NCBI GenBank assembly: GCA_947499595.1
Contig: CANMOY010000003.1
Coordinates: 62,001 to 126,000 of the forward strand
Direction: 5' to 3'
Length of the DNA: 64,000 bases
Source: an uncultured Mesonia sp.
GTDB taxonomy: Bacteria > Bacteroidota > Bacteroidia > Flavobacteriales > Flavobacteriaceae
Both the position numbers and the translations under genes were made by a program. Position 1 is the first letter of the stretch; each line of letters starts with the position of its first letter. The notes under the pieces were generated by a model. The model was not told where the DNA came from and searched no databases. It worked only from the letters and a program-made list of their open reading frames with translations. Below are positions 1 through 64,000 of this stretch, piece after piece.

Positions 1-1146
1 TAAAAAAACATTGGCAATAAGTTGCGTGCCGGTGCTGTCTCTTGGATCGGGTTGATACTTGATGTCGGGGTATCTAAATTGCCCCAACTCATTTAATCTT
101 CTGTAGGTTAAAGAGCGGTCGAGGTCTTTGTAAACATCTCCCTTTCTTATAAAAACCGCATTGGCTAAAGTTTTTGGCTTGTATTTTAACTTGCCAAAAG
201 AGTAAATAGTATAGCCTTTGTATTGTGCCGAGTCTTGTGCAAAATTGCCAGATTTAAAAGAATAATCGGGGAATATGTTAACCTGACTAATGCGGTGAAT
301 TTTATAGGGCACCGTTTTGGTGCTGTCTTCGCGTGTAACTTCTCGGTTAGAAATTATAATATCTGTCTTTACCTTATGGTTGGTGTCTAAAGTGTCGGCT
401 TCAAAACTGATGAATTCTTTTTCAAAGTGGTACAAGCCTCGATTCCTGAAAAAGAAAGTGATTCTATCGCGTTCTGCCTCAAAATTATCGGTGTTAAACT
501 GTTGTCCTGCTTTTAAAATACTTTCTTTTTTGCTTAGCATATACAAACTGTCTGCCACTGGCGACTTTATTTGCTTTTGTATACTGTCAAGAACATAAGC
601 TTTGTTAGTGGTAACCCAATATTTAACACGCGTTCTGTCTTTTTTATGGTTTACCGATTTAAAATCCGCTTCAGCATTAAACCACCCACGGTTCCAGAAA
701 TAAGCTTCTAACCGATTTTTGCTTTTTACACTTTTGTTTTCATCATAAACACTGGGAGGTTCTCCCGATTCTTTTAAAGTATTATGAAAAGATAAATAGC
801 CTCTTTTAATGCGGTCAACTTGTTTTTGTGAATAAATCGAAGCGAGTCGTTTTTTGCGGTTTGGCTTTCTGTTTAACCAAGCGGTATAACTCGAATCGGG
901 GTTTGGTTTTGCTAGGTTATAAATGTGCAGCTTAAGCGGAATACCCAAAACCGGTAATTTGCTATTGGGTTTTTGGTAAACCTGATTGTATAGGGCATTG
1001 TCTTTTGACTTTTCATTGTTTACAAAAATGCTGTTTTCTGTGAGTAGTCGCTCATCCTCTTTTACTCTTTTTGTAGGATTACAGCTTACAAAATTTAAGA
1101 CTAAGCAGAATAATATTATTTTTGCGGTAACGGCTCTCAAAATCAT
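1..1146 (-). CDS. tamL: TamL-type outer-membrane lipoprotein of the BamA/TamA family (partial, N-terminal 382 residues)
   Basis: Predicted Omp85-family assembly factor that would work in the outer membrane with TamB. The gene runs off the left edge, so only the N-terminal half is visible; the C-terminal barrel is missing only because of the window boundary. The start at 1146 gives a lipoprotein signal peptide with lipobox FVSC and the acylated Cys at residue 22, which is the feature that separates Bacteroidota TamL from proteobacterial TamA. The rest reads as POTRA-like repeats; the last one contains RSLTYRRLNELGQFR near residues 340-355, a typical POTRA pattern. It is divergent from an RNA methyltransferase gene, with only 31 bases between the two starts. 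Family assignment is confident; the TamL name is inferred from the lipobox. Confidence 0.85.
   Translation of the reverse strand, partial: MILRAVTAKIILFCLVLNFVSCNPTKRVKEDERLLTENSIFVNNEKSKDNALYNQVYQKPNSKLPVLGIPLKLHIYNLAKPNPDSSYTAWLNRKPNRKKRLASIYSQKQVDRIKRGYLSFHNTLKESGEPPSVYDENKSVKSKNRLEAYFWNRGWFNAEADFKSVNHKKDRTRVKYWVTTNKAYVLDSIQKQIKSPVADSLYMLSKKESILKAGQQFNTDNFEAERDRITFFFRNRGLYHFEKEFISFEADTLDTNHKVKTDIIISNREVTREDSTKTVPYKIHRISQVNIFPDYSFKSGNFAQDSAQYKGYTIYSFGKLKYKPKTLANAVFIRKGDVYKDLDRSLTYRRLNELGQFRYPDIKYQPDPRDSTGTQLIANVFL
1117..1124 (+). promoter_or_regulatory. Candidate -7 element for the RNA methyltransferase gene
   Basis: TATTTTTG matches the Bacteroidota -7 consensus TAnnTTTG, 53 bases before the ATG at 1178. 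It lies inside the tamL signal-peptide codons on the opposite strand. No clear TTG is seen at the -33 position, so this is tentative. Confidence 0.35.
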
Positions 1147-1177
1147 CTAAAAATTAGGTTCAAAAATACATCAATTT

Positions 1178-1903
1178 ATGCTCAGCAAAAATCAAATAAA
1201 GTTAATAAACAGTCTTTCTCAAAAAAAATATAGGAATAAATATAATCTTTTTGTAGCCGAAGGAATTAAAGTTATAAAAGAGCTTTTAAACTCAAATTAT
1301 GAATTGGAGTTGCTGTATAGCACTACAGATGTCTTTTATGTTCCAACAGAGAAATTACAACTTATCACCGAAGCCGATTTGAAAAAGATTAGCAAGCTGG
1401 CCACCCCACAAATAGCATTAGCGCTTTTCAAAATACCCGAAAAAAGCGAAACTATGAAAGCGGTTAATTTTGCGGTGGCCTTAGACGGTATTCGCGACCC
1501 AGGCAATTTAGGTACAATTATAAGACTTTGTGACTGGTTTGGTGTGAAGCAAATTCTGTGTTCTAATGATACCGTAGATTGTTATAATGAAAAAGTAGTG
1601 CAAGCAACTATGGGTTCTCTTGCTAGAGTAAACATCGCTTACACGGATTTATACGAAACTTTAAAAAACACCGATTTACCCCTACTAGGAACTTTTATGG
1701 ATGGTGAAAATGTATATAAAACCCAATTACCGTCAAGCGGAATTATAATATTAGGCAACGAAGCTAACGGGATTTCTCCCACCATCGAAAGTTTAGCAAG
1801 TCAAAAAATAAGTATTCCCCAATTTGGCGAAAACCAATCTACTGAAAGTTTAAATGTAGCCACGGCTACGGCCATTTTGCTAAGTGAATGGAGAAGAGGT
1901 TAA
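1178..1903 (+). CDS. TrmH/SpoU-family RNA 2'-O-methyltransferase
   Basis: A 241-residue SpoU-class (SPOUT, trefoil-knot) methyltransferase expected to transfer a methyl group from S-adenosylmethionine to a ribose 2'-OH in rRNA or tRNA. The three family motifs are visible: motif 1 as DGIRDPGNLGTIIRLCDWFG (about residues 104-123), motif 2 as ILGNEANGIS (about 190-199), and motif 3 as STESLNVATATAILLSEW (about 221-238), whose Asn and Ser contribute to the active site. The N-terminal 90 residues resemble the L30e-like substrate-binding domain of RlmB/TsnR types. The exact target nucleotide cannot be read from sequence. It stands alone, divergent from tamL, an arrangement I recall as common in Flavobacteriaceae. 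Confidence 0.9.
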   Translation: MLSKNQIKLINSLSQKKYRNKYNLFVAEGIKVIKELLNSNYELELLYSTTDVFYVPTEKLQLITEADLKKISKLATPQIALALFKIPEKSETMKAVNFAVALDGIRDPGNLGTIIRLCDWFGVKQILCSNDTVDCYNEKVVQATMGSLARVNIAYTDLYETLKNTDLPLLGTFMDGENVYKTQLPSSGIIILGNEANGISPTIESLASQKISIPQFGENQSTESLNVATATAILLSEWRRG

Positions 1904-2040
1904 TAGATTAGTGCCATTTGAAAATGGCGTTTATTTTGTTATCTAAATACTTGCGTGTTAAATTTTTACGGCTAGTAGAAAAATATTTAAGTACTCCGTA
2001 TTGTTTTGGAGTTAATCAATAACCAAAAACCGAAGCATGC

Positions 2041-2733
2041 TTATTGAAAAGTGAAATTAATAAAGATGCCGCGAGACTTCATAGATTCAATTTGCCCTGT
2101 GTAAGGACTGTTTGGGTCTTTATCTCGCTTAAGCTCATCGGTCATGCCAAATACACCGCGTATAGAGGGGGTGAATTTGAAATAAGGCAGGTAAAAATCA
2201 ATGCCAAATCCTAGCTCAAAATAATTGGCATCATTAATCATTCTAAATTCGCCCGCGCTATTGTCATCTGGATTAGTTTCATTACTAGATAGGTTGATAG
2301 AGCGTGAAACCCCACCCACTACAAAGGGTTTAAAGTTGTTGAGTCTTTTGGTTGAAAACTTCACCAACAAAGGCACATGGATGTAAGTAGATTTGATATC
2401 TCTAAAATTGTCTTCGGGAATTTCGGTATAAGTAAAGGTACGATTGGCAAAGACAACTCCAGGCTCTAACCTTAGATCAATATAATCATTGATTCTTAGA
2501 TTTCCCAAAAGCCCTACATTAAAACCAATATCGTTTTTCACCACAATGTCGGTTGCGGGCTTATTGTACTGCAAGTCGAATCCGTAAGAGTTGAAGCCTA
2601 AAAAATAACCCCAAGACCAACGCTGCTTGTCCATATTATCTTTGTTGCGAATCTTTTCGGTGTTAAAAAACCCTTGTCCATAGCTGCTCGTGAGGCTTAA
2701 AAAAACCACCGTACACATCAATAAATATCTCAT
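2041..2733 (-). CDS. porT: PorT/SprT-like type IX secretion outer-membrane protein
   Basis: A 230-residue protein with a cleavable signal peptide (cleavage likely after SSYG, residues 16-19) followed by alternating hydrophobic strands typical of a small outer-membrane beta barrel (porin-family or OMP_b-brl_2 type). The mature start, an FFNTEKIRNKDNMDKQRWSWGYFLG stretch broken here for length, resembles PorT of Porphyromonas and SprT of Flavobacterium, which are needed for type IX secretion. It lies four bases downstream of ubiE in the same direction; porT following ubiE is the neighbourhood I recall from other Flavobacteriaceae and supports the call. A general OmpW-like or porin-family barrel is the main alternative. 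Confidence 0.75.
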   Translation of the reverse strand: MRYLLMCTVVFLSLTSSYGQGFFNTEKIRNKDNMDKQRWSWGYFLGFNSYGFDLQYNKPATDIVVKNDIGFNVGLLGNLRINDYIDLRLEPGVVFANRTFTYTEIPEDNFRDIKSTYIHVPLLVKFSTKRLNNFKPFVVGGVSRSINLSSNETNPDDNSAGEFRMINDANYFELGFGIDFYLPYFKFTPSIRGVFGMTDELKRDKDPNSPYTGQIESMKSRGIFINFTFQ

Positions 2734-2737
2734 AAAA

Positions 2738-3466
2738 TTACTTTGAAGCAGAATAAATTGTTGCTACACCCATAGTTTGCGGATGATGATTCACTTTATT
2801 AAACCCAATTTTCTTTAAAATATTGTTGAATTTTTCACCAAATGGGAAAACTGCGGCACTATCGCTTAAATATTTGTAAGCCACCTTGTCTTTTGAGAAC
2901 AGTTTTCCAATACTAGGCAACATATATTTAGTGTAAAATTTATATCCTTGTTTAAAAGGAGCTTTGGTAGGTACAGATGTTTCTAAAACAATAAAAATGC
3001 CTCCTGGTTTTAGCACGCGGTAAATTTCGGCTAATCCTTTTTCTAGGCTTTCAAAATTTCTAACGCCAAAAGCCACGGTAATAGCATCAAAAGTATCTTC
3101 TTTAAAAGGTAGAGTCTCAGAATCTCCTTGGGTCATCTTAATTTTATTGCCTAAGCCTTTGTTTTCTATTTTTTTGCGTCCTACGCTAAGCATACCCTCA
3201 GATAAATCTAGTCCAATTACATCTGGTACTCCAGCTTCTGCTAGACTAATAGCTAAGTCTCCCGTTCCTGTTGCTATATCTAAAGCATTTTTGGGCTGGG
3301 TGTTCATAACCATTTGAATTACCTTTTTGCGCCAAGAAGTATCAATACCAAATGAGATGACACGATTGAGCCCATCGTAATTATCAGAGATGGTATCAAA
3401 CATTTGTTCTACCTGCTTTTTCTTAGCTAGTTTTGAATCTTTATAAGGGGTGACTTTCTTTGCCAT
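2738..3466 (-). CDS. ubiE: Demethylmenaquinone methyltransferase UbiE/MenG
   Basis: Class I SAM-dependent methyltransferase that methylates demethylmenaquinone in the last step of menaquinone synthesis (Bacteroidota use menaquinone, so the MenG role is expected). Visible signatures are MFDTISDNYDGLNRVISFG (family motif UbiE_1), DIATGTGDLAISLA as the SAM-binding glycine loop, and RVLKPGGIFIVLETSVP (family motif UbiE_2). I start the gene at the ATG at 3466 (MAKKVTPYK, 242 residues). A TTG 15 bases upstream would extend it, but that TTG is part of a good TATCTTTG -7 element on this strand, so it would lie upstream of the transcript start. porT follows after four bases, probably in one transcript. 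Confidence 0.95.
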   Translation of the reverse strand: MAKKVTPYKDSKLAKKKQVEQMFDTISDNYDGLNRVISFGIDTSWRKKVIQMVMNTQPKNALDIATGTGDLAISLAEAGVPDVIGLDLSEGMLSVGRKKIENKGLGNKIKMTQGDSETLPFKEDTFDAITVAFGVRNFESLEKGLAEIYRVLKPGGIFIVLETSVPTKAPFKQGYKFYTKYMLPSIGKLFSKDKVAYKYLSDSAAVFPFGEKFNNILKKIGFNKVNHHPQTMGVATIYSASK

Positions 3467-3478
3467 GGCTTTTTTTGA

Positions 3479-3486
3479 CAAAGATA
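3479..3486 (-). promoter_or_regulatory. Promoter -7 element for ubiE-porT
   Basis: TATCTTTG on the minus strand is a perfect match to TAnnTTTG and ends 12 bases before the ubiE ATG at 3466. The only upstream TTG lies too far away (26-base spacer), so the -33 part is weak. It faces the trkA promoter in the same intergenic space. Confidence 0.6.
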
Positions 3487-3535
3487 AGTTTTAATACTAA
3501 AAATAAGATTCACAAATAAAAAAATCGGTTAGAGC

Positions 3536-3568
3536 TTGGCATCTCCAATTGTAAATGCCATATCTTTG
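3536..3568 (+). promoter_or_regulatory. Promoter for trkA-trkH
   Basis: TTG at 3536-3538 and TATCTTTG at 3561-3568 are separated by 22 bases, fitting the Bacteroidota consensus TTG-N17-23-TAnnTTTG. Transcription would begin near 3573, about 15 bases before the trkA ATG at 3588; this supports that start over an in-frame ATG at 3555 that lies inside the promoter. Confidence 0.7.
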
Positions 3569-3587
3569 CCCTACTAAAAACCCATTT

Positions 3588-4937
3588 ATGAAAATTATCA
3601 TTGCAGGGGCAGGAGAAGTAGGTTTTCATTTATCGAAACTGCTTTCTTTTGAGTCTCAAGATATTACCCTTATAGATCCGGATGCCGAAAGTTTAGAGTA
3701 TGCCGACAGTCATCTGGATATAAGAACCATAAAAGGAGATGCAACTTCAATTTTATTACTTCATGACGCTCAAATAAAAGGAGCCGATTTGGTGGTTGGT
3801 GTGACCAGTAGCGAGACAACCAATATAACCATTTGTGTTTTGGCTAAGCAATTGGGTGCTAAACGTACCATTGCAAGAATTAGAAATACCGAGTTTATCG
3901 AACATAAAGATGTGGTGGGTTTTGAGCAGTTTGGGATAGATGAACTCATTTCTCCAGAATCATTGGCAGCTAAAGAAATTGAGTCTTTGGTAAAGCAATC
4001 GGCGTTTAATGATACCTTTGAGTTTGATGAAGGTGCCTTATCAATGATCGGTTTTAAACTTTCTCGTAATGCGCCATTTTTAGGTAAAACATTAAAAGAA
4101 GCGCAAAACATTTTTCCAGACATACCTTTTGTCTGTATTGCGATACAGCGTTATGGAACCCAATTTACGCTAATACCTCGTGGAGATACTGAGTTTAAGG
4201 AAGGAGATCAAGCTTATTTCATGTCCAGTAGGCAGGGGTCTGAACAGTTGTATAAATTAACGGGTAAACAAAAACAGGAAATCAAAAATGTGATGATTCT
4301 TGGAGGGAGTAAAATTGGTAAACAAACGGCGAAAGAATTGGCAGAAGCCAAATTTAATGTTAAGCTGGTTGAGAAAGATAGAGAAAAGGCATTTGAATTA
4401 GCCGATGAGATGAATGATACGCTTATAATTAATGGCGATGGTAGGAATGTGGGTTTATTAGAAGAGGAAAATATTCACGATATGGATGCTTTCATCTCGG
4501 TTACAGGAAATTCTGAAACCAATATCATGTCCTGCTTGGTAGCCAAATCTAAAGGAGTGAAAAAGACCATCGCTCTAGTAGAAAATATGGATTATTTTCA
4601 ATTGAGTCATTCTATAGGAATAAACTCCTTAATCAATAAAAAATTACTGGCGGCAAACACCATCTTTAGGTATGTGCGCAAAGGAGAGGTTGTGGCCATG
4701 ACCAAACTTAATAATTTAAATGCCGAATTGCTGGAGTTTATTGTGCATAAGAAATCAAAAGTTTGTGGTAAACGTATTGTAGATATCGACTTTCCAAGAT
4801 CTACCATCGTGGGTGGTGTAGTTAGAAAAGGTAAGGGTATGATAGCTTCAGGCGATATTTTGATAGAGCCAGGAGACCGTATAGTGGTGTGCTCATTACC
4901 CCGATCTATCCATAAAATAGAAAAGCTATTTTCATAA
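3588..4937 (+). CDS. trkA: Trk potassium uptake system, cytoplasmic NAD-binding subunit TrkA
   Basis: Peripheral gating subunit of the Trk K+ uptake system, 449 residues. It has the usual duplicated RCK layout: RCK_N 1 starting MKIIIAGAGEVGFHL with a GxGxxG nucleotide fold, RCK_C 1 near residues 140-220, RCK_N 2 starting VMILGGSKIGKQTA near 235, and RCK_C 2 at the C terminus. The ATG at 3588 is chosen because it places the glycine-rich Rossmann strand at the N terminus and lies downstream of a good promoter. The stop overlaps the trkH start by one base (TAATG), so the two subunits are probably translationally coupled. Confidence 0.95.
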   Translation: MKIIIAGAGEVGFHLSKLLSFESQDITLIDPDAESLEYADSHLDIRTIKGDATSILLLHDAQIKGADLVVGVTSSETTNITICVLAKQLGAKRTIARIRNTEFIEHKDVVGFEQFGIDELISPESLAAKEIESLVKQSAFNDTFEFDEGALSMIGFKLSRNAPFLGKTLKEAQNIFPDIPFVCIAIQRYGTQFTLIPRGDTEFKEGDQAYFMSSRQGSEQLYKLTGKQKQEIKNVMILGGSKIGKQTAKELAEAKFNVKLVEKDREKAFELADEMNDTLIINGDGRNVGLLEEENIHDMDAFISVTGNSETNIMSCLVAKSKGVKKTIALVENMDYFQLSHSIGINSLINKKLLAANTIFRYVRKGEVVAMTKLNNLNAELLEFIVHKKSKVCGKRIVDIDFPRSTIVGGVVRKGKGMIASGDILIEPGDRIVVCSLPRSIHKIEKLFS

Positions 4938-6433
4938 TGCCTAAACTTAATTTTAAAATTATTGTGTACATTATGGGGCTGCTATTGTTATGCAATGGCG
5001 GCTTTATGCTTATTGCTACCTTGGTGAGCTGGATTTATAAAGATGGTGCCACGGTTCAAATTGCGGGAGCATCTGTGACCACAATGATGGTAGGTATGCT
5101 TTTTATGTTTACTACCCGAAATTATACCAAAAAACTTAAACAAAGAGAAGGGTATATAATTGTAACCTTTGGATGGATTTTTATGGCCTTAAGTGGTATG
5201 CTGCCTTATCTCTTTACGGATGCTATTCCAGATATTACCAATGCTTTCTTTGAAACGATGTCTGGTTATACAACTACTGGAGCCACTATTTTAGACGATA
5301 TAGAGGTATTACCCGAAGGTGTTTTACTATGGCGTAGCCTTACCCATTGGATAGGAGGTATGGGTATAATTGTGCTTGCGGTTGCTATTCTTCCGCTATT
5401 AGGAATAGGGGGTATGCAATTGTTTGCCGCTGAAGCACCAGGACCCAGCGCAGATAAATTAAAACCTAGAATTGCAGACACGGCAAAAAGATTATGGCTT
5501 ATTTATGTTGGTTACACAGCCGCCGAAACGATTTTATTGAATTTAGCCGGCATGTCTTTTTTTGATGCTGTAAATCATGCGCTTAGTACATTGTCTACAG
5601 GAGGATTTTCAACTAAGAATGCAAGTGTTGCTTACTGGAATGATCAACCTTTAATTCAATATATTATTATTGTTTTTATGTTCTTAGCAGGTACCAACTT
5701 TGTGATGAGTTACTTTGCTTTTAAGGGAAAAATTCAACGCATTTTGCACGAAGATGAATTCAAATGGTATGTTATTTTTGTTTTTGGTTTTGCTATTGTT
5801 GCTGCGCTACTAATTTATTTTTATGCAGATACGAGTCAGTCTACCATAGTGCATCCAAAAGTTTGGGGGGAGTTTGAAAGTGCTTTTAGGCACGCGCTTT
5901 TTCAAATTTTAACAGTGATAACCACAACTGGTTTTATTACCGCCGATTTTACTTTATGGACACCCTTTTTGACTATTTTCTTTTTTGGATTGTTTTTCTT
6001 AGGGGGTTCTGCCGGGTCTACTTCTGGAGGGGTAAAGGTGGTGCGTCATATTATTATGATTAGAAATGGAATTGCTGAATTTAAACGAGCATTACACCCT
6101 AACGCAATTGTACCAGTACGTTACAACGGTAAGGGAATAAAAGGAGAGATTGTTTTTAATATTTTAGGATTCTTTATTCTTTATATGTTGGCTTTTATTA
6201 TTGGAGCTATGGGATTGGCTGCGTTAGGCTTAGATTTTCCGACGGCAATTGGCGGTGCGGCTTCTTCTTTAGGGAACATAGGGCCTGCGTTTGGCGATTT
6301 GAGCCCGGTTGATAATTTTAACAGCCTACCCATGTTGGGTAAATGGTGGTCTGCGTTTTTAATGCTTATAGGTCGTTTAGAGCTGTTTACGGTGCTTATT
6401 ATTTTGACTCCCATGTTCTGGAGAAATCGTTAA
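4937..6433 (+). CDS. trkH: Trk potassium uptake system, membrane subunit TrkH
   Basis: K+-translocating subunit, 498 residues, with four pore-loop repeats in one chain. The selectivity-filter segments are visible as SGYTTTGAT (about residue 109), LSTLSTGGFST (about 217), ITTTGFITAD (about 328) and SSLGNIGPAFG (about 440), each flanked by hydrophobic helices. Length and repeat number match TrkH/KtrB families; the pairing with the double-RCK TrkA makes TrkH the better name. It starts at the ATG overlapping the trkA stop. No strong terminator hairpin is seen after it. Confidence 0.95.
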   Translation: MPKLNFKIIVYIMGLLLLCNGGFMLIATLVSWIYKDGATVQIAGASVTTMMVGMLFMFTTRNYTKKLKQREGYIIVTFGWIFMALSGMLPYLFTDAIPDITNAFFETMSGYTTTGATILDDIEVLPEGVLLWRSLTHWIGGMGIIVLAVAILPLLGIGGMQLFAAEAPGPSADKLKPRIADTAKRLWLIYVGYTAAETILLNLAGMSFFDAVNHALSTLSTGGFSTKNASVAYWNDQPLIQYIIIVFMFLAGTNFVMSYFAFKGKIQRILHEDEFKWYVIFVFGFAIVAALLIYFYADTSQSTIVHPKVWGEFESAFRHALFQILTVITTTGFITADFTLWTPFLTIFFFGLFFLGGSAGSTSGGVKVVRHIIMIRNGIAEFKRALHPNAIVPVRYNGKGIKGEIVFNILGFFILYMLAFIIGAMGLAALGLDFPTAIGGAASSLGNIGPAFGDLSPVDNFNSLPMLGKWWSAFLMLIGRLELFTVLIILTPMFWRNR

Positions 6434-6590
6434 CTCTTAACTGCATTTTAACGTCTTATTTTAAATTTAATGTTTTCTAGTAATTTAGATGTTAGTAATT
6501 TAAATCTACCCAATTAGAATCAAATATTGTGAAACAACTTTGCCCACCAACCAAACAATTATTCTTCTATATTACAGGCAAACACAATTA

Positions 6591-6872
6591 ATGAACCTGC
6601 CATCTAGAATTGGTACGACGAAAAAGAGAATTTATGGCATTGGAGAGCAACTTAAACTCAGAAATGCTATAGCACAAACCTATAAATTGGAGATTATAGC
6701 AGAAGTTGACGGCTACAAAGATTATGCTAGTGTAATTGCAAACAGCCCTTACCAATTACAAAAGATAAGCCTTAACCCAAGCGATCAAATAACGTTTTAT
6801 TACCAAGCAGCTGGAGCCAGTTCGGGTTATATAAGTATTATCTCTATCCAAACCGTAATAGGAAATAATTAA
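6591..6872 (+). CDS. Hypothetical protein, 93 residues
   Basis: I do not recognise this protein. The ATG at 6591 gives 93 residues starting MNLPSRIGTTKKRIYGIGEQ; an in-frame TTG at 6540 would add 17 residues but has nothing to recommend it. There is no signal peptide, membrane helix or cysteine. The middle (KLEIIAEVDGYKDYASVIA) and the end (a Gly/Ser-rich stretch, then ISIISIQTVIG) look like beta strands of a small soluble domain. It follows trkH by 157 bases in the same direction, with CAACTTTG at 6534-6541 resembling a -7 element. The composition is plausible for a real gene but the ORF is short, so confidence is moderate. Confidence 0.45.
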   Translation: MNLPSRIGTTKKRIYGIGEQLKLRNAIAQTYKLEIIAEVDGYKDYASVIANSPYQLQKISLNPSDQITFYYQAAGASSGYISIISIQTVIGNN

Positions 6873-7012
6873 ATTTTAGATGTAATGGCAAGCGCAGTAA
6901 ATATAGATGTTTCTACATAGCCTTTAGGTAAGTATGTGGTCGCATTAAAATGAATTGGAGAAATTATAGAAACCTAAATTGTAGTCATTCAATAAAAAAT
7001 ATATAATCCATA

Positions 7013-7050
7013 AAAAAATAAAATGCTTCCCAATAGGAGAAGCATTTTTA
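7013..7050 (-). terminator. Terminator of the desaturase-aminotransferase unit
   Basis: Nine-base arms AAATGCTTC and GAAGCATTT around a loop containing CCAATAGG, with a T-rich run on the minus strand after the stem. It lies 22 bases beyond the aminotransferase stop and may also act weakly on the plus strand. Confidence 0.75.
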
Positions 7051-7071
7051 TATGTTGAATTTTAAGTATAA

Positions 7072-8259
7072 TTAACTTAACGCAGCCTTAATTTGTTGTA
7101 TAGCCTGTGTAATTTCTTTTTCGCTGGCGGCATAAGAAAGACGAATACAGTTAGCATCTCCAAAAGCTTCACCCGTTACGGTAGCAACTTCAGCTTCTTC
7201 TAAAAGGTACATGCTTAAATCGGTAGCATTGTTGATGGTTTTTCCGTGGAAGCTTTTTCCATACAATTCCGAGACATCGGGAAAAACATAAAAAGCACCT
7301 TGTGGGGCGTTGCATTTAAAGCCGGGGATATCGCTCAATAAATCTAAAATAAGTTTTCTACGTTCTTTAAACGTATCAATCATAAAAGAAATTTTGCTCA
7401 CTGGAGCTTCTAGTGCGGCAATAGTTGCGCGTTGGGCAATACAATTGGCTCCGCTGGTAAATTGTCCTTGAATCTTGTTACAAGCTCGCGCTATATACGA
7501 GGGAGCTCCAATATAGCCAATTCGCCAACCGGTCATCGCAAAAGCTTTGGAAACCCCATTAACGGTTACCGTACGCTCATACATATCGTCAAAGGCCGCC
7601 ATGGAGGCGTGCCCGTTGGCTGTAAAATTAATGTGCTCGTAAATTTCATCGCTCACTACAATAATATCTGGATGTTTTTGAAGCACATCGGCTAGGGCTC
7701 TTAATTCTTCTTTACTGTACAACATACCGCTAGGATTGCACGGAGAACTAAACCATAACATTTTGGTTTTGGGTGTAATGGCTTTTTCAAGCTGTTGCGG
7801 AGTCATTTTGAAATCTGTTTCGATAGTAGTTGGTACTTCTACAGGCACTCCTTCGGCAATTTTCACAATATCCTTGTAGCTCACCCAATACGGGCAGGGT
7901 AAAATAACTTCATCTCCTGGGTTGATGCAAACCATGGCTACGTTGGCTAAAGATTGTTTTGCCCCTGTAGATACAACAATCTGCGATTTGTCATAGTTGA
8001 GGTTATTATCGCGTTTGAACTTGTTTATAATCGCTTGTTTTAAATCATCGTAACCATCAACCGGGGTATATTTATTATAATTATCATTGATGGCTGCGAT
8101 AGCAGCATCTTTAATAAATTCAGGTGTAATAAAGTCGGGTTCGCCTAAGCTAAGGCTGATTATATTTTTACCTTCCGCTCTAAGCTCACGTCCTTTGGCC
8201 GCCATGGCTAAGGTTGCACTTGTCTCTAACCGGTTGATTCTGTCTGATAGCTTATTCAT
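7072..8259 (-). CDS. Class I/II pyridoxal-phosphate aminotransferase (aspartate aminotransferase-like)
   Basis: Fold-type I PLP enzyme of 395 residues in the AspB/AspC-like Igamma group, expected to exchange amino groups between aspartate (or aromatic and other amino acids) and 2-oxoglutarate in the cytoplasm. Visible motifs are SLGEPDF (about 37-43), the N-P-S-G turn in PCNPSGMLYS (about 173-182), SDEIYE (about 203-208) and the PLP-lysine motif NGVSKAFAMTGWRIGY with Lys238, ending with the substrate-carboxylate arginine in NCIRLSYA. Substrate range cannot be fixed by eye. It lies 10 bases downstream of a fatty-acid desaturase gene and shares its transcript. Confidence 0.9.
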   Translation of the reverse strand: MNKLSDRINRLETSATLAMAAKGRELRAEGKNIISLSLGEPDFITPEFIKDAAIAAINDNYNKYTPVDGYDDLKQAIINKFKRDNNLNYDKSQIVVSTGAKQSLANVAMVCINPGDEVILPCPYWVSYKDIVKIAEGVPVEVPTTIETDFKMTPQQLEKAITPKTKMLWFSSPCNPSGMLYSKEELRALADVLQKHPDIIVVSDEIYEHINFTANGHASMAAFDDMYERTVTVNGVSKAFAMTGWRIGYIGAPSYIARACNKIQGQFTSGANCIAQRATIAALEAPVSKISFMIDTFKERRKLILDLLSDIPGFKCNAPQGAFYVFPDVSELYGKSFHGKTINNATDLSMYLLEEAEVATVTGEAFGDANCIRLSYAASEKEITQAIQQIKAALS

Positions 8260-8269
8260 AGCAATAGGA

Positions 8270-9373
8270 TTAAGATAGGGCTATTTTTGGATTGGCCCCC
8301 ATTTCTTTTAAATGTTTAAAGTGAGCAACTATAGCTGCTCGTGTTGTTTTGTATTCGTGGTAAGGCAACTCGCACTCTTGCGCTGTCTGCTTTACAATTT
8401 TAGCAATTTTATCATAATGAATATGGCTGATATGTGGAAATATGTGGTGCTCAATTTGGTGGTTTAAGCCGCCAGTAAACCAGTTTATGATTCTATTTTT
8501 AGTAGCAAAATTTACAGTGGTAAATAATTGATGAATCGCCCAAGTATTTTTTAAGTTTCCTTTTTCATCGGGCAAAGGCATTTCTGTATTTTCTACCACA
8601 TGTGCCAGTTGAAAAACAATACTTAAAATTAGTCCAGCGGTATAGTGCATGATAAAAAAGCCTAAAAGAATTTTCCACCAAGCAATACTCAAAACCAACA
8701 TAGGGATAACAATCCAAATGGCAATATATAAGGCTTTGGTTATAGCTAAGGTACTCCATTGCCATATAGGATTAGGCATTTTGCCATAACTTAATTTTTT
8801 CTTTAAATAGCGATGTGTTTGTTTAAAGTCTGTTGTTAATACCCAGTTAAAGGTTAGCAATCCGTAAAGGAAAACCGAATAATAATGTTGAAACTTATGA
8901 AATCTACGCCATTTACTGTGTTTGCTAAATCGGATAATGCGACCGGCTTCTAAATCTTCGTCGTGGCCGTGCACATTGGTATAGGTGTGGTGCAATACAT
9001 TGTGCTGTACCTGCCAGTTGTATACGTTACCAGCTAAAATATACATGCTACCCCCCATAATTTTATTGATCCATTTTTTGGAAGAATAAGAACCATGGTT
9101 AGCATCGTGCATCACATTCATACCTACGCCTGCCATTCCTACGCCCATAATTATTGTGAGCAAAAGCATCCACCATTGGGAAATGTCTAAGGTTAACATT
9201 ATAAAGTATGGACTTAAAAACAGACTAAACATGATTATAGTCTTAAGGTGAAGTTTCCAGTTACCCGTTTTGTTAATGTTGTTTTCTTTGAAATAGGTGT
9301 TTACTCGCTTATTTAAAGTCCTAAAAAACTTATTGGTGTCAATGCGAGAAAATTTTACAGTGTTGTTTTTCAT
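8270..9373 (-). CDS. Membrane fatty-acid (acyl-CoA/acyl-lipid) desaturase
   Basis: Integral-membrane di-iron desaturase of 367 residues that introduces a double bond into acyl chains. All three histidine boxes are visible: HDANHGS (about 109-115), QHNVLHHTYTN (about 143-153) and the QIEHH form of the third box in NHQIEHHIFPHIS (about 305-317). The glutamine in the third box is typical of front-end (delta-5/delta-6-like) desaturases, but there is no fused cytochrome b5 domain. Hydrophobic pairs near residues 50-90 and 205-245 give the expected four-helix topology. A TAAATTTG box lies 20 bases upstream. Regiochemistry is not predictable from this view. Confidence 0.9.
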   Translation of the reverse strand: MKNNTVKFSRIDTNKFFRTLNKRVNTYFKENNINKTGNWKLHLKTIIMFSLFLSPYFIMLTLDISQWWMLLLTIIMGVGMAGVGMNVMHDANHGSYSSKKWINKIMGGSMYILAGNVYNWQVQHNVLHHTYTNVHGHDEDLEAGRIIRFSKHSKWRRFHKFQHYYSVFLYGLLTFNWVLTTDFKQTHRYLKKKLSYGKMPNPIWQWSTLAITKALYIAIWIVIPMLVLSIAWWKILLGFFIMHYTAGLILSIVFQLAHVVENTEMPLPDEKGNLKNTWAIHQLFTTVNFATKNRIINWFTGGLNHQIEHHIFPHISHIHYDKIAKIVKQTAQECELPYHEYKTTRAAIVAHFKHLKEMGANPKIALS

Positions 9374-9392
9374 TTAAAAATAATATAAGTTC

Positions 9393-9400
9393 CAAATTTA
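9393..9400 (-). promoter_or_regulatory. Promoter -7 element for the desaturase gene
   Basis: TAAATTTG on the minus strand matches TAnnTTTG exactly, 19 bases before the desaturase ATG at 9373. No clear -33 TTG. Confidence 0.5.
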
Positions 9401-9520
9401 AACATTTCTATGCGTAAAATCGTTCTTTGTTATAGTGCAATTTTATGAGAAATGTCAAGGTTGATAAAAATAAGTATTTTAGCAGGTAAATATCAATTTT
9501 CACTTAAATAAAATTGTTTT

Positions 9521-10255
9521 ATGATTCCTGCTATATCATTATTTGTCATTGTTAGTCTATCTGCCTTGATTACCCGTATTGCCGCAATTGCTTTGACGCA
9601 TACTGGCCTATCTACAGAAGTTGCTCGTTTTCAAGCTCGTTCTGCCTATACAGGTACGGGTTTTACTACTTCTGAAACTGAAAAAATCATGAATTTCCCA
9701 GTGCGTAGAAAAATCATTTATAGCCTAATGCTTATAGGGAATGCTGGTATTGTAACCACAATGTCTACGTTAATATTAACCTTCGTTTTACCTAATAGCA
9801 CCAGTAATCTGCTGTGGGGATTATTCATAATTATAGTGGGTATGGCGATAATTTGGTGGGCGGTACAAAGTCCTTGGGTTGATAAGTACCTTTCTAAGGT
9901 TATTGGTAAAGCCTTAAAAAAGTACACTAGAATTGAAGTAAAAGATTATGCATCTATCCTACATCTAGCCGAGGATTACCGAATTACGGAATTGCGTGTA
10001 GATGAAGATTCTTGGTTGGCTAATAAATCGCTTAACCAATTGGCTCTGCGTAAAGAGGGTATTATTGTTTTGGGTATTAAACGTGAAGATGGTCAATATT
10101 TAGGATCTCCTAACGGAAGTTCTCTCGTAAAAACAGGTGATTTACTAACCATGTACGGAAAAGAGGAAGTATTTCTTAATTTAAATCAGCGTAAGCGTAA
10201 TTTAGAGGGAGAATTAGAACATCAAGAGCAAATGCGCAAAGAAGCAAATAATTAG
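9521..10255 (+). CDS. Membrane protein with channel-like segment and TrkA_C (RCK_C) domain
   Basis: A 244-residue membrane protein. Residues 4-26 form a first helix; residues 40-52 contain SAYTGTGFTTSE, which resembles a TrkH/Ktr-type filter loop; helices follow at about 62-88 and 97-116. Residues 145-225 form an RCK_C/TrkA_C ligand-binding domain (ITELRVDEDSWLANKSLNQL, then KTGDLLTMYGKEE). A charged tail follows. Proteins of this layout are annotated as TrkA C-terminal-domain proteins; their transport role is unproven as far as I know. The gene is alone, divergent from the desaturase and about 3 kb from trkAH. A ligand-gated K+ or other cation conductance is an inference. Confidence 0.75.
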   Translation: MIPAISLFVIVSLSALITRIAAIALTHTGLSTEVARFQARSAYTGTGFTTSETEKIMNFPVRRKIIYSLMLIGNAGIVTTMSTLILTFVLPNSTSNLLWGLFIIIVGMAIIWWAVQSPWVDKYLSKVIGKALKKYTRIEVKDYASILHLAEDYRITELRVDEDSWLANKSLNQLALRKEGIIVLGIKREDGQYLGSPNGSSLVKTGDLLTMYGKEEVFLNLNQRKRNLEGELEHQEQMRKEANN

Positions 10256-10288
10256 TTTTACTTTACGGATGGCTTATACGATTCTTAT

Positions 10289-10296
10289 TATATTTG
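10289..10296 (+). promoter_or_regulatory. Promoter -7 element for rsmG
   Basis: TATATTTG matches the consensus exactly and ends 14 bases before the GTG start of rsmG, predicting a leader of only about 8-10 bases. Confidence 0.55.
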
Positions 10297-10310
10297 CATA
10301 AAATTGCAGC

Positions 10311-10943
10311 GTGGAATTAATCAAGCATTATTTTCCTGGTTTAAGTCAGGATCAAATCGATAAGTTTACTCAACTAAACGAATTATACCAAGATTGGAAT
10401 CAAAAAATTAATGTGGTTTCAAGAAAAGATATAGACGAGATATATCTAAGACACGTTTTACATTCTTTGGGTATTGCTAAAATTCAAGGTTTTAAGCCAG
10501 GAGCTAAAATTATGGATGTTGGTACAGGAGGTGGTTTTCCTGGGGTTCCTTTGGCAATACTTTTTCCTGAAACAAGCTTTCATTTGGTAGATAGTATAGG
10601 TAAAAAAATAAAGGTGGTTAATGAAGTGGTAGAAGGCCTTGGTCTAGAAAATGTACGCAGCAGCAATTGCCGAGTAGAAGAAGTAGATGAGCAGTATGAT
10701 TTTATTGTGAGTAGGGCGGTAGCTCAAATGGATACTTTTGTGCGTTGGGTAAAAGGTAAAATTGCTAAACGCCAGCAACATGAGTTGAAAAATGGAATTC
10801 TTTATCTTAAAGGTGGTGATCTTTCTGAGGAACTTGCGGTATATGAAACGGCAAAGATTTATGATTTAAAAGATTACTTTGAAGAAGATTTTTTTGAGAC
10901 GAAGAGCGTGGTGCATTTGCCAATGAAATATAAAGCTTTGTAG
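10311..10943 (+). CDS. rsmG: 16S rRNA (guanine-N7) methyltransferase RsmG (GidB)
   Basis: SAM-dependent enzyme that methylates N7 of the conserved guanine at position 527 (E. coli numbering) of 16S rRNA. The 210-residue length matches the family. Visible signatures are NVVSRKD and YLRHVLHSL near residues 35-53 (family NxxS and RH motifs), the SAM loop KIMDVGTGGGFPGVPLAI (about 66-83) and VSRAVAQMDTF (about 134-144). The start is GTG, reading MELIKHYFPGLSQDQ; no in-frame ATG gives a full-length family member. It converges on pruA with a shared terminator. Confidence 0.95.
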   Translation: MELIKHYFPGLSQDQIDKFTQLNELYQDWNQKINVVSRKDIDEIYLRHVLHSLGIAKIQGFKPGAKIMDVGTGGGFPGVPLAILFPETSFHLVDSIGKKIKVVNEVVEGLGLENVRSSNCRVEEVDEQYDFIVSRAVAQMDTFVRWVKGKIAKRQQHELKNGILYLKGGDLSEELAVYETAKIYDLKDYFEEDFFETKSVVHLPMKYKAL

Positions 10944-10960
10944 ACAAAACTAATTCATAT

Positions 10961-10992
10961 AAAAAAAATCCGCTAACAAGCGGATTTTTTTT
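10961..10992. terminator. Bidirectional terminator between rsmG and pruA
   Basis: An A-run, stem ATCCGCT / AGCGGAT with a four-base loop, then a run of eight T. It is symmetric and can end both convergent transcripts. Confidence 0.85.
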
Positions 10993-11009
10993 GGTTGGAT
11001 TATACCCTT

Positions 11010-12638
11010 TTATTCTCCTAAGAACGGATATCTGTAATCTGTTGGTGGAACAAAGGTTTCCTTGATAAGACGCGGTGAAACCCAACGCAATAAGTTAAGC
11101 TTAGATCCTGCTTTATCATTGGTTCCACTAGCTCGAGCACCACCAAATGGCTGTCTGCCCACTACGGCTCCAGTTGGTTTGTCGTTAATATAGAAGTTTC
11201 CAGCAGCATTCTGTAAAATATCTGTAGCAAGACTAGCGGCATATCTATCTTTAGACAAGATGGCTCCGGTAAGTGCGTAAATACTTGTTTCGTTTACCAA
11301 ATGTAGGGTTTCTTCGTATTTTTCATCTTCATACACATAGATGGTTACCACTGGGCCAAATAACTCAGTTTCCATGGTCGTGTACTTTGGGTTTGTGGTA
11401 AGTATTACCGTTGGTTCAATGAAATAACCTTTAGATTTGTCATAGCCACCTCCTATAATAACTTCGGCATCTTTATCTTGCTTGGCTTGATCGATATAGC
11501 TGGCTAGTTTATCAAATGATTTTTCGTCTATAACGGCGGTAATAAAATTACTCATGTCTTCTGGAGATCCCATTTTGAATGATTTTAAATCTTCTTCAAC
11601 ATAAGATTTTACTTCATTCCAAATAGAGTTGGGGATGTAGCAACGCGAGGCTGCACTACATTTTTGGCCTTGAAACTCAAATGCACCTCTTGAGATAGCT
11701 GTTGATACTTCTTTTGGGTTGGCAGAAGGGTGTGCTACAATAAAATCTTTTCCTCCTGTTTCACCAACAATACGTGGGTAAGTTTTATAATTATTTATGT
11801 TTTTACCAATTTCAGCCCAAATGTTTTGGAAAACACCAGTACTTCCTGTAAAATGTACTCCAGCGAAATCTGGACTCTTAAGTACAGTATCGGTGATCAT
11901 GGCTGGGTCACCCATTACCATATTGATTACACCATCAGGGACTCCAGCTTCTTGAAACACTTCCATAAGTACTTGAGCAGAGAACATTTGTGTAGATGAG
12001 GGTTTCCAAACTACTACATTACCCATTAAAGCGGCAGAAGAAGGTAAGTTACCTGCAATTGCTGTAAAATTGAATGGAGTAATTGCATAAACAAATCCTT
12101 CTAGTGGTCTATATTCTACACGATTCCATGCCTTTTCATCAGATTCTGGTTGCTCATCATAGATTTGAGTCATATACTCCACGTTAAAACGTAAGAAGTC
12201 TATAATTTCACAAGCAGAGTCAATTTCGGCTTGATAAATGTTTTTTGACTGTCCAATCATTGTGGCGGCATTAAGTCTTTGCCTGTAGGGACCAGCGATT
12301 AAATCGGCCGCTTTTAGAAATACCGCAGCTCGTTGCTCCCAAGGTAATTTAGCCCACTTTTCACGAGCTTTTAATGCTTCTTCAATTGCAGTTTCAATAT
12401 GACTTTTTTCAGCCAAATGAAAAACACCTAAATCATGTTTGTGATCATGCGGGGGGTGCATATTTCTTGTTTTTCCCGTTTTAATTTGTTGGTCACCTAT
12501 ATATAATGGGATATCCATTTTTTGGTTGAACATCTCTTTGTAAGTTGCCAATGCTTCTTCTCTTTCTGGGGTTCCTGGCGCGTATGATTTTACAGGCTCA
12601 TTTACCGCTGGAGGAACGTGAAAAAATCCTTTTCCCAT
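11010..12638 (-). CDS. pruA: L-glutamate gamma-semialdehyde dehydrogenase (delta-1-pyrroline-5-carboxylate dehydrogenase)
   Basis: Aldehyde dehydrogenase of 542 residues that oxidises glutamate semialdehyde/P5C to glutamate with NAD+, the second step of proline breakdown. The length and N-terminal start MGKGFFHVPPAVNEPVKSY fit the stand-alone PruA (RocA1-like, ALDH4) group rather than the bifunctional PutA. Catalytic elements are visible: ITPFNFTAIAGN (about 186-197), ETGGKDF with Glu near 293, and the nucleophile Cys near 327 in FQGQKCSAASR. The proline dehydrogenase partner is not in the window. It is downstream of apaG in the same direction but separated by 137 bases, so it may have its own promoter. 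Confidence 0.95.
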   Translation of the reverse strand: MGKGFFHVPPAVNEPVKSYAPGTPEREEALATYKEMFNQKMDIPLYIGDQQIKTGKTRNMHPPHDHKHDLGVFHLAEKSHIETAIEEALKAREKWAKLPWEQRAAVFLKAADLIAGPYRQRLNAATMIGQSKNIYQAEIDSACEIIDFLRFNVEYMTQIYDEQPESDEKAWNRVEYRPLEGFVYAITPFNFTAIAGNLPSSAALMGNVVVWKPSSTQMFSAQVLMEVFQEAGVPDGVINMVMGDPAMITDTVLKSPDFAGVHFTGSTGVFQNIWAEIGKNINNYKTYPRIVGETGGKDFIVAHPSANPKEVSTAISRGAFEFQGQKCSAASRCYIPNSIWNEVKSYVEEDLKSFKMGSPEDMSNFITAVIDEKSFDKLASYIDQAKQDKDAEVIIGGGYDKSKGYFIEPTVILTTNPKYTTMETELFGPVVTIYVYEDEKYEETLHLVNETSIYALTGAILSKDRYAASLATDILQNAAGNFYINDKPTGAVVGRQPFGGARASGTNDKAGSKLNLLRWVSPRLIKETFVPPTDYRYPFLGE

Positions 12639-12775
12639 AGTATTTTTAATTTTTAATTCTTGAATATTTTAAAGGTCTAAAGGTAACAAAATTAATGTAG
12701 GAAAAAATAGAAAAAGGCAACCGATTTTCAATCGCCGAAATTATTTTAAAATGAAGAAAATGAAGTTGTTAGTGT

Positions 12776-13162
12776 TTAATTTAAAGCGAAAGGTGCACTA
12801 AGCTTAAAAGTGGGTATATGTACCTTAAATTTTTTGGTAGATGTAAAATTGATCATGTTGTAAAATCCGCTCATTGAGCCAAAGGGAGAGGTGAGTAGGC
12901 ACCCACTGCTATAAGTGTGAGATTCACCAGGCTTTAAAACAGGTTTTTTACCAATAACCCCTTCGCCTTTTACAATTTCATCTGGACTAAGGGCATCTTT
13001 AATTTTCCAGAATCTGGAGTTGAGTTGCACCGAGTCGTTGCTCTGGTTTTCAATGGTTATTTGATAAACAAAAGCAAAGTTAACCTTATAGTTTTTAAGG
13101 AATACACCTTCAAAACTAGTTTGAACCGATATTTTTATACCTTTTGTTATTTGCTGAATCAT
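12776..13162 (-). CDS. apaG: ApaG-domain protein
   Basis: A 128-residue protein consisting of one ApaG (DUF525) beta-sandwich domain. Signatures are the N-terminal ITKGIKISVQTSFEG, IENQSNDSVQLNSRFWKIKD in the middle, VIGKKPVLKPGESHTYSSG, and LTSPFGSMSGFYNM near the end, which carries the conserved SP.G.M.G.Y pattern. The cellular role is unclear: the family was tied to Co2+/Mg2+ phenotypes in enterobacteria, and the fold also occurs in F-box proteins. It lies between the T9SS plug gene and pruA on the same strand. Confidence 0.9.
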   Translation of the reverse strand: MIQQITKGIKISVQTSFEGVFLKNYKVNFAFVYQITIENQSNDSVQLNSRFWKIKDALSPDEIVKGEGVIGKKPVLKPGESHTYSSGCLLTSPFGSMSGFYNMINFTSTKKFKVHIPTFKLSAPFALN

Positions 13163-13323
13163 TGTAAATTACAACTTGATAATGTCAAAATTAATTTGAT
13201 AAATATAGCCAAAAATTATAGGAAAAAATAGCTTATGTAAAATTTTAAGATTTTATTGACTTCTGATTATTTTTATTGAGATTGAAGTAAGAATTTTTCG
13301 CAATGAAATAACGTAAGAGATTC

Positions 13324-14571
13324 TTAATTGCTGATGTTGCGACTGTTAGCCGATCCCACTCCTATAATTCTGTCAAAACGTCCGCCTATAGGCCGGTAAT
13401 AAACTAGAATGGTGTACTGGTTTTCGGTTTCATCAAAGTTTCCGCTAAAATAACCTAAGTCAATACTTCCATCTTTCCTCTTTAATACATATTTATAATT
13501 ATAAAAGCCTTGTTTCAATAGATATTTTAAGGTGTAGGCATCTTGTTTTTTATCATAGTTTAAGCGGGTAGAGCTGTTTAATTGATAATTGTTAAAGTTT
13601 CCGTAAAGATGAATTTCTCCGCCATTTAGCGGTTCATAGTTAAAAAGTTTAAAATGCACCCAAGTGTATTCTGCTTCTATGTCGGGGTTGTTTCCTTGAA
13701 TGGTGTTAATCTTGAAGTGACCATTTATATCTGGATTGTAAGTGTATGGATCGTATTTTCTAACCTTGTCGCCAAAAAGGTAGGTGTTGTAGATATCGAT
13801 AAGTGCCGTACGTTGAATATTCATTGTAGAAGCGCGAATGTCTTTGTTCTCAAAAAAAAGAAATTCATTTCCTCCCCAAAAAGCGCTTTCGTCATCGTAG
13901 CGGTAAATCAATTCATTGCCTAAGGTGTATTGAGGTTTAAGGTTGTAAATGGCTCTTTTGGTATTGTTGTTGGGGATGATTAAGGTTTTAAGGTTGGTAG
14001 CAGGATTTTGGATCAAAATATCATCCTGACCATTAATAGTAAAGTTTAAGACTTGTTTTTCATTGATGTATTTTAAATTACGCGTACGTTTTACCTCTGC
14101 TTTTACCAGGGCTATATTTTCGTAAACCATAAATTTTCTGGAGAAAACAACTTCTCGTTGGCTGTTTAAAATACTCAGTAGATAATTGCCACTTACTTTG
14201 AGCCCTTTCGTGATGTTATTGGGTATTTGAAGTTTGTAATGAGTGTAAATTTGCAGGGTGTTAAATGAATCTTCAAAATTTAAAATACGGGTGTCATCAA
14301 AACCGTTTAAAATTTCTGTTTTAGCTAACTCAGATGGAGTCCAGTCAAAATTAAAATGCTCTATCTTGTAAAAATAATCGGCATTATCTCCTATAAGGTC
14401 ATCAAAGCTTAGCTGTATAGTTGACCCTAGTTCGACAATTGGGGTTCCTCCAAACTCGTCTTGGCCTTTGAACTCAATGCTACGTATGTATTCTGGAGGT
14501 GCTGTTTCGGCTACTTGCGCGGTAAGGATTTGGAAACAAAAAAGTAGGAATAAGGTGTTTACGATTTTCAT
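13324..14571 (-). CDS. Type IX secretion system plug protein (DUF5103 family)
   Basis: A 415-residue secreted protein with signal peptide (MKIVNTLFLLFCFQILTAQ). It matches the DUF5103 family, whose Flavobacterium johnsoniae member was found as the periplasmic 'Plug' closing the SprA translocon. Visible traits are YIRSIEFKGQDEFGGTPIV near the mature N terminus, FDWTPSELAKTEILNGFDDT near 75-94, and an all-beta C-terminal half ending GNFDETENQYTILVYYRPIGGRFDRIIGVG, here interrupted for length. Recognition is from the overall pattern rather than a single catalytic motif. It precedes apaG by 161 bases and is divergent from nqrA. Together with PorT it shows that this organism has T9SS parts. Confidence 0.85.
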   Translation of the reverse strand: MKIVNTLFLLFCFQILTAQVAETAPPEYIRSIEFKGQDEFGGTPIVELGSTIQLSFDDLIGDNADYFYKIEHFNFDWTPSELAKTEILNGFDDTRILNFEDSFNTLQIYTHYKLQIPNNITKGLKVSGNYLLSILNSQREVVFSRKFMVYENIALVKAEVKRTRNLKYINEKQVLNFTINGQDDILIQNPATNLKTLIIPNNNTKRAIYNLKPQYTLGNELIYRYDDESAFWGGNEFLFFENKDIRASTMNIQRTALIDIYNTYLFGDKVRKYDPYTYNPDINGHFKINTIQGNNPDIEAEYTWVHFKLFNYEPLNGGEIHLYGNFNNYQLNSSTRLNYDKKQDAYTLKYLLKQGFYNYKYVLKRKDGSIDLGYFSGNFDETENQYTILVYYRPIGGRFDRIIGVGSANSRNISN

Positions 14572-14708
14572 ACCATTAAAATAAAGGTAAATATAAGCAA
14601 ATGGTCTGCCAAGCTTAAAAAGTACAGGTCTGAATATTTATAATTTAGAATAATTATAAATAATATAATATACTCGCAATCATACGGTCAAGAAGATAAT
14701 TAAATTGC

Positions 14709-14716
14709 TAAATTTG
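14709..14716 (+). promoter_or_regulatory. Promoter -7 element for the nqr operon
   Basis: TAAATTTG lies 33 bases before the nqrA ATG and overlaps a small palindrome TTTGCAATCGCAAA (14713-14726) that could be an operator. The -33 TTG is not obvious. The upstream 70 bases are very AT-rich. Confidence 0.5.
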
Positions 14717-14748
14717 CAATCGCAAATATTAACTTATAATTTAGGATT

Positions 14749-16101
14749 ATGTCAAAAGGCATTAAGGTTAAAAAGGGATTAGATTTGCGTTTGGTAGGAG
14801 AGGCCTCTAAAGAGTTGGTTTCTACCCGTGAATCTAAGACCTATGTTATTAAACCATCGGATTTTCATTTGGTGGTTCCTAAAATGATTGTAAAAGAAGG
14901 TGGGAGACTTAAAAAGGGTGATCCCATTTTTTATGCTAAAGGTAATGAGGACTTAAAAGTTCTTTCACCTGTTAGCGGTACACTTACCAAAATAGAGCGT
15001 GGAGCAAAGCGCGTTATTTTAAGAATATTCATAGAGGCAGATGCGCAACAAGAAGAGACCGTATATAACCCGGTTAATATTTCTTCTGCAAAACCAGAGG
15101 AAATTAAGAAAGCTTGGTTGCAAGGTGGTTGTTGGCCATTTATTATGCAGCGTCCTTATGATGTGATCGCCAATCAAGGAACTACTCCAAGAGATATTTT
15201 TATTTCAGGATTTTCTACCGCTCCATTAGCGGCAGATGTCGATTTTGTACTCCAAGGTAAAGAAAAAGAGGTCCAAGTTGCATTATCAGCTTTGTCAAAA
15301 TTAACTTCTGGTAAAGTTCATGTTGGTGTAAATTCAACTAGTGGTTTGTTTGCCACAATGAAAGATATAGAATTGCATCAAGTAAGTGGTCCGCATCCTG
15401 CTGGAAATGTAGGGACTCAAATCAATAAATTGTCTCCTGTAAATAAAGGAGAGACAGTGTGGACAATAGCGCCACAGCATTTAGCGATTATGGGGGAGAT
15501 GCTATTGACAGGGAAATATAATCCAGAAAGAATAATTGCCTTTGTAGGTTCAAGTTTAGAGAACCCTAAATATTTTAAAACAAAAATTGGGGCAGAATTA
15601 GATCCTATAATTCAAGAAATTGGCTTAAAAGGAGATAATGTTCGTGTTATTAATGGAGATGTGTTAACCGGAGTTCAAACCGAAAAGCAAGGTGGGCATT
15701 TAGGTTTTGCCAATTCTGTTGTAACGGTTATCCCTGAAGGAGATGATTATGAGTTCTTTGGATGGAACAAGCCCGTTTTTGATAAGATATCAACTTCAAG
15801 AGCGCTTACTTTTTCTTGGTTAAACCCAAAGAAAAAATATGAACTAACCACCAATACTAATGGTGAGCATAGAGCTTTTGTGCTTACAGGTAATTACGAG
15901 GAAGTTTTTCCTTTAGATATTTACCCGTTACAAACCTTAAAAGCTTGTATGGTTAAAGACTTAGACCAAATGGAAGCCTTGGGTATGTATGAAGTGGCGC
16001 CAGAAGATTTCGCATTAACAGAGTTTATATGCGTGTCTAAACAACCACATCAGCAAATTATAAGAGAAGGTTTAGATTTAATGTATAAAGAAATAGGATA
16101 A
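14749..16101 (+). CDS. nqrA: Na+-translocating NADH:quinone reductase subunit A
   Basis: Peripheral cytoplasmic subunit of the Na+-NQR respiratory complex, associated with quinone binding. The 450-residue length matches the family. Recognisable stretches are the N-terminal SKGIKVKKGLDLRL, VVPKMIVKEGGRLKKGDPIF, GGCWPFIMQRPYDVIA (about 124-139), SGPHPAGNVGTQINKL (about 217-232) and a cysteine-bearing C-terminal region LTEFICVSKQPHQQIIREGL. It heads a six-gene operon with spacings of 2-37 bases. NQR activity in Bacteroidota gives a Na+-motive force, fitting a marine lifestyle. Confidence 0.95.
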   Translation: MSKGIKVKKGLDLRLVGEASKELVSTRESKTYVIKPSDFHLVVPKMIVKEGGRLKKGDPIFYAKGNEDLKVLSPVSGTLTKIERGAKRVILRIFIEADAQQEETVYNPVNISSAKPEEIKKAWLQGGCWPFIMQRPYDVIANQGTTPRDIFISGFSTAPLAADVDFVLQGKEKEVQVALSALSKLTSGKVHVGVNSTSGLFATMKDIELHQVSGPHPAGNVGTQINKLSPVNKGETVWTIAPQHLAIMGEMLLTGKYNPERIIAFVGSSLENPKYFKTKIGAELDPIIQEIGLKGDNVRVINGDVLTGVQTEKQGGHLGFANSVVTVIPEGDDYEFFGWNKPVFDKISTSRALTFSWLNPKKKYELTTNTNGEHRAFVLTGNYEEVFPLDIYPLQTLKACMVKDLDQMEALGMYEVAPEDFALTEFICVSKQPHQQIIREGLDLMYKEIG

Positions 16102-16105
16102 GGTT

Positions 16106-17311
16106 ATGGGATTGAAAGAAAACTTACATAAGCTTAAAATGAAATATGAAGGCAAAAAAATGGCGCCTGCCTTTAATGCACTTCATACATTTTTGTACTT
16201 ACCCAATATGATTACAAAGGGAGGTACGCATATTAAAGCAGCCGATGATTTAAAAAGAACGATGAATACGGTTATTTTAGCCTTAGTTCCTTGTTTGATT
16301 TTTGGTATGTTTAATGCAGGATTCCAGCATTATGCAGCTATCAATGGCTTGCCAGAGGGTATGTCTTTTTTTAGTACTGCTTTCTGGAATATGGATAACT
16401 TTTTATTGGGGCTTGTAACCGTTCTTCCATTAGTGATTGTGTCTTATGGAGTAGGTTTAGCGATAGAATTTTTATTCGCAGTAATAAAAGGTCATGAGGT
16501 AGAAGAAGGGTATTTGGTAACAGGAATGCTAGTGCCACTAATTGTACCTATTGATATTCCTTTATGGATGCTCGCTGTAGCGGTAGCCTTTGGTGTAGTT
16601 ATAGGTAAAGAGGTTTTTGGAGGTACAGGAATGAATATTCTTAACCCTGCATTAACTATTCGAGCTTTCTTATTCTTTGCTTACCCTACTTGGATGAGTG
16701 GAGATAAAGTATGGGTTCACGAAGCGGTTGAACGTGCAGGTACTCCAGACGCAATTTCGGGAGAAACAATCTTGGGTAGCTATGCGCAAAATAGTGATGT
16801 GATGTACTCTTTACAAGATATGTTCTTTGGTTTTATTCCTGGTTCGGTAGGAGAAACTTCTAAACTTTTAATTGTTATAGGAGCTTTATTTTTAATCTTT
16901 ACCAAAGTAGGAAGCTGGAGAATAATCTTAAGTACGCTTATTGGTGCCTTAGTAATGGGACTTATTTTTAATGGTGTAGTTGACGCCGGATGGATTCAAG
17001 AAGGATCTAAGTTCTTCGGATTAATGAGTGTTCCTTTTTGGCAGCATCTTATAATAGGTAGTATTTTATTTGGGGCTGTTTATATGGCAACCGATCCTGT
17101 AAGTGCAGCACAAACCAATAAAGGAAAATGGATTTACGGATTTTTAATCGGTTTTATTTCAATTCTTATCCGTGTATTTAATCCAGCTTATCCAGAAGGA
17201 GTATTCTTGGCTATTTTATTGATGAACGTATTTGCTCCTACCATAGATCACTACGTGATTCAAGGAAATATCAATAAACGCAAAAAACGTCTAAAAGTTA
17301 AAACAGCATAA
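16106..17311 (+). CDS. nqrB: Na+-translocating NADH:quinone reductase subunit B
   Basis: Polytopic membrane subunit (401 residues) that carries covalently bound FMN and riboflavin and forms part of the Na+ path. Eight to ten hydrophobic segments are visible, with MNTVILALVPCLIFGMFNAG early, GKEVFGGTGMNILNPAL (about 171-187) and ATDPVSAAQTNKGKW (about 327-341), all strongly conserved. The FMN-attachment region around residue 220 reads SGET, whereas the usual motif is SGAT; the acceptor threonine is kept. It is four bases after nqrA. Confidence 0.95.
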   Translation: MGLKENLHKLKMKYEGKKMAPAFNALHTFLYLPNMITKGGTHIKAADDLKRTMNTVILALVPCLIFGMFNAGFQHYAAINGLPEGMSFFSTAFWNMDNFLLGLVTVLPLVIVSYGVGLAIEFLFAVIKGHEVEEGYLVTGMLVPLIVPIDIPLWMLAVAVAFGVVIGKEVFGGTGMNILNPALTIRAFLFFAYPTWMSGDKVWVHEAVERAGTPDAISGETILGSYAQNSDVMYSLQDMFFGFIPGSVGETSKLLIVIGALFLIFTKVGSWRIILSTLIGALVMGLIFNGVVDAGWIQEGSKFFGLMSVPFWQHLIIGSILFGAVYMATDPVSAAQTNKGKWIYGFLIGFISILIRVFNPAYPEGVFLAILLMNVFAPTIDHYVIQGNINKRKKRLKVKTA

Positions 17312-17313
17312 TA

Positions 17314-18063
17314 ATGGCTATTAATACAGATAAGAATAGTTATACCATCATTTTTGCAATTGTGATGGTAGTTATAGTAGGAAGTTTGCTAGCTGGTTTT
17401 GCCAATGGTTTAAAACCAATGATTAAAGCAAATGAACGATATGAAAAACAACAAAACATACTTTATGCTTTGGGTGTGAATAACAACGAAGGAGCTAATG
17501 ATGTTGTTTTTATTGGTACAGAGCAAGTTGAGGAAGAATTTAAAAAATATATTACTAAGCAATTGGTAATTCAAGGCGATCAAGTAACCGAAGATGATCA
17601 AGCTTACTTAATTGACATCAGTAAAGAAGAAAACAAAGCAAAAAAGGCAGATTACCAAAGAAGACTTCCTTTGTTTGTTGCCAATTTAGAGGGCGAAGAG
17701 CTTTATGTGATGCCAGTTAGAGGCAAAGGACTCTGGGATGCCATTTGGGGATATGTAGCGGTTGATAAAAGTATGACCGTAAAAGGTGTTTATTTTGACC
17801 ATAAAGGAGAAACACCTGGTTTAGGGGCTGAAATTAAACAACGCTACTTTATGGATGATTTTACGGGTGAGAAATTCTTACACGGAGGAGCCTTCAAAGG
17901 TATCGAAGTGGCTAAAGGTAACAACGACCCTAAGAATGAAGATAAATCAGATAATGAGGTAGATGCTTTGGCAGGTGCAACCATCACAGGAGATGGTGTA
18001 AGCGCTATGCTAAGAAAAGATATCAAACTTTATGTGCCTTATTTTAAAACTTTAAACAACTAA
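17314..18063 (+). CDS. nqrC: Na+-translocating NADH:quinone reductase subunit C
   Basis: Membrane-anchored subunit with one N-terminal helix (residues 11-30) and a periplasmic FMN-binding domain, 249 residues. Conserved stretches are GLWDAIWGYVAVD (about 142-154), GVYFDHKGETPGLGAEI (about 160-176) and the flavinylation motif near residues 222-229, read as AGATITGD with the acceptor threonine. FMN would be attached by the ApbE encoded 4 kb downstream. Two bases separate it from nqrB. Confidence 0.95.
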   Translation: MAINTDKNSYTIIFAIVMVVIVGSLLAGFANGLKPMIKANERYEKQQNILYALGVNNNEGANDVVFIGTEQVEEEFKKYITKQLVIQGDQVTEDDQAYLIDISKEENKAKKADYQRRLPLFVANLEGEELYVMPVRGKGLWDAIWGYVAVDKSMTVKGVYFDHKGETPGLGAEIKQRYFMDDFTGEKFLHGGAFKGIEVAKGNNDPKNEDKSDNEVDALAGATITGDGVSAMLRKDIKLYVPYFKTLNN

Positions 18064-18067
18064 AATT

Positions 18068-18715
18068 ATGGGACTTTTATCTAGAAAAGACGCAAAGTTA
18101 ATTACAGACCCATTAGCAGATAACAACCCCATTACCATACAGGTTTTAGGTATTTGCTCTGCATTAGCTATTACCGCTCAGTTAAAGCCATCTATTGTAA
18201 TGGCAATTTCGGTACTGTTTGTAATGGGGGTGGGTAACGTAGTGATTTCGTTATTACGGAATTTAATACCTTCAAAAATTAGAATTATTGTACAATTAAT
18301 CGTTGTAGCTACATTAGTAATTATTGTAGATCAAGTGCTTAAAGCTTTTGCTTACTCACTAAGTAAAGAACTTTCTGTATTTATTGGATTAATTATTACC
18401 AACTGTATCATTATGGGGCGATTTGAAGCATTTGCTTTAGGAAACGGACCTTGGAAATCCTTTCTTGATGGAATAGGAAATGCAGCGGGATATGGACTAA
18501 TCTTAGTAATTGTTGGTTTCTTTAGAGAATTATTAGGTTCGGGAACTTTATTTGGTTTTCAAGTATTAGGAGACCCTGTAGAGAAAACAGGCCTTTATGC
18601 TATAGGATATGAGAATAATGGTTTTATGGTATTGCCTCCAATGGCGCTTATCGTAGTGGGAATCATTATCTGGGTTCAACGCAGTAGAAATAAAGATTTA
18701 ATAGAAGAGAATTAA
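18068..18715 (+). CDS. nqrD: Na+-translocating NADH:quinone reductase subunit D
   Basis: Six-helix membrane subunit of 215 residues, paralogous to NqrE and RnfE. It shows LGICSALAITAQLKPSIVM (about 28-46), GLIITNCIIMGRFEAFA (about 106-122) and GFFRELLGSGTLFG (about 155-168). The cysteine in the ITNCII segment matches the position proposed to bind an intramembrane iron centre between NqrD and NqrE. It starts four bases after nqrC. Confidence 0.95.
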   Translation: MGLLSRKDAKLITDPLADNNPITIQVLGICSALAITAQLKPSIVMAISVLFVMGVGNVVISLLRNLIPSKIRIIVQLIVVATLVIIVDQVLKAFAYSLSKELSVFIGLIITNCIIMGRFEAFALGNGPWKSFLDGIGNAAGYGLILVIVGFFRELLGSGTLFGFQVLGDPVEKTGLYAIGYENNGFMVLPPMALIVVGIIIWVQRSRNKDLIEEN

Positions 18716-18752
18716 TAATTCGTTACGCGAATAATTCAGTAAAAAATTTATT

Positions 18753-19496
18753 ATGGAACATTTAGAATTATTTTTTAAATCCATTTTCGTAGATAATATG
18801 GTATTTGCCTATTTCTTGGGAATGTGTTCTTACTTAGCTGTATCTAAAAAGGTAAGTACAGCAGTAGGTCTAGGGGCTGCGGTAATATTTGTATTAACCG
18901 TTACCGTGCCTTTAAACTGGTTGTTAGACCAGTATATTTTACAAGAAGGTGCGCTTACATGGTTGGGCCCAGAATATGCAGATTATGACTTGAGTTTCTT
19001 ATCGTTTATTTTATTTATTGCTACCATAGCAACCATGGTTCAATTGGTAGAAATAATCGTTGAGAAATTTTCACCTTCACTTTATAACTCTTTAGGAATT
19101 TTCTTGCCGTTAATCGCCGTTAACTGTGCAATTTTAGGGGGTTCTTTGTTTATGCAATCCAGAGACATTGCTTCTATAGATTTAGCTTTGAACTATGGTT
19201 TTAGTAGTGGTATTGGTTGGTTCTTGGCAATTGTAGCTATTGCTGCAATTCGTGAGAAAATTAGATATAGTAACGTTCCCGCTCCACTTCGTGGTCTTGG
19301 GATTACCTTTATTATTACTGGTTTAATGGCTATTGGCTTTATGAGCTTTGGTGGTATGTTAACTGGTGGTGATGAAGAAACTACTTCTTTAGAGCCAAGT
19401 CAAGAGAATAGCGTAGGTATGCTTGAAGAAGAAAAAGAAAATACTAACCCAACTGCTGAAACCTTAGTGGTGTCAGATTTAAACAACCAAGAATAG
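18753..19496 (+). CDS. nqrE: Na+-translocating NADH:quinone reductase subunit E, with extended acidic C terminus
   Basis: Six-helix membrane subunit, 247 residues. The core up to about residue 202 matches the family: [15 protein letters not shown] (about 23-37) with the iron-centre cysteine, [17 protein letters not shown] (about 118-134) with the second one, and [19 protein letters not shown] (about 178-196). The well-studied Vibrio protein ends near residue 198; here about 45 extra residues follow, rich in Glu, Ser, Thr and Asn ([18 protein letters not shown] and on). The tail has no helix or obvious motif. It lies 37 bases after nqrD and one base before nqrF. Confidence 0.95.
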
Positions 19497-19497
19497 T

Positions 19498-20802
19498 ATG
19501 TTTTTAGCAAGTACAATTGGCGTAGTAGTTGCCACCGTAGTAGCTTTTTTAGTTTTAATTCTACTGCTTGTCGCATTACTACTTTTTACAAAACAAAAAT
19601 TATCGCCTTCTGGTCCGGTTACTATAACCATTAATGATGAGAAGAAGATAGAGGTAGATTCTGGAGGAACCTTATTATCTACCTTAGGTAAAGAAAAAAT
19701 ATTCTTACCTTCTGCTTGTGGTGGTGGTGGTACATGTATACAATGCGAATGCCATGTTTTAGAAGGTGGTGGTGAAGCCCTGCCTACTGAGACGCCTCAC
19801 TTTACTCGAAAAGAATTGCAAGAAGGAGCAAGACTCTCTTGCCAAGTAAAGGTAAAACAAGATATGAATATCCATATACCAGAAGAGGTGTTCGGAATTA
19901 AGAAATGGGAGGCAACCGTAGTGCGTAACTACAATGTAGCCTCATTTATTAAGGAGTTTGTAGTGGAGATTCCTGAGGATATGAACTATAAAGCTGGAGG
20001 GTATATTCAAATTGAGATTCCTCCTTGTGAAATCAATTATAAAGATATTGATATCACAGCTCACCCAGAAGAGCATGAAACTCCAGACAAGTTCCAAGAG
20101 GAGTGGGATAAGTTTGGTTTATGGCCATTGGTGATGAAAAATACAGAAACCGTAGAAAGAGCTTACTCTATGGCTTCTTACCCAGCCGAAGGGAGAGAAA
20201 TTATGCTTAACGTGCGTATTGCTACGCCACCTTGGGATCGTGCCAAAAATCAATGGATGAATGTAAATCCTGGTGTGGCTTCAAGTTATATATTTAACTG
20301 TAAAAAAGGAGATAAAGTAACTATCTCAGGTCCTTATGGTGAATTCTTTATCAACGAATCTGAAGCAGAAATGCTTTATGTAGGTGGTGGAGCCGGTATG
20401 GCACCTATGCGATCGCATTTATATCATCTTTTCAAGACCTTAAAGACAGGAAGAAAAGTAACGTATTGGTATGGAGGTAGATCTAAACGAGAGTTATTCT
20501 ACATTGAGCATTTTAGAGAATTAGAACGCGATTTCCCGAACTTTAAGTTTTACTTAGCCTTGTCTGAACCTTTAGAAGAGGATAATTGGAAGGTAAAAGA
20601 AGATATTCATGCTGAAGGGGATGGGTTTGTAGGATTTATTCACCAAGTAGTAATAGATCAATACTTATCAAAACATGATGAGCCAGAAGAAATTGAATTG
20701 TATTTCTGTGGACCACCGTTAATGAACCAAGCGGTTCAAAAAATGGGAGAAGACTTCGGTATTCCAGATGAGAATATCAGATTTGATGATTTTGGTGGAT
20801 AA
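19498..20802 (+). CDS. nqrF: Na+-translocating NADH:quinone reductase subunit F (NADH-oxidising)
   Basis: Electron-entry subunit of 434 residues: one N-terminal membrane helix (about 6-27), a plant-type [2Fe-2S] ferredoxin domain, and a ferredoxin-NADP reductase-like FAD/NADH domain. The cluster cysteines are visible in [16 protein letters not shown] (about 73-88) and LSCQVKV (about 113-119). FAD binding is shown by [10 protein letters not shown] (about 220-229), NADH binding by [12 protein letters not shown] (about 299-310), and the C terminus by [11 protein letters not shown] followed by [10 protein letters not shown]. It ends the operon at a strong hairpin. Confidence 0.97.
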
Positions 20803-20823
20803 ACCATCATTAATAATGTATAT

Positions 20824-20858
20824 AAAGCCTTTTCATTTAATTGAAAAGGCTTTTTTTA
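20824..20858 (+). terminator. Terminator of the nqr operon
   Basis: Stem AAAGCCTTTTCA / TGAAAAGGCTTT with a five-base loop and a run of T, 22 bases after the nqrF stop. It also abuts the end of the convergent small gene. Confidence 0.85.
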
Positions 20859-21281
20859 TACCAAAAGACTAGTCTTTTTCGGTTGATAATCTAAAAGTTC
20901 TTCAATGCGAAGTAAATTAGGCTCATGATCGAGTTTGCATAAATACTTGATCACCGCTTCTAATCCATAAAACAAATCATCTTGATTATAACTAAATTTT
21001 CCATTTGCTTCAAATCTTAGCCGTTTTAAAAACACAGCTTCTATATCAAGCAATTCTTGAGGGGTAAAGCCCTCAAACCTTCTTCCAAGTAATTGATTTA
21101 CCCTCCCTACATAACTCAAATTCCCTTCTCCTATGCTATCGCTGAAATCGGCCCAGAAATCGGCTTGATTTAAGATATTGCCCACCGCACATTTACAGTG
21201 GCAATTAGGATGTAATTCTCCTTTATGAAAAGCAGTATATAATCTATTTATCGCTTTCTCTGTTCTTCTCTTAAATGCCAT
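20856..21281 (-). CDS. Conserved small protein with HPNCHCKC cysteine cluster (next to nqr)
   Basis: A 141-residue soluble protein without signal peptide or membrane helix. The N-terminal third carries HPNCHCKCAVGNIL (about residues 24-37), with three cysteines and two histidines that could bind a metal. The remainder (YVGRVNQLLGRRFEGFTPQ, then LLDIEAVFLKRLRFE) looks alpha-helical. I recall similar proteins in other Flavobacteriaceae, often mislabelled as an NQR subunit F because of their position. I cannot name a function. It is convergent with nqrF and divergent from the next gene, with no sign of being a ferredoxin domain. Confidence 0.7.
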   Translation of the reverse strand: MAFKRRTEKAINRLYTAFHKGELHPNCHCKCAVGNILNQADFWADFSDSIGEGNLSYVGRVNQLLGRRFEGFTPQELLDIEAVFLKRLRFEANGKFSYNQDDLFYGLEAVIKYLCKLDHEPNLLRIEELLDYQPKKTSLLV

Positions 21282-21392
21282 TTATCATTTTTACTTTTAA
21301 GATAAATAAAAATCATAAAATACTGATAATTAGAAGGTTGTTTTAACACTTTCTTTATTTTGGTTCAGGTTTTTACATTGAGCAAAATGTAG

Positions 21393-21400
21393 TATTTTTG
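21393..21400 (+). promoter_or_regulatory. Promoter -7 element for the small gene-apbE unit
   Basis: TATTTTTG matches TAnnTTTG and ends four bases before the ATG at 21405, so transcription would start at or near the start codon. A TTG at 21378 is too close (12 bases) to be a good -33. Confidence 0.5.
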
Positions 21401-21404
21401 GGGT

Positions 21405-21764
21405 ATGAAAGAAGAACTAACAGAACAAGAATTGCATCAACTTGCTATGAATATAGTAGGAAAAGATTTAGAAAAACAAGGATTTGAATTTTTAGCGGTT
21501 AATTCTAAATTAAAAAAGAACCCACAATTTGTTATTCAAAAGGAAAAACAAATGAGCTTTGTGGTTGTTCGGGCAATTTGTCATCCACAAAAAGTTTCTG
21601 AAATGGATAAGGAACTTATGCAAAAAGTAAAGGATCACGCTGTAAAGTTTGAGGCCGACACTTATTATGCACCTGTTGGTCTTGGGCATGGTGATGACTT
21701 TGAACGACCCGTGGTCAAAGACGAAGCATATAGTTTGCTTTATCCTGGTATAAAAAAAGTATGA
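21405..21764 (+). CDS. Conserved small protein co-transcribed with apbE
   Basis: A 119-residue protein with no signal peptide or membrane segment. Its pattern (LAMNIVGKDLEKQGFEFLAVNS early, then FVVVRAICHPQKV, DHAVKFEADTYYAPVGLGHG and VVKDEAYSLLYPGIKKV) looks like a small alpha/beta domain similar to restriction-endonuclease-like or YraN-type folds. Databases often call homologues 'NQR subunit F' by neighbourhood, but it has no iron-sulphur or flavin motif. Its stop overlaps the apbE ATG (ATGA), implying coupling with flavin transfer. Function unknown. Confidence 0.75.
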   Translation: MKEELTEQELHQLAMNIVGKDLEKQGFEFLAVNSKLKKNPQFVIQKEKQMSFVVVRAICHPQKVSEMDKELMQKVKDHAVKFEADTYYAPVGLGHGDDFERPVVKDEAYSLLYPGIKKV

Positions 21765-22762
21765 GGTATATATATTTATTTTTGATTTGCTTGTTTGCCG
21801 CTTGTCAAGCACCACAACAAGAAGAATTTGTCATTTCTGGAGATGCTTTTGGCACTCGATACTACATCAATACACAAAAAAAAGCAGTAGAAAAATCCCA
21901 AATTGATAGTATTATAAATCGAGTTAATCAATCGGTTAGTACTTATTTGGAAACTAGCGATATTTCACGCGTGAATAAAGGGGATAGTACTATAGTGGTT
22001 GATTTTATCTTTACGGAAGTATTTAAACTTTCGAAGAGAATTCACCAAGAAACCGATGGTTATTTTGATCCCACTGTTGGCGCCCTAAGAAATGCTTATG
22101 GATTTGGAACCAGTCCGGCATTAAACGACCTTTCGCAACATACAATAGATTCTTTGTTGATGTTAACAGGTTTTGAAAAAATAAGCTTAACAGAACAAAA
22201 TCAAATCCGTAAAGTAAATCCCAATATCTATATTGATTTTAATGCTATTGCCAAAGGCTACGGTATTGATCTCATCGCTGATTTTTTGAACCAACAAGGC
22301 ATCGAAAATTATTTGGTTGAGCTTGGTGGTGAAATTGTTTCGCGTGGTATAAATTTAAACAAAAATGCCGGTTGGATAGTTGGCGTAGAGGGAATAGATT
22401 CTGATTTAGATAATAGGAGCTATCAATATAAACTCAAACTTAAAAATGAAGCCTTGGCCTCTTCTGGCAATTATCGAAAATTTTGGGTAGATAGCCTTAG
22501 CGGAAAAAAATATGTGCATACCATAAATCCTAGAACTGGTCAAGCAAAAACTACGCAAGTGACCAGCGCATCAATAATCGCAGCAAATTGCGCCAAAGCC
22601 GATGCGTACGCTACAAGTGTAATGGCAATGGGAAAAAAGAAAGCACTATCTTTTCTTAAGCAGGAGAACGGCATAAAGGCTGCTTACTTCACTTATATCG
22701 ATAGTTTAGGCAAACAAAGGGAGTATATGACCCAATCGTTTAAAGAGCGCTTGGTGAATTGA
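21761..22762 (+). CDS. apbE: FAD:protein FMN transferase ApbE (lipoprotein)
   Basis: Periplasmic enzyme of 333 residues that splits FAD and links FMN through phosphoester bonds to threonines in NqrB and NqrC. The signal peptide ends in a lipobox with Cys15 (LFAACQ), so it is membrane-tethered. Family motifs are EFVISGDAFGTRYYI near the start, TDGYFDPTVGALRNAYGFG (about 100-118), NIYIDFNAIAKGYGIDL (about 155-171), YLVELGGEIVSRG, HTINPRTGQ (about 246-254) and ADAYATSVMAMG with the Mg2+-binding aspartate. It is 1 kb from the nqr operon that supplies its substrates. Its stop is immediately adjacent to the stop of the convergent methyltransferase gene. Confidence 0.95.
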   Translation: MRYIYLFLICLFAACQAPQQEEFVISGDAFGTRYYINTQKKAVEKSQIDSIINRVNQSVSTYLETSDISRVNKGDSTIVVDFIFTEVFKLSKRIHQETDGYFDPTVGALRNAYGFGTSPALNDLSQHTIDSLLMLTGFEKISLTEQNQIRKVNPNIYIDFNAIAKGYGIDLIADFLNQQGIENYLVELGGEIVSRGINLNKNAGWIVGVEGIDSDLDNRSYQYKLKLKNEALASSGNYRKFWVDSLSGKKYVHTINPRTGQAKTTQVTSASIIAANCAKADAYATSVMAMGKKKALSFLKQENGIKAAYFTYIDSLGKQREYMTQSFKERLVN

Positions 22763-23518
22763 TTATTTATAAACCAAGGGTAAAATCTCGTTGGGATCTA
22801 AGCAGAATCTCTGTACTTCGCCAATGCTTAATTGCTGCGCATAGTGAACAGGTTTTACCTTGAAGCCGACCTTAGACAATCTGTCAAAATAATCTTTGCC
22901 GTAAACACGAACATGGTCATATTGTCCAAAAATTTCAGCTCTCTTTTTCGGGTCGGTTATGGTGTCGTCTTCAAAAGTTTTTTCCCTATAAATATCTTGT
23001 GGTACCTGAAGAATAGCGAAACCACCGGTTTTTAAAACACGATATATTTCTTTCATCGCTTTAATATCATCAGGAATATGTTCTAGTACGTGATTACAAA
23101 AAATAACTTCAAAGTGATCATCAGGAAACGGTAGATTACATATGTCGGCTTTAACATCGGCTAGAGGAGACTCTAAATCGGTTGTAGTGTAATTTAAATG
23201 CGGTAATTTTCTAAATCGATGATAAAAGGCCTGCTCGGGAGCCACGTGCAACATTTTTCGAGGCAAACTAAAAAAATCAGTTTCGCGTTTGAGGTAAAGC
23301 CATAGTAATCTGTGGCGTTCTAAAGATAATGTAGATGGCGATAGAACATTTGCTCGGGTTTTTCCATATCCATAAGGTAAAAATCGTCTGAATGATTTAC
23401 CATCTATGGGATCTGTAAAGGTCGAGCCTCTTAAAAGAATACTCAAAAACGGCTGGGCTACATAACTTGCTTTGATAAGTAGCGGTCTAGGAACGTTATT
23501 GAGTATCCATTTAATCAT
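22763..23518 (-). CDS. Class I SAM-dependent methyltransferase, unknown substrate
   Basis: A 251-residue Methyltransf_11-type protein. The SAM-binding region is unusual at its first strand (KMLHVAPEQAFYHRF, about 88-102, in place of a classic GxGxG loop), followed by the acidic strand NYTTTDLESPLADVKADI and the motif VIFCNHVLEHIPDDIKAM, then EIYRVLKTGGFAILQVP. This form with HVAPE and NHVLEHIPDD is typical of methyltransferases acting on sugars or lipids. The substrate cannot be inferred. It is the last gene of the gpmI-map operon, six bases after map. Confidence 0.85.
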   Translation of the reverse strand: MIKWILNNVPRPLLIKASYVAQPFLSILLRGSTFTDPIDGKSFRRFLPYGYGKTRANVLSPSTLSLERHRLLWLYLKRETDFFSLPRKMLHVAPEQAFYHRFRKLPHLNYTTTDLESPLADVKADICNLPFPDDHFEVIFCNHVLEHIPDDIKAMKEIYRVLKTGGFAILQVPQDIYREKTFEDDTITDPKKRAEIFGQYDHVRVYGKDYFDRLSKVGFKVKPVHYAQQLSIGEVQRFCLDPNEILPLVYK

Positions 23519-23524
23519 TGTTTT

Positions 23525-24349
23525 TTAGGCTTTAGTGGTATTAGTTACTTTCTTAAATTCGTTTTCTTCTTCACTACTAATACCTAAGGCTTCATAAATA
23601 TAGTCAAAGGTAGATAATAACTGTGGCTTACCATCAACTAAAGCCACATCATGCTCAAAGTGAGCACTTGGCAATCCGTCTTTGGTAAGTATCGTCCAGC
23701 CATCTTTTAATTGGATAATCCTTTTACTCCCCATATTTATCATAGGTTCTATGGCCACAACCATTCCTTCTACAAATTTTTTGCCGCGTCCTCTTCTTCC
23801 ATAGTTAGGCATCTCTGGGTCTTCGTGCATCGTTTTTCCTATTCCATGGCCTACCAATTCGCGTACTACGCCATACCCGTGTTTTTCTGCATAGTTTTGA
23901 ATCGCATAGCCTACATCGCCAACGCGATTGCCTATTTTGAATTCTCTTATGCCTTGGTATAGCGACTCTTTAGTTACTTGCAGTAATTTTTCGACCTCTG
24001 GGCTTACTTCACCTACTTTAAACGTGTAGGCGTGGTCGCCATAATAACCATTTTTCACCGCTCCGCAATCTATAGAAATGATATCACCTTCCTTTAAAGG
24101 CTCGTCATTGGGTATTCCATGAACCACTTGCGCATTGGGACTCATACAAAGTGTGTTGGGAAAATCATATAAGCCCAAAAATCCTGGCACAGCATCTTGT
24201 GAGCGAATATACTCTTCGGCTATTTTATCTAATTCTAAGGTGGTTACACCGGGCTTTACGTAATCTGCTAGTACACCAAGTGTTCTGGAAACCACTAAGG
24301 CACTTTCACGCATTAACTCAATTTCTTCTTTGCTTTTTGGTATAATCAT
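23525..24349 (-). CDS. map: Type I methionine aminopeptidase
   Basis: Cytosolic metalloprotease (274 residues) that removes the initiator methionine from new proteins. Pita-bread fold motifs are visible: VVHGIPNDEPLKEGDIISID with metal ligands in IDCGAVKNGYYGDHAYTF (the two aspartates), the ligand and catalytic histidines in VGHGIGKTMHEDPE, and the two glutamates in GMVVAIEPMIN and SAHFEHDVAL. The length is slightly above the E. coli enzyme because of a C-terminal tail of about 20 residues. It lies three bases after the HAD phosphatase gene. Confidence 0.97.
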   Translation of the reverse strand: MIIPKSKEEIELMRESALVVSRTLGVLADYVKPGVTTLELDKIAEEYIRSQDAVPGFLGLYDFPNTLCMSPNAQVVHGIPNDEPLKEGDIISIDCGAVKNGYYGDHAYTFKVGEVSPEVEKLLQVTKESLYQGIREFKIGNRVGDVGYAIQNYAEKHGYGVVRELVGHGIGKTMHEDPEMPNYGRRGRGKKFVEGMVVAIEPMINMGSKRIIQLKDGWTILTKDGLPSAHFEHDVALVDGKPQLLSTFDYIYEALGISSEEENEFKKVTNTTKA

Positions 24350-24352
24350 ATT

Positions 24353-24760
24353 TTATTTCTTTAAAAAAGAAAACCATCCTTTATTTTTTTTACGGTATTG
24401 TGGTTTTTCTTTGAATAATAATTGATAAATTTCTCCCCAGCCTAAAAAACCCCCTATATTTCTGTCATCTATAAATAAGTCGGCATTTATTTTTCGACTT
24501 ACTACAGCATCATATTCCTCTTCAGGAAAACTTTGGTTAACCGCATAAAAAGTGAGACCGTTTTTCTCACAAAAATCGACCGCTTCCTGTAACTCTCTAC
24601 CGTAGCGGTAGGTCCATAAAATCAATCGATGTCCTTTTTTTTGTAGTTTTTTTAAGGTTTCAAAGGCAAACATTTTAGGTTTGCCTATACCAGGGTATTT
24701 ATTTTCTACAATGGTGCCGTCAAAATCAACGGCTATGATAAGCGATTTACTGTTGCTCAT
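24353..24760 (-). CDS. Small HAD-superfamily phosphatase
   Basis: A 135-residue HAD-like hydrolase without a cap domain. The nucleophile motif is AVDFDGTIVENKYP (about residues 9-22, two aspartates separated by one residue), motif II is the threonine in LILWTYRYG (about 46-54), and motif IV is LFIDDRNIG (about 95-103). The layout resembles the Bacteroides thetaiotaomicron BT0820-type predicted phosphatases. The C terminus is rich in lysine. The substrate is unknown. It sits in the middle of a five-gene operon, four bases after the thioredoxin-like gene. Confidence 0.85.
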   Translation of the reverse strand: MSNSKSLIIAVDFDGTIVENKYPGIGKPKMFAFETLKKLQKKGHRLILWTYRYGRELQEAVDFCEKNGLTFYAVNQSFPEEEYDAVVSRKINADLFIDDRNIGGFLGWGEIYQLLFKEKPQYRKKNKGWFSFLKK

Positions 24761-24764
24761 TATT

Positions 24765-25322
24765 TTAACGATAAGGGGTGTAATTTTGTTGGGTAACGAT
24801 TTGAATGATATCTTTTATAAAATTCTCATTTGGTCTTTCAACGTATCGCCCTACTTCATTCCCAGTTTTTTTGCTGATGAAAATGAATGTAGGTACATAC
24901 CTGATGTTGAATTTTTGCTCAATGCCTTCACTTGTCTTTTTCATCCGGTTAACCGCATAAATTTTAAAATCTTCTGATTCAAAGTCAACTTCGTCGAGTA
25001 ATTTTATAAGTTTAGGGTACTCTCTCTTACTATCTGGGCACCAAGTTCCAATAAAACCAATAATTTCATATTTCTTAAGGTGCTTTTTAAGTGTTTTCTT
25101 TTCAGTTTCGCTAAGTTCAAAATTTGTATATCCAGCTTCAAACCATGCCTTATGTTTTGAACGTTTAATGTCTTCTACCTTAAAAACACCGGTAAAAGCA
25201 TAATTGTTTAAGTCTTTGTAACTAGCTGTTTCTGATTGGCTTTTTTTAAATGTGGTTTTTTTAGAACTTCCACAAGACCAAAGAGCAAGCGAAACTACAA
25301 GAAGGAAGATTGTTTTTTTCAT
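24765..25322 (-). CDS. Thioredoxin-like lipoprotein with a degenerate active site
   Basis: A 185-residue envelope protein: signal peptide with lipobox and Cys17 (LALWSCGSS), then a thioredoxin fold. The active-site segment reads FIGTWCPDSKREYPKL (about residues 90-105): only the first cysteine of CxxC is kept and the second is serine. This excludes ordinary dithiol exchange and points to a monothiol or structural role. The cis-proline strand is present as RYVPTFIFISK (about 138-148). The start overlaps the gpmI stop by four bases. Confidence 0.85.
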   Translation of the reverse strand: MKKTIFLLVVSLALWSCGSSKKTTFKKSQSETASYKDLNNYAFTGVFKVEDIKRSKHKAWFEAGYTNFELSETEKKTLKKHLKKYEIIGFIGTWCPDSKREYPKLIKLLDEVDFESEDFKIYAVNRMKKTSEGIEQKFNIRYVPTFIFISKKTGNEVGRYVERPNENFIKDIIQIVTQQNYTPYR

Positions 25323-26830
25323 GGTGTTAATAGTGATTGTTGCGTCATTAATTCGGGTTTGTCTAATTGCATTAAGTCTAGAATAGTAGGAGCTATATCT
25401 CCCAAAATGCCGTCTTTTAATTTTTTTGATTTATTTGAAATAAGAATGCAAGGTACAGGGTTGGTAGTATGTGAGGTGTTCGGACTTCCATCCTCATTTT
25501 TCATTTTTTCACAATTCCCATGATCGGCAAGTACCAATATGTGGTAATTTTCTTTGGCAGCCTCTATTATCTTACCCATACAGGTGTCTACTGTTTCACA
25601 GGCTTTAATAGCCGCTGGCAGACTTCCCGTATGACCTACCATATCTGGATTGGCAAAATTAATGCAAAAGAAATCGATATCATTTTCTTGTATACGGTCT
25701 ACTAAACTTTCAGTTAACTCAGGGGCACTCATTTCGGGTTTGAGGTCATAGGTTGCAACTTGGGGAGAGTTTACCAGTATGCGTTCCTCTCCAGGGAATG
25801 GTGTTTCTCGTCCTCCAGAGAAGAAAAAAGTAACATGCGGATATTTTTCTGTTTCGGCCGCCCGCAATTGCGTTTTGCCCATAAAAGAAAGCGCCTCACC
25901 CAGTGTGGCCTTTATATGGCCTTTTGAAAAAACTACATTAATATTTTTAAAATTATCATCATATTGAGTCATCGTCACATAATACAAAGGCAAAGGCTTC
26001 AAGTTATATTCACGATTTTCTTCTTGAGATAAAACTTGGGTCAGCTGTCTACCGCGATCGGTTCTAAAGTTAAAGAAAATAACTACATCACCTTCCTGAA
26101 TGCGTGTTTCTGCTTTGTGCGCTAAGAAATGAGGCTCCAAAAATTCATCGGTGATATCATTTTTATAACTTTGATCTATTGCGCTAAGAATGTCACGTGT
26201 TAAATGGCCTTTGCCATGCACCAATAAATCATAGGCTTTTTTTATACGCTCCCAACGTTTATCTCTGTCCATTGCATAATATCGCCCAATCACAGAGGCT
26301 AATAAAGAGTTCGTTTTCTCAAGAGTAGCTTCTAAGTCCTGAATGTAAGATTTAGCTGAATGCGGATCGACATCTCGTCCATCGGTAAAGGCGTGTACCC
26401 GTTTTCGTGTTACGCCAAAACTATGCGCAGCTTCTAATAATCCTTTTAAATGATTGATATGCGAATGAACCCCGCCATCACTTAGCAAACCTAAAAAATG
26501 AATGGGTTTATCATTTTTTACGGCGTAATCAAAAGCTTGCTCAAGAACAGGCTCATCAAGAAGAGATTTATTCGCTACGGCTTTGTTTATTTTAGCTAAA
26601 TCTTGATAGACAATTCTTCCTGCCCCAAGGTTAAGATGACCTACCTCGCTATTACCCATTTGGCCCGAGGGCAATCCTACGTGTTCCCCATCTGTCCTTA
26701 TATTTGAAGTAGGATAGTTTTCAATTAAATGGTCAAAGCAAGGGGTTTTAGCCTGTTCAATTGCAGAAACATTTGCATCCTGTGTTTGGCCCCATCCATC
26801 TAAAATGAGTAAAATAGCTTTTTCTGACAT
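25319..26830 (-). CDS. gpmI: 2,3-bisphosphoglycerate-independent phosphoglycerate mutase
   Basis: Glycolytic and gluconeogenic enzyme of 503 residues interconverting 3- and 2-phosphoglycerate through a phosphoserine intermediate with two Mn2+ ions. The alkaline-phosphatase-type metal site is visible as LLILDGWGQ at the N terminus, the catalytic serine near residue 61 in SGQMGNSEVGHLNLGAG, and the C-terminal metal site as VLADHGNCEKM and NTSHTTNPVP. I use the ATG at 26830 (MSEKAILLILDGW); an upstream TTG at 26851 lies within a TAAATTTG promoter box and would be untranscribed. It heads the operon gpmI-trx-HAD-map-methyltransferase. Confidence 0.97.
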   Translation of the reverse strand: MSEKAILLILDGWGQTQDANVSAIEQAKTPCFDHLIENYPTSNIRTDGEHVGLPSGQMGNSEVGHLNLGAGRIVYQDLAKINKAVANKSLLDEPVLEQAFDYAVKNDKPIHFLGLLSDGGVHSHINHLKGLLEAAHSFGVTRKRVHAFTDGRDVDPHSAKSYIQDLEATLEKTNSLLASVIGRYYAMDRDKRWERIKKAYDLLVHGKGHLTRDILSAIDQSYKNDITDEFLEPHFLAHKAETRIQEGDVVIFFNFRTDRGRQLTQVLSQEENREYNLKPLPLYYVTMTQYDDNFKNINVVFSKGHIKATLGEALSFMGKTQLRAAETEKYPHVTFFFSGGRETPFPGEERILVNSPQVATYDLKPEMSAPELTESLVDRIQENDIDFFCINFANPDMVGHTGSLPAAIKACETVDTCMGKIIEAAKENYHILVLADHGNCEKMKNEDGSPNTSHTTNPVPCILISNKSKKLKDGILGDIAPTILDLMQLDKPELMTQQSLLTP

Positions 26831-26848
26831 AGTTGATGAAATTTTATA

Positions 26849-26856
26849 CAAATTTA
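26849..26856 (-). promoter_or_regulatory. Promoter -7 element for the gpmI operon
   Basis: TAAATTTG on the minus strand, 18 bases before the gpmI ATG at 26830. Transcription would start near 26843. Confidence 0.55.
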
Positions 26857-26895
26857 CATAACATATATTCTAATACACTAATTATTGAGGTAAAA

Positions 26896-27627
26896 TCAAT
26901 CGGGTAAGAGTAATTCATTTACTCCTAAAACGTGCGTTTTGACGTACTGGTTGAGTAAGTCAGCGCTTAACATTTCAAAACCGCTGATGTCTTTTCTATT
27001 TAGGTAAAAATCAACCAAATCAATTTTCAAAAACTCGCTTAAATAGGCTTGACTTAAAGGTTGATAAGAAAAATGCCATGGTTCATAAGAAAAGCCAGTA
27101 CGCTTTGTTTCGTTGGTGTAGGTAAGCATCCAATTGTATTTTTGGCTATGTTCATCCATCCAGCATTTTAAAGAATGATAAACACCATGGGTTTCATAGT
27201 TTTTTTGAATTAAAATTTCTTTAGGGAAGGGTTTAGTGGCATCAACGATATCAATCTCTGTTCCCCAATGATGACGAGAAGTGCCGGGTAAAGTGGAGTA
27301 TTCGAGTATACGATGAATACTTGCTTCTTTGGATAGACCTTGATTAATAAGCTGATTGTATTTTTTATTCCAAATGCTTTTCTGCCTATTAAAGCTGCGG
27401 TAGCTAGATACGGCTTGGATTATTATTCCTGCTTTTCTAGCTTCTTTTTTCATACGCATAAAATCAAGATGAGCTTGCTTTCTGAGCATATGCTTACTGC
27501 CCACTAAAAGTGGCTTGCGTAAACCCAAAAGTTCTTGACTGTCTATTAACTGGCTATAAGTGATGAATGGTAAACTAGAGCTACCTGCCAATGCTATACT
27601 GGTTTTTATAAAATCACGTCTATTCAA
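26896..27627 (-). CDS. M15-family D-alanyl-D-alanine carboxypeptidase (VanY-like) with Tat signal
   Basis: Zinc peptidase of peptidoglycan metabolism that trims the terminal D-Ala of stem peptides in the periplasm. M15B motifs are visible: SSYRSFNRQ, the zinc site SRHHWGTEIDI (SxHxxGxxxD), and YEPWHFSY with the catalytic Glu and zinc-binding His. The start is uncertain: an ATG at 27666 adds 13 residues before the signal, but a TTG at 27627, two bases after the upstream gene's stop, gives MNRRDFIKTSIALAG, a textbook twin-arginine signal. I prefer the TTG start. The Tat signal on a VanY-type enzyme is somewhat unusual; a nearby tatA is encoded at 34.8 kb. Confidence 0.85.
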   Translation of the reverse strand: MNRRDFIKTSIALAGSSSLPFITYSQLIDSQELLGLRKPLLVGSKHMLRKQAHLDFMRMKKEARKAGIIIQAVSSYRSFNRQKSIWNKKYNQLINQGLSKEASIHRILEYSTLPGTSRHHWGTEIDIVDATKPFPKEILIQKNYETHGVYHSLKCWMDEHSQKYNWMLTYTNETKRTGFSYEPWHFSYQPLSQAYLSEFLKIDLVDFYLNRKDISGFEMLSADLLNQYVKTHVLGVNELLLPD

Positions 27628-27628
27628 A

Positions 27629-28063
27629 TCAAAATACTTTTTGCATTTTGTAATGCTCACCCACATCCTTGATGGTGAATATATCGCTTGTTATTTCTGT
27701 ACCAAATTTCAAATAAAACGGCACAGCATTTACACGGGCATTCCACCAAATTTTTTCGACCTTTTGTTGCTTGCAGTGATTTAAAATATGTTGCATTAAA
27801 AAATGTCCCGCTCCCGTTCTTTGGTGCTTTTTGCAAACTGCCATACCCCGTAGTTGATAACATTTACCTGTTTTATAGAACGCACTATCAGATACTAACA
27901 AAGTAGCGACACCAATGAGTTGATTCTTTGAAAAAACCCCAAAATGAAGGGTTTCTTTACACAAATCACCCTCAAATATACAATCTTGTAGCCCTAAATT
28001 TGGCCTTAAAACTTCTTGCCTTATAGGTAAAACTGCTTTGTTTGGTATGATTTTTACCTGCAT
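27629..28063 (-). CDS. GNAT-family N-acetyltransferase
   Basis: A 144-residue acetyl-CoA-dependent acyltransferase. The acetyl-CoA binding motif A is visible as QLRGMAVCKKHQRTGAGHFL (about residues 70-89), with the Q/RxxGxG/A core as QRTGAG, followed by motif B around WWNARVNAVPFYLKFG. The substrate is unknown. It sits between a second small GNAT-like gene, one base upstream, and the M15 peptidase gene; the three probably form one transcript. Confidence 0.85.
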   Translation of the reverse strand: MQVKIIPNKAVLPIRQEVLRPNLGLQDCIFEGDLCKETLHFGVFSKNQLIGVATLLVSDSAFYKTGKCYQLRGMAVCKKHQRTGAGHFLMQHILNHCKQQKVEKIWWNARVNAVPFYLKFGTEITSDIFTIKDVGEHYKMQKVF

Positions 28064-28351
28064 TTAAGCTTTTAATTTTTGGTATTCTTCATTCTGTTCA
28101 AATTTCACCTCGGCAAAGGGGCAAAGCGGATCTATTTTTAGCTGATTTTCTTGTGCAAAACGAACGGCTTTTTCTAAAAGTTTAGAAGCAAAACCTTGGC
28201 CTTCGTGCCCTTTTTTTGTTTCGGTGTGATCAATTACAATTATATTTTGACCTTTTTTAAAATAAGAAAGTTCTGCAAGGACTCCCTTGTCACTCGGCAT
28301 ATAAAAAACCCCATTGGTTTCGTTTTCTCTGTGTTTAATTTTTTGCTCCAT
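28064..28351 (-). CDS. Small GNAT-like N-acetyltransferase (YjdJ/COG2388 type)
   Basis: A 95-residue minimal acetyltransferase domain. The CoA-binding pattern appears as HTETKKGHEGQGFASKLLEKA (HEGQG core, about 47-67, one residue shortened in function comparison), preceded by AELSYFKKGQNIIVIDH and followed by PLCPFAEVKFEQNEEY, whose conserved CP..... motif is typical of COG2388 proteins. Small members of this family are largely uncharacterised. It begins the three-gene unit with the larger GNAT and the M15 peptidase. Confidence 0.8.
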   Translation of the reverse strand: MEQKIKHRENETNGVFYMPSDKGVLAELSYFKKGQNIIVIDHTETKKGHEGQGFASKLLEKAVRFAQENQLKIDPLCPFAEVKFEQNEEYQKLKA

Positions 28352-28431
28352 ACTTATATTCTTTAAAACCTTCTAGCTAATATTTCCTTTGGTTTACACT
28401 ACTTTTGGTGGTATAAAATTAATTTTTTCTT

Positions 28432-28460
28432 TTGCAAAGTCAAAATCTTATGTATATTTG
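28432..28460 (+). promoter_or_regulatory. Promoter for tRNA-Gly
   Basis: TTG at 28432-28434, an 18-base spacer and TATATTTG at 28453-28460, ending eight bases before the tRNA. It is one of the best consensus promoters in the window. Confidence 0.8.
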
Positions 28461-28468
28461 CCCCACTT

Positions 28469-28541
28469 GCGGGAGTAGCTCAGTTGGTAGAGCGTCAGCC
28501 TTCCAAGCTGAATGTCGCCAGTTCGAACCTGGTCTCCCGCT
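28469..28541 (+). tRNA. tRNA-Gly (anticodon TCC)
   Basis: A 73-base cloverleaf. The acceptor stem GCGGGAG pairs with CTCCCGC, the D arm is GCTC-AGTTGGTA-GAGC, the anticodon stem TCAGC/GCTGA encloses the loop CTTCCAA with anticodon TCC, and the T arm contains TTCGAAC. Discriminator base T; CCA is not encoded. It has its own promoter and a terminator 8 bases downstream. Confidence 0.97.
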
Positions 28542-28548
28542 CTAAATT

Positions 28549-28573
28549 AAATCCGCTTTAAGCGGATTTTTTT
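28549..28573. terminator. Terminator shared by tRNA-Gly and glsA
   Basis: Stem AAATCCGCTT / AAGCGGATTT with a short loop and seven T. It lies between two convergent genes and is symmetric. Confidence 0.8.
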
Positions 28574-28574
28574 A

Positions 28575-29486
28575 TTAGAAAATTGAGAGCCCTGTTAAAC
28601 TGGTTAACTCTTCTAATGCCCGCATTCCCTTTTCAGAATTTCCGTGTTCGTTCAACGGTGGGCTCCATACCGCTACACTGTACTTGTCTGGATGAATAGC
28701 AACAATGCCGCCACCTACGCCACTTTTACCAGGTAAACCTACACGAAAGCTGAATTCTCCTGCTTCATCATAAAAACCACAAGTTTGCATAAGGGCATTG
28801 ATTCGTTTGGTGCTATTTTCTTTTAGTATTTGTTTATTATTGTGTAATAAAATACCATCATTCGTAAAAACCATAAAAGCATTTGCAAGTTGTTTGCAAG
28901 ACATAGCTAGCGAACATTGGTGAAAATAAAAATCTAACACCAAATCTATGTCATTGCGAATGTTTCCTAGCGCTTTCATATAATTTACAAGCGCCACATT
29001 CCTGTAACCTGTCTTTTTTTCTGAGGCAGCGACCTCTTCATCATAAGCAATACTGGTATCATTGGTTATTTCGTGTACAAAATCTAATAAAACTTGTTTT
29101 GGGTTGTCGAATGTACTTACCAGAATATCTGCAATTACCAAAGCACCTGAGTTTATAAAAGGGTTTCTAGGAACCCCTTTATCTTGTTCGAGTTGCATTA
29201 AAGAGTTAAAAGCATTACCAGAGGGTTCTACGTCTACTCGTTTCCATATGCCTTTCGCATATTTCTTGGCTAAAGCTAAGGTAAATACCTTTGAGATACT
29301 TTGTATGCTAAAGGTTTCTTGATGATCACCAAAACCAAAATTTTCACCGCTAATGCAAGCCAAATTCATGCCAAATTTATGACGGGGTACAAAAGCTAAC
29401 TCTGGGATATAGTCTGCTACCTTACCTAAATCGTCATAATTTACTAAGTCTTTTTCTATAATATTTAATATGGCTTGGTAGTTCAT
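28575..29486 (-). CDS. glsA: Glutaminase A
   Basis: Serine-dependent glutaminase of 303 residues that hydrolyses L-glutamine to glutamate and ammonia; beta-lactamase-like fold. The catalytic SxxK motif is in SIQSISKVFTL with Ser63 and Lys66. Other conserved stretches are PSGNAFNSLMQLE (about 88-100), NPFINSGALVIAD (about 108-120) and GLPGKSGVGGGIVAIHPDKY (about 248-267). The length matches E. coli YbaS/YneH. It starts directly after the pepE stop, so pepE and glsA form a small amino-acid-scavenging operon. Confidence 0.96.
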   Translation of the reverse strand: MNYQAILNIIEKDLVNYDDLGKVADYIPELAFVPRHKFGMNLACISGENFGFGDHQETFSIQSISKVFTLALAKKYAKGIWKRVDVEPSGNAFNSLMQLEQDKGVPRNPFINSGALVIADILVSTFDNPKQVLLDFVHEITNDTSIAYDEEVAASEKKTGYRNVALVNYMKALGNIRNDIDLVLDFYFHQCSLAMSCKQLANAFMVFTNDGILLHNNKQILKENSTKRINALMQTCGFYDEAGEFSFRVGLPGKSGVGGGIVAIHPDKYSVAVWSPPLNEHGNSEKGMRALEELTSLTGLSIF

Positions 29487-30194
29487 TTATCCTAGGGTAT
29501 TAAAATTAAAATCTGGCGCAATCTCCTTTGGCTTTTCATTGGGTAAAAAAAGGCGTGCATTTAGTTTTCCTTTAAGTGAGCAAGAGTCTCCTTGAATTCT
29601 TATCCAACTTCCTTCGCGCAACCCTACGACGGGTGTTGAGTTAAGGTTTAAAAACTCTAATATTCTTGTTTCGCGGGTTTCGCCTTTATGGGTGGAGTGA
29701 GGATCTGGATCTAGATAATGCGGATTTATATTAAAGTTTAAAACACCAAGAGCATCAAAGCTAGGCGGATATACTATAGGCATATCGTTGGTAGTATTTA
29801 TGGTTTTACCGCATATATTGCTCCCTGCACTAGTACCTAAATAAGGCATACCTTTGAGTATCTTCTCTCTTAAAGGAGTTAATAAGTTGTTTTCGTGTAA
29901 CTGTTTGGACAATAAAAAAGTATTGCCACCTCCAGTAAATATAGCTTCGGCAGATTGAATGGCTTTGGTGTAATTTTTAAATGTATGTAATCCTACAACT
30001 GTTGTGTTTTTTAAAAAAGACAAACCTTTCTTAGCTTTTTTGGTGTATTCTTCATGGGTAATACCTCCAGGTCTTGCAAAAGGTATAAACAATATAGACT
30101 TACATCCGTTAAAAAGAATTTCTAACTCGGGTTTGAGATATTCTAGGTAATCCGATCCATGAACCGTAGAAGTACTTGCAATAATACTATTCAT
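29487..30194 (-). CDS. pepE: Peptidase E (alpha-aspartyl dipeptidase)
   Basis: Cytosolic S51-family serine peptidase, 235 residues (usual about 230), that cleaves Asp-X dipeptides. The nucleophile is in YLGTSAGSNICG with Ser122. Further family signs are ILFIPFARPGGITHEEYTKK near 34-53, FTGGGNTFLLSKQL (about 86-99) and FNINPHYLDPD with the catalytic histidine near 158. The gene ends exactly where glsA begins. Released aspartate and, through GlsA, glutamate can feed central metabolism. Confidence 0.95.
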   Translation of the reverse strand: MNSIIASTSTVHGSDYLEYLKPELEILFNGCKSILFIPFARPGGITHEEYTKKAKKGLSFLKNTTVVGLHTFKNYTKAIQSAEAIFTGGGNTFLLSKQLHENNLLTPLREKILKGMPYLGTSAGSNICGKTINTTNDMPIVYPPSFDALGVLNFNINPHYLDPDPHSTHKGETRETRILEFLNLNSTPVVGLREGSWIRIQGDSCSLKGKLNARLFLPNEKPKEIAPDFNFNTLG

Positions 30195-30289
30195 AAGTAT
30201 TTAATTTTTCATAAATTTTAGGTAAATTTATTTGATTTGGCAACTAACACAAAAGTTTATGCCTAATTTAACCTGATATTAGCTTACTT

Positions 30290-31066
30290 ATGAAAAAAAT
30301 TGTACTTCTACTTCTCCTATTATCCAGCAGCCTATACGCACAAATAGACTCGCGTGTTTTTGTAAAGGGAAAAATAATGTTAGACGATAATTTTAATTTA
30401 AATGATGTGCTTATTTACGATCTAAATACAGCTAGTGGTGTATTTACTAGTGATAATGGTGAGTTTATAATTAAAGTAGGTCTTAACGATCAGCTTTTGG
30501 TTTCATCTGTGCAATTTGAAGATTTTAAGGTTATTGTTGACCAAGGCGTAATAGATAATAAAATTATAAATATTAAGATTAAGGGCTCTGAAAATGTTTT
30601 AGAAGAAGTTACGGTAAAGCCCTATAACCTTTCGGGGGATGTAATTGCCGATGTTCAAAAAATAAGCCTTGAAGAGGTGAAGCAAGCACGACCAGATTTT
30701 AACGAGGATGCTTATACTTTTCGATATAAATTTAGACCAGATGAACAATCGGCTGTCGAGAATATAGCCATCGAAAAAAGTTACCTCACCAATGGTCTCA
30801 ATTTCACAAACATGATTAAGGCAATTGTGAAAGGAAGCCGTAAAAAAGAGAATCAGAATTTAGATAAAGAACTTATGGCGCTTGAAAAAAGTCCATTTTT
30901 TCAACAATATATAGAAGTGCCAAGCGATAGAATTCCAGCGTTTATTGATTATTTAAAAAATGAAGAAACAGATAGAAAATTTTTTAAAAAAGGCAATGAA
31001 TTAAATTTAATCGAGCATTTAATTGAAAAGAGTGAGGAATTCAAATTGCAACAATTAAAAAAATGA
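30290..31066 (+). CDS. Exported carboxypeptidase-regulatory-like domain protein (paralogue 1)
   Basis: A 258-residue protein with signal peptide (cleavage after SSSLYAQ, residues 12-18). Residues 25-105 form a CarboxypepD_reg-like beta domain (VKGKIMLDDNFNLNDVLIYD, then SDNGEFIIKVGLNDQLLVSS), the same domain found at the N terminus of SusC-type receptors but without plug or barrel. A short VLEEVTVKP stretch follows, then an alpha-helical C-terminal half. The next gene is a divergent paralogue with the same layout, and an M1 peptidase follows. Function unknown; an envelope or cell-surface role is likely. Confidence 0.8.
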   Translation: MKKIVLLLLLLSSSLYAQIDSRVFVKGKIMLDDNFNLNDVLIYDLNTASGVFTSDNGEFIIKVGLNDQLLVSSVQFEDFKVIVDQGVIDNKIINIKIKGSENVLEEVTVKPYNLSGDVIADVQKISLEEVKQARPDFNEDAYTFRYKFRPDEQSAVENIAIEKSYLTNGLNFTNMIKAIVKGSRKKENQNLDKELMALEKSPFFQQYIEVPSDRIPAFIDYLKNEETDRKFFKKGNELNLIEHLIEKSEEFKLQQLKK

Positions 31067-31128
31067 TGCGTTTTTAAAGTATTGGGATAGTTTTTTAAAT
31101 TCCATTTCATTAATACCTTTTTTGTTTT

Positions 31129-31911
31129 ATGATTGCGCAAAAATTTCACCCTTTAGCATTTTTTCTGCTATTTTCTTTCAGCTATGCTTTTGCGCAATCC
31201 CAAAAGTTACGTGAAATAAAAGGGATGATCATAGCCGACTCTATTGCGCAACGTGAAGTAAATATCGTTAATTTAAACACCAAAAAGGGAGTGGTAAGTC
31301 AAGCCGACGGCCAATTTACTATTCAAGCGAAAGTAAATGATACATTGGTATTTTCTTCTTTACAATATGAGCCTTATTCATTGGTTGTAAAAGAGGCGTC
31401 TTTTGAAGAAACATTAAAAGTTTATTTGTTTCCCTTAGTCAATGAACTAGAGCAAGTTGAGGTTTCTAATATTAGTCTTGAGGGTATTTTGCAGACCGAT
31501 GTGAATCAATTAGAATTAAAACCTATTTTTCGGAATGAAGATCTTGGCTTCCCTACCATTAAAAGACCCAGTTTGGCAGAACGTCGATTGTATACCGCCA
31601 TGAGTAGTGGCTCGGGTCTACCGTTAGACCCTTTGTTAAATATGATTTCTGGGAGATTAAAAGTGCTTAAACGTCAAGTGGCCTATGAAAAGCTTGAGCA
31701 AAAGGTAAGTCAGGTATTCTCGCTGTTTTCACAGTATTTTTTTATTAATGACTTAGAAATACCAGAACATTTTGTCGAGGATTTTATTTATTATTGTTTA
31801 GAGTTCAGTAATTTTGAAGAAATGTTAGGTCACAAAGATAAATTGCAGATGCTAGAATTTTTCAAATCCATAAAAACGACCTATCTAAAGAGAAAAGAGA
31901 TTACTGAGTGA
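31129..31911 (+). CDS. Exported carboxypeptidase-regulatory-like domain protein (paralogue 2)
   Basis: A 260-residue exported protein, signal peptide cleaved after FAQS near residue 25. It matches its upstream neighbour in layout: a CarboxypepD_reg-like domain (REIKGMIIADSIAQREVNIV, then QADGQFTIQAKVNDTLVFSS), a strand ending ELEQVEVSNISLEG, and a helical C-terminal half. The two are clearly a tandem duplication that has diverged. The stop overlaps the GTG start of the next gene by three bases. Function unknown. Confidence 0.8.
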   Translation: MIAQKFHPLAFFLLFSFSYAFAQSQKLREIKGMIIADSIAQREVNIVNLNTKKGVVSQADGQFTIQAKVNDTLVFSSLQYEPYSLVVKEASFEETLKVYLFPLVNELEQVEVSNISLEGILQTDVNQLELKPIFRNEDLGFPTIKRPSLAERRLYTAMSSGSGLPLDPLLNMISGRLKVLKRQVAYEKLEQKVSQVFSLFSQYFFINDLEIPEHFVEDFIYYCLEFSNFEEMLGHKDKLQMLEFFKSIKTTYLKRKEITE

Positions 31912-32411
31912 AGCCAAAATTAATTTTTATGCCCATCATTTTGGGTTTCATTTTATTTACAAGCTTATCTAAACATAAGTTTTATGTTAGTGTTACCGAT
32001 GTAATGCATAAAGAAGAGACAGGAGAGGTTCAAGTAATTAGTCGGTTGTTCGTAGATGATTTTCAATTGCTTTTACAAACTCGCTACGATAAATCTTTAC
32101 GATTAACCTCAGGTGAACTTGACGAAAAAACTCAAACTTTTATTCAAAAATATTTTGATCAAAAATTTAGACTTCGCTTCAACGGTCACCCTCAGAACCT
32201 GAACTATATTGGCAGTAAGTTTGAAGATGACCGAATAGTGTGTTTTTTTGAGGGGAAGTTTGAGGGAACCATAAATGATATTAAAGTGAAAAACACTTTA
32301 TTAATTGATTTATACGAAACTCAAAAAAATCTGTTTCATTTTACACGAAATGGTAATATCAATTCGCTGCTGCTGGTAAAAGAAAAACCAGAAGGGCGCA
32401 TTCAAATTTAA
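31908..32411 (+). CDS. DUF6702-like envelope protein
   Basis: A 167-residue protein starting with GTG inside the previous gene's stop region (GTGA overlap). A hydrophobic N-terminal segment (residues 4-20) is a signal peptide or anchor. The body begins KHKFYVSVTDVMHKEETGEV and continues with VISRLFVDDFQLLL, the pattern of the DUF6702 family, which is commonly found next to M1 peptidases in Bacteroidota. There is no catalytic motif. It probably works with the following peptidase in the envelope. Confidence 0.8.
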   Translation: MKPKLIFMPIILGFILFTSLSKHKFYVSVTDVMHKEETGEVQVISRLFVDDFQLLLQTRYDKSLRLTSGELDEKTQTFIQKYFDQKFRLRFNGHPQNLNYIGSKFEDDRIVCFFEGKFEGTINDIKVKNTLLIDLYETQKNLFHFTRNGNINSLLLVKEKPEGRIQI

Positions 32412-32421
32412 AATTCAGCTT

Positions 32422-34737
32422 ATGAATACTACAAACGCTATCAAAACCATTCTTATTTTTATGATTTGCATAGGTTTTGGTAATGCACAAGAGAAAAAGG
32501 AGACTCAAGAAAAAAATAGGGTAGAGGCAGGACATACCAACCAGAACAAATTTAAGCAGCTCTATGATGAATTTTCCACCCCTAATCAATACCGCACCGG
32601 TTCTGGTGCTCCAGGCGAGGCTTATTATCAAAATACAGCCGACTATGACATGGATATTCAACTAGATGACCTAAACCAAAAACTATCTGGTTTTGAAACG
32701 ATTACTTATACCAACAATTCTCCCGATGAGCTAACCTATCTTTGGGTACAACTCGACCAAAATGTTAGAGGAGAAAAAGGTAAAAGTGATTTAATCAGGT
32801 CTCAAAAATTACCAGAGGTAACCCCCATGAATAGATTTGTTTCTACCTATGCTAAGCAGCCTTTTAAAGGAGGGTTTAATATAGAATCGGTTAGTCATAA
32901 AGGCAAAGCTTTACCCTATACTATTCACCAGACTATGATGCGTGTAGACTTACCAAAAGCTTTGCAGCCAGGTGATAAATTTCAATTTTCTATAAAATGG
33001 TGGTATAATCTAAACAATCATGTAACCGATGGTGGTCGATCTGGTTACGAGTATTTTGAGGAAGATGGGAACTATGCTTATGTAATTGCACAGTTTTTCC
33101 CTCGAATGGCCGTTTATAATGATGTTGAAGGCTGGCAAAACTACCAATTCTGGGGTAGTGGTGAGTTCGCCCTACCTTTTGGCGATTATAAAGTAAATAT
33201 TACTGTACCTGCAGATCATATTTTGGACGCAACAGGTAAATTGAAAAACAGAAAAAAGGTTTTTAGTAAAAAAATGATCGAACGCTTTGAAAAAGCTAAA
33301 AATTCTTATGATAAACCTGTTTTCATCGTAACACAAGAAGAGGCAGAAAAGGCCGAGAAAGGTTTTTCTAAAAAAACAAAAACCTGGCAATTTGAAGCCA
33401 AACAAGTGCGTGATTTTGCGTTTGCAAGCTCGCGTAAATTTATATGGGATATGCAGGCCGTAAAAATTGGTGATAAATCGGTTATGGCGGTTTCATTATA
33501 TCCCAAAGAAGGCAACCCGCTATGGGAAGAGTACTCTACAAAAGTGGTAGCTTCAACCCTTAAAAGCTATAGCCGAATGACTTTTGATTATCCTTATCAT
33601 AAAGCCATTTCTGTTCACGCCAAAAGACAAGGTATGGAATATCCAATGATTTGTTGGAACTACGGTCGACCAGAAAAAGATGGCAGCTATTCAGACCGAG
33701 TGAAATTTGGAATGATAAGCGTAATTATTCATGAAATTGGGCATAATTTTTTTCCAATGATTGTAAATAGTGATGAGCGACAATGGGGTTGGATGGATGA
33801 AGGCATAAATACCTTTGTGCAATATGTAGCTGAGCAAGATTTTGCCGAAACCTATCCTAATGCTATTAAACCACTAAATAAATATCCGTCAAGAAGAGGT
33901 GATCCTGCTAAAATAGTGCCGTATATGAAAGGCAATCAAAGTTTTATTGCACCCATAATGAGTAATCCAGAGCAAGTGTATCAATTAGGGAATAACGCGT
34001 ACGGTAAACCAGCAACGGCGCTTAATATTTTGAGAGAAACAGTAATGGGTAGAGAACTTTTTGATTATGCTTTTAGAACCTATTCTCAGCGATGGATGTT
34101 TAAACACCCCACACCAGAAGATTTCTTTAGAACTATGGAAGATGCTTCGAGTGTAGATTTAGACTGGTTTTGGAGAGGTTGGTTTTACACTACCGATGTG
34201 GTTGATATCGGTATTGAATCCGTAAAGAAATACTATGTAACCGATCAACCTACAGCCTCTGGAAGAACCTTTCTTCAAAACTATGGGGTGACAAATCCTA
34301 AAAACATAGATGCCTTATACGTTGTACCCGAAAATGATACCGAATTAACCAATGAGATGAAAAGTAAGACAACCCTTGAGAATGCACCGCGTTTAAAAGA
34401 GTTCTTATTAGATAACTTTACGGAAGTAGAACGTCAAGCCATTGAAGTTCCTAACTATTTTTATACCATTACTTTTGAAAAACCCGGAGGATTGGTAATG
34501 CCAATTTTAGTAACGTATACTTTTGCCGATGGCTCTGAAAAGCAAGTAACCTATCCTGCACAAATTTGGAGAAAAAATGATAGGCAGGTAAAACGTGTGA
34601 TGGCTAGCCAGGTTGAACTGGTAAAAGTACAAGTAGATAAAGATCAGCTAACAGCCGATGTTAATACCACTAATAATACTTGGCCCAAAGAAAAGCAAGA
34701 AAACGAATTTGAACGCTTTAAAAAACAACAAAATTAG
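32422..34737 (+). CDS. M1-family zinc aminopeptidase (exported)
   Basis: A 771-residue gluzincin. The signal peptide ends at about residue 23 (FGNAQ). An N-terminal beta domain (LNQKLSGFETITYTNNSP) is followed by the catalytic domain with HEIGH at residues 437-441 and the third zinc ligand 18 residues on, in WMDEGINTF. The usual GAMEN exopeptidase motif is replaced by a segment near RQGMEYPMICWN, where the Met-Glu pair is kept. The C-terminal region is beta-rich. It is likely periplasmic or surface-exposed and cleaves peptides from the N terminus. It is the last gene of a four-gene unit ending at a strong hairpin. Confidence 0.92.
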   Translation: MNTTNAIKTILIFMICIGFGNAQEKKETQEKNRVEAGHTNQNKFKQLYDEFSTPNQYRTGSGAPGEAYYQNTADYDMDIQLDDLNQKLSGFETITYTNNSPDELTYLWVQLDQNVRGEKGKSDLIRSQKLPEVTPMNRFVSTYAKQPFKGGFNIESVSHKGKALPYTIHQTMMRVDLPKALQPGDKFQFSIKWWYNLNNHVTDGGRSGYEYFEEDGNYAYVIAQFFPRMAVYNDVEGWQNYQFWGSGEFALPFGDYKVNITVPADHILDATGKLKNRKKVFSKKMIERFEKAKNSYDKPVFIVTQEEAEKAEKGFSKKTKTWQFEAKQVRDFAFASSRKFIWDMQAVKIGDKSVMAVSLYPKEGNPLWEEYSTKVVASTLKSYSRMTFDYPYHKAISVHAKRQGMEYPMICWNYGRPEKDGSYSDRVKFGMISVIIHEIGHNFFPMIVNSDERQWGWMDEGINTFVQYVAEQDFAETYPNAIKPLNKYPSRRGDPAKIVPYMKGNQSFIAPIMSNPEQVYQLGNNAYGKPATALNILRETVMGRELFDYAFRTYSQRWMFKHPTPEDFFRTMEDASSVDLDWFWRGWFYTTDVVDIGIESVKKYYVTDQPTASGRTFLQNYGVTNPKNIDALYVVPENDTELTNEMKSKTTLENAPRLKEFLLDNFTEVERQAIEVPNYFYTITFEKPGGLVMPILVTYTFADGSEKQVTYPAQIWRKNDRQVKRVMASQVELVKVQVDKDQLTADVNTTNNTWPKEKQENEFERFKKQQN

Positions 34738-34740
34738 GCT

Positions 34741-34772
34741 AAAAAGCTCACTTTAACGGGTGAGCTTTTTTT
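34741..34772 (+). terminator. Terminator after the M1 peptidase gene
   Basis: Stem AAAAAGCTCAC / GTGAGCTTTTT with an eight-base loop and trailing T-run, three bases after the stop. It rules out translation starts for tatA placed within it. Confidence 0.9.
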
Positions 34773-34789
34773 ATGAGAAAATTCCCTCG

Positions 34790-34797
34790 TATATTTG
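34790..34797 (+). promoter_or_regulatory. Promoter -7 element for tatA
   Basis: TATATTTG ends four bases before the tatA ATG, so the transcript would begin at or right beside the start codon and be leaderless or nearly so. Confidence 0.55.
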
Positions 34798-34801
34798 CAT
34801 T

Positions 34802-35080
34802 ATGTATATCAGTTTTTTATTTATAAGTGGAGCAGAAATAGCTTTTATAGTTTTTATATTAGTTATGGTTTTTGGTGCCGATAAAATTCCTGAAATAGCC
34901 AGAGGCTTAGGTCAGGGTATGCGTCAAATAAAAGACGCCACCAACGATATTAAAAATGAGATTACGCAAACCTCGAATGAACATTTAGAAGACTTTAGGG
35001 GTAAAGAAATTACCGATGAAGTTGATAAGGTGAAAGAAGAAATAGAGGAGATCACAGGAGCGATAAGAAGACGTCGCTAA
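34802..35080 (+). CDS. tatA: Twin-arginine translocase subunit TatA/TatE
   Basis: Small pore-forming component of Tat export, 92 residues from the ATG at 34802 (MYISFLFISGAEI). It has one N-terminal membrane helix, the hinge and FGADKIPEIARGLGQG motif (about 23-38), and an amphipathic helix MRQIKDATNDIKNEI, then an acidic tail ending in three arginines. An in-frame start at 34760 lies in the terminator of the preceding gene and is rejected. The stop overlaps the PAP2 start (TAATG). TatC is not in the window. Confidence 0.95.
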   Translation: MYISFLFISGAEIAFIVFILVMVFGADKIPEIARGLGQGMRQIKDATNDIKNEITQTSNEHLEDFRGKEITDEVDKVKEEIEEITGAIRRRR

Positions 35081-35652
35081 TGCTAGATCAAATTAAACAA
35101 TGGGATAGAGAGCTTTTTATTTATCTTAATAGTTTAGGGGTAGAGCAATACGATCGGTTTTGGATTCTCGTTACCCAAGAAGAATTCTGGATTCCCTTAT
35201 ATTTGTTTCTACTAGGTCTTATATTTTACAACTTTAAAGATGCAGCTAGTCGTAAATACCTACTATTGGGTTACCTGGGAAGCTTCGCTGTAACTTTTGG
35301 TATTACTCGTTTGATAAAATTTAGTGTACAGCGGTTACGCCCCAACCAAGTAGATAGTTTAAAAGAATTAATACGGGTTTTGCAAGAGCCAACTTATTTT
35401 AGCTTTGTTTCGGGACATACCTCAACGTCTATGGCCATTACAACTTATTTCGTGTTGCTTTTTAGAGAACGCTTTAGTTGGATTTATTTTCTTTACTTAT
35501 GGCCTTTTTTATTTGCCAGTAGCCGTATCTATGTGGGGGTGCATTATCCATTAGATCTTTTAGCCGGAGCAATTTTAGGAGTAAGTATAGCTTTATTAAT
35601 TTACGCCTTTGTTAAAAAAATGTCTCCTATTTTAGCCAATGAAAATTTATAA
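35080..35652 (+). CDS. PAP2-family membrane phosphatase
   Basis: A 190-residue membrane protein with about five helices and the three-part phosphatase signature: KFSVQRLRP (about 86-94), SFVSGHTSTSMA (about 107-118, catalytic His in SGH) and SRIYVGVHYPLD (about 147-158). Members act on phosphatidate, undecaprenyl pyrophosphate or phosphatidylglycerophosphate; the substrate cannot be chosen from this sequence. It is coupled to tatA by a one-base overlap and overlaps the next gene by 14 bases. Confidence 0.92.
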   Translation: MLDQIKQWDRELFIYLNSLGVEQYDRFWILVTQEEFWIPLYLFLLGLIFYNFKDAASRKYLLLGYLGSFAVTFGITRLIKFSVQRLRPNQVDSLKELIRVLQEPTYFSFVSGHTSTSMAITTYFVLLFRERFSWIYFLYLWPFLFASSRIYVGVHYPLDLLAGAILGVSIALLIYAFVKKMSPILANENL

Positions 35653-36154
35653 ACCTCAGCCTAGTCAAGCCTCTTACTACTATCAAAATTATCTTGATGC
35701 CGCACCAGGCGAGTATGTTTTAGAATCGCTTTCGCTCACCAAGCAAGCGAGTATAGATGTTTTAAAAAATATACCAGCATCACTTGAAGATTATCGATAT
35801 GCGCCAGAAAAATGGACAATAAAGCAACTTTGGCAACACATAATAGATTGCGAGCAGGTTTTTTCTTATCGTTTATTAAGAATTTTACGTGGAGACCAAA
35901 CGGCATTAGTCGGTTTTGATGAAAATGCATTTGCAGCCAATGATGCAAGCGATTTGCTTAGCTTAGACCAGCTTCAAGCTGATTTTTTGTTGGTACGCGA
36001 GCATACTTTTATGTTGTTGAAACAATTGAAAGTAGAGCAGCTTGATCTTGAGTTAGAAGCTAGCAATTGCCCCTTTTCACCCAGGATTTTGCTCTGGATC
36101 ATTTCGGGGCACAACCAACATCATTTAAATGTTTTAAAAAAACGCTATTTGTAA
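35639..36154 (+). CDS. DinB-family protein
   Basis: A 171-residue four-helix-bundle protein of the DinB/YfiT superfamily. Metal-binding histidines are visible in QLWQHIIDCEQVFSYRLLR (about 64-82) and in the C-terminal SGHNQHHLNVLKKRYL. Related proteins are thiol- or metal-dependent transferases with varied roles; the substrate here is unknown. It overlaps the PAP2 gene, so translation is probably coupled, and converges on the O-methyltransferase gene four bases away. Confidence 0.85.
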   Translation: MKIYKPQPSQASYYYQNYLDAAPGEYVLESLSLTKQASIDVLKNIPASLEDYRYAPEKWTIKQLWQHIIDCEQVFSYRLLRILRGDQTALVGFDENAFAANDASDLLSLDQLQADFLLVREHTFMLLKQLKVEQLDLELEASNCPFSPRILLWIISGHNQHHLNVLKKRYL

Positions 36155-36158
36155 GTGT

Positions 36159-36800
36159 TTATTTTTTTCGTGTAATGGTAAGTCCATCCCTAATAGGTAG
36201 CATTACACTTTCAACCCGAGGATCTTCAATCACTTTTTTATTATAAGCCAATAGCACTCTAGTGTCATCATCATTAGGATTTAATGCTTTGGTAACTTTT
36301 CCGCTCCAAAGAACGTTGTCGGTAAGAATAATTCCTCCTGAATTCAATTTGGGAACAATCAGCTCAAAATAGGTAAGATAGTTACTTTTATCAGCATCTA
36401 GAAATACCAGATCAAAATTAAGATCAAGTCGAGGTATAATTTGCTTAGCTTCTCCTAAGTGTTGAATGATTTGTTTAGCCCAAGAAGATTTGTCAAAATA
36501 TTTTCTTTGAAAATCAAAGAGTTCTTCATTTTTATCAATTGTATGTAAAACACCATCGGTTTGCATGCCCTCAGCCATGCAAAGAGCAGAGTAACCCGTA
36601 TAAGTTCCTAATTCTAAAATGTTTTTAGGATTTATTAATTTAGTTAACATGCTTAAAACCCTTCCTTGGTAATGCCCACTTAGCATGCGTGGCTGCAAAA
36701 TTTTTTGATGGGTTTCTCGATTGAGTTTTTGTAAAAGTTCAGGTTCGGGTGAACTATGATTCACCGTGTATTGATCTATATCTTCTGGTAAGAAATGCAT
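36159..36800 (-). CDS. O-methyltransferase (caffeoyl-CoA OMT/COG4122 type)
   Basis: A 213-residue cation-dependent class I methyltransferase. The SAM site is visible as NILELGTYTGYSALCMAEGM (about 60-79), the metal and SAM-binding acidic strand as FDLVFLDADKSNYLTYF (about 128-144), and ILTDNVLWSGKV (about 156-167) carries the Asp-Asn pair. It overlaps the stop of the ACMSD gene by one base (TAATG), placing it at the end of a kynurenine-pathway transcript. A role in methylating a pathway catechol-like intermediate such as 3-hydroxyanthranilate is possible but only inferred from position. Confidence 0.88.
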   Translation of the reverse strand: MHFLPEDIDQYTVNHSSPEPELLQKLNRETHQKILQPRMLSGHYQGRVLSMLTKLINPKNILELGTYTGYSALCMAEGMQTDGVLHTIDKNEELFDFQRKYFDKSSWAKQIIQHLGEAKQIIPRLDLNFDLVFLDADKSNYLTYFELIVPKLNSGGIILTDNVLWSGKVTKALNPNDDDTRVLLAYNKKVIEDPRVESVMLPIRDGLTITRKK

Positions 36801-37888
36801 TAATTTAAAATTCTATTTAATAGTTTTTCTTGAGCCTTTTCATCTTTTCCGCATAACCAACGGATAATGTTATCGTCCCAAATAGCGGTACATTGCTCGC
36901 TTGTTAAAATATTTCGCTCAACGGCCAAATCTAATATTTTTCCCGGGTAAGAAGATTGGGAGTCGCTCTCCATTTCTCCTAATGGGTAAGGATCATCTAA
37001 GCCCATGATAATCTGTTGAGGTTTTTGGTTTTCTACCAATAATTTTAAAGAGCCTGTATCGTGTACCAAAGTGTCAAAGAAGATATTGGGATGCCCCACA
37101 GATTTTCTAGGATGTACTTTACCTTCAAATAAATCAGGTCTACCATCAAAACCTTGAATTCTTCGCCCTAGATTAATTTGTGCCAGCTGTCCGCCGTGGG
37201 CAAAGCAAACACGCATATTGGGATATTTATCAGGGTAACCATTTAAAGTTAAAAAATGATAAGCATCTGCACATTGGGCTAACATCCAGATTAAGTGAAA
37301 ACGCCATGCGGTGTTTTCTAGTTTTATAAACTTTTCACCATCGTAAGGGTGAATTTCAACAGCCAGATTATATTGATTGGCTAATTCGAAAATAGGTTCA
37401 TTTTCTTCATCAAAAATACATCGCCATGTACCAATACTATCCATATAATGCGTGGGTAAGCAAAGCAGGCGCATATCTAATTCTTCTACACATCGTTCAA
37501 TCTCCCATAAAGCACTTCTTACAAAACCGGGGTGAACCACAAATCCACAAGTAAATTTACTAGGGTTGTCATGTTGTACACGCGCATTAAAATCATTTTG
37601 AAAGCGTAGTGCTTTTTTCATCTCTTCAACCCTTAAACCGTTTCCATAAAGTTGAGAAAGGTTGAGCACAACAGCATGATCGAGCTGGTTACGCTCCATC
37701 CACTCTAATTTTTCGTCTAAAAAGAAACTAGAATCGGTTACAGGTCTCTTCCAGTTTTTTTGCAACATGTATTTGCGTTCGTCATCAACCCAGAAAATTT
37801 CTTTTTCTTTCATAAAAGCCGGAATTTCTTCTGGATAGGGTAGTAAATGAGAGTGTCCGTTAATTCTTAAAGATCGTCTGTTTTTCAT
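36800..37888 (-). CDS. 2-amino-3-carboxymuconate-6-semialdehyde decarboxylase (ACMSD) family amidohydrolase
   Basis: A 362-residue TIM-barrel amidohydrolase expected to decarboxylate 2-amino-3-carboxymuconate semialdehyde to 2-aminomuconate semialdehyde. The zinc ligands are visible: INGHSHLL (HxH, about residues 9-16), VEIHPYDG (about 176-183), CFAHGGQ with the catalytic histidine (about 229-235) and the final aspartate in IIMGLDDPYPLGE (about 295-307), which is diagnostic of ACMSD. The protein is somewhat longer than Pseudomonas ACMSD at its N terminus (a RKYMLQKNWKRPVTDSSFFL insertion). The neighbours encode the next pathway steps. Confidence 0.88.
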   Translation of the reverse strand: MKNRRSLRINGHSHLLPYPEEIPAFMKEKEIFWVDDERKYMLQKNWKRPVTDSSFFLDEKLEWMERNQLDHAVVLNLSQLYGNGLRVEEMKKALRFQNDFNARVQHDNPSKFTCGFVVHPGFVRSALWEIERCVEELDMRLLCLPTHYMDSIGTWRCIFDEENEPIFELANQYNLAVEIHPYDGEKFIKLENTAWRFHLIWMLAQCADAYHFLTLNGYPDKYPNMRVCFAHGGQLAQINLGRRIQGFDGRPDLFEGKVHPRKSVGHPNIFFDTLVHDTGSLKLLVENQKPQQIIMGLDDPYPLGEMESDSQSSYPGKILDLAVERNILTSEQCTAIWDDNIIRWLCGKDEKAQEKLLNRILN

Positions 37889-37968
37889 GGTTTAAGTTTT
37901 TTAGGTAACCGATTTATACGGGTTTAATACCATAGATTCTAAGAGCTTATGTGTAGTTTACGTTCTAA

Positions 37969-38754
37969 TTACAAGCTTTTGGTACGCCCACCGTCAACAG
38001 GTAGGTTAATTCCGTTGATATAACCAGCGCTTTCACTAGCTAAAAAACAAATAGCATTAGCTATTTCTTGAGGTCGTGCAAATCGTTTTGCTGGCACGGC
38101 TTGCTGCATGCTTTGTTCAATTTCTTCTTGGGTTTTTCCTGTTTTTTGAGCTTTATTGCTAATGATTTCTTGTAATCTGCCGGTTGCTGTAGCTCCGGGT
38201 AATACATTATTAACTGTGATACCAAAAGCACCTACTTCATTGGCTAGCGTTTTGCTCCAATTAGCCACGGCGCCGCGAATCGTGTTAGAAACGCCTAACC
38301 CATCTAAAGGTTGCTTTACCGACGTTGAAATTACATTGATAATTCGGCCAAAACCTCTTTTTTTCATTCCAGGGAGTACGGCTTGTGCTAAAATGTGGTT
38401 GCAAATTAAATGCTGGTTAAAGGCATTGATAAACTCTTGTGTTTTGGCGTCAGCGATTTTGCCACCAGCGGGACCACCTGTATTATTTAAAAGTATATGA
38501 AAATCTTTTTTACTTAATACCTCTTGAAGGCTTTCTTCTAGTTTTTCGGGTTTAGAAAAATCAGCGATGATATAATCATGTTTTTGATCGTGATTGGTGG
38601 CTAATTCGGCTAAAGTTTCTTTTAACCTTTCCTCATTTCTAGCGACTAGAGTTATTTGCGCTCCCTCTTGGGCGAGTGCTATTGCAGCTTCTTTTCCTAT
38701 TCCGCTTGTACTACCACAAATTAATGCGTTTTTGTTATCTAAGTTTAATTGCAT
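37969..38754 (-). CDS. SDR-fold protein of the kynurenine cluster lacking the YxxxK catalytic pair
   Basis: A 261-residue short-chain dehydrogenase-type Rossmann protein. The nucleotide site is good: CGSTSGIGKEAAIALA (about 13-28) and NNTGGPAGG in place of the usual NNAG. The active-site serine region is INVISTSVKQPL (about 138-149), but where Tyr-x3-Lys should lie the sequence reads SNTIRGAVANWSKTLA (about 155-170), with Ser and Arg instead. The C terminus GYINGINLPVDGG is normal. This resembles an SDR-like subgroup with an altered tetrad. Its step in the pathway is unknown. It lies 20 bases after the aldehyde dehydrogenase gene. Confidence 0.85.
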   Translation of the reverse strand: MQLNLDNKNALICGSTSGIGKEAAIALAQEGAQITLVARNEERLKETLAELATNHDQKHDYIIADFSKPEKLEESLQEVLSKKDFHILLNNTGGPAGGKIADAKTQEFINAFNQHLICNHILAQAVLPGMKKRGFGRIINVISTSVKQPLDGLGVSNTIRGAVANWSKTLANEVGAFGITVNNVLPGATATGRLQEIISNKAQKTGKTQEEIEQSMQQAVPAKRFARPQEIANAICFLASESAGYINGINLPVDGGRTKSL

Positions 38755-38773
38755 GTTGATTTAAATATTTTGT

Positions 38774-40222
38774 TTATGCTTGGTATTGTATGCATACGTT
38801 TTTAGGTTCAGTAAAAAAGTCTAATGCTTCAAAACCTCCTTCACGACCAACGCCGCTTTCCTTTACACCCCCAAATGGTGTTCGCAAATCTCGGTTTAAC
38901 CAGGTGTTTACCCAAACAATTCCGGCTTCAATTTCTTGGCTTAGGCGCATACTTCTATTAATGTCATTTGTCCATACCGTTGATGAAAGTCCGTAGCGAA
39001 CTTCATTGGCCAATTTTAATGCCTCCTTTTCGGTTTTAAAAGGCATTAAGGTAACTACGGGACCAAAAATTTCTTCTTGATTTAGACGACATTGGTTGTT
39101 GTTAACTTCTATGATGGTAGGCTCTAAAAAATATCCTTTTTCAAAACCTTTAGGATGCACCAAATTTCCGCCCGCAAGAATTTTAGCCTCTGTGGGATTT
39201 ATTTGCTTTATGTAATTATAAACCTTTTCAAGATGGGCTTGAGAGACCAAAGCTCCCAAATCTGTATTAGGGTGTTTAGGGTCACCCACCTTAAGTTTTT
39301 TGGTAGCCGCGACGAAGTCATTTTTGAACTTGTCGAAAATATTTTCTTCGACGTAAATTCTACTTCCGCAAAGGCAAATTTGACCTTGATTGGCAAATGA
39401 AGATTTCAGGGTGGTTTTTAACATTTTATCATAATCACAATCTGCAAATACAAGGTTGGGGTTTTTACCTCCTAGTTCGAGCGAGAGTTTTTTAAACATG
39501 GGTGCAGCCGTGCGAGCTATATGTTGTCCTGTGCTAGTGCCTCCCGTAAATGAGATGGCTTTAATCGAGGGATGTGCTACGATACTTTGACCACAATGTT
39601 CACCCAATCCGTGCACAATGCTTAAAACTCCTGGCGGTAAACCAGCTTCTTGACAAACTTGACTGAGTAAAAAGGCAGTGACTGGAGTTACCTCGCTTGG
39701 TTTTGCGATTACACAGTTTCCTGCGGCTAAAGCTGGAGCTATTTTCCAGCTAAAGAGATATAACGGTAAATTCCAAGGAGAAATACAGCCAACTATTCCT
39801 ACTGGTTTTCTTAGGGTAAAATTGATGCTGTTGGTGTGTACCGTTTGGTGTGATTTACTTGCATATTGAGTTATAGCTTTTGCAAAGAACCTAAAGTTAG
39901 CAATTGCCCTTGGAATATCAACTTTTCTTGCTAAACTTAAAGGTTTACCATTGTCTACAGATTCGGCCTGGGCAAACTCTTCTAGACGGTTTTCAATACC
40001 TTTGGCAATTCTTAATAAGCATTCACTCCTTTTTTCTATACTGGTGTTTGACCATCCAGAAAATGCTTTTTTGGCTGCAGCTACAGCTTGGTTAACGTCT
40101 GTTTCTTGGCTGTTTGGTATTTTACCGTAAACCTCACCTAGAGCAGGGTTTATATTGTCTAGCCATTCGTTGGAAGCAGGGTCAATTAGTTGTCCGTTAA
40201 TAAAATTTTGTATGCGTAGCAT
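38774..40222 (-). CDS. Aldehyde dehydrogenase, probable 2-aminomuconate-semialdehyde dehydrogenase
   Basis: NAD-dependent ALDH of 482 residues, expected to oxidise 2-aminomuconate (or 2-hydroxymuconate) semialdehyde. Visible signatures are ISPWNLPLYLFSWKIAPALA (about 147-166), ITKPSE-like VIAKPSEVTP, FTGGTSTGQHI (about 225-235), the catalytic Glu in LELGGKNPNL and Cys in NQGQICLCGSR (about 289-299). The ALDH8/hydroxymuconic-semialdehyde assignment is supported mainly by the surrounding deaminase, decarboxylase and ACMSD genes. The ATG at 40222 is preferred over a TTG one codon upstream; a TATATTTG promoter lies about 20 bases before it. Confidence 0.9.
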   Translation of the reverse strand: MLRIQNFINGQLIDPASNEWLDNINPALGEVYGKIPNSQETDVNQAVAAAKKAFSGWSNTSIEKRSECLLRIAKGIENRLEEFAQAESVDNGKPLSLARKVDIPRAIANFRFFAKAITQYASKSHQTVHTNSINFTLRKPVGIVGCISPWNLPLYLFSWKIAPALAAGNCVIAKPSEVTPVTAFLLSQVCQEAGLPPGVLSIVHGLGEHCGQSIVAHPSIKAISFTGGTSTGQHIARTAAPMFKKLSLELGGKNPNLVFADCDYDKMLKTTLKSSFANQGQICLCGSRIYVEENIFDKFKNDFVAATKKLKVGDPKHPNTDLGALVSQAHLEKVYNYIKQINPTEAKILAGGNLVHPKGFEKGYFLEPTIIEVNNNQCRLNQEEIFGPVVTLMPFKTEKEALKLANEVRYGLSSTVWTNDINRSMRLSQEIEAGIVWVNTWLNRDLRTPFGGVKESGVGREGGFEALDFFTEPKNVCIQYQA

Positions 40223-40240
40223 CAATCAATTGGTTTTCTA

Positions 40241-40248
40241 CAAATATA
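40241..40248 (-). promoter_or_regulatory. Promoter -7 element for the aldehyde dehydrogenase-SDR-ACMSD-OMT unit
   Basis: TATATTTG on the minus strand, 18 bases before the ATG at 40222. It indicates that the downstream half of the kynurenine cluster has its own promoter. Confidence 0.55.
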
Positions 40249-40408
40249 GAATTTCTTGATTTAGGATGCTTGGTTTTTCGCTATCTTAAATTATTAAATT
40301 GAAGCGCTTAATTATTATTTTTGATTAATGTTGCTTCATAGTTTTAAACGAATCAGAATGAAAGTTGTTGAATTTTAGTTAATCAACGATAATAAAGGCA
40401 TTAGAATC

Positions 40409-40441
40409 AAACCCTAGTTTAGGGAAGTAAACTAGGGTTTT
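40409..40441 (-). terminator. Hairpin ending the kynU-kmo-decarboxylase-deaminase unit
   Basis: Arms AAACCCTAGTTTA and TAAACTAGGGTTT (13 bases) around a seven-base loop, 25 bases beyond the deaminase stop. The trailing T-run on the minus strand is short, so it may be a leaky terminator allowing some read-through. Confidence 0.65.
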
Positions 40442-40465
40442 AGAGTGGGGGTGTCTATATCATTG

Positions 40466-40894
40466 TTAATGTCCTGCGTAAGCTTGTTTTTTGTAAGCTA
40501 CCACTTTTATTTCAATCAACAAATGGGGATGAGGCAATTGATGTACAGCTACTGTGGTGCGGGTTGGTCCTGTTTCTTGATCAAAAAACTTAGCATAGAT
40601 CTCATTGTAGCCTTTAAAATCATTCATATTTACCAAAAAGGAGGTGACATCTACAACGTCTTTTAAGGAAGCACCTTCTTCTTTTAAAATTGCATCAATG
40701 TTGTTTAAAACTGCCGCAGTTTGTTTGCTAATATCTAAATTTGTGGTTCCCATTTCGTCAACTTCAACACCTTCAAAAGTGTTGTCTGCTCTACGTGAGC
40801 TGGTGCCCGAAACGTAAATAAAATCGCCTACTCGCTTAACGTGTGGATATTTACCTCTTGGTTTCGCTTTTCCTTCTATTACTTTTCCTGCCAT
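40466..40894 (-). CDS. RidA-family 2-aminomuconate deaminase
   Basis: A 142-residue YjgF/YER057c/UK114 protein. The subgroup matches 2-aminomuconate deaminase: [19 protein letters not shown] at the N terminus, [16 protein letters not shown] (about 28-43), [13 protein letters not shown] and [20 protein letters not shown] (about 110-129) with the conserved arginine that binds the carboxylate. It would hydrolyse 2-aminomuconate to 4-oxalocrotonate plus ammonia. Generic RidA enamine hydrolase is the alternative, but the neighbours support the specialised role. It lies six bases after the decarboxylase gene. Confidence 0.9.
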
Positions 40895-40900
40895 TTTTCT

Positions 40901-41659
40901 TTATTTAGTTTTGAAGCTTACCGCTCCTATTTTATCTATTTGGGTTGTTATTTCGTTGTTTTTCAGCAAAGGTATATGTTTGGTAGCTGCTCCGGCCAAT
41001 ATTATGTGTCCAGGTTTTATTTTTACGCCAACTTTAGAGGCTAATCGGCTTAGCTCTATTACGGGTTGCAGTGGGTTGTTTAAAATTGCAGACGAACTTC
41101 CTTGTTCTTGCACTTTGCTGTTTACCATTAGCGTGATAGGTAAATCGGTAATATCTTCTTTAAGATTTTGCCATTTGCCTATACAATAACCTGCAGATGA
41201 GCAATTGTCGGCTACCAAATCTTCTAGAGAAAAGGTGAATTTTTCATACCGAGTATCTATTAATTCGATGGCAACTGCCATCTTATCAACATACTTAGGG
41301 ACATCTTTTAATGGTATAGATTCTGTAATAGGCTGAGATACACGAAAAGCAATTTCAGGCTCAGCATTTGGTTTTATGTATTTACTTAGATCTACTTCGC
41401 TAAGCGGATTGATTTGCATGCCACTGGTTAAAAAGCCCCAAATTAGATCGTGCACACCCATTTGCTCCATTTTAGCACGTGAGGTAAAGCCTAATTTAAA
41501 TCCCGTTATATGCTCAGCTCGCTCTAGTCGTAAATTTATAGTTTTGCGTTGAACGGTATAAGCATCTTGCAAACTTAAATCAGGAAAATCTTTTTGCTGT
41601 ATGGGCTGTGCCTTTAAAGTGGCTTGGTCAATTAAATGGGCAACTTGATCTAAATTCAT
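40901..41659 (-). CDS. 4-oxalocrotonate decarboxylase / 2-keto-4-pentenoate hydratase family enzyme
   Basis: A 252-residue member of the fumarylacetoacetase-related MhpD/DmpH group, acting on 4-oxalocrotonate (decarboxylase) or 2-oxopent-4-enoate (hydratase). Visible stretches are LSLQDAYTVQRKTINLRL (about 28-45), ITGFKLGFTSRAKMEQMGV (about 51-69), the metal-ligand region NAEPEIAFRV (about 97-106) and KPGHIILAGAATKHIPL (about 211-227). The two activities cannot be separated by eye; the decarboxylase fits the missing step directly after the deaminase. It lies 11 bases after kmo. Confidence 0.85.
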   Translation of the reverse strand: MNLDQVAHLIDQATLKAQPIQQKDFPDLSLQDAYTVQRKTINLRLERAEHITGFKLGFTSRAKMEQMGVHDLIWGFLTSGMQINPLSEVDLSKYIKPNAEPEIAFRVSQPITESIPLKDVPKYVDKMAVAIELIDTRYEKFTFSLEDLVADNCSSAGYCIGKWQNLKEDITDLPITLMVNSKVQEQGSSSAILNNPLQPVIELSRLASKVGVKIKPGHIILAGAATKHIPLLKNNEITTQIDKIGAVSFKTK

Positions 41660-41670
41660 GTATTGTTGGT

Positions 41671-43068
41671 TTACATCCCGCTAAGGATGGCATCTTCATT
41701 TAAGATTTCCTGTGTCTCTTGATTAATTTTATGAAGCAAATCTTCTAAATTCATCTCAGTATCTATTACTCCTTTATTCAGCAAACTCAATATGGCTTTA
41801 TCCTGTGCTCTTCCTTTTTTCATTGCCTTGTTATACCCCAAATCTTCTCTAAAAGTAACCAGTCTATATTTTGAAGCATAGTCTTTAGGGTGTTTTTGCT
41901 CTAAAGCTGTTTCGATTTTTCTCTTTTGTTGAAAAATTTTTGCAGCCGTATGAGATTTCATTTCATGAAAATTATCAATAGCTAAATCGGCAATAGCATC
42001 AGCATCGGCTTTACGTTTTTTTTGATAAGTATCAAAGATAAATTTCCAATTAGATTTTGGGTTTTCATCGAGAATTTTGTCTAGTACTACCACATCTTCA
42101 AAAGAAGCATTCATACCTTGTCCGTAAAACGGAACAATTGCGTGCGCTGCATCACCAATGAGTAAAGTTTTTCCTGAGCAACTCCAAGGATAGCATTTAA
42201 CGGTGCCCAGCGGACTCGTTGGATTTTCAAAAAAATCTTGAGTAAGTGTTGGCATATGCGGGTGTGCAGAGGGGTATGTTTCTTTAAAATAAGCGTCTAC
42301 TTTTTCTGGAGTGTTTAGGTTGTTTAAGTTGTATTCTCCTCCTTCATAAGCCATAAAAAGGGTAACCGTAAAGCTACCGTCTAGATTAGGCAGCGCAATA
42401 ACCATATTTTCTCCTCTTGGCCAAATGTGTAAAGCGTTTTTTTCTAGCCTGTAGCCGCCATCTTTTGTTGGAGGTATGCTTAACTCTTTGTAACCGTGAG
42501 TGAGAAAATTTTGCGACAAACTAAATAGAAATAAGCGGTCTTCCCACATACTTTTTCTAACTACAGAACCTGCTCCATCTGCTCCAAAAATCACATCTGC
42601 CTTAAACTGCTTTTTTTCTTGGCTAGTTTCATCTTTAAACATGGCCGAGGCGGCCACTAAGTCTACGTCAAGACAAGTGTGGTTAAATAGGATTTCTACA
42701 TTTGGTAATTTTTCGGCCTCATTTAAAAGAAGTGCGTTTAAACCAGTCCTCGAAATAGAGTTGATGTACTCTGAGGTTAATCCGCTATAAGGAGATAGAA
42801 ATTCGTCTCGGTCCTTTTGGTGAATCATGCGGCCGTGCATCGGAATACACAATTCTTTAACCTTTTCTTCAATTCCTGCTAGTTTCATAGCCTTTAAGCC
42901 ACGATTGGACAAAGCAAGATTGATTGACCTACCTGCCGAAATCTCAGTTTTTCTTAGATCTGGCCTTTTTTCAATTAATTTTACTTGATAGCCTTTTTGA
43001 GCTAAACGTAATGCTAATAAGCTACCACATAAACCAGCTCCTATAATTAATGTTGATTTTTCTTGCAT
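41671..43068 (-). CDS. kmo: Kynurenine 3-monooxygenase
   Basis: FAD-dependent aromatic hydroxylase of 465 residues converting L-kynurenine to 3-hydroxykynurenine with NADPH and O2. The N-terminal dinucleotide fold is IIGAGLCGSLLALRLAQKG (about 8-26). KMO-specific sequence appears as GRSINLALSNRGLKAMK (about 46-62) and MHGRMIHQKD (about 77-86); the second FAD motif is LLIGDAAHAIVPFYGQGMNA (about 300-319). The C-terminal helices are shorter than the membrane anchor of eukaryotic KMO. It follows kynU by one base. Confidence 0.96.
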   Translation of the reverse strand: MQEKSTLIIGAGLCGSLLALRLAQKGYQVKLIEKRPDLRKTEISAGRSINLALSNRGLKAMKLAGIEEKVKELCIPMHGRMIHQKDRDEFLSPYSGLTSEYINSISRTGLNALLLNEAEKLPNVEILFNHTCLDVDLVAASAMFKDETSQEKKQFKADVIFGADGAGSVVRKSMWEDRLFLFSLSQNFLTHGYKELSIPPTKDGGYRLEKNALHIWPRGENMVIALPNLDGSFTVTLFMAYEGGEYNLNNLNTPEKVDAYFKETYPSAHPHMPTLTQDFFENPTSPLGTVKCYPWSCSGKTLLIGDAAHAIVPFYGQGMNASFEDVVVLDKILDENPKSNWKFIFDTYQKKRKADADAIADLAIDNFHEMKSHTAAKIFQQKRKIETALEQKHPKDYASKYRLVTFREDLGYNKAMKKGRAQDKAILSLLNKGVIDTEMNLEDLLHKINQETQEILNEDAILSGM

Positions 43069-43069
43069 C

Positions 43070-44338
43070 TTAACCTAAGTGTTTTTTTAAAGATTGAACC
43101 ATTTTAAAGACATCTTCATAATTATTATAAAGAGGTGCTGGAGCGATTCGAATTACATTAGGTTCTCGCCAATCTGTTATTACACCGTCTTTGATTAAGT
43201 TGTCGAAAAGGGATTTGCTAACCCCTGTCAATTTTAAGGAAAGTTGGCAACCTCGCTCATCGAAATTTGATGGTGTTATTATTTGAATGCGATTATCTTG
43301 TAAATCTTTAATTAGGAATTCAAGATAACCAGTTAGATTTTTTGATTTTTGAATTAGCTTATCAAAACCAGCCTCTTCAAATAAACTTAGAGAGGCATTT
43401 ATAGCAGCAAGAGATAGAATAGGGGGATTGCTTAATTGCCAGCCCTCTGCTCCTGGGATTGGGTCAAAGTCTTGGCGCATATTAAATCTTGATTCTTTGT
43501 CGTGGCCCCACCATCCTGCAAATCTAGGTAGTTTTAAATCGTTTTCATGTCTTTCGTGAACAAAGCAACCGCCTACGCTGCCAGGACCGCTGTTGAGGTA
43601 CTTATATGAACACCACACTGCAAAATCTGCTCCTGTTTTATGTAAATTAGGTTGGATATTTCCCGCACCGTGCGCTAAATCAAATCCTACATTTATCTCA
43701 TGTTGGTGACCTAATTGTACAATTTTTTTAAGCGGAAAAGATTGTCCTGTATAATAATTAGTGCTGCCTATCATCATTAAGGCAATTCGATTGCCTTGCT
43801 CTTCGATAATCTTTTGTAAATCTTCAAATCGGCATAATTCTTCACCCTCAGGTGGTTCCCATAACAATAGTCCTTCTTCTGGACTAATTCCGTGAAAACG
43901 CAATTGTGATTCTATTGCATAACGGTCTGAGGGGAAAGCATCCTTTTCAATTAGTATTTTAAATTTTCTATCTGTAGGTCTGTAAAAACTAACCATCATT
44001 AAATGCAGGTTAACCGTAAGGGTATTCATCATCACCACTTCTTTAGGTTTTGCACCTACAATTTTAGCCATTTTGTTGGTAAGTATCTCGTGATACGGCA
44101 CCCAGGGATTTTTAGCTAAGGTGTGTCCTTCAACACCGTATTTCGCCCAATCTTTTAATTCTTGGTTGATGTATTCTTGAGTTCTTTTGGGTTGCAATCC
44201 TAGAGAATTGCCGCAAAGGTATATTTGATTTTGATTTTGATTGTTTTGAGGAAAATAAAATTCATCTCTAAATTTTGCTAATGGATCTTTGGCGTCTTGT
44301 TCTTTAGCAAATTCTAGACTATTTTTATATTGGGTCAT
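43070..44338 (-). CDS. kynU: Kynureninase
   Basis: PLP-dependent hydrolase of 422 residues that splits 3-hydroxykynurenine (or kynurenine) into 3-hydroxyanthranilate (or anthranilate) and alanine. Visible are YLCGNSLGLQPK (about 39-50), MNTLTVNLHLMMVSFYRP (about 103-120), the phosphate/pyridine site GFDLAHGAGNIQPNLH (about 213-228) and the Schiff-base lysine in WCSYKYLNSGPG (about 235-246). The ATG at 44338 is used; an upstream ATG at 44374 lies before the expected transcript start of the TAAATTTG promoter. It heads the unit kynU-kmo-decarboxylase-deaminase. Confidence 0.96.
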   Translation of the reverse strand: MTQYKNSLEFAKEQDAKDPLAKFRDEFYFPQNNQNQNQIYLCGNSLGLQPKRTQEYINQELKDWAKYGVEGHTLAKNPWVPYHEILTNKMAKIVGAKPKEVVMMNTLTVNLHLMMVSFYRPTDRKFKILIEKDAFPSDRYAIESQLRFHGISPEEGLLLWEPPEGEELCRFEDLQKIIEEQGNRIALMMIGSTNYYTGQSFPLKKIVQLGHQHEINVGFDLAHGAGNIQPNLHKTGADFAVWCSYKYLNSGPGSVGGCFVHERHENDLKLPRFAGWWGHDKESRFNMRQDFDPIPGAEGWQLSNPPILSLAAINASLSLFEEAGFDKLIQKSKNLTGYLEFLIKDLQDNRIQIITPSNFDERGCQLSLKLTGVSKSLFDNLIKDGVITDWREPNVIRIAPAPLYNNYEDVFKMVQSLKKHLG

Positions 44339-44362
44339 AGCTGTTTTAGTTTGTAAGTGTAA

Positions 44363-44370
44363 CAAATTTA
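44363..44370 (-). promoter_or_regulatory. Promoter -7 element for the kynU unit
   Basis: TAAATTTG on the minus strand, 24 bases before the kynU ATG at 44338. No good -33 TTG at the standard distance. Confidence 0.5.
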
Positions 44371-44406
44371 GCAATTATTATGCAACTAGCTATTTTGTTT
44401 TTAGAC

Positions 44407-44438
44407 AAAAAAAGCACTCTGGTAAGCCAGAGTGCTTA
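44407..44438 (-). terminator. Terminator of the small lipoprotein gene
   Basis: Stem AAGCACTCTGG / CCAGAGTGCTT with a four-base loop and a seven-T run on the minus strand, 21 bases after the stop of the 50-residue lipoprotein gene. Confidence 0.85.
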
Positions 44439-44459
44439 TGGTTTGTAGTTTACGTTTGC

Positions 44460-44612
44460 TTAATCTACTGCATCTTCAATTTCATCGCCCACATCTTCGG
44501 CTGCATTTTCTATATCGTCTGCAGCTTTTTCGGTAGCGCTTTTTTCTCTACAGCCTACAAAACTTGTGGCAAATAGGCCTAATAAAAAGGCCGATAGCAT
44601 TAATTTTCTCAT
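44460..44612 (-). CDS. Tiny lipoprotein, 50 residues
   Basis: The ATG at 44612 opens a 50-residue frame: MRKLMLSAFLLGLFATSFVG, a lipobox FVGC with Cys21, then a strongly acidic mature part of about 30 residues with repeated heptad-like spacing (ATEKAADDIENAAEDVGDE, then IEDAVD). This mature region is likely a single amphipathic helix, as in entericidin- or YtxH-like small envelope proteins. A strong terminator follows the stop. The complete expression architecture argues that it is a real gene despite its size; its function is unknown. Confidence 0.75.
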   Translation of the reverse strand: MRKLMLSAFLLGLFATSFVGCREKSATEKAADDIENAAEDVGDEIEDAVD

Positions 44613-44896
44613 AATTTTTAATTTTTATAGGCAAATGAATGGTTTCATTTGCGTGGTTTAAATTAAATGTACAGATTAGTGTGCAGCTGTAAGAAAATTT
44701 TAACCTGAAGTTAACGAATATAGCGTGTGCAAAAAAAAATCGGGATTTAAAAAAACCCCGATTTCTGTATTAACCTAAGCTTCATCTAATCTAAAACACC
44801 TAACCAAATTTGAAGTGCTTAAAGTTAATACGATTTAATACGATAAAGATACTTAAAAAGCTATTAATTAGCACTTTAAATGTATATAACGTCTTG
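44613..44896. other. Intergenic region with an isolated strong hairpin
   Basis: Between the tiny lipoprotein gene and the next minus-strand gene I see no coding frame. It holds a near-perfect minus-strand terminator at 44731-44764 and a short direct repeat AATACGA(T/T)... around 44829-44843. The hairpin may end the transcript of the 140-residue protein gene or a small RNA. Confidence 0.5.
44731..44764 (-). terminator. Strong minus-strand terminator distant from any stop codon
   Basis: Minus strand: AAATCGGG, a 12-base T-rich loop, CCCGATTT and a nine-T run. The nearest upstream stop codon on this strand is 130 bases away (44897). Confidence 0.75.
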
Positions 44897-45319
44897 TTAA
44901 ATCTTATTCTTCTTTAAAAGATTTTTATTGTTTTTAAACCAATTTATAGCCTCATTTAGGTCTTCAACTTGCAGTATGTTTCCTTTGTAAAACATTTCTT
45001 CGAATAATAGATTTACTTTTGAAGATGTGGTGCGGGAAATTGCAATGTAGTGGGTAGGACCAAGGGTGTCAATTACTTTTTTCCAAACCATGGGATCAAT
45101 GGCGTATTCATTTATTTTATTTGAGATATATAAATTAGGAATACCCTCTTTATAAAAATCTCGGGCAATTGAAATAAGACCTTTAGCTTTTTCCCAATTC
45201 CATAACACCTCTGGCTTTATTTCAGCCACAATAAAGTCTGCACAAAAATAAAAATTACCATGTTCTAACAGAATTTCTTCTAAAATGTAATGGTGGTGTA
45301 TGGATTCTTTAAATTTCAC
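44897..45319 (-). CDS. Conserved hypothetical protein, possibly SpoIIAA/STAS-like
   Basis: A 140-residue soluble protein without signal peptide or membrane segment. The order of strands and helices (YFCADFIVAEIKPEVLWNWE, GLISIARDFYKEGIPNLYIS, then YIAISRTTSSKVNLLFEEMF and VEDLNEAINWFKNN) resembles SpoIIAA-like/STAS-related alpha/beta domains that are common in Bacteroidota, but I do not see a decisive motif. The final helix with a lysine-rich end is typical of this group. It stands alone. Function unknown. Confidence 0.7.
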   Translation of the reverse strand: MKFKESIHHHYILEEILLEHGNFYFCADFIVAEIKPEVLWNWEKAKGLISIARDFYKEGIPNLYISNKINEYAIDPMVWKKVIDTLGPTHYIAISRTTSSKVNLLFEEMFYKGNILQVEDLNEAINWFKNNKNLLKKNKI

Positions 45320-45445
45320 TATTGTGAATTATTAATAATTGTAAAATGCAATTCGTGTGAAAATAATCAAAAAAATAAGTTATTGTTGTTAAATTATCAA
45401 AAAATAGTTAAATCATTATTGTTTTCGGTTAAATGTTTTTTATTT

Positions 45446-46030
45446 TTAATATGTTAACCAATTTTTAAGAATATTCATGCCCAAAGGGGTAAGAATAGAT
45501 TCGGGGTGAAATTGAACGCCAAATAACCTAAACTCTTTATGTTCAAAAGACATAATGCATCCTTCCTTGTCATAACTGGTAGGGATTAAACAATCTGGCA
45601 GGTCTCTTACTGCCCAGGAGTGGTATCGGGCCACGTCAAACTCCGTTGGTAGTCCCATTAATAAACGGTTTGGTGCATTTGTCTTTGTAATTCTTGAGGA
45701 TACTCCGTGGTGAACTGCCTTTAAGTTGTATAATTCGGCACCTAAAAATTCAGCTATAGCTTGATGTCCTAAACATACCCCCAATATGTTTTTGGTGCTG
45801 CCATATTTTTTTATAACTTCTGCAAGCAACGGTGTCTCATAAGGAAGTCCGGGGCCTGGTGAAATTAAAATATGATTGTAATTTGCAATTGAATTTAGGT
45901 CGATTAGCCCAGGTCTTTTAACAATCGGGATGAAGTTATTCATTTCGATGTAGTGGGCGAGATTATAGACAAAACTATCATGATTGTCTATAATTAAAAC
46001 GTGATTAGATTGAGGTGTAATGCTTTTCAT
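45446..46030 (-). CDS. Glutamine amidotransferase, anthranilate/aminodeoxychorismate synthase component II
   Basis: Class I glutamine amidotransferase of 194 residues that supplies ammonia to a chorismate-using partner. The triad is visible: Cys in ILGVCLGHQAIAEFLG (about 79-94) and His-Glu in FGVQFHPESI (about 170-179); IISPGPG-type oxyanion sequence appears as ILISPGPGLPYETP (about 50-63). TrpG and PabA cannot be told apart from this subunit. No component I gene is adjacent, which is more typical of pabA. A TAATTTTG promoter element lies 11 bases upstream. Confidence 0.9.
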   Translation of the reverse strand: MKSITPQSNHVLIIDNHDSFVYNLAHYIEMNNFIPIVKRPGLIDLNSIANYNHILISPGPGLPYETPLLAEVIKKYGSTKNILGVCLGHQAIAEFLGAELYNLKAVHHGVSSRITKTNAPNRLLMGLPTEFDVARYHSWAVRDLPDCLIPTSYDKEGCIMSFEHKEFRLFGVQFHPESILTPLGMNILKNWLTY

Positions 46031-46040
46031 TTATATGGCG

Positions 46041-46048
46041 CAAAATTA
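46041..46048 (-). promoter_or_regulatory. Promoter -7 element for the glutamine amidotransferase gene
   Basis: TAATTTTG on the minus strand fits TAnnTTTG, ending 10 bases before the ATG at 46030. Confidence 0.5.
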
Positions 46049-46102
46049 AGTTGTTTTTTTTATACTTTAAAGCTTTACTGAAATTTTGCTTTTGTAGATT
46101 AT

Positions 46103-46131
46103 TTGAGGTGTTTTAAATTTGATTAACTTTG
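46103..46131 (+). promoter_or_regulatory. Promoter for the rhodanese gene
   Basis: TTG at 46103-46105, an 18-base spacer and TAACTTTG at 46124-46131, a full match to the Bacteroidota consensus, 22 bases before the ATG. GGAGG at 46133-46137 overlaps the predicted transcript start. Confidence 0.75.
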
Positions 46132-46153
46132 CGGAGGTTAAAAAATAGGTGAC

Positions 46154-46465
46154 ATGAAAAATTTAGATCAAGAAACTTGGAGAAATCAACTGGCCAAGGA
46201 TGAAAATGCCGTATTGTTAGATGTGAGAACTCCAGAAGAATATGAAGAGGGCTATATACCTGGTGCAATTTTAGCAAATATTCAAGAGCCACAAGATTTT
46301 ATGAATAACACACAAGAATTAGATAAATCTAAAAACTTTTATGTGTATTGTAAAGCCGGAGGAAGGAGTGCTCAGGCCTGTCAAATTATGGATCAACTGG
46401 GTTTTAGTTCTACCTTTAATTTGGAAGGAGGCTTTTCAGTTTGGGAGGGTGAAGTGACTAAATAG
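46154..46465 (+). CDS. Single-domain rhodanese-like sulfurtransferase
   Basis: A 103-residue cytoplasmic rhodanese domain. It shows LLDVRTPEEYEEGYIPGAI (about 21-39) and the active-site loop YCKAGGRSAQA (about 65-75) with the persulfide-carrying Cys66, ending with LEGGFSVWEGE. The six-residue loop size fits a sulfurtransferase or persulfide carrier rather than a Cdc25-type phosphatase. It stands alone with its own promoter and terminator. The acceptor is unknown. Confidence 0.92.
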   Translation: MKNLDQETWRNQLAKDENAVLLDVRTPEEYEEGYIPGAILANIQEPQDFMNNTQELDKSKNFYVYCKAGGRSAQACQIMDQLGFSSTFNLEGGFSVWEGEVTK

Positions 46466-46484
46466 TTATTTCAATAAAATTTTT

Positions 46485-46514
46485 AAAAAACCGCGCTATT
46501 AGCGTGGTTTTTTT
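46485..46514 (+). terminator. Terminator of the rhodanese gene
   Basis: Stem AACCGCGCTA / TAGCGTGGTT (one G-T pair) between an A-run and a seven-T run, 20 bases after the stop. Confidence 0.85.
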
Positions 46515-46924
46515 ATTGTGTCATTTACAAAAAGTTAAAAGACTTTGGGTGTAATGATTGTAATAAACCATTATGACTTGTATAGAGTGCTATTGTATCT
46601 AAGCCATTTGTTTAACCTGAAGAGCATTTTTTTAAGTGTATTAACAAGAATCTAGATCTCTTTATAGTTAAAATTTTTTAATACCATTGCAATTTTCCTT
46701 GACGGAATCTTTTAATGCTAAAATTAAAGCTTTTAGAGCACAATTAAGAGGAGTAGGAAAACCCGAATTTTTCTTATTAATCCTCGAAAAATTATTTGCT
46801 TAAAAACTCAAAAACACAGAAAATGTCCTTGATCCGTCTTTATTGTCATTGTCTTCAAAATAAAAAAAATCTCACATTCAAACTCAATCGTAATTGGTGT
46901 GAAGTGAGATTTAATACTTATTTG
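46515..46924. other. Intergenic region with a decayed IS fragment
   Basis: The 410 bases between the rhodanese terminator and tRNA-Arg hold no intact gene. The right part contains the C-terminal codons of a transposase (46681-46803) followed by about 60 bases that may include the old element's right end (CACAGAAAATGTCCTTGATC near 46815). The left part (46515-46680) shows nothing recognisable. Confidence 0.6.
46681..46803 (+). pseudogene. C-terminal remnant of an IS transposase (ISAon1-like DDE type)
   Basis: An open frame ending at TAA 46801-46803 translates to LTESFNAKIKAFRAQLRGVG followed by KPEFFLLILEKLFA. This matches the highly conserved end of Bacteroidota DDE transposases of the ISL3/ISAon1 kind, which typically finish ESFNAKIKAFRAQ.RGV, then FFLFRL..I(Y/F)A. 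Only about 40 codons survive: no upstream catalytic domain is present and there is no start. It is therefore a relic of a past insertion next to tRNA-Arg. Confidence 0.7.
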
Positions 46925-46998
46925 TGACCTCGGCAGGATTCAAACCTGCAACCTTCTGAGCCGTAATCAGATGCGCTATTCAGTTGCGCCACGAGGCC
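46925..46998 (-). tRNA. tRNA-Arg (anticodon ACG)
   Basis: A 74-base cloverleaf on the minus strand. The acceptor stem GGCCTCG pairs with CGAGGTC (one G-U), the D arm is bounded by GCGC/GCGC, the anticodon stem TCTGA/TCAGA encloses TTACGGC with anticodon ACG, and the T arm is GCAGG-TTTGAAT-CCTGC. Discriminator A; CCA not encoded. ACG is expected to be edited to inosine by TadA. Confidence 0.95.
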
Positions 46999-47146
46999 TT
47001 AATTGTACTACCATTTCTGGTTGCGGGTGCAAATATATACTAATAATACCATACTGCAAAAATTTATTGAACTATTTTTTGTTTACTTTTATCGTTATTA
47101 AGTAAAGGCAATTCCGTTAAGCTACTAATTAAGAAAATAAAGTGAA

Positions 47147-47659
47147 ATGAATTTAAATGAGTATATAAGAGATATCGTAGATTTTCCTAAACCTGGGATA
47201 ATGTATAAAGATATTACTCCTCTCCTACAGCATCCTGATGCTCTTAAAAAAACTCTAGCTGAATTTAAAGCAGGTATTGGGGAGCTACAGATTGATAAAG
47301 TGGTAGGTATTGAGTCTAGAGGATTTATTTTTGCTAGCATGTTGGCAGTTGAGCTTCATGCGGGATTTGTAATGGTGAGAAAAGCTAATAAATTGCCTTA
47401 TAAAACCTTAGCGGAAACCTATTCTCTAGAGTACGGGCAAGATCAGGTTGAGATACATCAGGATGCAATAAAGAAAGGAGATCGAGTACTTTTGCATGAT
47501 GATGTTTTGGCTACGGGCGGCACTGCTAGTGCAGCTCTAAGATTAATAGAGAGGCTGGGCGGCGAAGTAGTGCAATGCAATTTTCTACTTGAACTAGTCA
47601 ATTTGGAAGGGCGAAAACGATTGGGTGAAAAAGAAGTCTATAGTTTACTTTCTTATTGA
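47147..47659 (+). CDS. apt: Adenine phosphoribosyltransferase
   Basis: Purine-salvage enzyme of 170 residues converting adenine and PRPP to AMP. The APRT start is typical (YIRDIVDFPKPGIMYKDITP), followed by VVGIESRGFIFASMLAVELH (about 47-66) and the PRPP-binding loop VLLHDDVLATGGTASAALRL (about 117-136). Length and motifs match family norms. TACTTTTA at about 47083 is a near-consensus -7 element. The convergent small gene begins eight bases after its stop. Confidence 0.96.
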   Translation: MNLNEYIRDIVDFPKPGIMYKDITPLLQHPDALKKTLAEFKAGIGELQIDKVVGIESRGFIFASMLAVELHAGFVMVRKANKLPYKTLAETYSLEYGQDQVEIHQDAIKKGDRVLLHDDVLATGGTASAALRLIERLGGEVVQCNFLLELVNLEGRKRLGEKEVYSLLSY

Positions 47660-47666
47660 GTCAATA

Positions 47667-47819
47667 TTACTTTAAGGCGTTTTTGAGCACCCAAGCTCTA
47701 TAAGCAATTATTGCTAGCTGTAATTTACTTGCTTTTTCAATTTGTAGGCCTTTTTTAGAGTAACTAGGCAACACCTTTTTGTTGAGACGGGCCAGACTTT
47801 TAAAAATTAATTTTTTCAT
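47667..47819 (-). CDS. Conserved 50-residue basic protein
   Basis: The ATG at 47819 opens a 50-residue frame: MKKLIFKSLARLNKKVLPSY, SKKGLQIEKASKLQLAIIAY, RAWVLKNALK. It is strongly basic and has a KASKLQLAIIA core with a following aromatic-rich helix. I recall near-identical small proteins in many Flavobacteriaceae, often labelled 'SsrA-binding protein' without evidence (true SmpB is about 150 residues). It has no signal peptide. An RNA- or ribosome-associated role is only a guess from the charge. Confidence 0.75.
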   Translation of the reverse strand: MKKLIFKSLARLNKKVLPSYSKKGLQIEKASKLQLAIIAYRAWVLKNALK

Positions 47820-47959
47820 GTTTATTGGTTGTTTTTTATAGAGGAAATTTAATAATAATATAATCCATTACCTATTTGGAACGGAGAATAATTATTTATC
47901 GAAGTAGTTAGGATTACCGCTTAAAACTTGTAAAAATTGTATATTCGCAAAAAAAATAA

Positions 47960-48904
47960 ATGTCTGTACTTTTTATTTTAATCGGGCTAACCTTGCTAGT
48001 TGTTGGCGGCGAATTTTTGGTTAGATCATCTGTAGCACTATCTTTCAAATTTAATATATCAAAAATGGTAATTGGGCTTACAGTAGTGTCTTTTGCTACC
48101 TCTATGCCCGAATTATTGGTGAGTTTACAAGCAGCCTTAGAAGGGTTTTCGGATATAAGTCTGGGGAATGTAATAGGGTCTAATATCGCTAATATAGGGC
48201 TGGTTCTAGGTATTACAGCCATAATTGGTGATTTAGCAATAGATAAAGATTTCTATAAGTTCAACTGGCCTGTAATGATAAGCCTCTCATTATTGCTTTA
48301 CGGTTTTTTAGCTAATGATGGCACAATAAGTAGATTTGAAGGCTTGGTATTTTTATTGGGAATTATAGCTTATTTGATTTTATTAATTCGAAGAGCTCGA
48401 AAAAATGCCGATGTGATTCCCGACGAAGTAGATGAAGCGCTGCAAACAACGAGTTCTTTTAAAATAATTGCTTGGTTAATAATTGGGATAAGTGCTTTGT
48501 ATTTTGGTTCAGAGCTGCTTGTTAATGGAGCGGTCGATCTTGCCGAGGCTATAGGCGTTAGTGAGCGAGTTATCTCGGTAACTATGATTGCTATTGGGAC
48601 CAGTGTTCCTGAATTAGCAGCCTCTGTAATTGCTGCCCTAAAGAAAGAAAAAGCTTTGTCTTTAGGTAATCTCATTGGTTCAAATATATTTAATATAGCT
48701 TCTGTACTGGGTCTAACGGCTATCATAAAACCAATTGTAATGCAGTCTAAACAAGTATTAAGTGTGGATATTTTATGGATGCTGGGTTTTGCATTAATCT
48801 TGTTACCTCTAATTTTCCTGCCTAAAAAATTTGTTTTCACTAGGTATAAAGGATTTGTGATTTTTATTGCTTATACAATTTTTGTCGCTTTAAGCTTTGT
48901 TTAG
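47960..48904 (+). CDS. Calcium/sodium antiporter (YrbG/CaCA family)
   Basis: Ten-helix inner-membrane cation exchanger of 314 residues with the two inverted alpha repeats: GLTVVSFATSMPELLVSL (about 39-56) with SLGNVIGSNIANIGLVLG (about 72-89) in the first half, and MIAIGTSVPELAASVIAAL (about 208-226) with SLGNLIGSNIFNIASVLG (about 233-250) in the second. The paired Glu and Asn residues of these repeats bind the ions. It would export Ca2+ in exchange for Na+, which fits the Na+ gradient made by NQR. Confidence 0.93.
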   Translation: MSVLFILIGLTLLVVGGEFLVRSSVALSFKFNISKMVIGLTVVSFATSMPELLVSLQAALEGFSDISLGNVIGSNIANIGLVLGITAIIGDLAIDKDFYKFNWPVMISLSLLLYGFLANDGTISRFEGLVFLLGIIAYLILLIRRARKNADVIPDEVDEALQTTSSFKIIAWLIIGISALYFGSELLVNGAVDLAEAIGVSERVISVTMIAIGTSVPELAASVIAALKKEKALSLGNLIGSNIFNIASVLGLTAIIKPIVMQSKQVLSVDILWMLGFALILLPLIFLPKKFVFTRYKGFVIFIAYTIFVALSFV

Positions 48905-48911
48905 ATGCTTA

Positions 48912-48979
48912 TTTAGGGGGGGGGTGTTGGTTTGAAATGTTATTTTTTTTAAAAAAAATAATCAAATTTAGGGGGTGTT
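48912..48979. repeat. Two copies of a G-run motif upstream of glnA
   Basis: TTTA-G8-TGTT at 48912-48927 and TTTA-G5-TGTT at 48967-48979, 55 bases apart start to start. The second copy lies about 14 bases before the glnA -7 element, over the -33 region. The runs differ only in G number, and such G tracts are striking in this AT-rich sequence. Confidence 0.6.
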
Positions 48980-48992
48980 TTTATTTTTAATT

Positions 48993-49000
48993 TACTTTTG
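48993..49000 (+). promoter_or_regulatory. Promoter -7 element for glnA
   Basis: TACTTTTG matches TAnnTTTG and ends 25 bases before the ATG at 49026. In place of a -33 TTG there is the G-run motif, hinting at activator-dependent or repressed transcription. Confidence 0.6.
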
Positions 49001-49025
49001 CGGGGTAATTAAAAACACACACAAC

Positions 49026-51212
49026 ATGGGAAACCTTCGTTTTCAAGCACTAAAAGAAGCCTTAAATCGCCAACCTGTACCAGTATCTGAAGCACCTCGC
49101 CGTTCAGAAATATTTGGTAAAAATGTATTTAATGAAATGGCTATGCGCCAATACCTTACCAAAAGTTCTTACCGAAGTTTGATGGATGCTATTGATAAGG
49201 GAAGCAAAATTTCGCGAGATGTGGCAGATCACATATCCACAGGAATGAAAGAATGGGCTATAGCCAAAGGTGCGACCCATTATACACATTGGTTTCAACC
49301 ACTTACCGGATCTTCAGCTGAAAAGCATGATGCGTTTTTTGATGTTGAAATGGGAGATGCGGCTATAGAAAAATTTGGTGGCGGACAATTGGTACAACAG
49401 GAACCTGACGCTTCTAGTTTCCCCAACGGAGGTATAAGAAATACATTTGAAGCTCGTGGTTATACAGCTTGGGATCCTACTTCACCTGCATTTATTTTAG
49501 GTACTACCTTATGTATTCCTACCATTTTCGTTTCTTATACAGGAGAAGCCTTAGATTTTAAAACTCCTTTGTTACGTTCATTGCAAGTACTAGATCATTC
49601 GGCTACAGAAGTAGCACGTTATTTTGATAAGAAAGTAAATAAAGTGATTACAACTTTAGGTTGGGAGCAAGAATATTTTTTAATTGACGCCTCCCTAGCC
49701 AATAGTAGGCCAGATATAATGCAAGCTGGAAGAACGCTTTTGGGGCATTCTGCAGCAAAAGGCCAACAATTAGATGATCACTATTTTGGAGCGATACCTT
49801 CCCGTGTTCTAGATTACATGAGAGATTTGGAAAACGAGTGTATGCTTTTGGGTATTCCGGTTAAAACGAGACATAATGAGGTGGCACCAAGCCAATTTGA
49901 ATTAGCGCCTATTTTTGAAGAGGCCAATTTGGCGGTAGATCACAACCAATTGCTTATGGATGTAATGGAGAAGGTGGCAGAGAAACATAAATTAAAAGTA
50001 CTATTTCATGAAAAGCCATTTGCAGGAGTTAATGGTAGTGGTAAGCATAATAATTGGTCTCTATCTACCAGTACGGGAGTTAACCTATTGAGTCCAGGTT
50101 CTACCCCTATGAAAAATTTACAATTCCTTACCTTTTTTGTAAATACGATTAAAGCTGTAAATGAGAATGAAGAGCTCTTGCGTTCTGTAATTGCAACTGC
50201 ATCAAACGATCATCGCTTGGGGGCCAATGAGGCTCCACCAGCCATTATATCCGTATTTATAGGTTCACAGCTTACAAATGTATTAGATGAATTAGAAAAA
50301 GTTACCGATGGTAAATTGTCTCCGCAAGAAAAAACAGAGCTAAAGCTAAATGTAGTAGGTAAAATACCTGAAATTTTGTTAGATAACACTGATCGAAATA
50401 GAACTTCCCCTTTCGCTTTCACGGGAAATAAATTTGAGTTTAGAGCAGTAGGTTCAACGGCTAACTGCGCTAAACCTATGACTTTGCTTAATATGATTGT
50501 TGCAAAACAATTAAAAGAGTTTAAGTTGCAAGTAGATTCTTTAATTAAAGATCAAAAGTTAAAAAAGGATGATGCTATTTTTAATGTTTTACGTGAGTAT
50601 ATTCGCGATTCAAAGCGAATAAGGTTCGAAGGAGATGGATATGGAGAAGCTTGGGAGAAGGAAGCCAAAAAGAGAAAATTAAGCAACAATAAAACCACCC
50701 CCGAAGCACTTAAAATTCAATTGCACCCCAATACTATTAAGTTATATGAAGAAATGGGAGTAATGAATAAAATAGAACTTGAAGCGAGGCATGCGATTAA
50801 CTTAGAAGAATATTCTAAGCATATACAAATAGAGGGAAGGGTTCTAGGTGATATTGCCCGAAATCACGTAATTCCTACCGCCATTCGCTACCAAAACATT
50901 TTAATTAAAAACGTAAAAGGCCTTAAAGAGATTTACGGAGATAACTTTAGAAATTACGGGCAGGAGCAGTTGAATATAATTGAGCAAATTTCTCATCATA
51001 TAGAGCAAATCAATTCTGGTATTACCGCCATGATAGATCAGCGTAAGAAAGCGAATAAACTTGAAGATCTTGAAAAAAGAGCAGAAGCTTACTGTTTTGA
51101 GGTAAAACCGTTTTTCGAAAAAATCAGGTACCATTGTGATAAACTAGAGCTTCTAGTTGATGATGAAATATGGACTTTGACCAAATACCGCGAAATGTTG
51201 TTAATTCATTAA
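49026..51212 (+). CDS. glnA: Type III glutamine synthetase
   Basis: ATP-dependent ammonia-assimilating enzyme of 728 residues; the length is diagnostic of GSIII (GlnN), a double-ring dodecamer found in Bacteroidota and cyanobacteria. Visible elements are HYTHWFQPLTGSSAEKHDAF (about 76-95), TLGWEQEYFLID (about 205-216) with metal-ligand glutamates, TRHNEVAPSQFELAPIFEEA (about 280-299), FAGVNGSGKHNNWSLST with the glutamate-binding loop, and FRAVGSTANCAKPM. I start at 49026 (MGNLRFQALKEAL) because the upstream extension lies across the promoter. A terminator follows. Confidence 0.95.
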   Translation: MGNLRFQALKEALNRQPVPVSEAPRRSEIFGKNVFNEMAMRQYLTKSSYRSLMDAIDKGSKISRDVADHISTGMKEWAIAKGATHYTHWFQPLTGSSAEKHDAFFDVEMGDAAIEKFGGGQLVQQEPDASSFPNGGIRNTFEARGYTAWDPTSPAFILGTTLCIPTIFVSYTGEALDFKTPLLRSLQVLDHSATEVARYFDKKVNKVITTLGWEQEYFLIDASLANSRPDIMQAGRTLLGHSAAKGQQLDDHYFGAIPSRVLDYMRDLENECMLLGIPVKTRHNEVAPSQFELAPIFEEANLAVDHNQLLMDVMEKVAEKHKLKVLFHEKPFAGVNGSGKHNNWSLSTSTGVNLLSPGSTPMKNLQFLTFFVNTIKAVNENEELLRSVIATASNDHRLGANEAPPAIISVFIGSQLTNVLDELEKVTDGKLSPQEKTELKLNVVGKIPEILLDNTDRNRTSPFAFTGNKFEFRAVGSTANCAKPMTLLNMIVAKQLKEFKLQVDSLIKDQKLKKDDAIFNVLREYIRDSKRIRFEGDGYGEAWEKEAKKRKLSNNKTTPEALKIQLHPNTIKLYEEMGVMNKIELEARHAINLEEYSKHIQIEGRVLGDIARNHVIPTAIRYQNILIKNVKGLKEIYGDNFRNYGQEQLNIIEQISHHIEQINSGITAMIDQRKKANKLEDLEKRAEAYCFEVKPFFEKIRYHCDKLELLVDDEIWTLTKYREMLLIH

Positions 51213-51233
51213 GAGCTAAAAAAATAAATTAAG

Positions 51234-51264
51234 AGCTGCACTCCACTGGGTGCAGTTTTTTTTT
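51234..51264 (+). terminator. Terminator of glnA
   Basis: Stem CTGCAC / GTGCAG with loop TCCACTGG and a nine-T run, about 25 bases after the stop. Confidence 0.85.
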
Positions 51265-51881
51265 GTTATAAATTGATTTATAGTGCTTTACATGGCTTAA
51301 TTTAAGCGTAATTAACTTAAATTTAATCCTTTATCAGTCATTTAAATCGATAAATAGACCAAAAGCAAAAAAGGGCATTAGAGTTGGATTTTTTAATTTG
51401 CGGATTTATAACTGGTATTGGGGATATTTAATTTTTCAAATTTCAACAAAGGTAATAATATCAAGTAATTTAATTTATGATATTCAATGTTGGTAAAATT
51501 TATTATAATTTTTAAAGAGTATTAATACGTTTAAAATAAAAAATAACACATTAACTGTTTTTAATTGTTAAAAAAATACATTTTAACTAATTTTATCACG
51601 TTTTAAACGAGAATTTTAAATAATTGTTTGAAAGGGCGGCTTCTGTATGTAATTTAGTACCAGATTATTAGAGGAAGAAATTCCAAAGACAATCGATCCG
51701 AAAGGGACTGTTAACACCCTATCGAATTCAAAGAAAATGAAATTAGGTTTGCATTTTCTTTATTATAAGCTTATGAGTTTTGTGTCTTTTATACTAACGG
51801 AAGACATTAACCTAAAAACCGATTAGCTTAAAAACTAATCCTAATCAATCTTTAATTAATTTTTAACTAAAAATTACAATT
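51265..51881. other. Long AT-rich intergenic region and leader of the curli operon
   Basis: There are 617 bases between the glnA terminator and csgA with no coding frame on either strand. The left 350 bases are simply AT-rich. The right part holds a candidate promoter (51628-51657) and, after it, about 220 bases of predicted 5' leader. I see no strong hairpin or known riboswitch in the leader, but there are repeated CTAATC and TTAACTAA words close to the csgA start. Confidence 0.55.
51628..51657 (+). promoter_or_regulatory. Candidate promoter of the curli operon
   Basis: TTG at 51628-51630, a 19-base spacer and TAATTTAG at 51650-51657, one base from TAnnTTTG. The GC-rich spacer AAAGGGCGGC stands out in its AT-rich surroundings. 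It predicts a leader of about 220 bases. Confidence 0.4.
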
Positions 51882-52805
51882 ATGAAAAAATCAATTTTCT
51901 GTGCAGCCGCTCTACTTTTTGGTGCTGTTGCTTTCGCTCAAAACACAAGTAATGTAGACCAAACCGGTGTAACGAATAAAGCTTGGGTAGATCAAAGTGG
52001 TAACAATAATAGTGATGTAGACCAAGAGTTTACAGGTAACAAAGCCGACATCGATCAAATAGGGCATAACTACTCTAAAGTAGATCAAAAAGGTAATGTG
52101 GGGGGTAATCCTGCAAGTGGTGACTCAAACTACGCAAAAGTAGATCAAAACGGAGGTTTAGTTACTCAACAAAGATCTACCGTTGAACAACAAGGAGATA
52201 GAAACAAAGCTTATGTAGATCAAGACGGGCAAGATAACCGCTCAGACATACAGCAAGGAAACGGGATGAACGCCGAAGATAACTGGGCAAAAGCCATTCA
52301 GGATGGAAATGGTAACCGTTCTACTATTTTCCAGACTTATGATAATAACAGGTCTAAAGTTAATCAACAAGGAGATGATAACTATGCTAATGTAAGACAA
52401 ATAGCCAGACCAAATCAGTCTAAAGGTAATTACTCAGATATCGAACAAATGGGTAATGATAACCATGCTACTTCAAGACAAGAGACTTCAGGTGCATATT
52501 TAGCTCCAGGATACTCAAACATAGAGAAAGTTAAGCAATATGATGACGGAAACAAATCTATCTTAGATCAATTAGGTGATTTTAACCGCTCAGAAGTAAC
52601 TCAATCTGGAGGAGTAGGACTTAACACTAACTACGCTAATGTAGACCAAGATGGTGAAATGAACAAGTCTTACATCACGCAAAAAGAACAAGGTGCTATT
52701 ACTGCAGATAACTATGCAAAAGTTACCCAGTCAGGAATGTTAGGAAACACAAGTCACGTAAATCAAGCAGGTGCAAACTCAGCTTGGGTGAACCAGTCTA
52801 ACTAA
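51882..52805 (+). CDS. csgA: Major curlin-like amyloid subunit
   Basis: A 307-residue secreted curlin. After a signal peptide (cleaved after VAFAQ, residue 20) almost the whole chain is made of about 20 degenerate repeats of the form (N/S)-x-A/S-x-V-D-Q-x-G-(x)2-N, for example NKAWVDQSGNNNSDVDQ, NKAYVDQDGQDNRSDIQQ and NYAKVDQNGG. Regular Gln and Asn placement on alternating strands is the hallmark of the curlin beta-solenoid. It is twice the length of E. coli CsgA (five repeats), and loops of variable length (such as IARPNQSKG) interrupt the register. The chain is acidic and almost free of cysteine. It lies first in the csg operon. Confidence 0.92.
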   Translation: MKKSIFCAAALLFGAVAFAQNTSNVDQTGVTNKAWVDQSGNNNSDVDQEFTGNKADIDQIGHNYSKVDQKGNVGGNPASGDSNYAKVDQNGGLVTQQRSTVEQQGDRNKAYVDQDGQDNRSDIQQGNGMNAEDNWAKAIQDGNGNRSTIFQTYDNNRSKVNQQGDDNYANVRQIARPNQSKGNYSDIEQMGNDNHATSRQETSGAYLAPGYSNIEKVKQYDDGNKSILDQLGDFNRSEVTQSGGVGLNTNYANVDQDGEMNKSYITQKEQGAITADNYAKVTQSGMLGNTSHVNQAGANSAWVNQSN

Positions 52806-52895
52806 TATATAGCAAATTATATCCTACTAACTAACCATTTCATTTCAAATATTTAGTATTAATTATCAACTAGATATTCGAGATGAGGATACTAA

Positions 52896-52947
52896 GGGTA
52901 AATGAATGTGGAGGAAAGCTCTTTGGTTCGTTTACCCTTGTATTTTT
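52896..52947 (+). terminator. Hairpin between csgA and csgB, possible partial terminator
   Basis: Arms GGGTAAATGAA and TTCGTTTACCC (11 pairs including one T-G) around a 20-base loop, followed by a T-rich stretch (TTGTATTTTT). It lies about 90 bases after the csgA stop and 14 bases before the csgB start. Confidence 0.55.
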
Positions 52948-52961
52948 AAATACTAATTAAA

Positions 52962-53471
52962 ATGAAAAAGAAATCAATTTTAATCATTTTCTGCGCTATT
53001 CTATTTAATTGGAATTCCGTCGCTCAAGAACAAGGTGAAGACAATCCAGAAATAGTTGAGGAAAATGCAGCCAATCTTAATATTTTGAGTCGATTTGCCG
53101 AAACAAGTGTGCTGTCCGAACAAGTACCACCCTTAGGAAACCAGGTTTATATTGATCAAATAGGAGAACGAAATATTATTATGACACAAGTCAATTCAAA
53201 TCGATCTGAAGTAAGACTAAGTCAGAATGGTAGCGACAATATTATTGGACTGAGCTTAAGAGCAAAACAAATTAATGAGAGAATAAGTCAGTCTGGAGAT
53301 AGTAATTTAGCCTTACGTTATATAAATGATCCTCTAGGCACAATCAATTTTGAATTGATTCAAAATGGAGGAAACCAATACATACAACATGGAGCTAACC
53401 GATTAACCAATAATTTAAAAATAGAGCAAAGTGTTGGAGATCGTGGTATTATTATTCGAAGCTTTAGATAA
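52962..53471 (+). CDS. csgB: Minor curlin-like subunit (CsgB-like nucleator)
   Basis: A 169-residue secreted protein with signal peptide (cleaved after NSVAQ, residue 22). The first half of the mature part is acidic and non-repetitive; residues 60-165 carry four to five curlin-like repeats, such as NQVYIDQIGERNIIMTQ, NRSEVRLSQNGSDNIIGL, and ERISQSGDSNLALR. The repeats are less regular and more hydrophobic than in the upstream curlin, with Ile and Arg at outward positions, and the protein ends IIIRSFR; CsgB also has a basic C-terminal end. The nucleator role is inferred from position and repeat divergence. Confidence 0.85.
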   Translation: MKKKSILIIFCAILFNWNSVAQEQGEDNPEIVEENAANLNILSRFAETSVLSEQVPPLGNQVYIDQIGERNIIMTQVNSNRSEVRLSQNGSDNIIGLSLRAKQINERISQSGDSNLALRYINDPLGTINFELIQNGGNQYIQHGANRLTNNLKIEQSVGDRGIIIRSFR

Positions 53472-53489
53472 ATAAATTAAACCAATAAA

Positions 53490-54248
53490 TTGAAACTTTT
53501 TAACTACATAACTATTTTATTATTTAGTGTGAATTTGGGTTTTTCTCAAGTTTACAATCAAACTATTGAGGCTAAAATACAAACTGATTTTCGAGATGAT
53601 TTTTTAACGATTACTGGTACTGCTCTTAATAAAACTAGCTTCAATGCCAGTTTAAGATATGAATTATCCGTTATAAAACACGTGGGCAGTAATCATTCAA
53701 AAAATAGCCAAGCAGGTCGATTCACTCTTTTACCTAATGAGGGGAAGGAACTTTCAAAAACCACTATAAATCTAGATGATAAAGCGAAAATTATTATTCT
53801 ATTGTTGATCTATGATATAGACGATCAATTGGTAGGTAAAGACCGGTTGGTTTTAAACGAAAATAAAAATGAATCGATTCAAAATCAGCAGGCTAATGTA
53901 AAAAATATGTTAAATAAGTTAAGCGCTAATGATGATGTAGGCTTTGTTTTAAGAGGGGTCGTTACGCAAGAAATGAAAACCAAAGCTGGAAATGATTTTT
54001 ATAACTATTTCTCTACAATATATCGTCAAAGCGGAATAAATAGCCAGTTCATTGTGCACGTAAGAGAACAATTTAACCTGGGAAGAAATACCAAAATACA
54101 AGTTTTGGTTAATCAAGATGTTGTTTACCAATTTTTTGCACAACCTAAACAAGATTACTTGAAAGGTATGGCCGAAAATGCTTTGAGGAGACTTGGTGGC
54201 TACTTACAGCAAATTGAAAGAAATAAAGAAACAATACAAAAATTTTAA
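53490..54248 (+). CDS. csgE: CsgE with an N-terminal CsgH-like domain
   Basis: A 252-residue periplasmic protein with signal peptide (cleaved after LGFSQ, residue 20). Residues 150-250 match CsgE, the adaptor that caps CsgG: RGVVTQEMKTKAGNDFYNYF, then LVNQDVVYQFFAQPKQDY and the helical end. Residues 24-125 are extra compared with E. coli CsgE (about 130 residues) and resemble the curli inhibitor CsgH: a beta-sandwich pattern with SLRYELSVIKHVGSNHSKN, then SQAGRFTLLPNEGKELS, where the S-Q-x-G-R-F-x-L core recalls CsgH. A fusion of inhibitor and secretion adaptor is inferred. TTG appears to be the start codon, 18 bases after csgB. Confidence 0.85.
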   Translation: MKLFNYITILLFSVNLGFSQVYNQTIEAKIQTDFRDDFLTITGTALNKTSFNASLRYELSVIKHVGSNHSKNSQAGRFTLLPNEGKELSKTTINLDDKAKIIILLLIYDIDDQLVGKDRLVLNENKNESIQNQQANVKNMLNKLSANDDVGFVLRGVVTQEMKTKAGNDFYNYFSTIYRQSGINSQFIVHVREQFNLGRNTKIQVLVNQDVVYQFFAQPKQDYLKGMAENALRRLGGYLQQIERNKETIQKF

Positions 54249-54252
54249 TATT

Positions 54253-54648
54253 ATGAAGTCAATCCTAACCTTGCTTTTATTAATATTTAGTTTAGCGGTA
54301 TCCGCACAACAACTAACTTATAAACCTAAAAATCCTGCATTTGGGGGCGATACTTTCAATTATCAATGGTTGCTTAGTTCTGCCAACGCTCAGAATGATT
54401 TCGAAGAGCAATCAGATCGTGATATCGATTCTGAATTAGAAGACTTTGCTAAAGGTCTAAATCGTCAATTATTAGGTCAACTCGAACGTACATTACTCAC
54501 CAACCAGTTGGGAGATGGTGATTTAAAACCAGGAACTTTTTCATTCGGAAGTTTGGAGGTAGAAATTTATGAATCTCTAGAGGGTTTAGTGGTTAATATT
54601 TTAGACACGAATACGGGAGAGCAAACACAAATTATAGTACCTAATTAA
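54253..54648 (+). CDS. csgF: Curli assembly factor CsgF
   Basis: A 131-residue secreted protein; the signal peptide is cleaved after SLAVSAQ (residue 19). The mature N terminus carries the CsgF signature that inserts into the CsgG channel: TYKPKNPAFGGDTFNYQWLL (about 22-41) followed by SSANAQN, matching the NPxFGG and LLxxAxAQN patterns. The rest is a small helical-beta neck domain ending in EQTQIIVPN. The start at 54253 follows the csgE stop by four bases; an upstream in-frame ATG lies inside csgE and lacks a signal peptide. CsgF anchors the minor curlin at the surface in E. coli. Confidence 0.95.
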   Translation: MKSILTLLLLIFSLAVSAQQLTYKPKNPAFGGDTFNYQWLLSSANAQNDFEEQSDRDIDSELEDFAKGLNRQLLGQLERTLLTNQLGDGDLKPGTFSFGSLEVEIYESLEGLVVNILDTNTGEQTQIIVPN

Positions 54649-54661
54649 TTTCTGGATATTT

Positions 54662-56056
54662 ATGAGACGATGGAAAACCATATCAGTTATCCTGGTTACT
54701 GGCTTTTTTGTTGGTTGTGGAACTTACTTCAATCAGCCAATAAAACAACAAAGCGCACGTACCGGTGAATTGACTACAGCTAGCAAAACTTTAAAAGATC
54801 TTCCTAAGCCACAGAAAAAAGTTGTAGTGGGTGTTTATTCTTTTAAAGATCAAACAGGGCAGTATAAAGAAATTCAAAACGGGAGTTCTTTTAGTACTGC
54901 AGTAACCCAAGGAGGAACTTCTATATTGATAAAAGCATTAGAAGACTCGGAGTGGTTTACGCCAATAGAACGTGAAAACTTAAGTAATTTGCTTAATGAG
55001 CGTAATATTATTAGATCTACAAGGCAAGAATACGCAGGTAATAATGGCCCGGCAGTACCTCCGTTACTATTCGCAGGTGTGCTATTAGAAGGAGGGGTGG
55101 TGTCTTACGATACTAATATATTAACAGGAGGCTTTGGCGCAAGATACTTTGGAGCAGGAGGCAGTACACAATATAAACAGGATCGTATTACGGTTTATTT
55201 ACGCGCCATTTCCACCTCAAATGGTGAAGTTTTAAAGACTGTTTATGTTTCAAAAACAATTTTGTCTCAAGCTATTGATGCAAGTTTATTTAGGTATGTA
55301 AATTTCCAAAGACTTTTAGAGGTAGAAACTGGCTATACTAAAAATGAACCTTTACAATTGGTAGTCAAAGAGGCTATTGAAAAAGCTGTTGAGGCCATCA
55401 TCATTGAGGGCTTAGAAGAGAAAATTTGGTCGGCAGAAAACCCAGAAGAGGCACAGACTTTAATTGAAAAGTATAATCAAGAGAAACAGGAAGAGCAGGC
55501 TGTTGAACTGTATAACCGTAAAAAAATTGATTTTAATTATACAAACGCTTTTGAAATTCAATTAGGGTTAAATAGATTTTTGGGAGACTATGGCGCGAGA
55601 GATTTTGATTATATAGGAAAACTAGGTTACCATCGCAGATTCATTCCTCATTTCGGGGCTAGTCTAAGGGGGTATGCCTTAGACTTTGAAATTCCGAACT
55701 CCAAAAATACATTGCATTTAGGCGTTGATTTAGATGCCGAGGTATACCTCTTACCCTATGATAAATTTTCTCCCTTCTTTCATGCGGGGGCTGGTATGCT
55801 TTTTCAAAGCGAGAAAAATAACTGGTTTACAAATCAAGAGGAATTTTTTAAACTTCAATATGGAACTGGTCTTCAATATAATTTAAACTCTAGATTAAAT
55901 GTATTTTTAAAAGGAACTTATCACTTGTCTTTTTCTGATGAAATAGACGCTTTGAATTATGGTAAACGAGATGATTATTTTATCGATGTTGGAGTCGGTT
56001 TAACCTATATGTTTGGAGGCAAAAAAGAAAAAAACACAAATAAAGATGAAGAATAA
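54662..56056 (+). CDS. csgG: Curli secretion channel CsgG with a C-terminal beta-barrel-like extension
   Basis: A 464-residue outer-membrane lipoprotein. The lipobox is FVGC with Cys19. Residues 35-265 are canonical CsgG: KKVVVGVYSFKDQTGQYKE, GGTSILIKALEDSEWFTPIE, RENLSNLLNERNIIRSTRQE and the two channel-forming beta-hairpin regions after LLFAGVLLEGGVVSYDTN. E. coli CsgG ends here (277 residues including signal). This protein continues with a charged helix (about 265-290) and about 165 residues of alternating strands ending IDVGVGLTYMFGG, typical of an OmpA/OMP_b-brl-type eight-stranded barrel or barrel-like domain. The stop overlaps the next gene. Confidence 0.92.
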   Translation: MRRWKTISVILVTGFFVGCGTYFNQPIKQQSARTGELTTASKTLKDLPKPQKKVVVGVYSFKDQTGQYKEIQNGSSFSTAVTQGGTSILIKALEDSEWFTPIERENLSNLLNERNIIRSTRQEYAGNNGPAVPPLLFAGVLLEGGVVSYDTNILTGGFGARYFGAGGSTQYKQDRITVYLRAISTSNGEVLKTVYVSKTILSQAIDASLFRYVNFQRLLEVETGYTKNEPLQLVVKEAIEKAVEAIIIEGLEEKIWSAENPEEAQTLIEKYNQEKQEEQAVELYNRKKIDFNYTNAFEIQLGLNRFLGDYGARDFDYIGKLGYHRRFIPHFGASLRGYALDFEIPNSKNTLHLGVDLDAEVYLLPYDKFSPFFHAGAGMLFQSEKNNWFTNQEEFFKLQYGTGLQYNLNSRLNVFLKGTYHLSFSDEIDALNYGKRDDYFIDVGVGLTYMFGGKKEKNTNKDEE

Positions 56057-57551
56057 ACAATTACTATTTTTAATTCTTGCCTTTTTGGGTGTATTCCATT
56101 ATGGCTGCGAAGAAGATACTATAGATGAATCTGAAATAGGAAATATTACTGGATCTGTAGTAATTAAAGACGATAAATCCCCAATTGCTAACGCTAAGAT
56201 TTCTACAAATCCTGCTACTTCAACTGTATTTACTGATGATTTTGGTCAATTTATTCTAGAAGGTGTCAGCGTAGGAGAATATTCTGTTCAGGCAAAAAAG
56301 GAAGGGCTTACAGCAAATTTTGAAGGCGTAACTGTTCAAGCGAACAGCAGTGTAAATGTTATATTTGAGATGGAAAATGAGGCGATTTTAAATACACCAC
56401 CAAAAGCTCCAGAGCCTTTACTTCCTCAGGATAATCAAGTCGACGTATCAAACAACTTTGAGTTTGTTTGGGCTAAAAGTACAGATAGAGAAGATCAAGA
56501 ATCATTAACTTACACACTCGAAATTAGAGATGCTCAAAACCAAGAAGTGTTGCGTTTTGAAAATATTACAGATACAATCAAACAGATTGATAATTTACAG
56601 TTTTCTAAACAATATTTTTGGCAAGTCAGTGTAAGCGATGGGGTAAATGATGCAGTGCGTAGTGAATTATTTACATTTAAAACTGCTGATTTTCCGGTAA
56701 TTACTAATTATTTTGTTAAGAATGTGAATGGGAATAATGTAATTTATGCTCTTTCTGAAGATGAAGATGAAATTCAGCTTACATCAGAAAACTACAATAG
56801 CTTTAGACCCAGAAAAAATAATGGGGTAAATAAAATTGCTTTTATGCGAAGCGTAGGAGCCCAAACGCATCTGTTCACAATGAATCCAGATGGGAGTGAC
56901 CAACAACAAATCTCAAGTATTCCAATCGGAGGATTCAATATGGAGATGGTTGATTTTGATTGGACTTCCAATGGCAACGCCCTGGTTTATCCTAATTTCA
57001 CTAACCTTTTTCAAGTGAATTATACCGGAGGTGGCACACAAGCCATTTACCAAACCTCAGACGGTAGTTTGGTTACAGAAGTTGCCGTGTATGAAAATGA
57101 CAATTCTAAAATAGCACTTATTACCAATGATAATAGTGGTTACAATGCCAAAGTATTTGTTTATGATTTAACTACAAATCTAGTCACCCATATGATTCAG
57201 CAAAACCTGCCTGGAGCAGTTGGCGGGATTGATTTTTCACCTGCAGGAAATCGCGTGTTGTTTACACGAGACGTGCAAGGTTTTGAAAATCCTAACTATA
57301 GGCAGTTAGATTCAAGAATATTTTTATATAACCTAAACACGCAAGTATTGGTAGATATTTCTACCGAGAAAGATGCAGGAACCAATGATTTGGATCCAAA
57401 GTTCTCGCCCACAGGTGCAGATATTATTTTTGTTAATGTTCCCAATAATTTAAATGCAACTCCACAAATTTATATTAGCGATATAAACCCCAACGATAAT
57501 GAACCGCGCTTTTTATTGGTAGATGGGGCCTATATGCCTGAATGGAAATAA
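56046..57551 (+). CDS. Curli-operon lipoprotein with regulatory-like, Ig/FnIII-like and PD40 propeller regions
   Basis: A 501-residue lipoprotein from the ATG at 56046, which overlaps the csgG stop by 11 bases. The lipobox is HYGC with Cys at about residue 20. Residues 30-115 form a CarboxypepD_reg-like domain (GSVVIKDDKSPIANAKIS, DDFGQFILEGVSVGEYSV). Residues 120-215 form a fibronectin-III/Ig-like domain (PEPLLPQDNQVDVSNNFEF, YFWQVSVSDG). The C-terminal 270 residues show TolB/PD40 beta-propeller repeats (LFTMNPDGSDQQQISS, GGIDFSPAGNRVLFTRD, PKFSPTGADIIFV). No E. coli curli gene corresponds. A surface or periplasmic binding role in curli assembly or anchoring is inferred from operon position. 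Confidence 0.85.
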   Translation: MKNKQLLFLILAFLGVFHYGCEEDTIDESEIGNITGSVVIKDDKSPIANAKISTNPATSTVFTDDFGQFILEGVSVGEYSVQAKKEGLTANFEGVTVQANSSVNVIFEMENEAILNTPPKAPEPLLPQDNQVDVSNNFEFVWAKSTDREDQESLTYTLEIRDAQNQEVLRFENITDTIKQIDNLQFSKQYFWQVSVSDGVNDAVRSELFTFKTADFPVITNYFVKNVNGNNVIYALSEDEDEIQLTSENYNSFRPRKNNGVNKIAFMRSVGAQTHLFTMNPDGSDQQQISSIPIGGFNMEMVDFDWTSNGNALVYPNFTNLFQVNYTGGGTQAIYQTSDGSLVTEVAVYENDNSKIALITNDNSGYNAKVFVYDLTTNLVTHMIQQNLPGAVGGIDFSPAGNRVLFTRDVQGFENPNYRQLDSRIFLYNLNTQVLVDISTEKDAGTNDLDPKFSPTGADIIFVNVPNNLNATPQIYISDINPNDNEPRFLLVDGAYMPEWK

Positions 57552-57588
57552 TATTTAAATAATAATAAAAGCTTACTTGTAAATTAAG

Positions 57589-57596
57589 TACTTTTG
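57589..57596 (+). promoter_or_regulatory. Promoter -7 element for purM
   Basis: TACTTTTG fits TAnnTTTG, ending 20 bases before the purM ATG. No TTG at a standard -33 distance. It separates purM from the curli operon. Confidence 0.5.
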
Positions 57597-57616
57597 CAAC
57601 TTTAAAAGCATTTGAT

Positions 57617-58792
57617 ATGAACAAGGTAAGTAAACGATATGCTCAACGTGGAGTTTCTGCGCAAAAAGAAGATGTACACAACGCGATTAAAAACGTAGAT
57701 AAAGGATTGTATCCGCAAGCCTTTTGTAAAATTGTACCCGATTACTTAACTGGATCTGAGGAACATTGTTTGGTTATGCATGCAGATGGTGCCGGCACTA
57801 AATCTTCCTTAGCTTATATGTATTGGAAAGAAACGGGAGACTTGAGCGTGTGGAAAGGAATTGCTCAAGATGCTTTGATCATGAATATTGATGACTTACT
57901 TTGTGTAGGAGCTACTGACAATATTCTTTTAAGCTCGACCATAGGGAGAAACAAAAATGTAATTCCCGGCGAAGTGATTTCGGCTATAATTGCGGGAACA
58001 GAAGAGTTAATCGAGAGCTTAAAAGAGCACGGGGTGAATATCTTTTCAACAGGAGGCGAGACCGCCGATGTGGGAGACTTGGTGCGTAGCATAATCGTAG
58101 ATTCAACCGTGACAGCTAGAATGCGACGTGATCACGTCATTGATAACAAAAATATTCAAGCTGGAGACGTTATAGTTGGCTTAGCTTCATATGGTAAAGC
58201 TAGTTATGAAGATGCTTATAACGGCGGGATGGGTAGTAATGGACTAACCTCGGCAAGACATGATGTTTTTAATTCTGCTTTAGCGCAAAAATATCCGGAA
58301 AGTTTTGATGCCAATATACCCAAAGAATTGGTTTACTCAGGTTCAAAAAATTTACTTGATGAAACAGAAACAGAATTGGATGCAGGTAAATTAGTTTTAT
58401 CTCCAACACGAACTTACGCTCCTATTGTTAAAGAGGTTTTATCAAAAATAAATCGAAAAGAAATTCACGGTATGGTGCATTGTAGTGGCGGTGCACAAAC
58501 TAAAATTCTCCATTTTGTTGAAAATTTACATATCGTAAAAAACAATATGTTTGAGGTGCCGCCGTTGTTTGCAATGATTCAAGAAGAGAGTAAAACAGAT
58601 TGGAAAGAGATGTATCAAGTTTTTAATATGGGGCATCGCTTAGAGTTTTATGTTCCTCAAGAAGTGGCCGAAAAAATTATTGCCATCTCAAAATCATTTG
58701 ATGTAGATGCAAAAATAATAGGTCGAGTTGAAGCCTCTAAGAAGGGGAAAAGTCTTAGTATCCAATCAGATAAAGGAACTTTCGATTACTAA
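57617..58792 (+). CDS. purM: Phosphoribosylformylglycinamidine cyclo-ligase (AIR synthase)
   Basis: Purine-biosynthesis enzyme of 391 residues that closes FGAM to 5-aminoimidazole ribotide with ATP. It belongs to the longer, divergent Bacteroidota form. Conserved parts are YAQRGVSAQKEDVHNAIKNV (start), LVMHADGAGTKSSLAYMYW (about 52-70), IAQDALIMNIDDLLCVGAT (about 83-101), FSTGGETADVGDLVRSII (about 143-160) and HCSGGAQTKILHF (about 290-302). The ATP- and substrate-binding glycine/aspartate residues of the PurM fold are kept. Confidence 0.93.
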   Translation: MNKVSKRYAQRGVSAQKEDVHNAIKNVDKGLYPQAFCKIVPDYLTGSEEHCLVMHADGAGTKSSLAYMYWKETGDLSVWKGIAQDALIMNIDDLLCVGATDNILLSSTIGRNKNVIPGEVISAIIAGTEELIESLKEHGVNIFSTGGETADVGDLVRSIIVDSTVTARMRRDHVIDNKNIQAGDVIVGLASYGKASYEDAYNGGMGSNGLTSARHDVFNSALAQKYPESFDANIPKELVYSGSKNLLDETETELDAGKLVLSPTRTYAPIVKEVLSKINRKEIHGMVHCSGGAQTKILHFVENLHIVKNNMFEVPPLFAMIQEESKTDWKEMYQVFNMGHRLEFYVPQEVAEKIIAISKSFDVDAKIIGRVEASKKGKSLSIQSDKGTFDY

Positions 58793-58809
58793 ACCGATAA
58801 GTGTTGTTG

Positions 58810-59847
58810 ATGAATTTGCGATATGATAAGCTCAAAGCGTATCTGTTAGCTTGGGTGTGCATTTTATGCGTAAACGTATCTTATGCTCAAGTGTCTGATA
58901 CGATTAGACCATTTATTTTTAGAGCCAGAACGGTCATACCTTCAAGTATAGATTATACTCCTAACCAAGTGCTTAAACGTAAGGTGCCGGTATCTTATTG
59001 GACCAAAGTCAACAAAATAGAATACGATATTAGCGAGGTGGCTTTCATCAATTGGAATGCCGGGGGAGTTTCATCATTATCTAGTTTGTTAAATGCAAAA
59101 TTTAAACGTATTTATGAGCGAGGTTTTTTGAGATGGAACAATGAGTTGCTCGTGCGCTATGGTGTCAACCAACAAAAAGATGAGATTTTAAAAAAGACCG
59201 ATGATAATATAGAGCTTAACTCCACTATTGGTTTTCGAGCAGATAGTCTTTCCAATTGGTTCTATTCGGCAAAAATGAGAGTAAGTACTCAATTGACCAA
59301 TGGGTATAAGTATCCTAATACTGATGATAAAATATCAACATTCTTCTCGCCTGCCAATGTGTTTCTTGGGGTCGGGGGAGAAATTAACATCGAAGAGAAA
59401 AACTTCTCAGCCTATGCTTCGCCTTTAACACTAAGATCTACAATGGTTCTTGACCAAGAATTAGCCAATCAAGGTGCTTTTGGTGTAACCCCTGCTGTTT
59501 ATGATGAGGAGGGGAACCTGCTAAAAGAAGGGGAAAATACCAAAACAGAATTAGGTATATTAATTACGGCAGAACATGACTTGACCCTTTGGGAGAATGT
59601 TAGTATGCACAATAGGCTTAGTTTATATTCAGATTATATAGATAAATTTGGCAACGTAGATGTTGATTGGGAGTTTCGCCTTAATTTTAAAGTCAATAGT
59701 TTTATCCGGGCACGTTTAGGGTCTCACTTAAAATATGATGACAATATAAAAATCCAAGTTGAAAATGAAGCTGGAGAGCTAGTAGAAGGAGGCTCTCGCG
59801 TACAGTGGAAACAGCAATTAGGTATAGGGGTAACGGTTGCCTTTTAA
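58810..59847 (+). CDS. DUF3078-family outer-membrane-like protein
   Basis: A 345-residue exported protein; signal peptide cleaved after VSYAQ near residue 27. The body is beta-strand rich with repeated aromatic-ended strands (WNAGGVSSLSSLLNAKFKR, LRWNNELLVRYGVNQQKDE, FRLNFKVNSFIRARLGSHL) and ends VGVTVAF-like with a C-terminal Phe (GIGVTVAF), typical of a beta barrel recognised by BAM. It matches the DUF3078 family, which has no known function. The ATG at 58810 is preferred over a GTG nine bases upstream. It lies 17 bases after purM. Confidence 0.85.
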   Translation: MNLRYDKLKAYLLAWVCILCVNVSYAQVSDTIRPFIFRARTVIPSSIDYTPNQVLKRKVPVSYWTKVNKIEYDISEVAFINWNAGGVSSLSSLLNAKFKRIYERGFLRWNNELLVRYGVNQQKDEILKKTDDNIELNSTIGFRADSLSNWFYSAKMRVSTQLTNGYKYPNTDDKISTFFSPANVFLGVGGEINIEEKNFSAYASPLTLRSTMVLDQELANQGAFGVTPAVYDEEGNLLKEGENTKTELGILITAEHDLTLWENVSMHNRLSLYSDYIDKFGNVDVDWEFRLNFKVNSFIRARLGSHLKYDDNIKIQVENEAGELVEGGSRVQWKQQLGIGVTVAF

Positions 59848-60040
59848 ACGGATTTTGCCTCTAGTAATCTTCAAAACTTGTTAACTTTTTTCTGTTGATA
59901 AATAATTAAGTCGCTTTTAATCAGTTAATTGGCATTGTGATTTTGTAAACTTTTATTTTTAAGGTGTAAAACATGTCTTTTTTTTTGCTAAGTTTATCTT
60001 TTGAAATTTAGATAAAACATTCACCGCAAAAAGCCTGATT
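59848..60040. other. Leader region of the B12-dependent ribonucleotide reductase gene
   Basis: These 193 bases contain no gene. I looked for a cobalamin riboswitch and for NrdR boxes and saw neither. A TATCTTTTG word near 59994 resembles a -7 element with one extra T. Confidence 0.45.
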
Positions 60041-62587
60041 ATGAAAGTAAAAACAAAACAAAAAACTTCAGTTTTTTCACAAGATGAAGCATTCAAAGCT
60101 TCTCTAGAATATTTTAATGGCGATGATCTTGCTGCTCGTGTATGGGTAAACAAATACGCGCTAAAAGATTCTGAAGGGAATATCTATGAGGCAACTCCTA
60201 ATGATATGCATCGTCGTATCGCTAAAGAAATTGCTAGAATAGAAAAAAGGTATCCTAACCCAATGAGTGAAGAGGAGGTTTTTAATCTTATTAAAGATTT
60301 TAAATATATTGTACCTCAAGGTAGCCCTATGGCCGGTATAGGAAATCCCTATCAGGTAGCCTCGCTTTCTAATTGTTTTGTAATAGGTAATGACGGCGAT
60401 TCAGACTCCTACGGGGGAATAATGAAGATAGATCAAGAGCAAGTTCAGTTAATGAAACGTCGCGGAGGGGTTGGTCACGATTTATCGCATATAAGACCAA
60501 AAGGTAGCGAAGTGAAAAACTCAGCCCTTACTTCAACCGGGGTAGTGCCTTTTATGGAGCGCTATTCGAATTCAACACGAGAAGTTGCGCAAGACGGTAG
60601 ACGAGGAGCTCTAATGCTTTCGGTTTCTATAAATCACCCAGATGCAGAAGACTTTATAGATGCTAAAATGGAACAAGGCAAAGTGACCGGAGCTAATGTC
60701 TCGGTGAGAATTGATGATGAGTTTATGAAAGCAGTTAAAAACGCTACGTCTTATACTCAAAAATATCCTGTTTTTAGCGAAAAGCCAAAATTTGAAAAAG
60801 AAATTGATGCTTCAGGAGTATGGAAAAAGATAGTCCACAATGCGTGGAAATCAGCCGAACCAGGTATATTATTCTGGGATACAATTGCGAGAGAATCTAT
60901 ACCAGATTGTTATGCCGACCTAGGGTATAAAACCGTATCAACAAATCCGTGTGGAGAGATACCATTGTGCCCGTACGATTCTTGTAGGTTATTGGCTATT
61001 AACTTATTCTCATACGTTAATAATCCTTTTACTCCAGAAGCTAGTTTTGACTTTGATTTATTTAAGAAGCATGCTGCTTACGCTCAGCGTATGATGGACG
61101 ATATCATTGATCTCGAGCTTGAAAAAATAGATGCGATTATAGAAAAGATTGATGCTGATCCAGAATCTTCAGAAATTAAAGCAACCGAGCGTAATTTATG
61201 GGAAAACATTCAGCGAAAAGCTGAAGAAGGAAGAAGAACAGGAATTGGTATTACAGCCGAAGGAGACATGTTAGCTGCCCTAGGAATCAAGTATGGTTCG
61301 CAAGAAGGTAACGACTTCTCGGTAGAAGTTCACAAAAATTTAGCTTTAGCCGTCTATCGCGGATCGGTTTATACCGCCAAAGAAAGAGGTTCTTTTGCAA
61401 TCTATGATTCAGAAAGAGAAGCCAATAACCCGTTTATACTCCGTTTGAAGGAAGCCGATGAGCAACTGTATTATGAAATGATGGAGTATGGTAGACGAAA
61501 TATAGCGCTACTAACAATAGCTCCAACTGGGACTACAAGTTTAATGACCCAAACAAGTTCGGGAATTGAACCCGTCTTTTTACCGGTCTATAAACGTAGG
61601 CGTAAAGTAAATCCAAATGACAAAGAAGCCCGTGTAGATTTTGTTGATGAAGTAGGCGATTCTTGGGAAGAGTATGTTGTATTTCATCACAGGTTTAAAC
61701 AATGGATGCAAGTCCAAGGCTATGATGTGAATAAAAATTACACCCAACAAGAGTTAGATCAACTCGTGCAAGAGTCGCCCTATTACAAAGCTACCTCAAA
61801 CGATGTAGATTGGTTAAGCAAAGTTCATATGCAAGGCGCAGTGCAAAAATGGGTAGATCACTCTATTAGTGTAACGATTAACTTGCCTCACGATGTGTCG
61901 GAAGAATTAGTAGGAAAGCTTTACCTTGAAGCTTGGCAATCGGGATGTAAAGGGGTTACCGTTTATAGAGACGGTTCAAGAAGTGGTGTATTGATTTCGA
62001 ACGAAGAAAAAGAAGAAGAAAATGCAGAAACTTTAACTGCTTTCCCTACAAAAAGACCAGATGTTTTAACAGCCGATATTGTGCGTTTTCAAAACAATAA
62101 AGAGAAGTGGATTGCTTTTATTGGAAGTATAAATGATCAACCTTATGAGATTTTTACCGGTCTAGCCGATGATGAAGACGGTATTTTATTGCCACGCTGG
62201 GTGACCAATGGATTAATTATTAAGAACAGAAATGCAGACGGTACTTCTCGTTATGATTTCCAATACGAGAATAAGCGTGGTTATAAAACCACTATTGAAG
62301 GGCTTTCGCATAAATTTGACCCAGAATATTGGAATTATGCAAAACTGATTTCAAGTACTTTGCGCTACGGAATGCCTATCAATAAAATTGTAGACCTTAT
62401 TAATAGTCTTCAACTTGACAGTCAGTCTATAAATACCTGGAAAAATGGTGTAGTGCGTGCACTCAAGCGATATGTAGAAGATGGAACTCAAGCCAAAGGC
62501 AGATGTCAAAGCTGTAACTCAGACCAATTGGTGTATCAAGAGGGATGCCTTACTTGTACCAATTGCGGTTCTTCGAAATGCGGATAA
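60041..62587 (+). CDS. nrdJ: Adenosylcobalamin-dependent (class II) ribonucleoside-diphosphate reductase
   Basis: An 848-residue ribonucleotide reductase that makes deoxyribonucleotides using a B12 radical. Motifs of the alpha barrel are visible: QGSPMAGIGNPYQVASLSNCF (about 93-113) with the first redox cysteine, STNPCGEIPLCPYDSCRLLAIN-type sequence (about 305-326) with the radical-site Asn-x-Cys-x-Glu, and TIAPTGTTSLMTQTSSGIEP (about 491-510). The C terminus has a zinc-ribbon-like tail, CQSCNSDQLVYQEGCLTCTN then CGSSKCG. The tyrosine pair of class I is absent. No NrdB partner is adjacent, as expected. Confidence 0.95.
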   Translation: MKVKTKQKTSVFSQDEAFKASLEYFNGDDLAARVWVNKYALKDSEGNIYEATPNDMHRRIAKEIARIEKRYPNPMSEEEVFNLIKDFKYIVPQGSPMAGIGNPYQVASLSNCFVIGNDGDSDSYGGIMKIDQEQVQLMKRRGGVGHDLSHIRPKGSEVKNSALTSTGVVPFMERYSNSTREVAQDGRRGALMLSVSINHPDAEDFIDAKMEQGKVTGANVSVRIDDEFMKAVKNATSYTQKYPVFSEKPKFEKEIDASGVWKKIVHNAWKSAEPGILFWDTIARESIPDCYADLGYKTVSTNPCGEIPLCPYDSCRLLAINLFSYVNNPFTPEASFDFDLFKKHAAYAQRMMDDIIDLELEKIDAIIEKIDADPESSEIKATERNLWENIQRKAEEGRRTGIGITAEGDMLAALGIKYGSQEGNDFSVEVHKNLALAVYRGSVYTAKERGSFAIYDSEREANNPFILRLKEADEQLYYEMMEYGRRNIALLTIAPTGTTSLMTQTSSGIEPVFLPVYKRRRKVNPNDKEARVDFVDEVGDSWEEYVVFHHRFKQWMQVQGYDVNKNYTQQELDQLVQESPYYKATSNDVDWLSKVHMQGAVQKWVDHSISVTINLPHDVSEELVGKLYLEAWQSGCKGVTVYRDGSRSGVLISNEEKEEENAETLTAFPTKRPDVLTADIVRFQNNKEKWIAFIGSINDQPYEIFTGLADDEDGILLPRWVTNGLIIKNRNADGTSRYDFQYENKRGYKTTIEGLSHKFDPEYWNYAKLISSTLRYGMPINKIVDLINSLQLDSQSINTWKNGVVRALKRYVEDGTQAKGRCQSCNSDQLVYQEGCLTCTNCGSSKCG

Positions 62588-62620
62588 AATTAGTAAGTAT
62601 TAAATTCAATCTGTAAATTA

Positions 62621-62652
62621 AAAAACGATCAATAAGTATTGGTCGTTTTTTA
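62621..62652 (+). terminator. Terminator of nrdJ
   Basis: Stem AAAAACGATCAATA / TATTGGTCGTTTTT (one T-G pair) with a two-base loop and T-run, 34 bases after the stop. Confidence 0.8.
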
Positions 62653-62762
62653 ATTTATACAACAAGTAATTGTTGCTTATGCGGAATTAATAGCAACTAG
62701 AAAAATATACTGGTTGGAGCATAATATTAAAAGCAGCAGTTAATACAATCAAGAAATAATCG

Positions 62763-62770
62763 TAAATTTG
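62763..62770 (+). promoter_or_regulatory. Promoter -7 element for prfA-pyrF
   Basis: TAAATTTG, an exact -7 match, 18 bases before the prfA ATG. The -33 TTG is missing. Confidence 0.5.
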
Positions 62771-62788
62771 TGCAATTATTGAATTTTT

Positions 62789-63865
62789 ATGATAGATAAA
62801 TTAAACATAGTAAAGCAGCGATTTGACGAGGTTAACGATTTAATTATACAACCTGAAATCATTGCCGATCAAAAAAGATATGTAGAGCTTACAAAAGAGT
62901 ATAAAGACCTTAAAAAGTTAATGGTAGAGCGAGAGCGCTATGTAGAACTTACTCAAAATAAGAGCGAAGCCGAAGAGATAATTGCAGATGGGAGTGATGA
63001 GGAAATGGTCGAAATGGCCAAAATGCAGTTGGAAGAGGCTAAGCAAGAACTTCCTGAGCTAGAGGAAAAGATAAGAATGATGCTTATTCCTAAAGATCCT
63101 GAAGATGCTAAAAATGCAGTAGTTGAGGTTCGTGCGGGAACAGGCGGGGATGAAGCAAGTATTTTTGCAGGAGATATTTACAAAATGCTTACTAAATATT
63201 GCGAAAGTAAAGGCTGGAGTGTAAGCACAGTAGATTTTTCTGAAGGAACAAATGGAGGGTTCAAAGAGATTCAATTTGAGGTTAGTGGTGAAGATGTTTA
63301 TGGCACCTTAAAGTATGAGGCAGGAGTACACCGTGTACAACGAGTACCACAGACTGAAACTCAAGGAAGGGTGCATACTAGCGCAGCAACCGTAATGGTT
63401 TTTCCAGAAGCCGAAGAATTTGATGTAGAAATAGATCCTAAAGATGTAAGAATTGACTACTTCTGTTCATCTGGTCCTGGAGGGCAATCGGTAAATACTA
63501 CCTATTCTGCTGTTCGCCTTACACACGAACCTACAGGTATAGTAGCTCAATGTCAAGATCAAAAATCACAGCATAAAAATAAAGAAAAGGCATTTAAAGT
63601 TTTACGCTCTAGATTGTATGATATGGAGCTGGCCAAAAAACAAGAAGCCGATGCAGCTAAAAGAGGTTCAATGGTAACCAGTGGTGACCGTAGTGCAAAA
63701 ATTAGAACCTATAATTATCCGCAAGGCCGTGTTACCGACCATCGTATAAATTTAACTTTATATGATTTGTCGAATATAATTAACGGGGATATTCAAAAAA
63801 TCATTGACGAATTAAAATTGGTGGCCAATACCGAAAAACTTAAAGAAGGATCAGATATCTTTTAA
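62789..63865 (+). CDS. prfA: Peptide chain release factor 1
   Basis: Class I release factor (358 residues) that reads UAA and UAG and triggers peptide release on the ribosome. The catalytic motif is [20 protein letters not shown] (about 226-245) with GGQ, followed by ARCQDQKSQ-like [17 protein letters not shown]. The stop-codon-recognition (PxT) region reads [20 protein letters not shown] (about 182-201), with P-Q-T in place of the E. coli P-A-T. The N-terminal coiled-coil domain is normal. The frame has no programmed shift, unlike prfB. pyrF follows after 27 bases. Confidence 0.97.
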
Positions 63866-63892
63866 TCTTTTAAAGACACTTGCACCACAATT

Positions 63893-64000
63893 ATGACCAC
63901 AGCAGAACTTGTTCAGCAAATAAAGCAAAAGAAATCTTTTTTATGTGTCGGTTTAGATGCCGATTTAGATAAAATCCCCGAGCACTTACTTCAAGAAGAA
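63893..64000 (+). CDS. pyrF: Orotidine 5'-phosphate decarboxylase (partial, first 36 residues)
   Basis: The gene runs off the right edge. The visible N terminus reads [20 protein letters not shown] followed by [16 protein letters not shown]. The strand [14 protein letters not shown] is the first strand of the OMP decarboxylase barrel with its substrate-binding aspartate, in the longer (type 2, about 270 residues) form. It is 27 bases downstream of prfA and probably co-transcribed. Confidence 0.88.

What the first reader, a model, noticed from the sequence alone, without database searches (positions are those of the whole stretch)
53490..54248. CsgE fused to an N-terminal CsgH-like amyloid-inhibitor domain
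The C-terminal 100 residues match CsgE, but about 100 residues precede them. That part has a beta-sandwich pattern with a core S-Q-x-G-R-F-x-L, which recalls CsgH, the curli inhibitor of alphaproteobacteria (CsgC-like family). No separate csgC or csgH gene is seen in the operon. A fused inhibitor would hold curlin unfolded exactly where it enters the CsgG channel, combining chaperone and gatekeeper in one chain.
Basis: partly seen in the sequence, partly recalled or inferred. Interest (0 to 1): 0.7.

Follow-up and report, generated by a model that had tools for sequence, protein, structure and literature searches.

The report
Curli chaperone fused to amyloid inhibitor
A flavobacterial gene joins two curli helper proteins, the export-gate protein CsgE and a CsgC/CsgH-type amyloid blocker, in one chain, and many related species appear to make the blocker both alone and joined by slipping on a run of ten A's.

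Summary
Window 53490-54248 encodes a 252-aa exported protein. Residues ~154-250 are CsgE (Pfam 5.9e-14). Residues ~25-123 are a seven-stranded CsgC/CsgH-type domain: NCBIfam CsgH 6e-9, just over its cut-off; a 55-member profile finds CsgC first among PDB sequences (4e-5); Foldseek ranks CsgC first and CsgH second. It lacks the disulphide that defines CsgC and CsgH. The genome has no other CsgH. The fusion is usual in the family: 84 of 87 matching genomes span both domains in one frame (397 searched). I found no description of it.

Extra finding: in 38 of 85 genomes of one related genus the two parts lie in different frames, and all 38 have exactly A10 then G at the junction, the only invariant DNA block over 3 nt in those genes. 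The out-of-frame csgE is under purifying selection. One gene probably yields free inhibitor plus inhibitor-CsgE, most likely by transcriptional slippage. The window's own gene has no such run. No activity was tested.

The parts
53490..54248 (+). csgE gene encoding the CsgH-like/CsgE fusion, 252 aa, TTG start
53490..53549 (+). signal peptide, residues 1-20, no lipobox cysteine
   Evidence: read from the sequence; low pLDDT 1-23
53562..53858 (+). CsgC/CsgH-type seven-stranded beta-sandwich, residues 25-123
   Evidence: NCBIfam NF041112, profile to PDB CsgC, CsgC and CsgH at or near the top of fold comparisons
   Evidence: aligned to the matching stretch of CsgC; Q74 44/55, G76 45/55, basic at 77 in 42/55
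53859..53948 (+). linker, residues 124-153, mostly low confidence; longest A run anywhere in this gene's two domains and linker is 6
53949..54245 (+). CsgE domain, residues 154-252
   Evidence: PF10627, CsgE 2na4
51882..52805 (+). curlin (CsgA/B-type) with curlin repeats, pI 4.6
   Evidence: PF07012
52962..53471 (+). second, weaker curlin-like protein, pI 4.9
   Evidence: weak matches only (Curlin_rpt 0.6; CsgA model 0.0009)
54253..54648 (+). csgF (first ATG of the ORF listed from 54193)
   Evidence: PF10614
54662..56056 (+). csgG with a C-terminal outer-membrane beta-barrel-like extension
   Evidence: PF03783; OMP_b-brl below its cut-off

Best explanation
The gene encodes a two-domain periplasmic chaperone. 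The N-terminal domain is a disulphide-free member of the CsgC/CsgH superfamily of curlin anti-nucleation chaperones; the C-terminal domain is CsgE, which caps the periplasmic mouth of CsgG. SHOWN by sequence and fold: the identity of both domains, their covalent linkage, the absence of any other detectable CsgH in the genome, and the wide conservation of the linkage in the family. INFERRED: up to nine inhibitor domains (one per CsgE of the nonamer known from E. coli) ring the channel entrance and keep negatively charged curlin (pI 4.6) unfolded until it enters CsgG, so that inhibition is concentrated at the gate. In many Flavobacterium-like relatives the same fusion is encoded across a conserved A10 run, so that unslipped transcripts would give CsgH alone and slipped ones CsgH-CsgE.
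Confidence: 0.78

Rival explanations
1. The N domain has the CsgC/CsgH fold and ancestry but has lost anti-amyloid activity; it serves as a structural spacer or an adaptor that seats CsgE on the flavobacterial CsgG, which carries an extra beta-barrel-like part.
For: No disulphide and a near-neutral domain pI; CsgG here has a C-terminal extension; some CsgE proteins of other Bacteroidota carry other N-terminal modules such as LysM.
Against: Basic positions on the equivalent strands are largely kept. In 38 relatives the unshifted frame ends soon after the domain, so it is apparently also made without CsgE, which a CsgE spacer would not need. G692 has a lone CsgH-like gene beside an ORF with curlin-like repeats (L087).
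Confidence: 0.17
2. The N domain is an unrelated Ig-like domain and the CsgH resemblance is convergent.
Against: Sequence profiles alone, without structure, pick CsgH and CsgC, and the two curli inhibitors top both Foldseek searches.
Confidence: 0.03
3. For the out-of-frame relatives: the A10 run is a phase-variation tract (replication slippage switching csgE off and on) rather than a programmed dual-product site.
For: A10 runs are mutable; one in-frame relative (L037) has A11. Several isolates of one species could not be compared here.
Against: In the clade of 42, 40 have exactly A10, one A11, and one (L150) no such run at the junction (8 by the scan), none A9. The three in-frame A10 members of that clade are in frame through downstream sequence, not run length. 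csgE is under much the same purifying selection as in fused genes.
Confidence: 0.12
4. For the out-of-frame relatives: -1 programmed ribosomal frameshifting at A_AAA_AAG, as in E. coli dnaX, rather than RNA polymerase slippage.
For: The run ends in A_AAA_AAG in the right phase in 38 of 38; the -1 frame fits; downstream folding is somewhat more stable than shuffles (mean z -1.37) and than in in-frame relatives at the junction (p 0.016).
Against: A heptamer needs six A's, yet ten are invariant. The folding difference is not specific to the junction: of two control windows, the one at +60 nt shows none (p 0.28) but the one at +150 nt a stronger one (p 5e-6).
Confidence: 0.25

Closest known systems
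CsgC (E. coli; PDB 2xsk, 2y2t)
   Different: CsgC is a free protein with a CxC motif (passages of PMC4838910); here the domain has no cysteine and is fused to CsgE
CsgH (alphaproteobacteria; PDB 2n59; NCBIfam NF041112)
   Same: Best sequence family, same fold
   Different: CsgH is a separate gene next to csgA/B (passage of PMC3521004) and has a disulphide; here neither
CsgE (PF10627; PDB 2na4)
   Same: C-terminal domain
   Different: The E. coli-type CsgE model is 129 positions long (NF007701), without the N domain
Bacteroidetes CsgH-like sub-family mentioned by Taylor et al. 2016 (PMC4838910; passages and sections 4 and 9 read)
   Same: May include separate csgH genes of Bacteroidota and possibly these domains
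   Different: In the main text (term search) the words fusion and fused do not occur, and the passages seen describe no link of CsgH to CsgE in one chain
dnaX of Thermus thermophilus (A9 transcriptional slippage) and of E. coli (A_AAA_AAG ribosomal frameshift), as described in PMC1088944 and PMC3711429 passages
   Same: One gene, two products through a slippery A run (the relatives' csgH-csgE)
   Different: Here the long product gains a whole second functional domain in a secretion system; the window's own gene has no such run

Membership tests
CsgE (PF10627) | Profile match over the curated cut-off | tested here: met
   52.7 bits, cut-off 25
CsgE (PF10627) | CsgE fold | tested here: met
CsgE (PF10627) | Gene in an operon with curlin, csgF and csgG | tested here: met
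CsgE (PF10627) | Nonameric cap on CsgG, curlin secretion specificity | not testable with these tools
   needs protein work
CsgC/CsgH chaperones | NCBIfam CsgH profile match over the curated cut-off | tested here: met
   NF041112 35.8 bits whole protein, 38.3 for the domain alone, cut-off 35
CsgC/CsgH chaperones | Pfam CsgH (PF21112) profile match over the curated cut-off | tested here: not met
   11.7 bits, cut-off 27
CsgC/CsgH chaperones | Seven-stranded Ig-like beta-sandwich closest to CsgC/CsgH | tested here: met
   (by VIA two unrelated entries lie between CsgC and CsgH)
CsgC/CsgH chaperones | Disulphide: CxC (CsgC) or distant cysteines (CsgH), Taylor 2016 | tested here: not met
   no cysteine in the window domain; 0 of 55 homologues have two, 3 of 55 have any
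CsgC/CsgH chaperones | pI more than 2 units above curlin (reported for CsgC and CsgH) | tested here: not met
   domain 6.1 against curlin 4.6/4.9; the whole mature protein, 9.2, would meet it
CsgC/CsgH chaperones | Inhibition of curlin fibre formation at substoichiometric ratio | not testable with these tools
   needs a thioflavin assay
Programmed transcriptional slippage genes (relatives only) | Run of 9 or more A's at a frame transition | tested here: met
   38 of 38 out-of-frame genomes have A10; not present in the window gene
Programmed transcriptional slippage genes (relatives only) | Downstream frame under selection; early stop in the unslipped frame | tested here: met
   csgE-half dN/dS median 0.070; stop within 0-4 codons in 37 of 38, after 10 codons in one
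Programmed transcriptional slippage genes (relatives only) | Heterogeneous mRNA | not testable with these tools
   needs RNA sequencing

The most novel reading that the evidence does not exclude
Flavobacteria have merged the two periplasmic curli chaperones into one gene and control the ratio of free to gate-bound inhibitor by design: constitutive fusion in the window's lineage, tandem inhibitor domains in a few, and in a large Flavobacterium-like clade a conserved A10 slippage site that makes both CsgH alone and CsgH-CsgE from one gene.
Probability: 0.7. Interest if true: 0.75.

Novelty: new variant of a known kind. Interest (0 to 1): 0.64.

Why it matters
Surveys of curli operons count csgC and csgH as separate genes. 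Passages of PMC3521004 say all Bacteroidetes genera found lack csgC; section 10 of PMC12822426 lists CsgA/B+CsgEFG, without an inhibitor gene, among the five commonest gene sets. If the inhibitor is hidden inside CsgE, amyloid control at the export gate is wider than such counts suggest, and whether CsgC-type chaperones hand curlin to the CsgE-CsgG gate becomes directly testable with one chain. The A10 relatives would be a natural system for tuning free against gate-bound inhibitor, and csgE in such genomes could easily be misread as a broken gene.

Tried and rejected
Chance or unrelated Ig-like domain: rejected. A separate csgC/csgH elsewhere in the genome: none found with the CsgH model or my own profile; the CsgC model was not run over the genome by itself. 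Sequencing or assembly error for the out-of-frame relatives: rejected, because 38 genomes share the same A10-G junction, phase and frame and csgE stays under purifying selection. Independent start for csgE in those relatives: an ATG, GTG or TTG lies in its frame before the domain in 10 of 38, always within 7 codons of the domain start, and the open frame before the domain is only 7 to 24 codons, too short for a signal peptide of its own in most. A conserved RNA hairpin as ribosomal-frameshift stimulator: inconclusive (one of two control windows showed a stronger difference than the junction). The single-sequence phmmer search of PDB found CsgE but not CsgC/CsgH; the profile was needed. Early stops in the shifted frame of the in-frame A10 genes are weak evidence, since stops are frequent in AT-rich DNA. 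Genus and family names of the G handles are not given; 'Flavobacterium-like' and 'Flavobacteriaceae' for g2 and f1 are my inference from the Mesonia and Arenibacter relatives and genus size. No within-species strains were available to test phase variation.

Full report
What is there. The ORF at 53490-54248 (+) encodes 252 residues from a TTG codon. It begins with a plain signal peptide; the frame is open for only three codons before the TTG, and the next methionine is residue 140, so no ATG would keep that peptide. It sits between two curlin genes (51882-52805, 52962-53471; the second matches curlin models only weakly) and csgF-csgG. CsgF's likely ATG (54253) follows the csgE stop after four bases.

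N-terminal half. The whole protein hits NCBIfam CsgH (NF041112) at 6e-9, 35.8 bits against a cut-off of 35, residues 28-103. I aligned 55 N domains, the window's and 54 from other genomes (A2). Scanned one by one, 46 of 55 hit the CsgH model and 18 of 55 the NCBIfam CsgC model at E <= 0.01; 23 of 55 hit Pfam Tafi-CsgC and only 4 of 55 Pfam CsgH at E <= 1, the window domain at 11.7 bits, under the cut-off of 27. A profile of A2 against all PDB sequences returns E. coli CsgC first (2xsk 4.2e-5, 2y2t 4.3e-5), the next hit being unrelated at E 1.1. CsgH 2n59 is not among its five hits.

Differences from the known inhibitors. Taylor et al. 2016 (PMC4838910; sections 4 and 9 and search passages read) define CsgC and CsgH by their disulphides. 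The window domain has no cysteine; 0 of 55 homologues have two and 3 of 55 have any. They report CsgC and CsgH pIs more than two units above curlin; here the domain's pI is 6.1 against 4.6 and 4.9 for the curlins, while the CsgE domain is 9.8. Basic residues are kept at positions 56 (33 of 55), 63 (51), 71 (36), 77 (42), 117 (49) and 119 (44). The CsgC residue R40, reported as critical, appears to correspond to R56; this rests on my own numbering offset between paper and chain.

Distribution. The genome has no second CsgH. In 395 Bacteroidota genomes, 41 have CsgE and 27 have a CsgH match at E <= 0.01, six of them weak matches inside ORFs of 771 to 3818 aa in genomes without CsgE. Of the 41, 14 carry the fusion in one frame (their N domains helped to build that profile; 13 of the 14 also hit the independent CsgH model, G130 does not), 2 carry it across a frame change, and 6 (G166, G387, G195, G309, G344, G231) have a separate CsgH-matching ORF of 125-243 aa about 3.7 to 6.6 kb from csgE. 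The remaining 19 show no CsgH by that model; one of them (G158) has a marginal match to my profile (E 0.036). In 397 genomes of the window's family, 87 match the fusion protein. By my count of that table, 84 of 87 match from residue 40 or earlier to 225 or later in one frame; the other three are G534 (70-246 in that table, the N part found), G612 (contig end) and G507 (CsgE part only). Two genomes (G555, G723) have two CsgH domains before CsgE in a 404-405-aa frame.

The A10 junction in relatives. In 348 genomes of the genus of G316, 82 have the CsgH part; with three more of that genus from the phylum sample I examined 85 junctions, misses included. In 47 the two domains share a frame; 34 of these have no linker run of seven or more A's, 13 have runs of 7 to 11. 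In 38 they do not share a frame, and all 38 have exactly A10 followed by G, the first A being the second base of a codon, with CsgE in the -1 frame. The CsgH frame then stops within 0-4 codons in 37 and after 10 codons in one. In an alignment of the 38 genes (median pairwise DNA identity 0.69, minimum 0.55) the A10 is the longest invariant block; the next is 3 bases. The csgE half evolves at a median dN/dS of 0.070 (239 ungapped pairs of 75-95% identity), against 0.062 (63 such pairs) in in-frame genes. On the tree, 37 of the 38 fall in one clade of 42 with three A10 and one A11 in-frame members and one without the run at the junction (8 by the scan); the 38th, L171, lies in another clade, so the state arose or was lost more than once. 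In the five in-frame A10 genes of the genus, a one-base gain in the transcript would lead to a stop within 0-4 codons, so these too could give both products; this is weak evidence, since stops are frequent in AT-rich DNA.

Mechanism of the split form. RNA polymerase slippage on nine or more A's is established in bacteria, and the Thermus polymerase hybrid is 9-10 bp (passages of PMC1088944 and PMC5009743). The run also ends in A_AAA_AAG, the dnaX ribosomal site (passages of PMC3711429). Ten invariant A's favour slippage of the polymerase. A downstream folding signal exists (mean z -1.37) and differs from in-frame relatives at the junction (p 0.016), but of two control windows one shows no difference (p 0.28) and the other a stronger one (p 5e-6), so it is inconclusive. 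A10 runs are not rare in these genomes, 48 to 93 per genome in five scanned, so the evidence is conservation at this place, not rarity.

How it most likely works. CsgE forms a 9:9 complex with CsgG and caps it in E. coli (PMC5135000, passages read). A tethered CsgC/CsgH-type domain would surround the entrance and suppress nucleation of incoming curlin. This step is inferred. The clade with A10 would make free and tethered inhibitor together.

Novelty. I found no description of a CsgH-CsgE fusion in the listings of searches, nor in passages of PMC3521004, PMC4838910, PMC5135000, PMC12822426 (section 10 also read) and PMC10192328; nor of a slippage site in curli genes in the listings of two searches and passages of PMC3711429. 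Supplements were not searched, and the library lacks most subscription papers. The parts are known families in a new arrangement, hence a new variant of a known kind.

Noticed in passing
38 loci: L104-L124, L129, L131-L143, L053, L171, L183 (genus of G316): csgH and csgE in different frames joined by an invariant A10-G run in 38 of 38 such genomes; likely programmed slippage giving two products
   Followed up: yes
L084 (1008-2222), L085 (1423-2634): Two tandem CsgH-like domains before CsgE in one 404-405-aa frame
   Followed up: partly
L005, L014, L016 (L009 just under the cut-off): CsgE of another Bacteroidota group carries an N-terminal LysM domain (Pfam; 3 of 6 such proteins scanned over the cut-off), suggesting peptidoglycan anchoring of the export gate
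   Followed up: partly
window 54662-56056: CsgG is followed in the same chain by an outer-membrane beta-barrel-like region (Pfam OMP_b-brl 314-451 and T9SS PorG, both below their cut-offs), so the channel itself may also be a fusion
   Followed up: no
L087 1495-1968: A lone CsgH-like gene beside an ORF with curlin-like repeats (my reading of the sequence) in a genome (G692) that also has the CsgH-CsgE fusion
   Followed up: partly
window 56013-57551: Gene overlapping the csgG end: lipoprotein-like start, carboxypeptidase-regulatory-like domain plus weak TolB/DPP-type propeller matches; possible further curli-locus member
   Followed up: no
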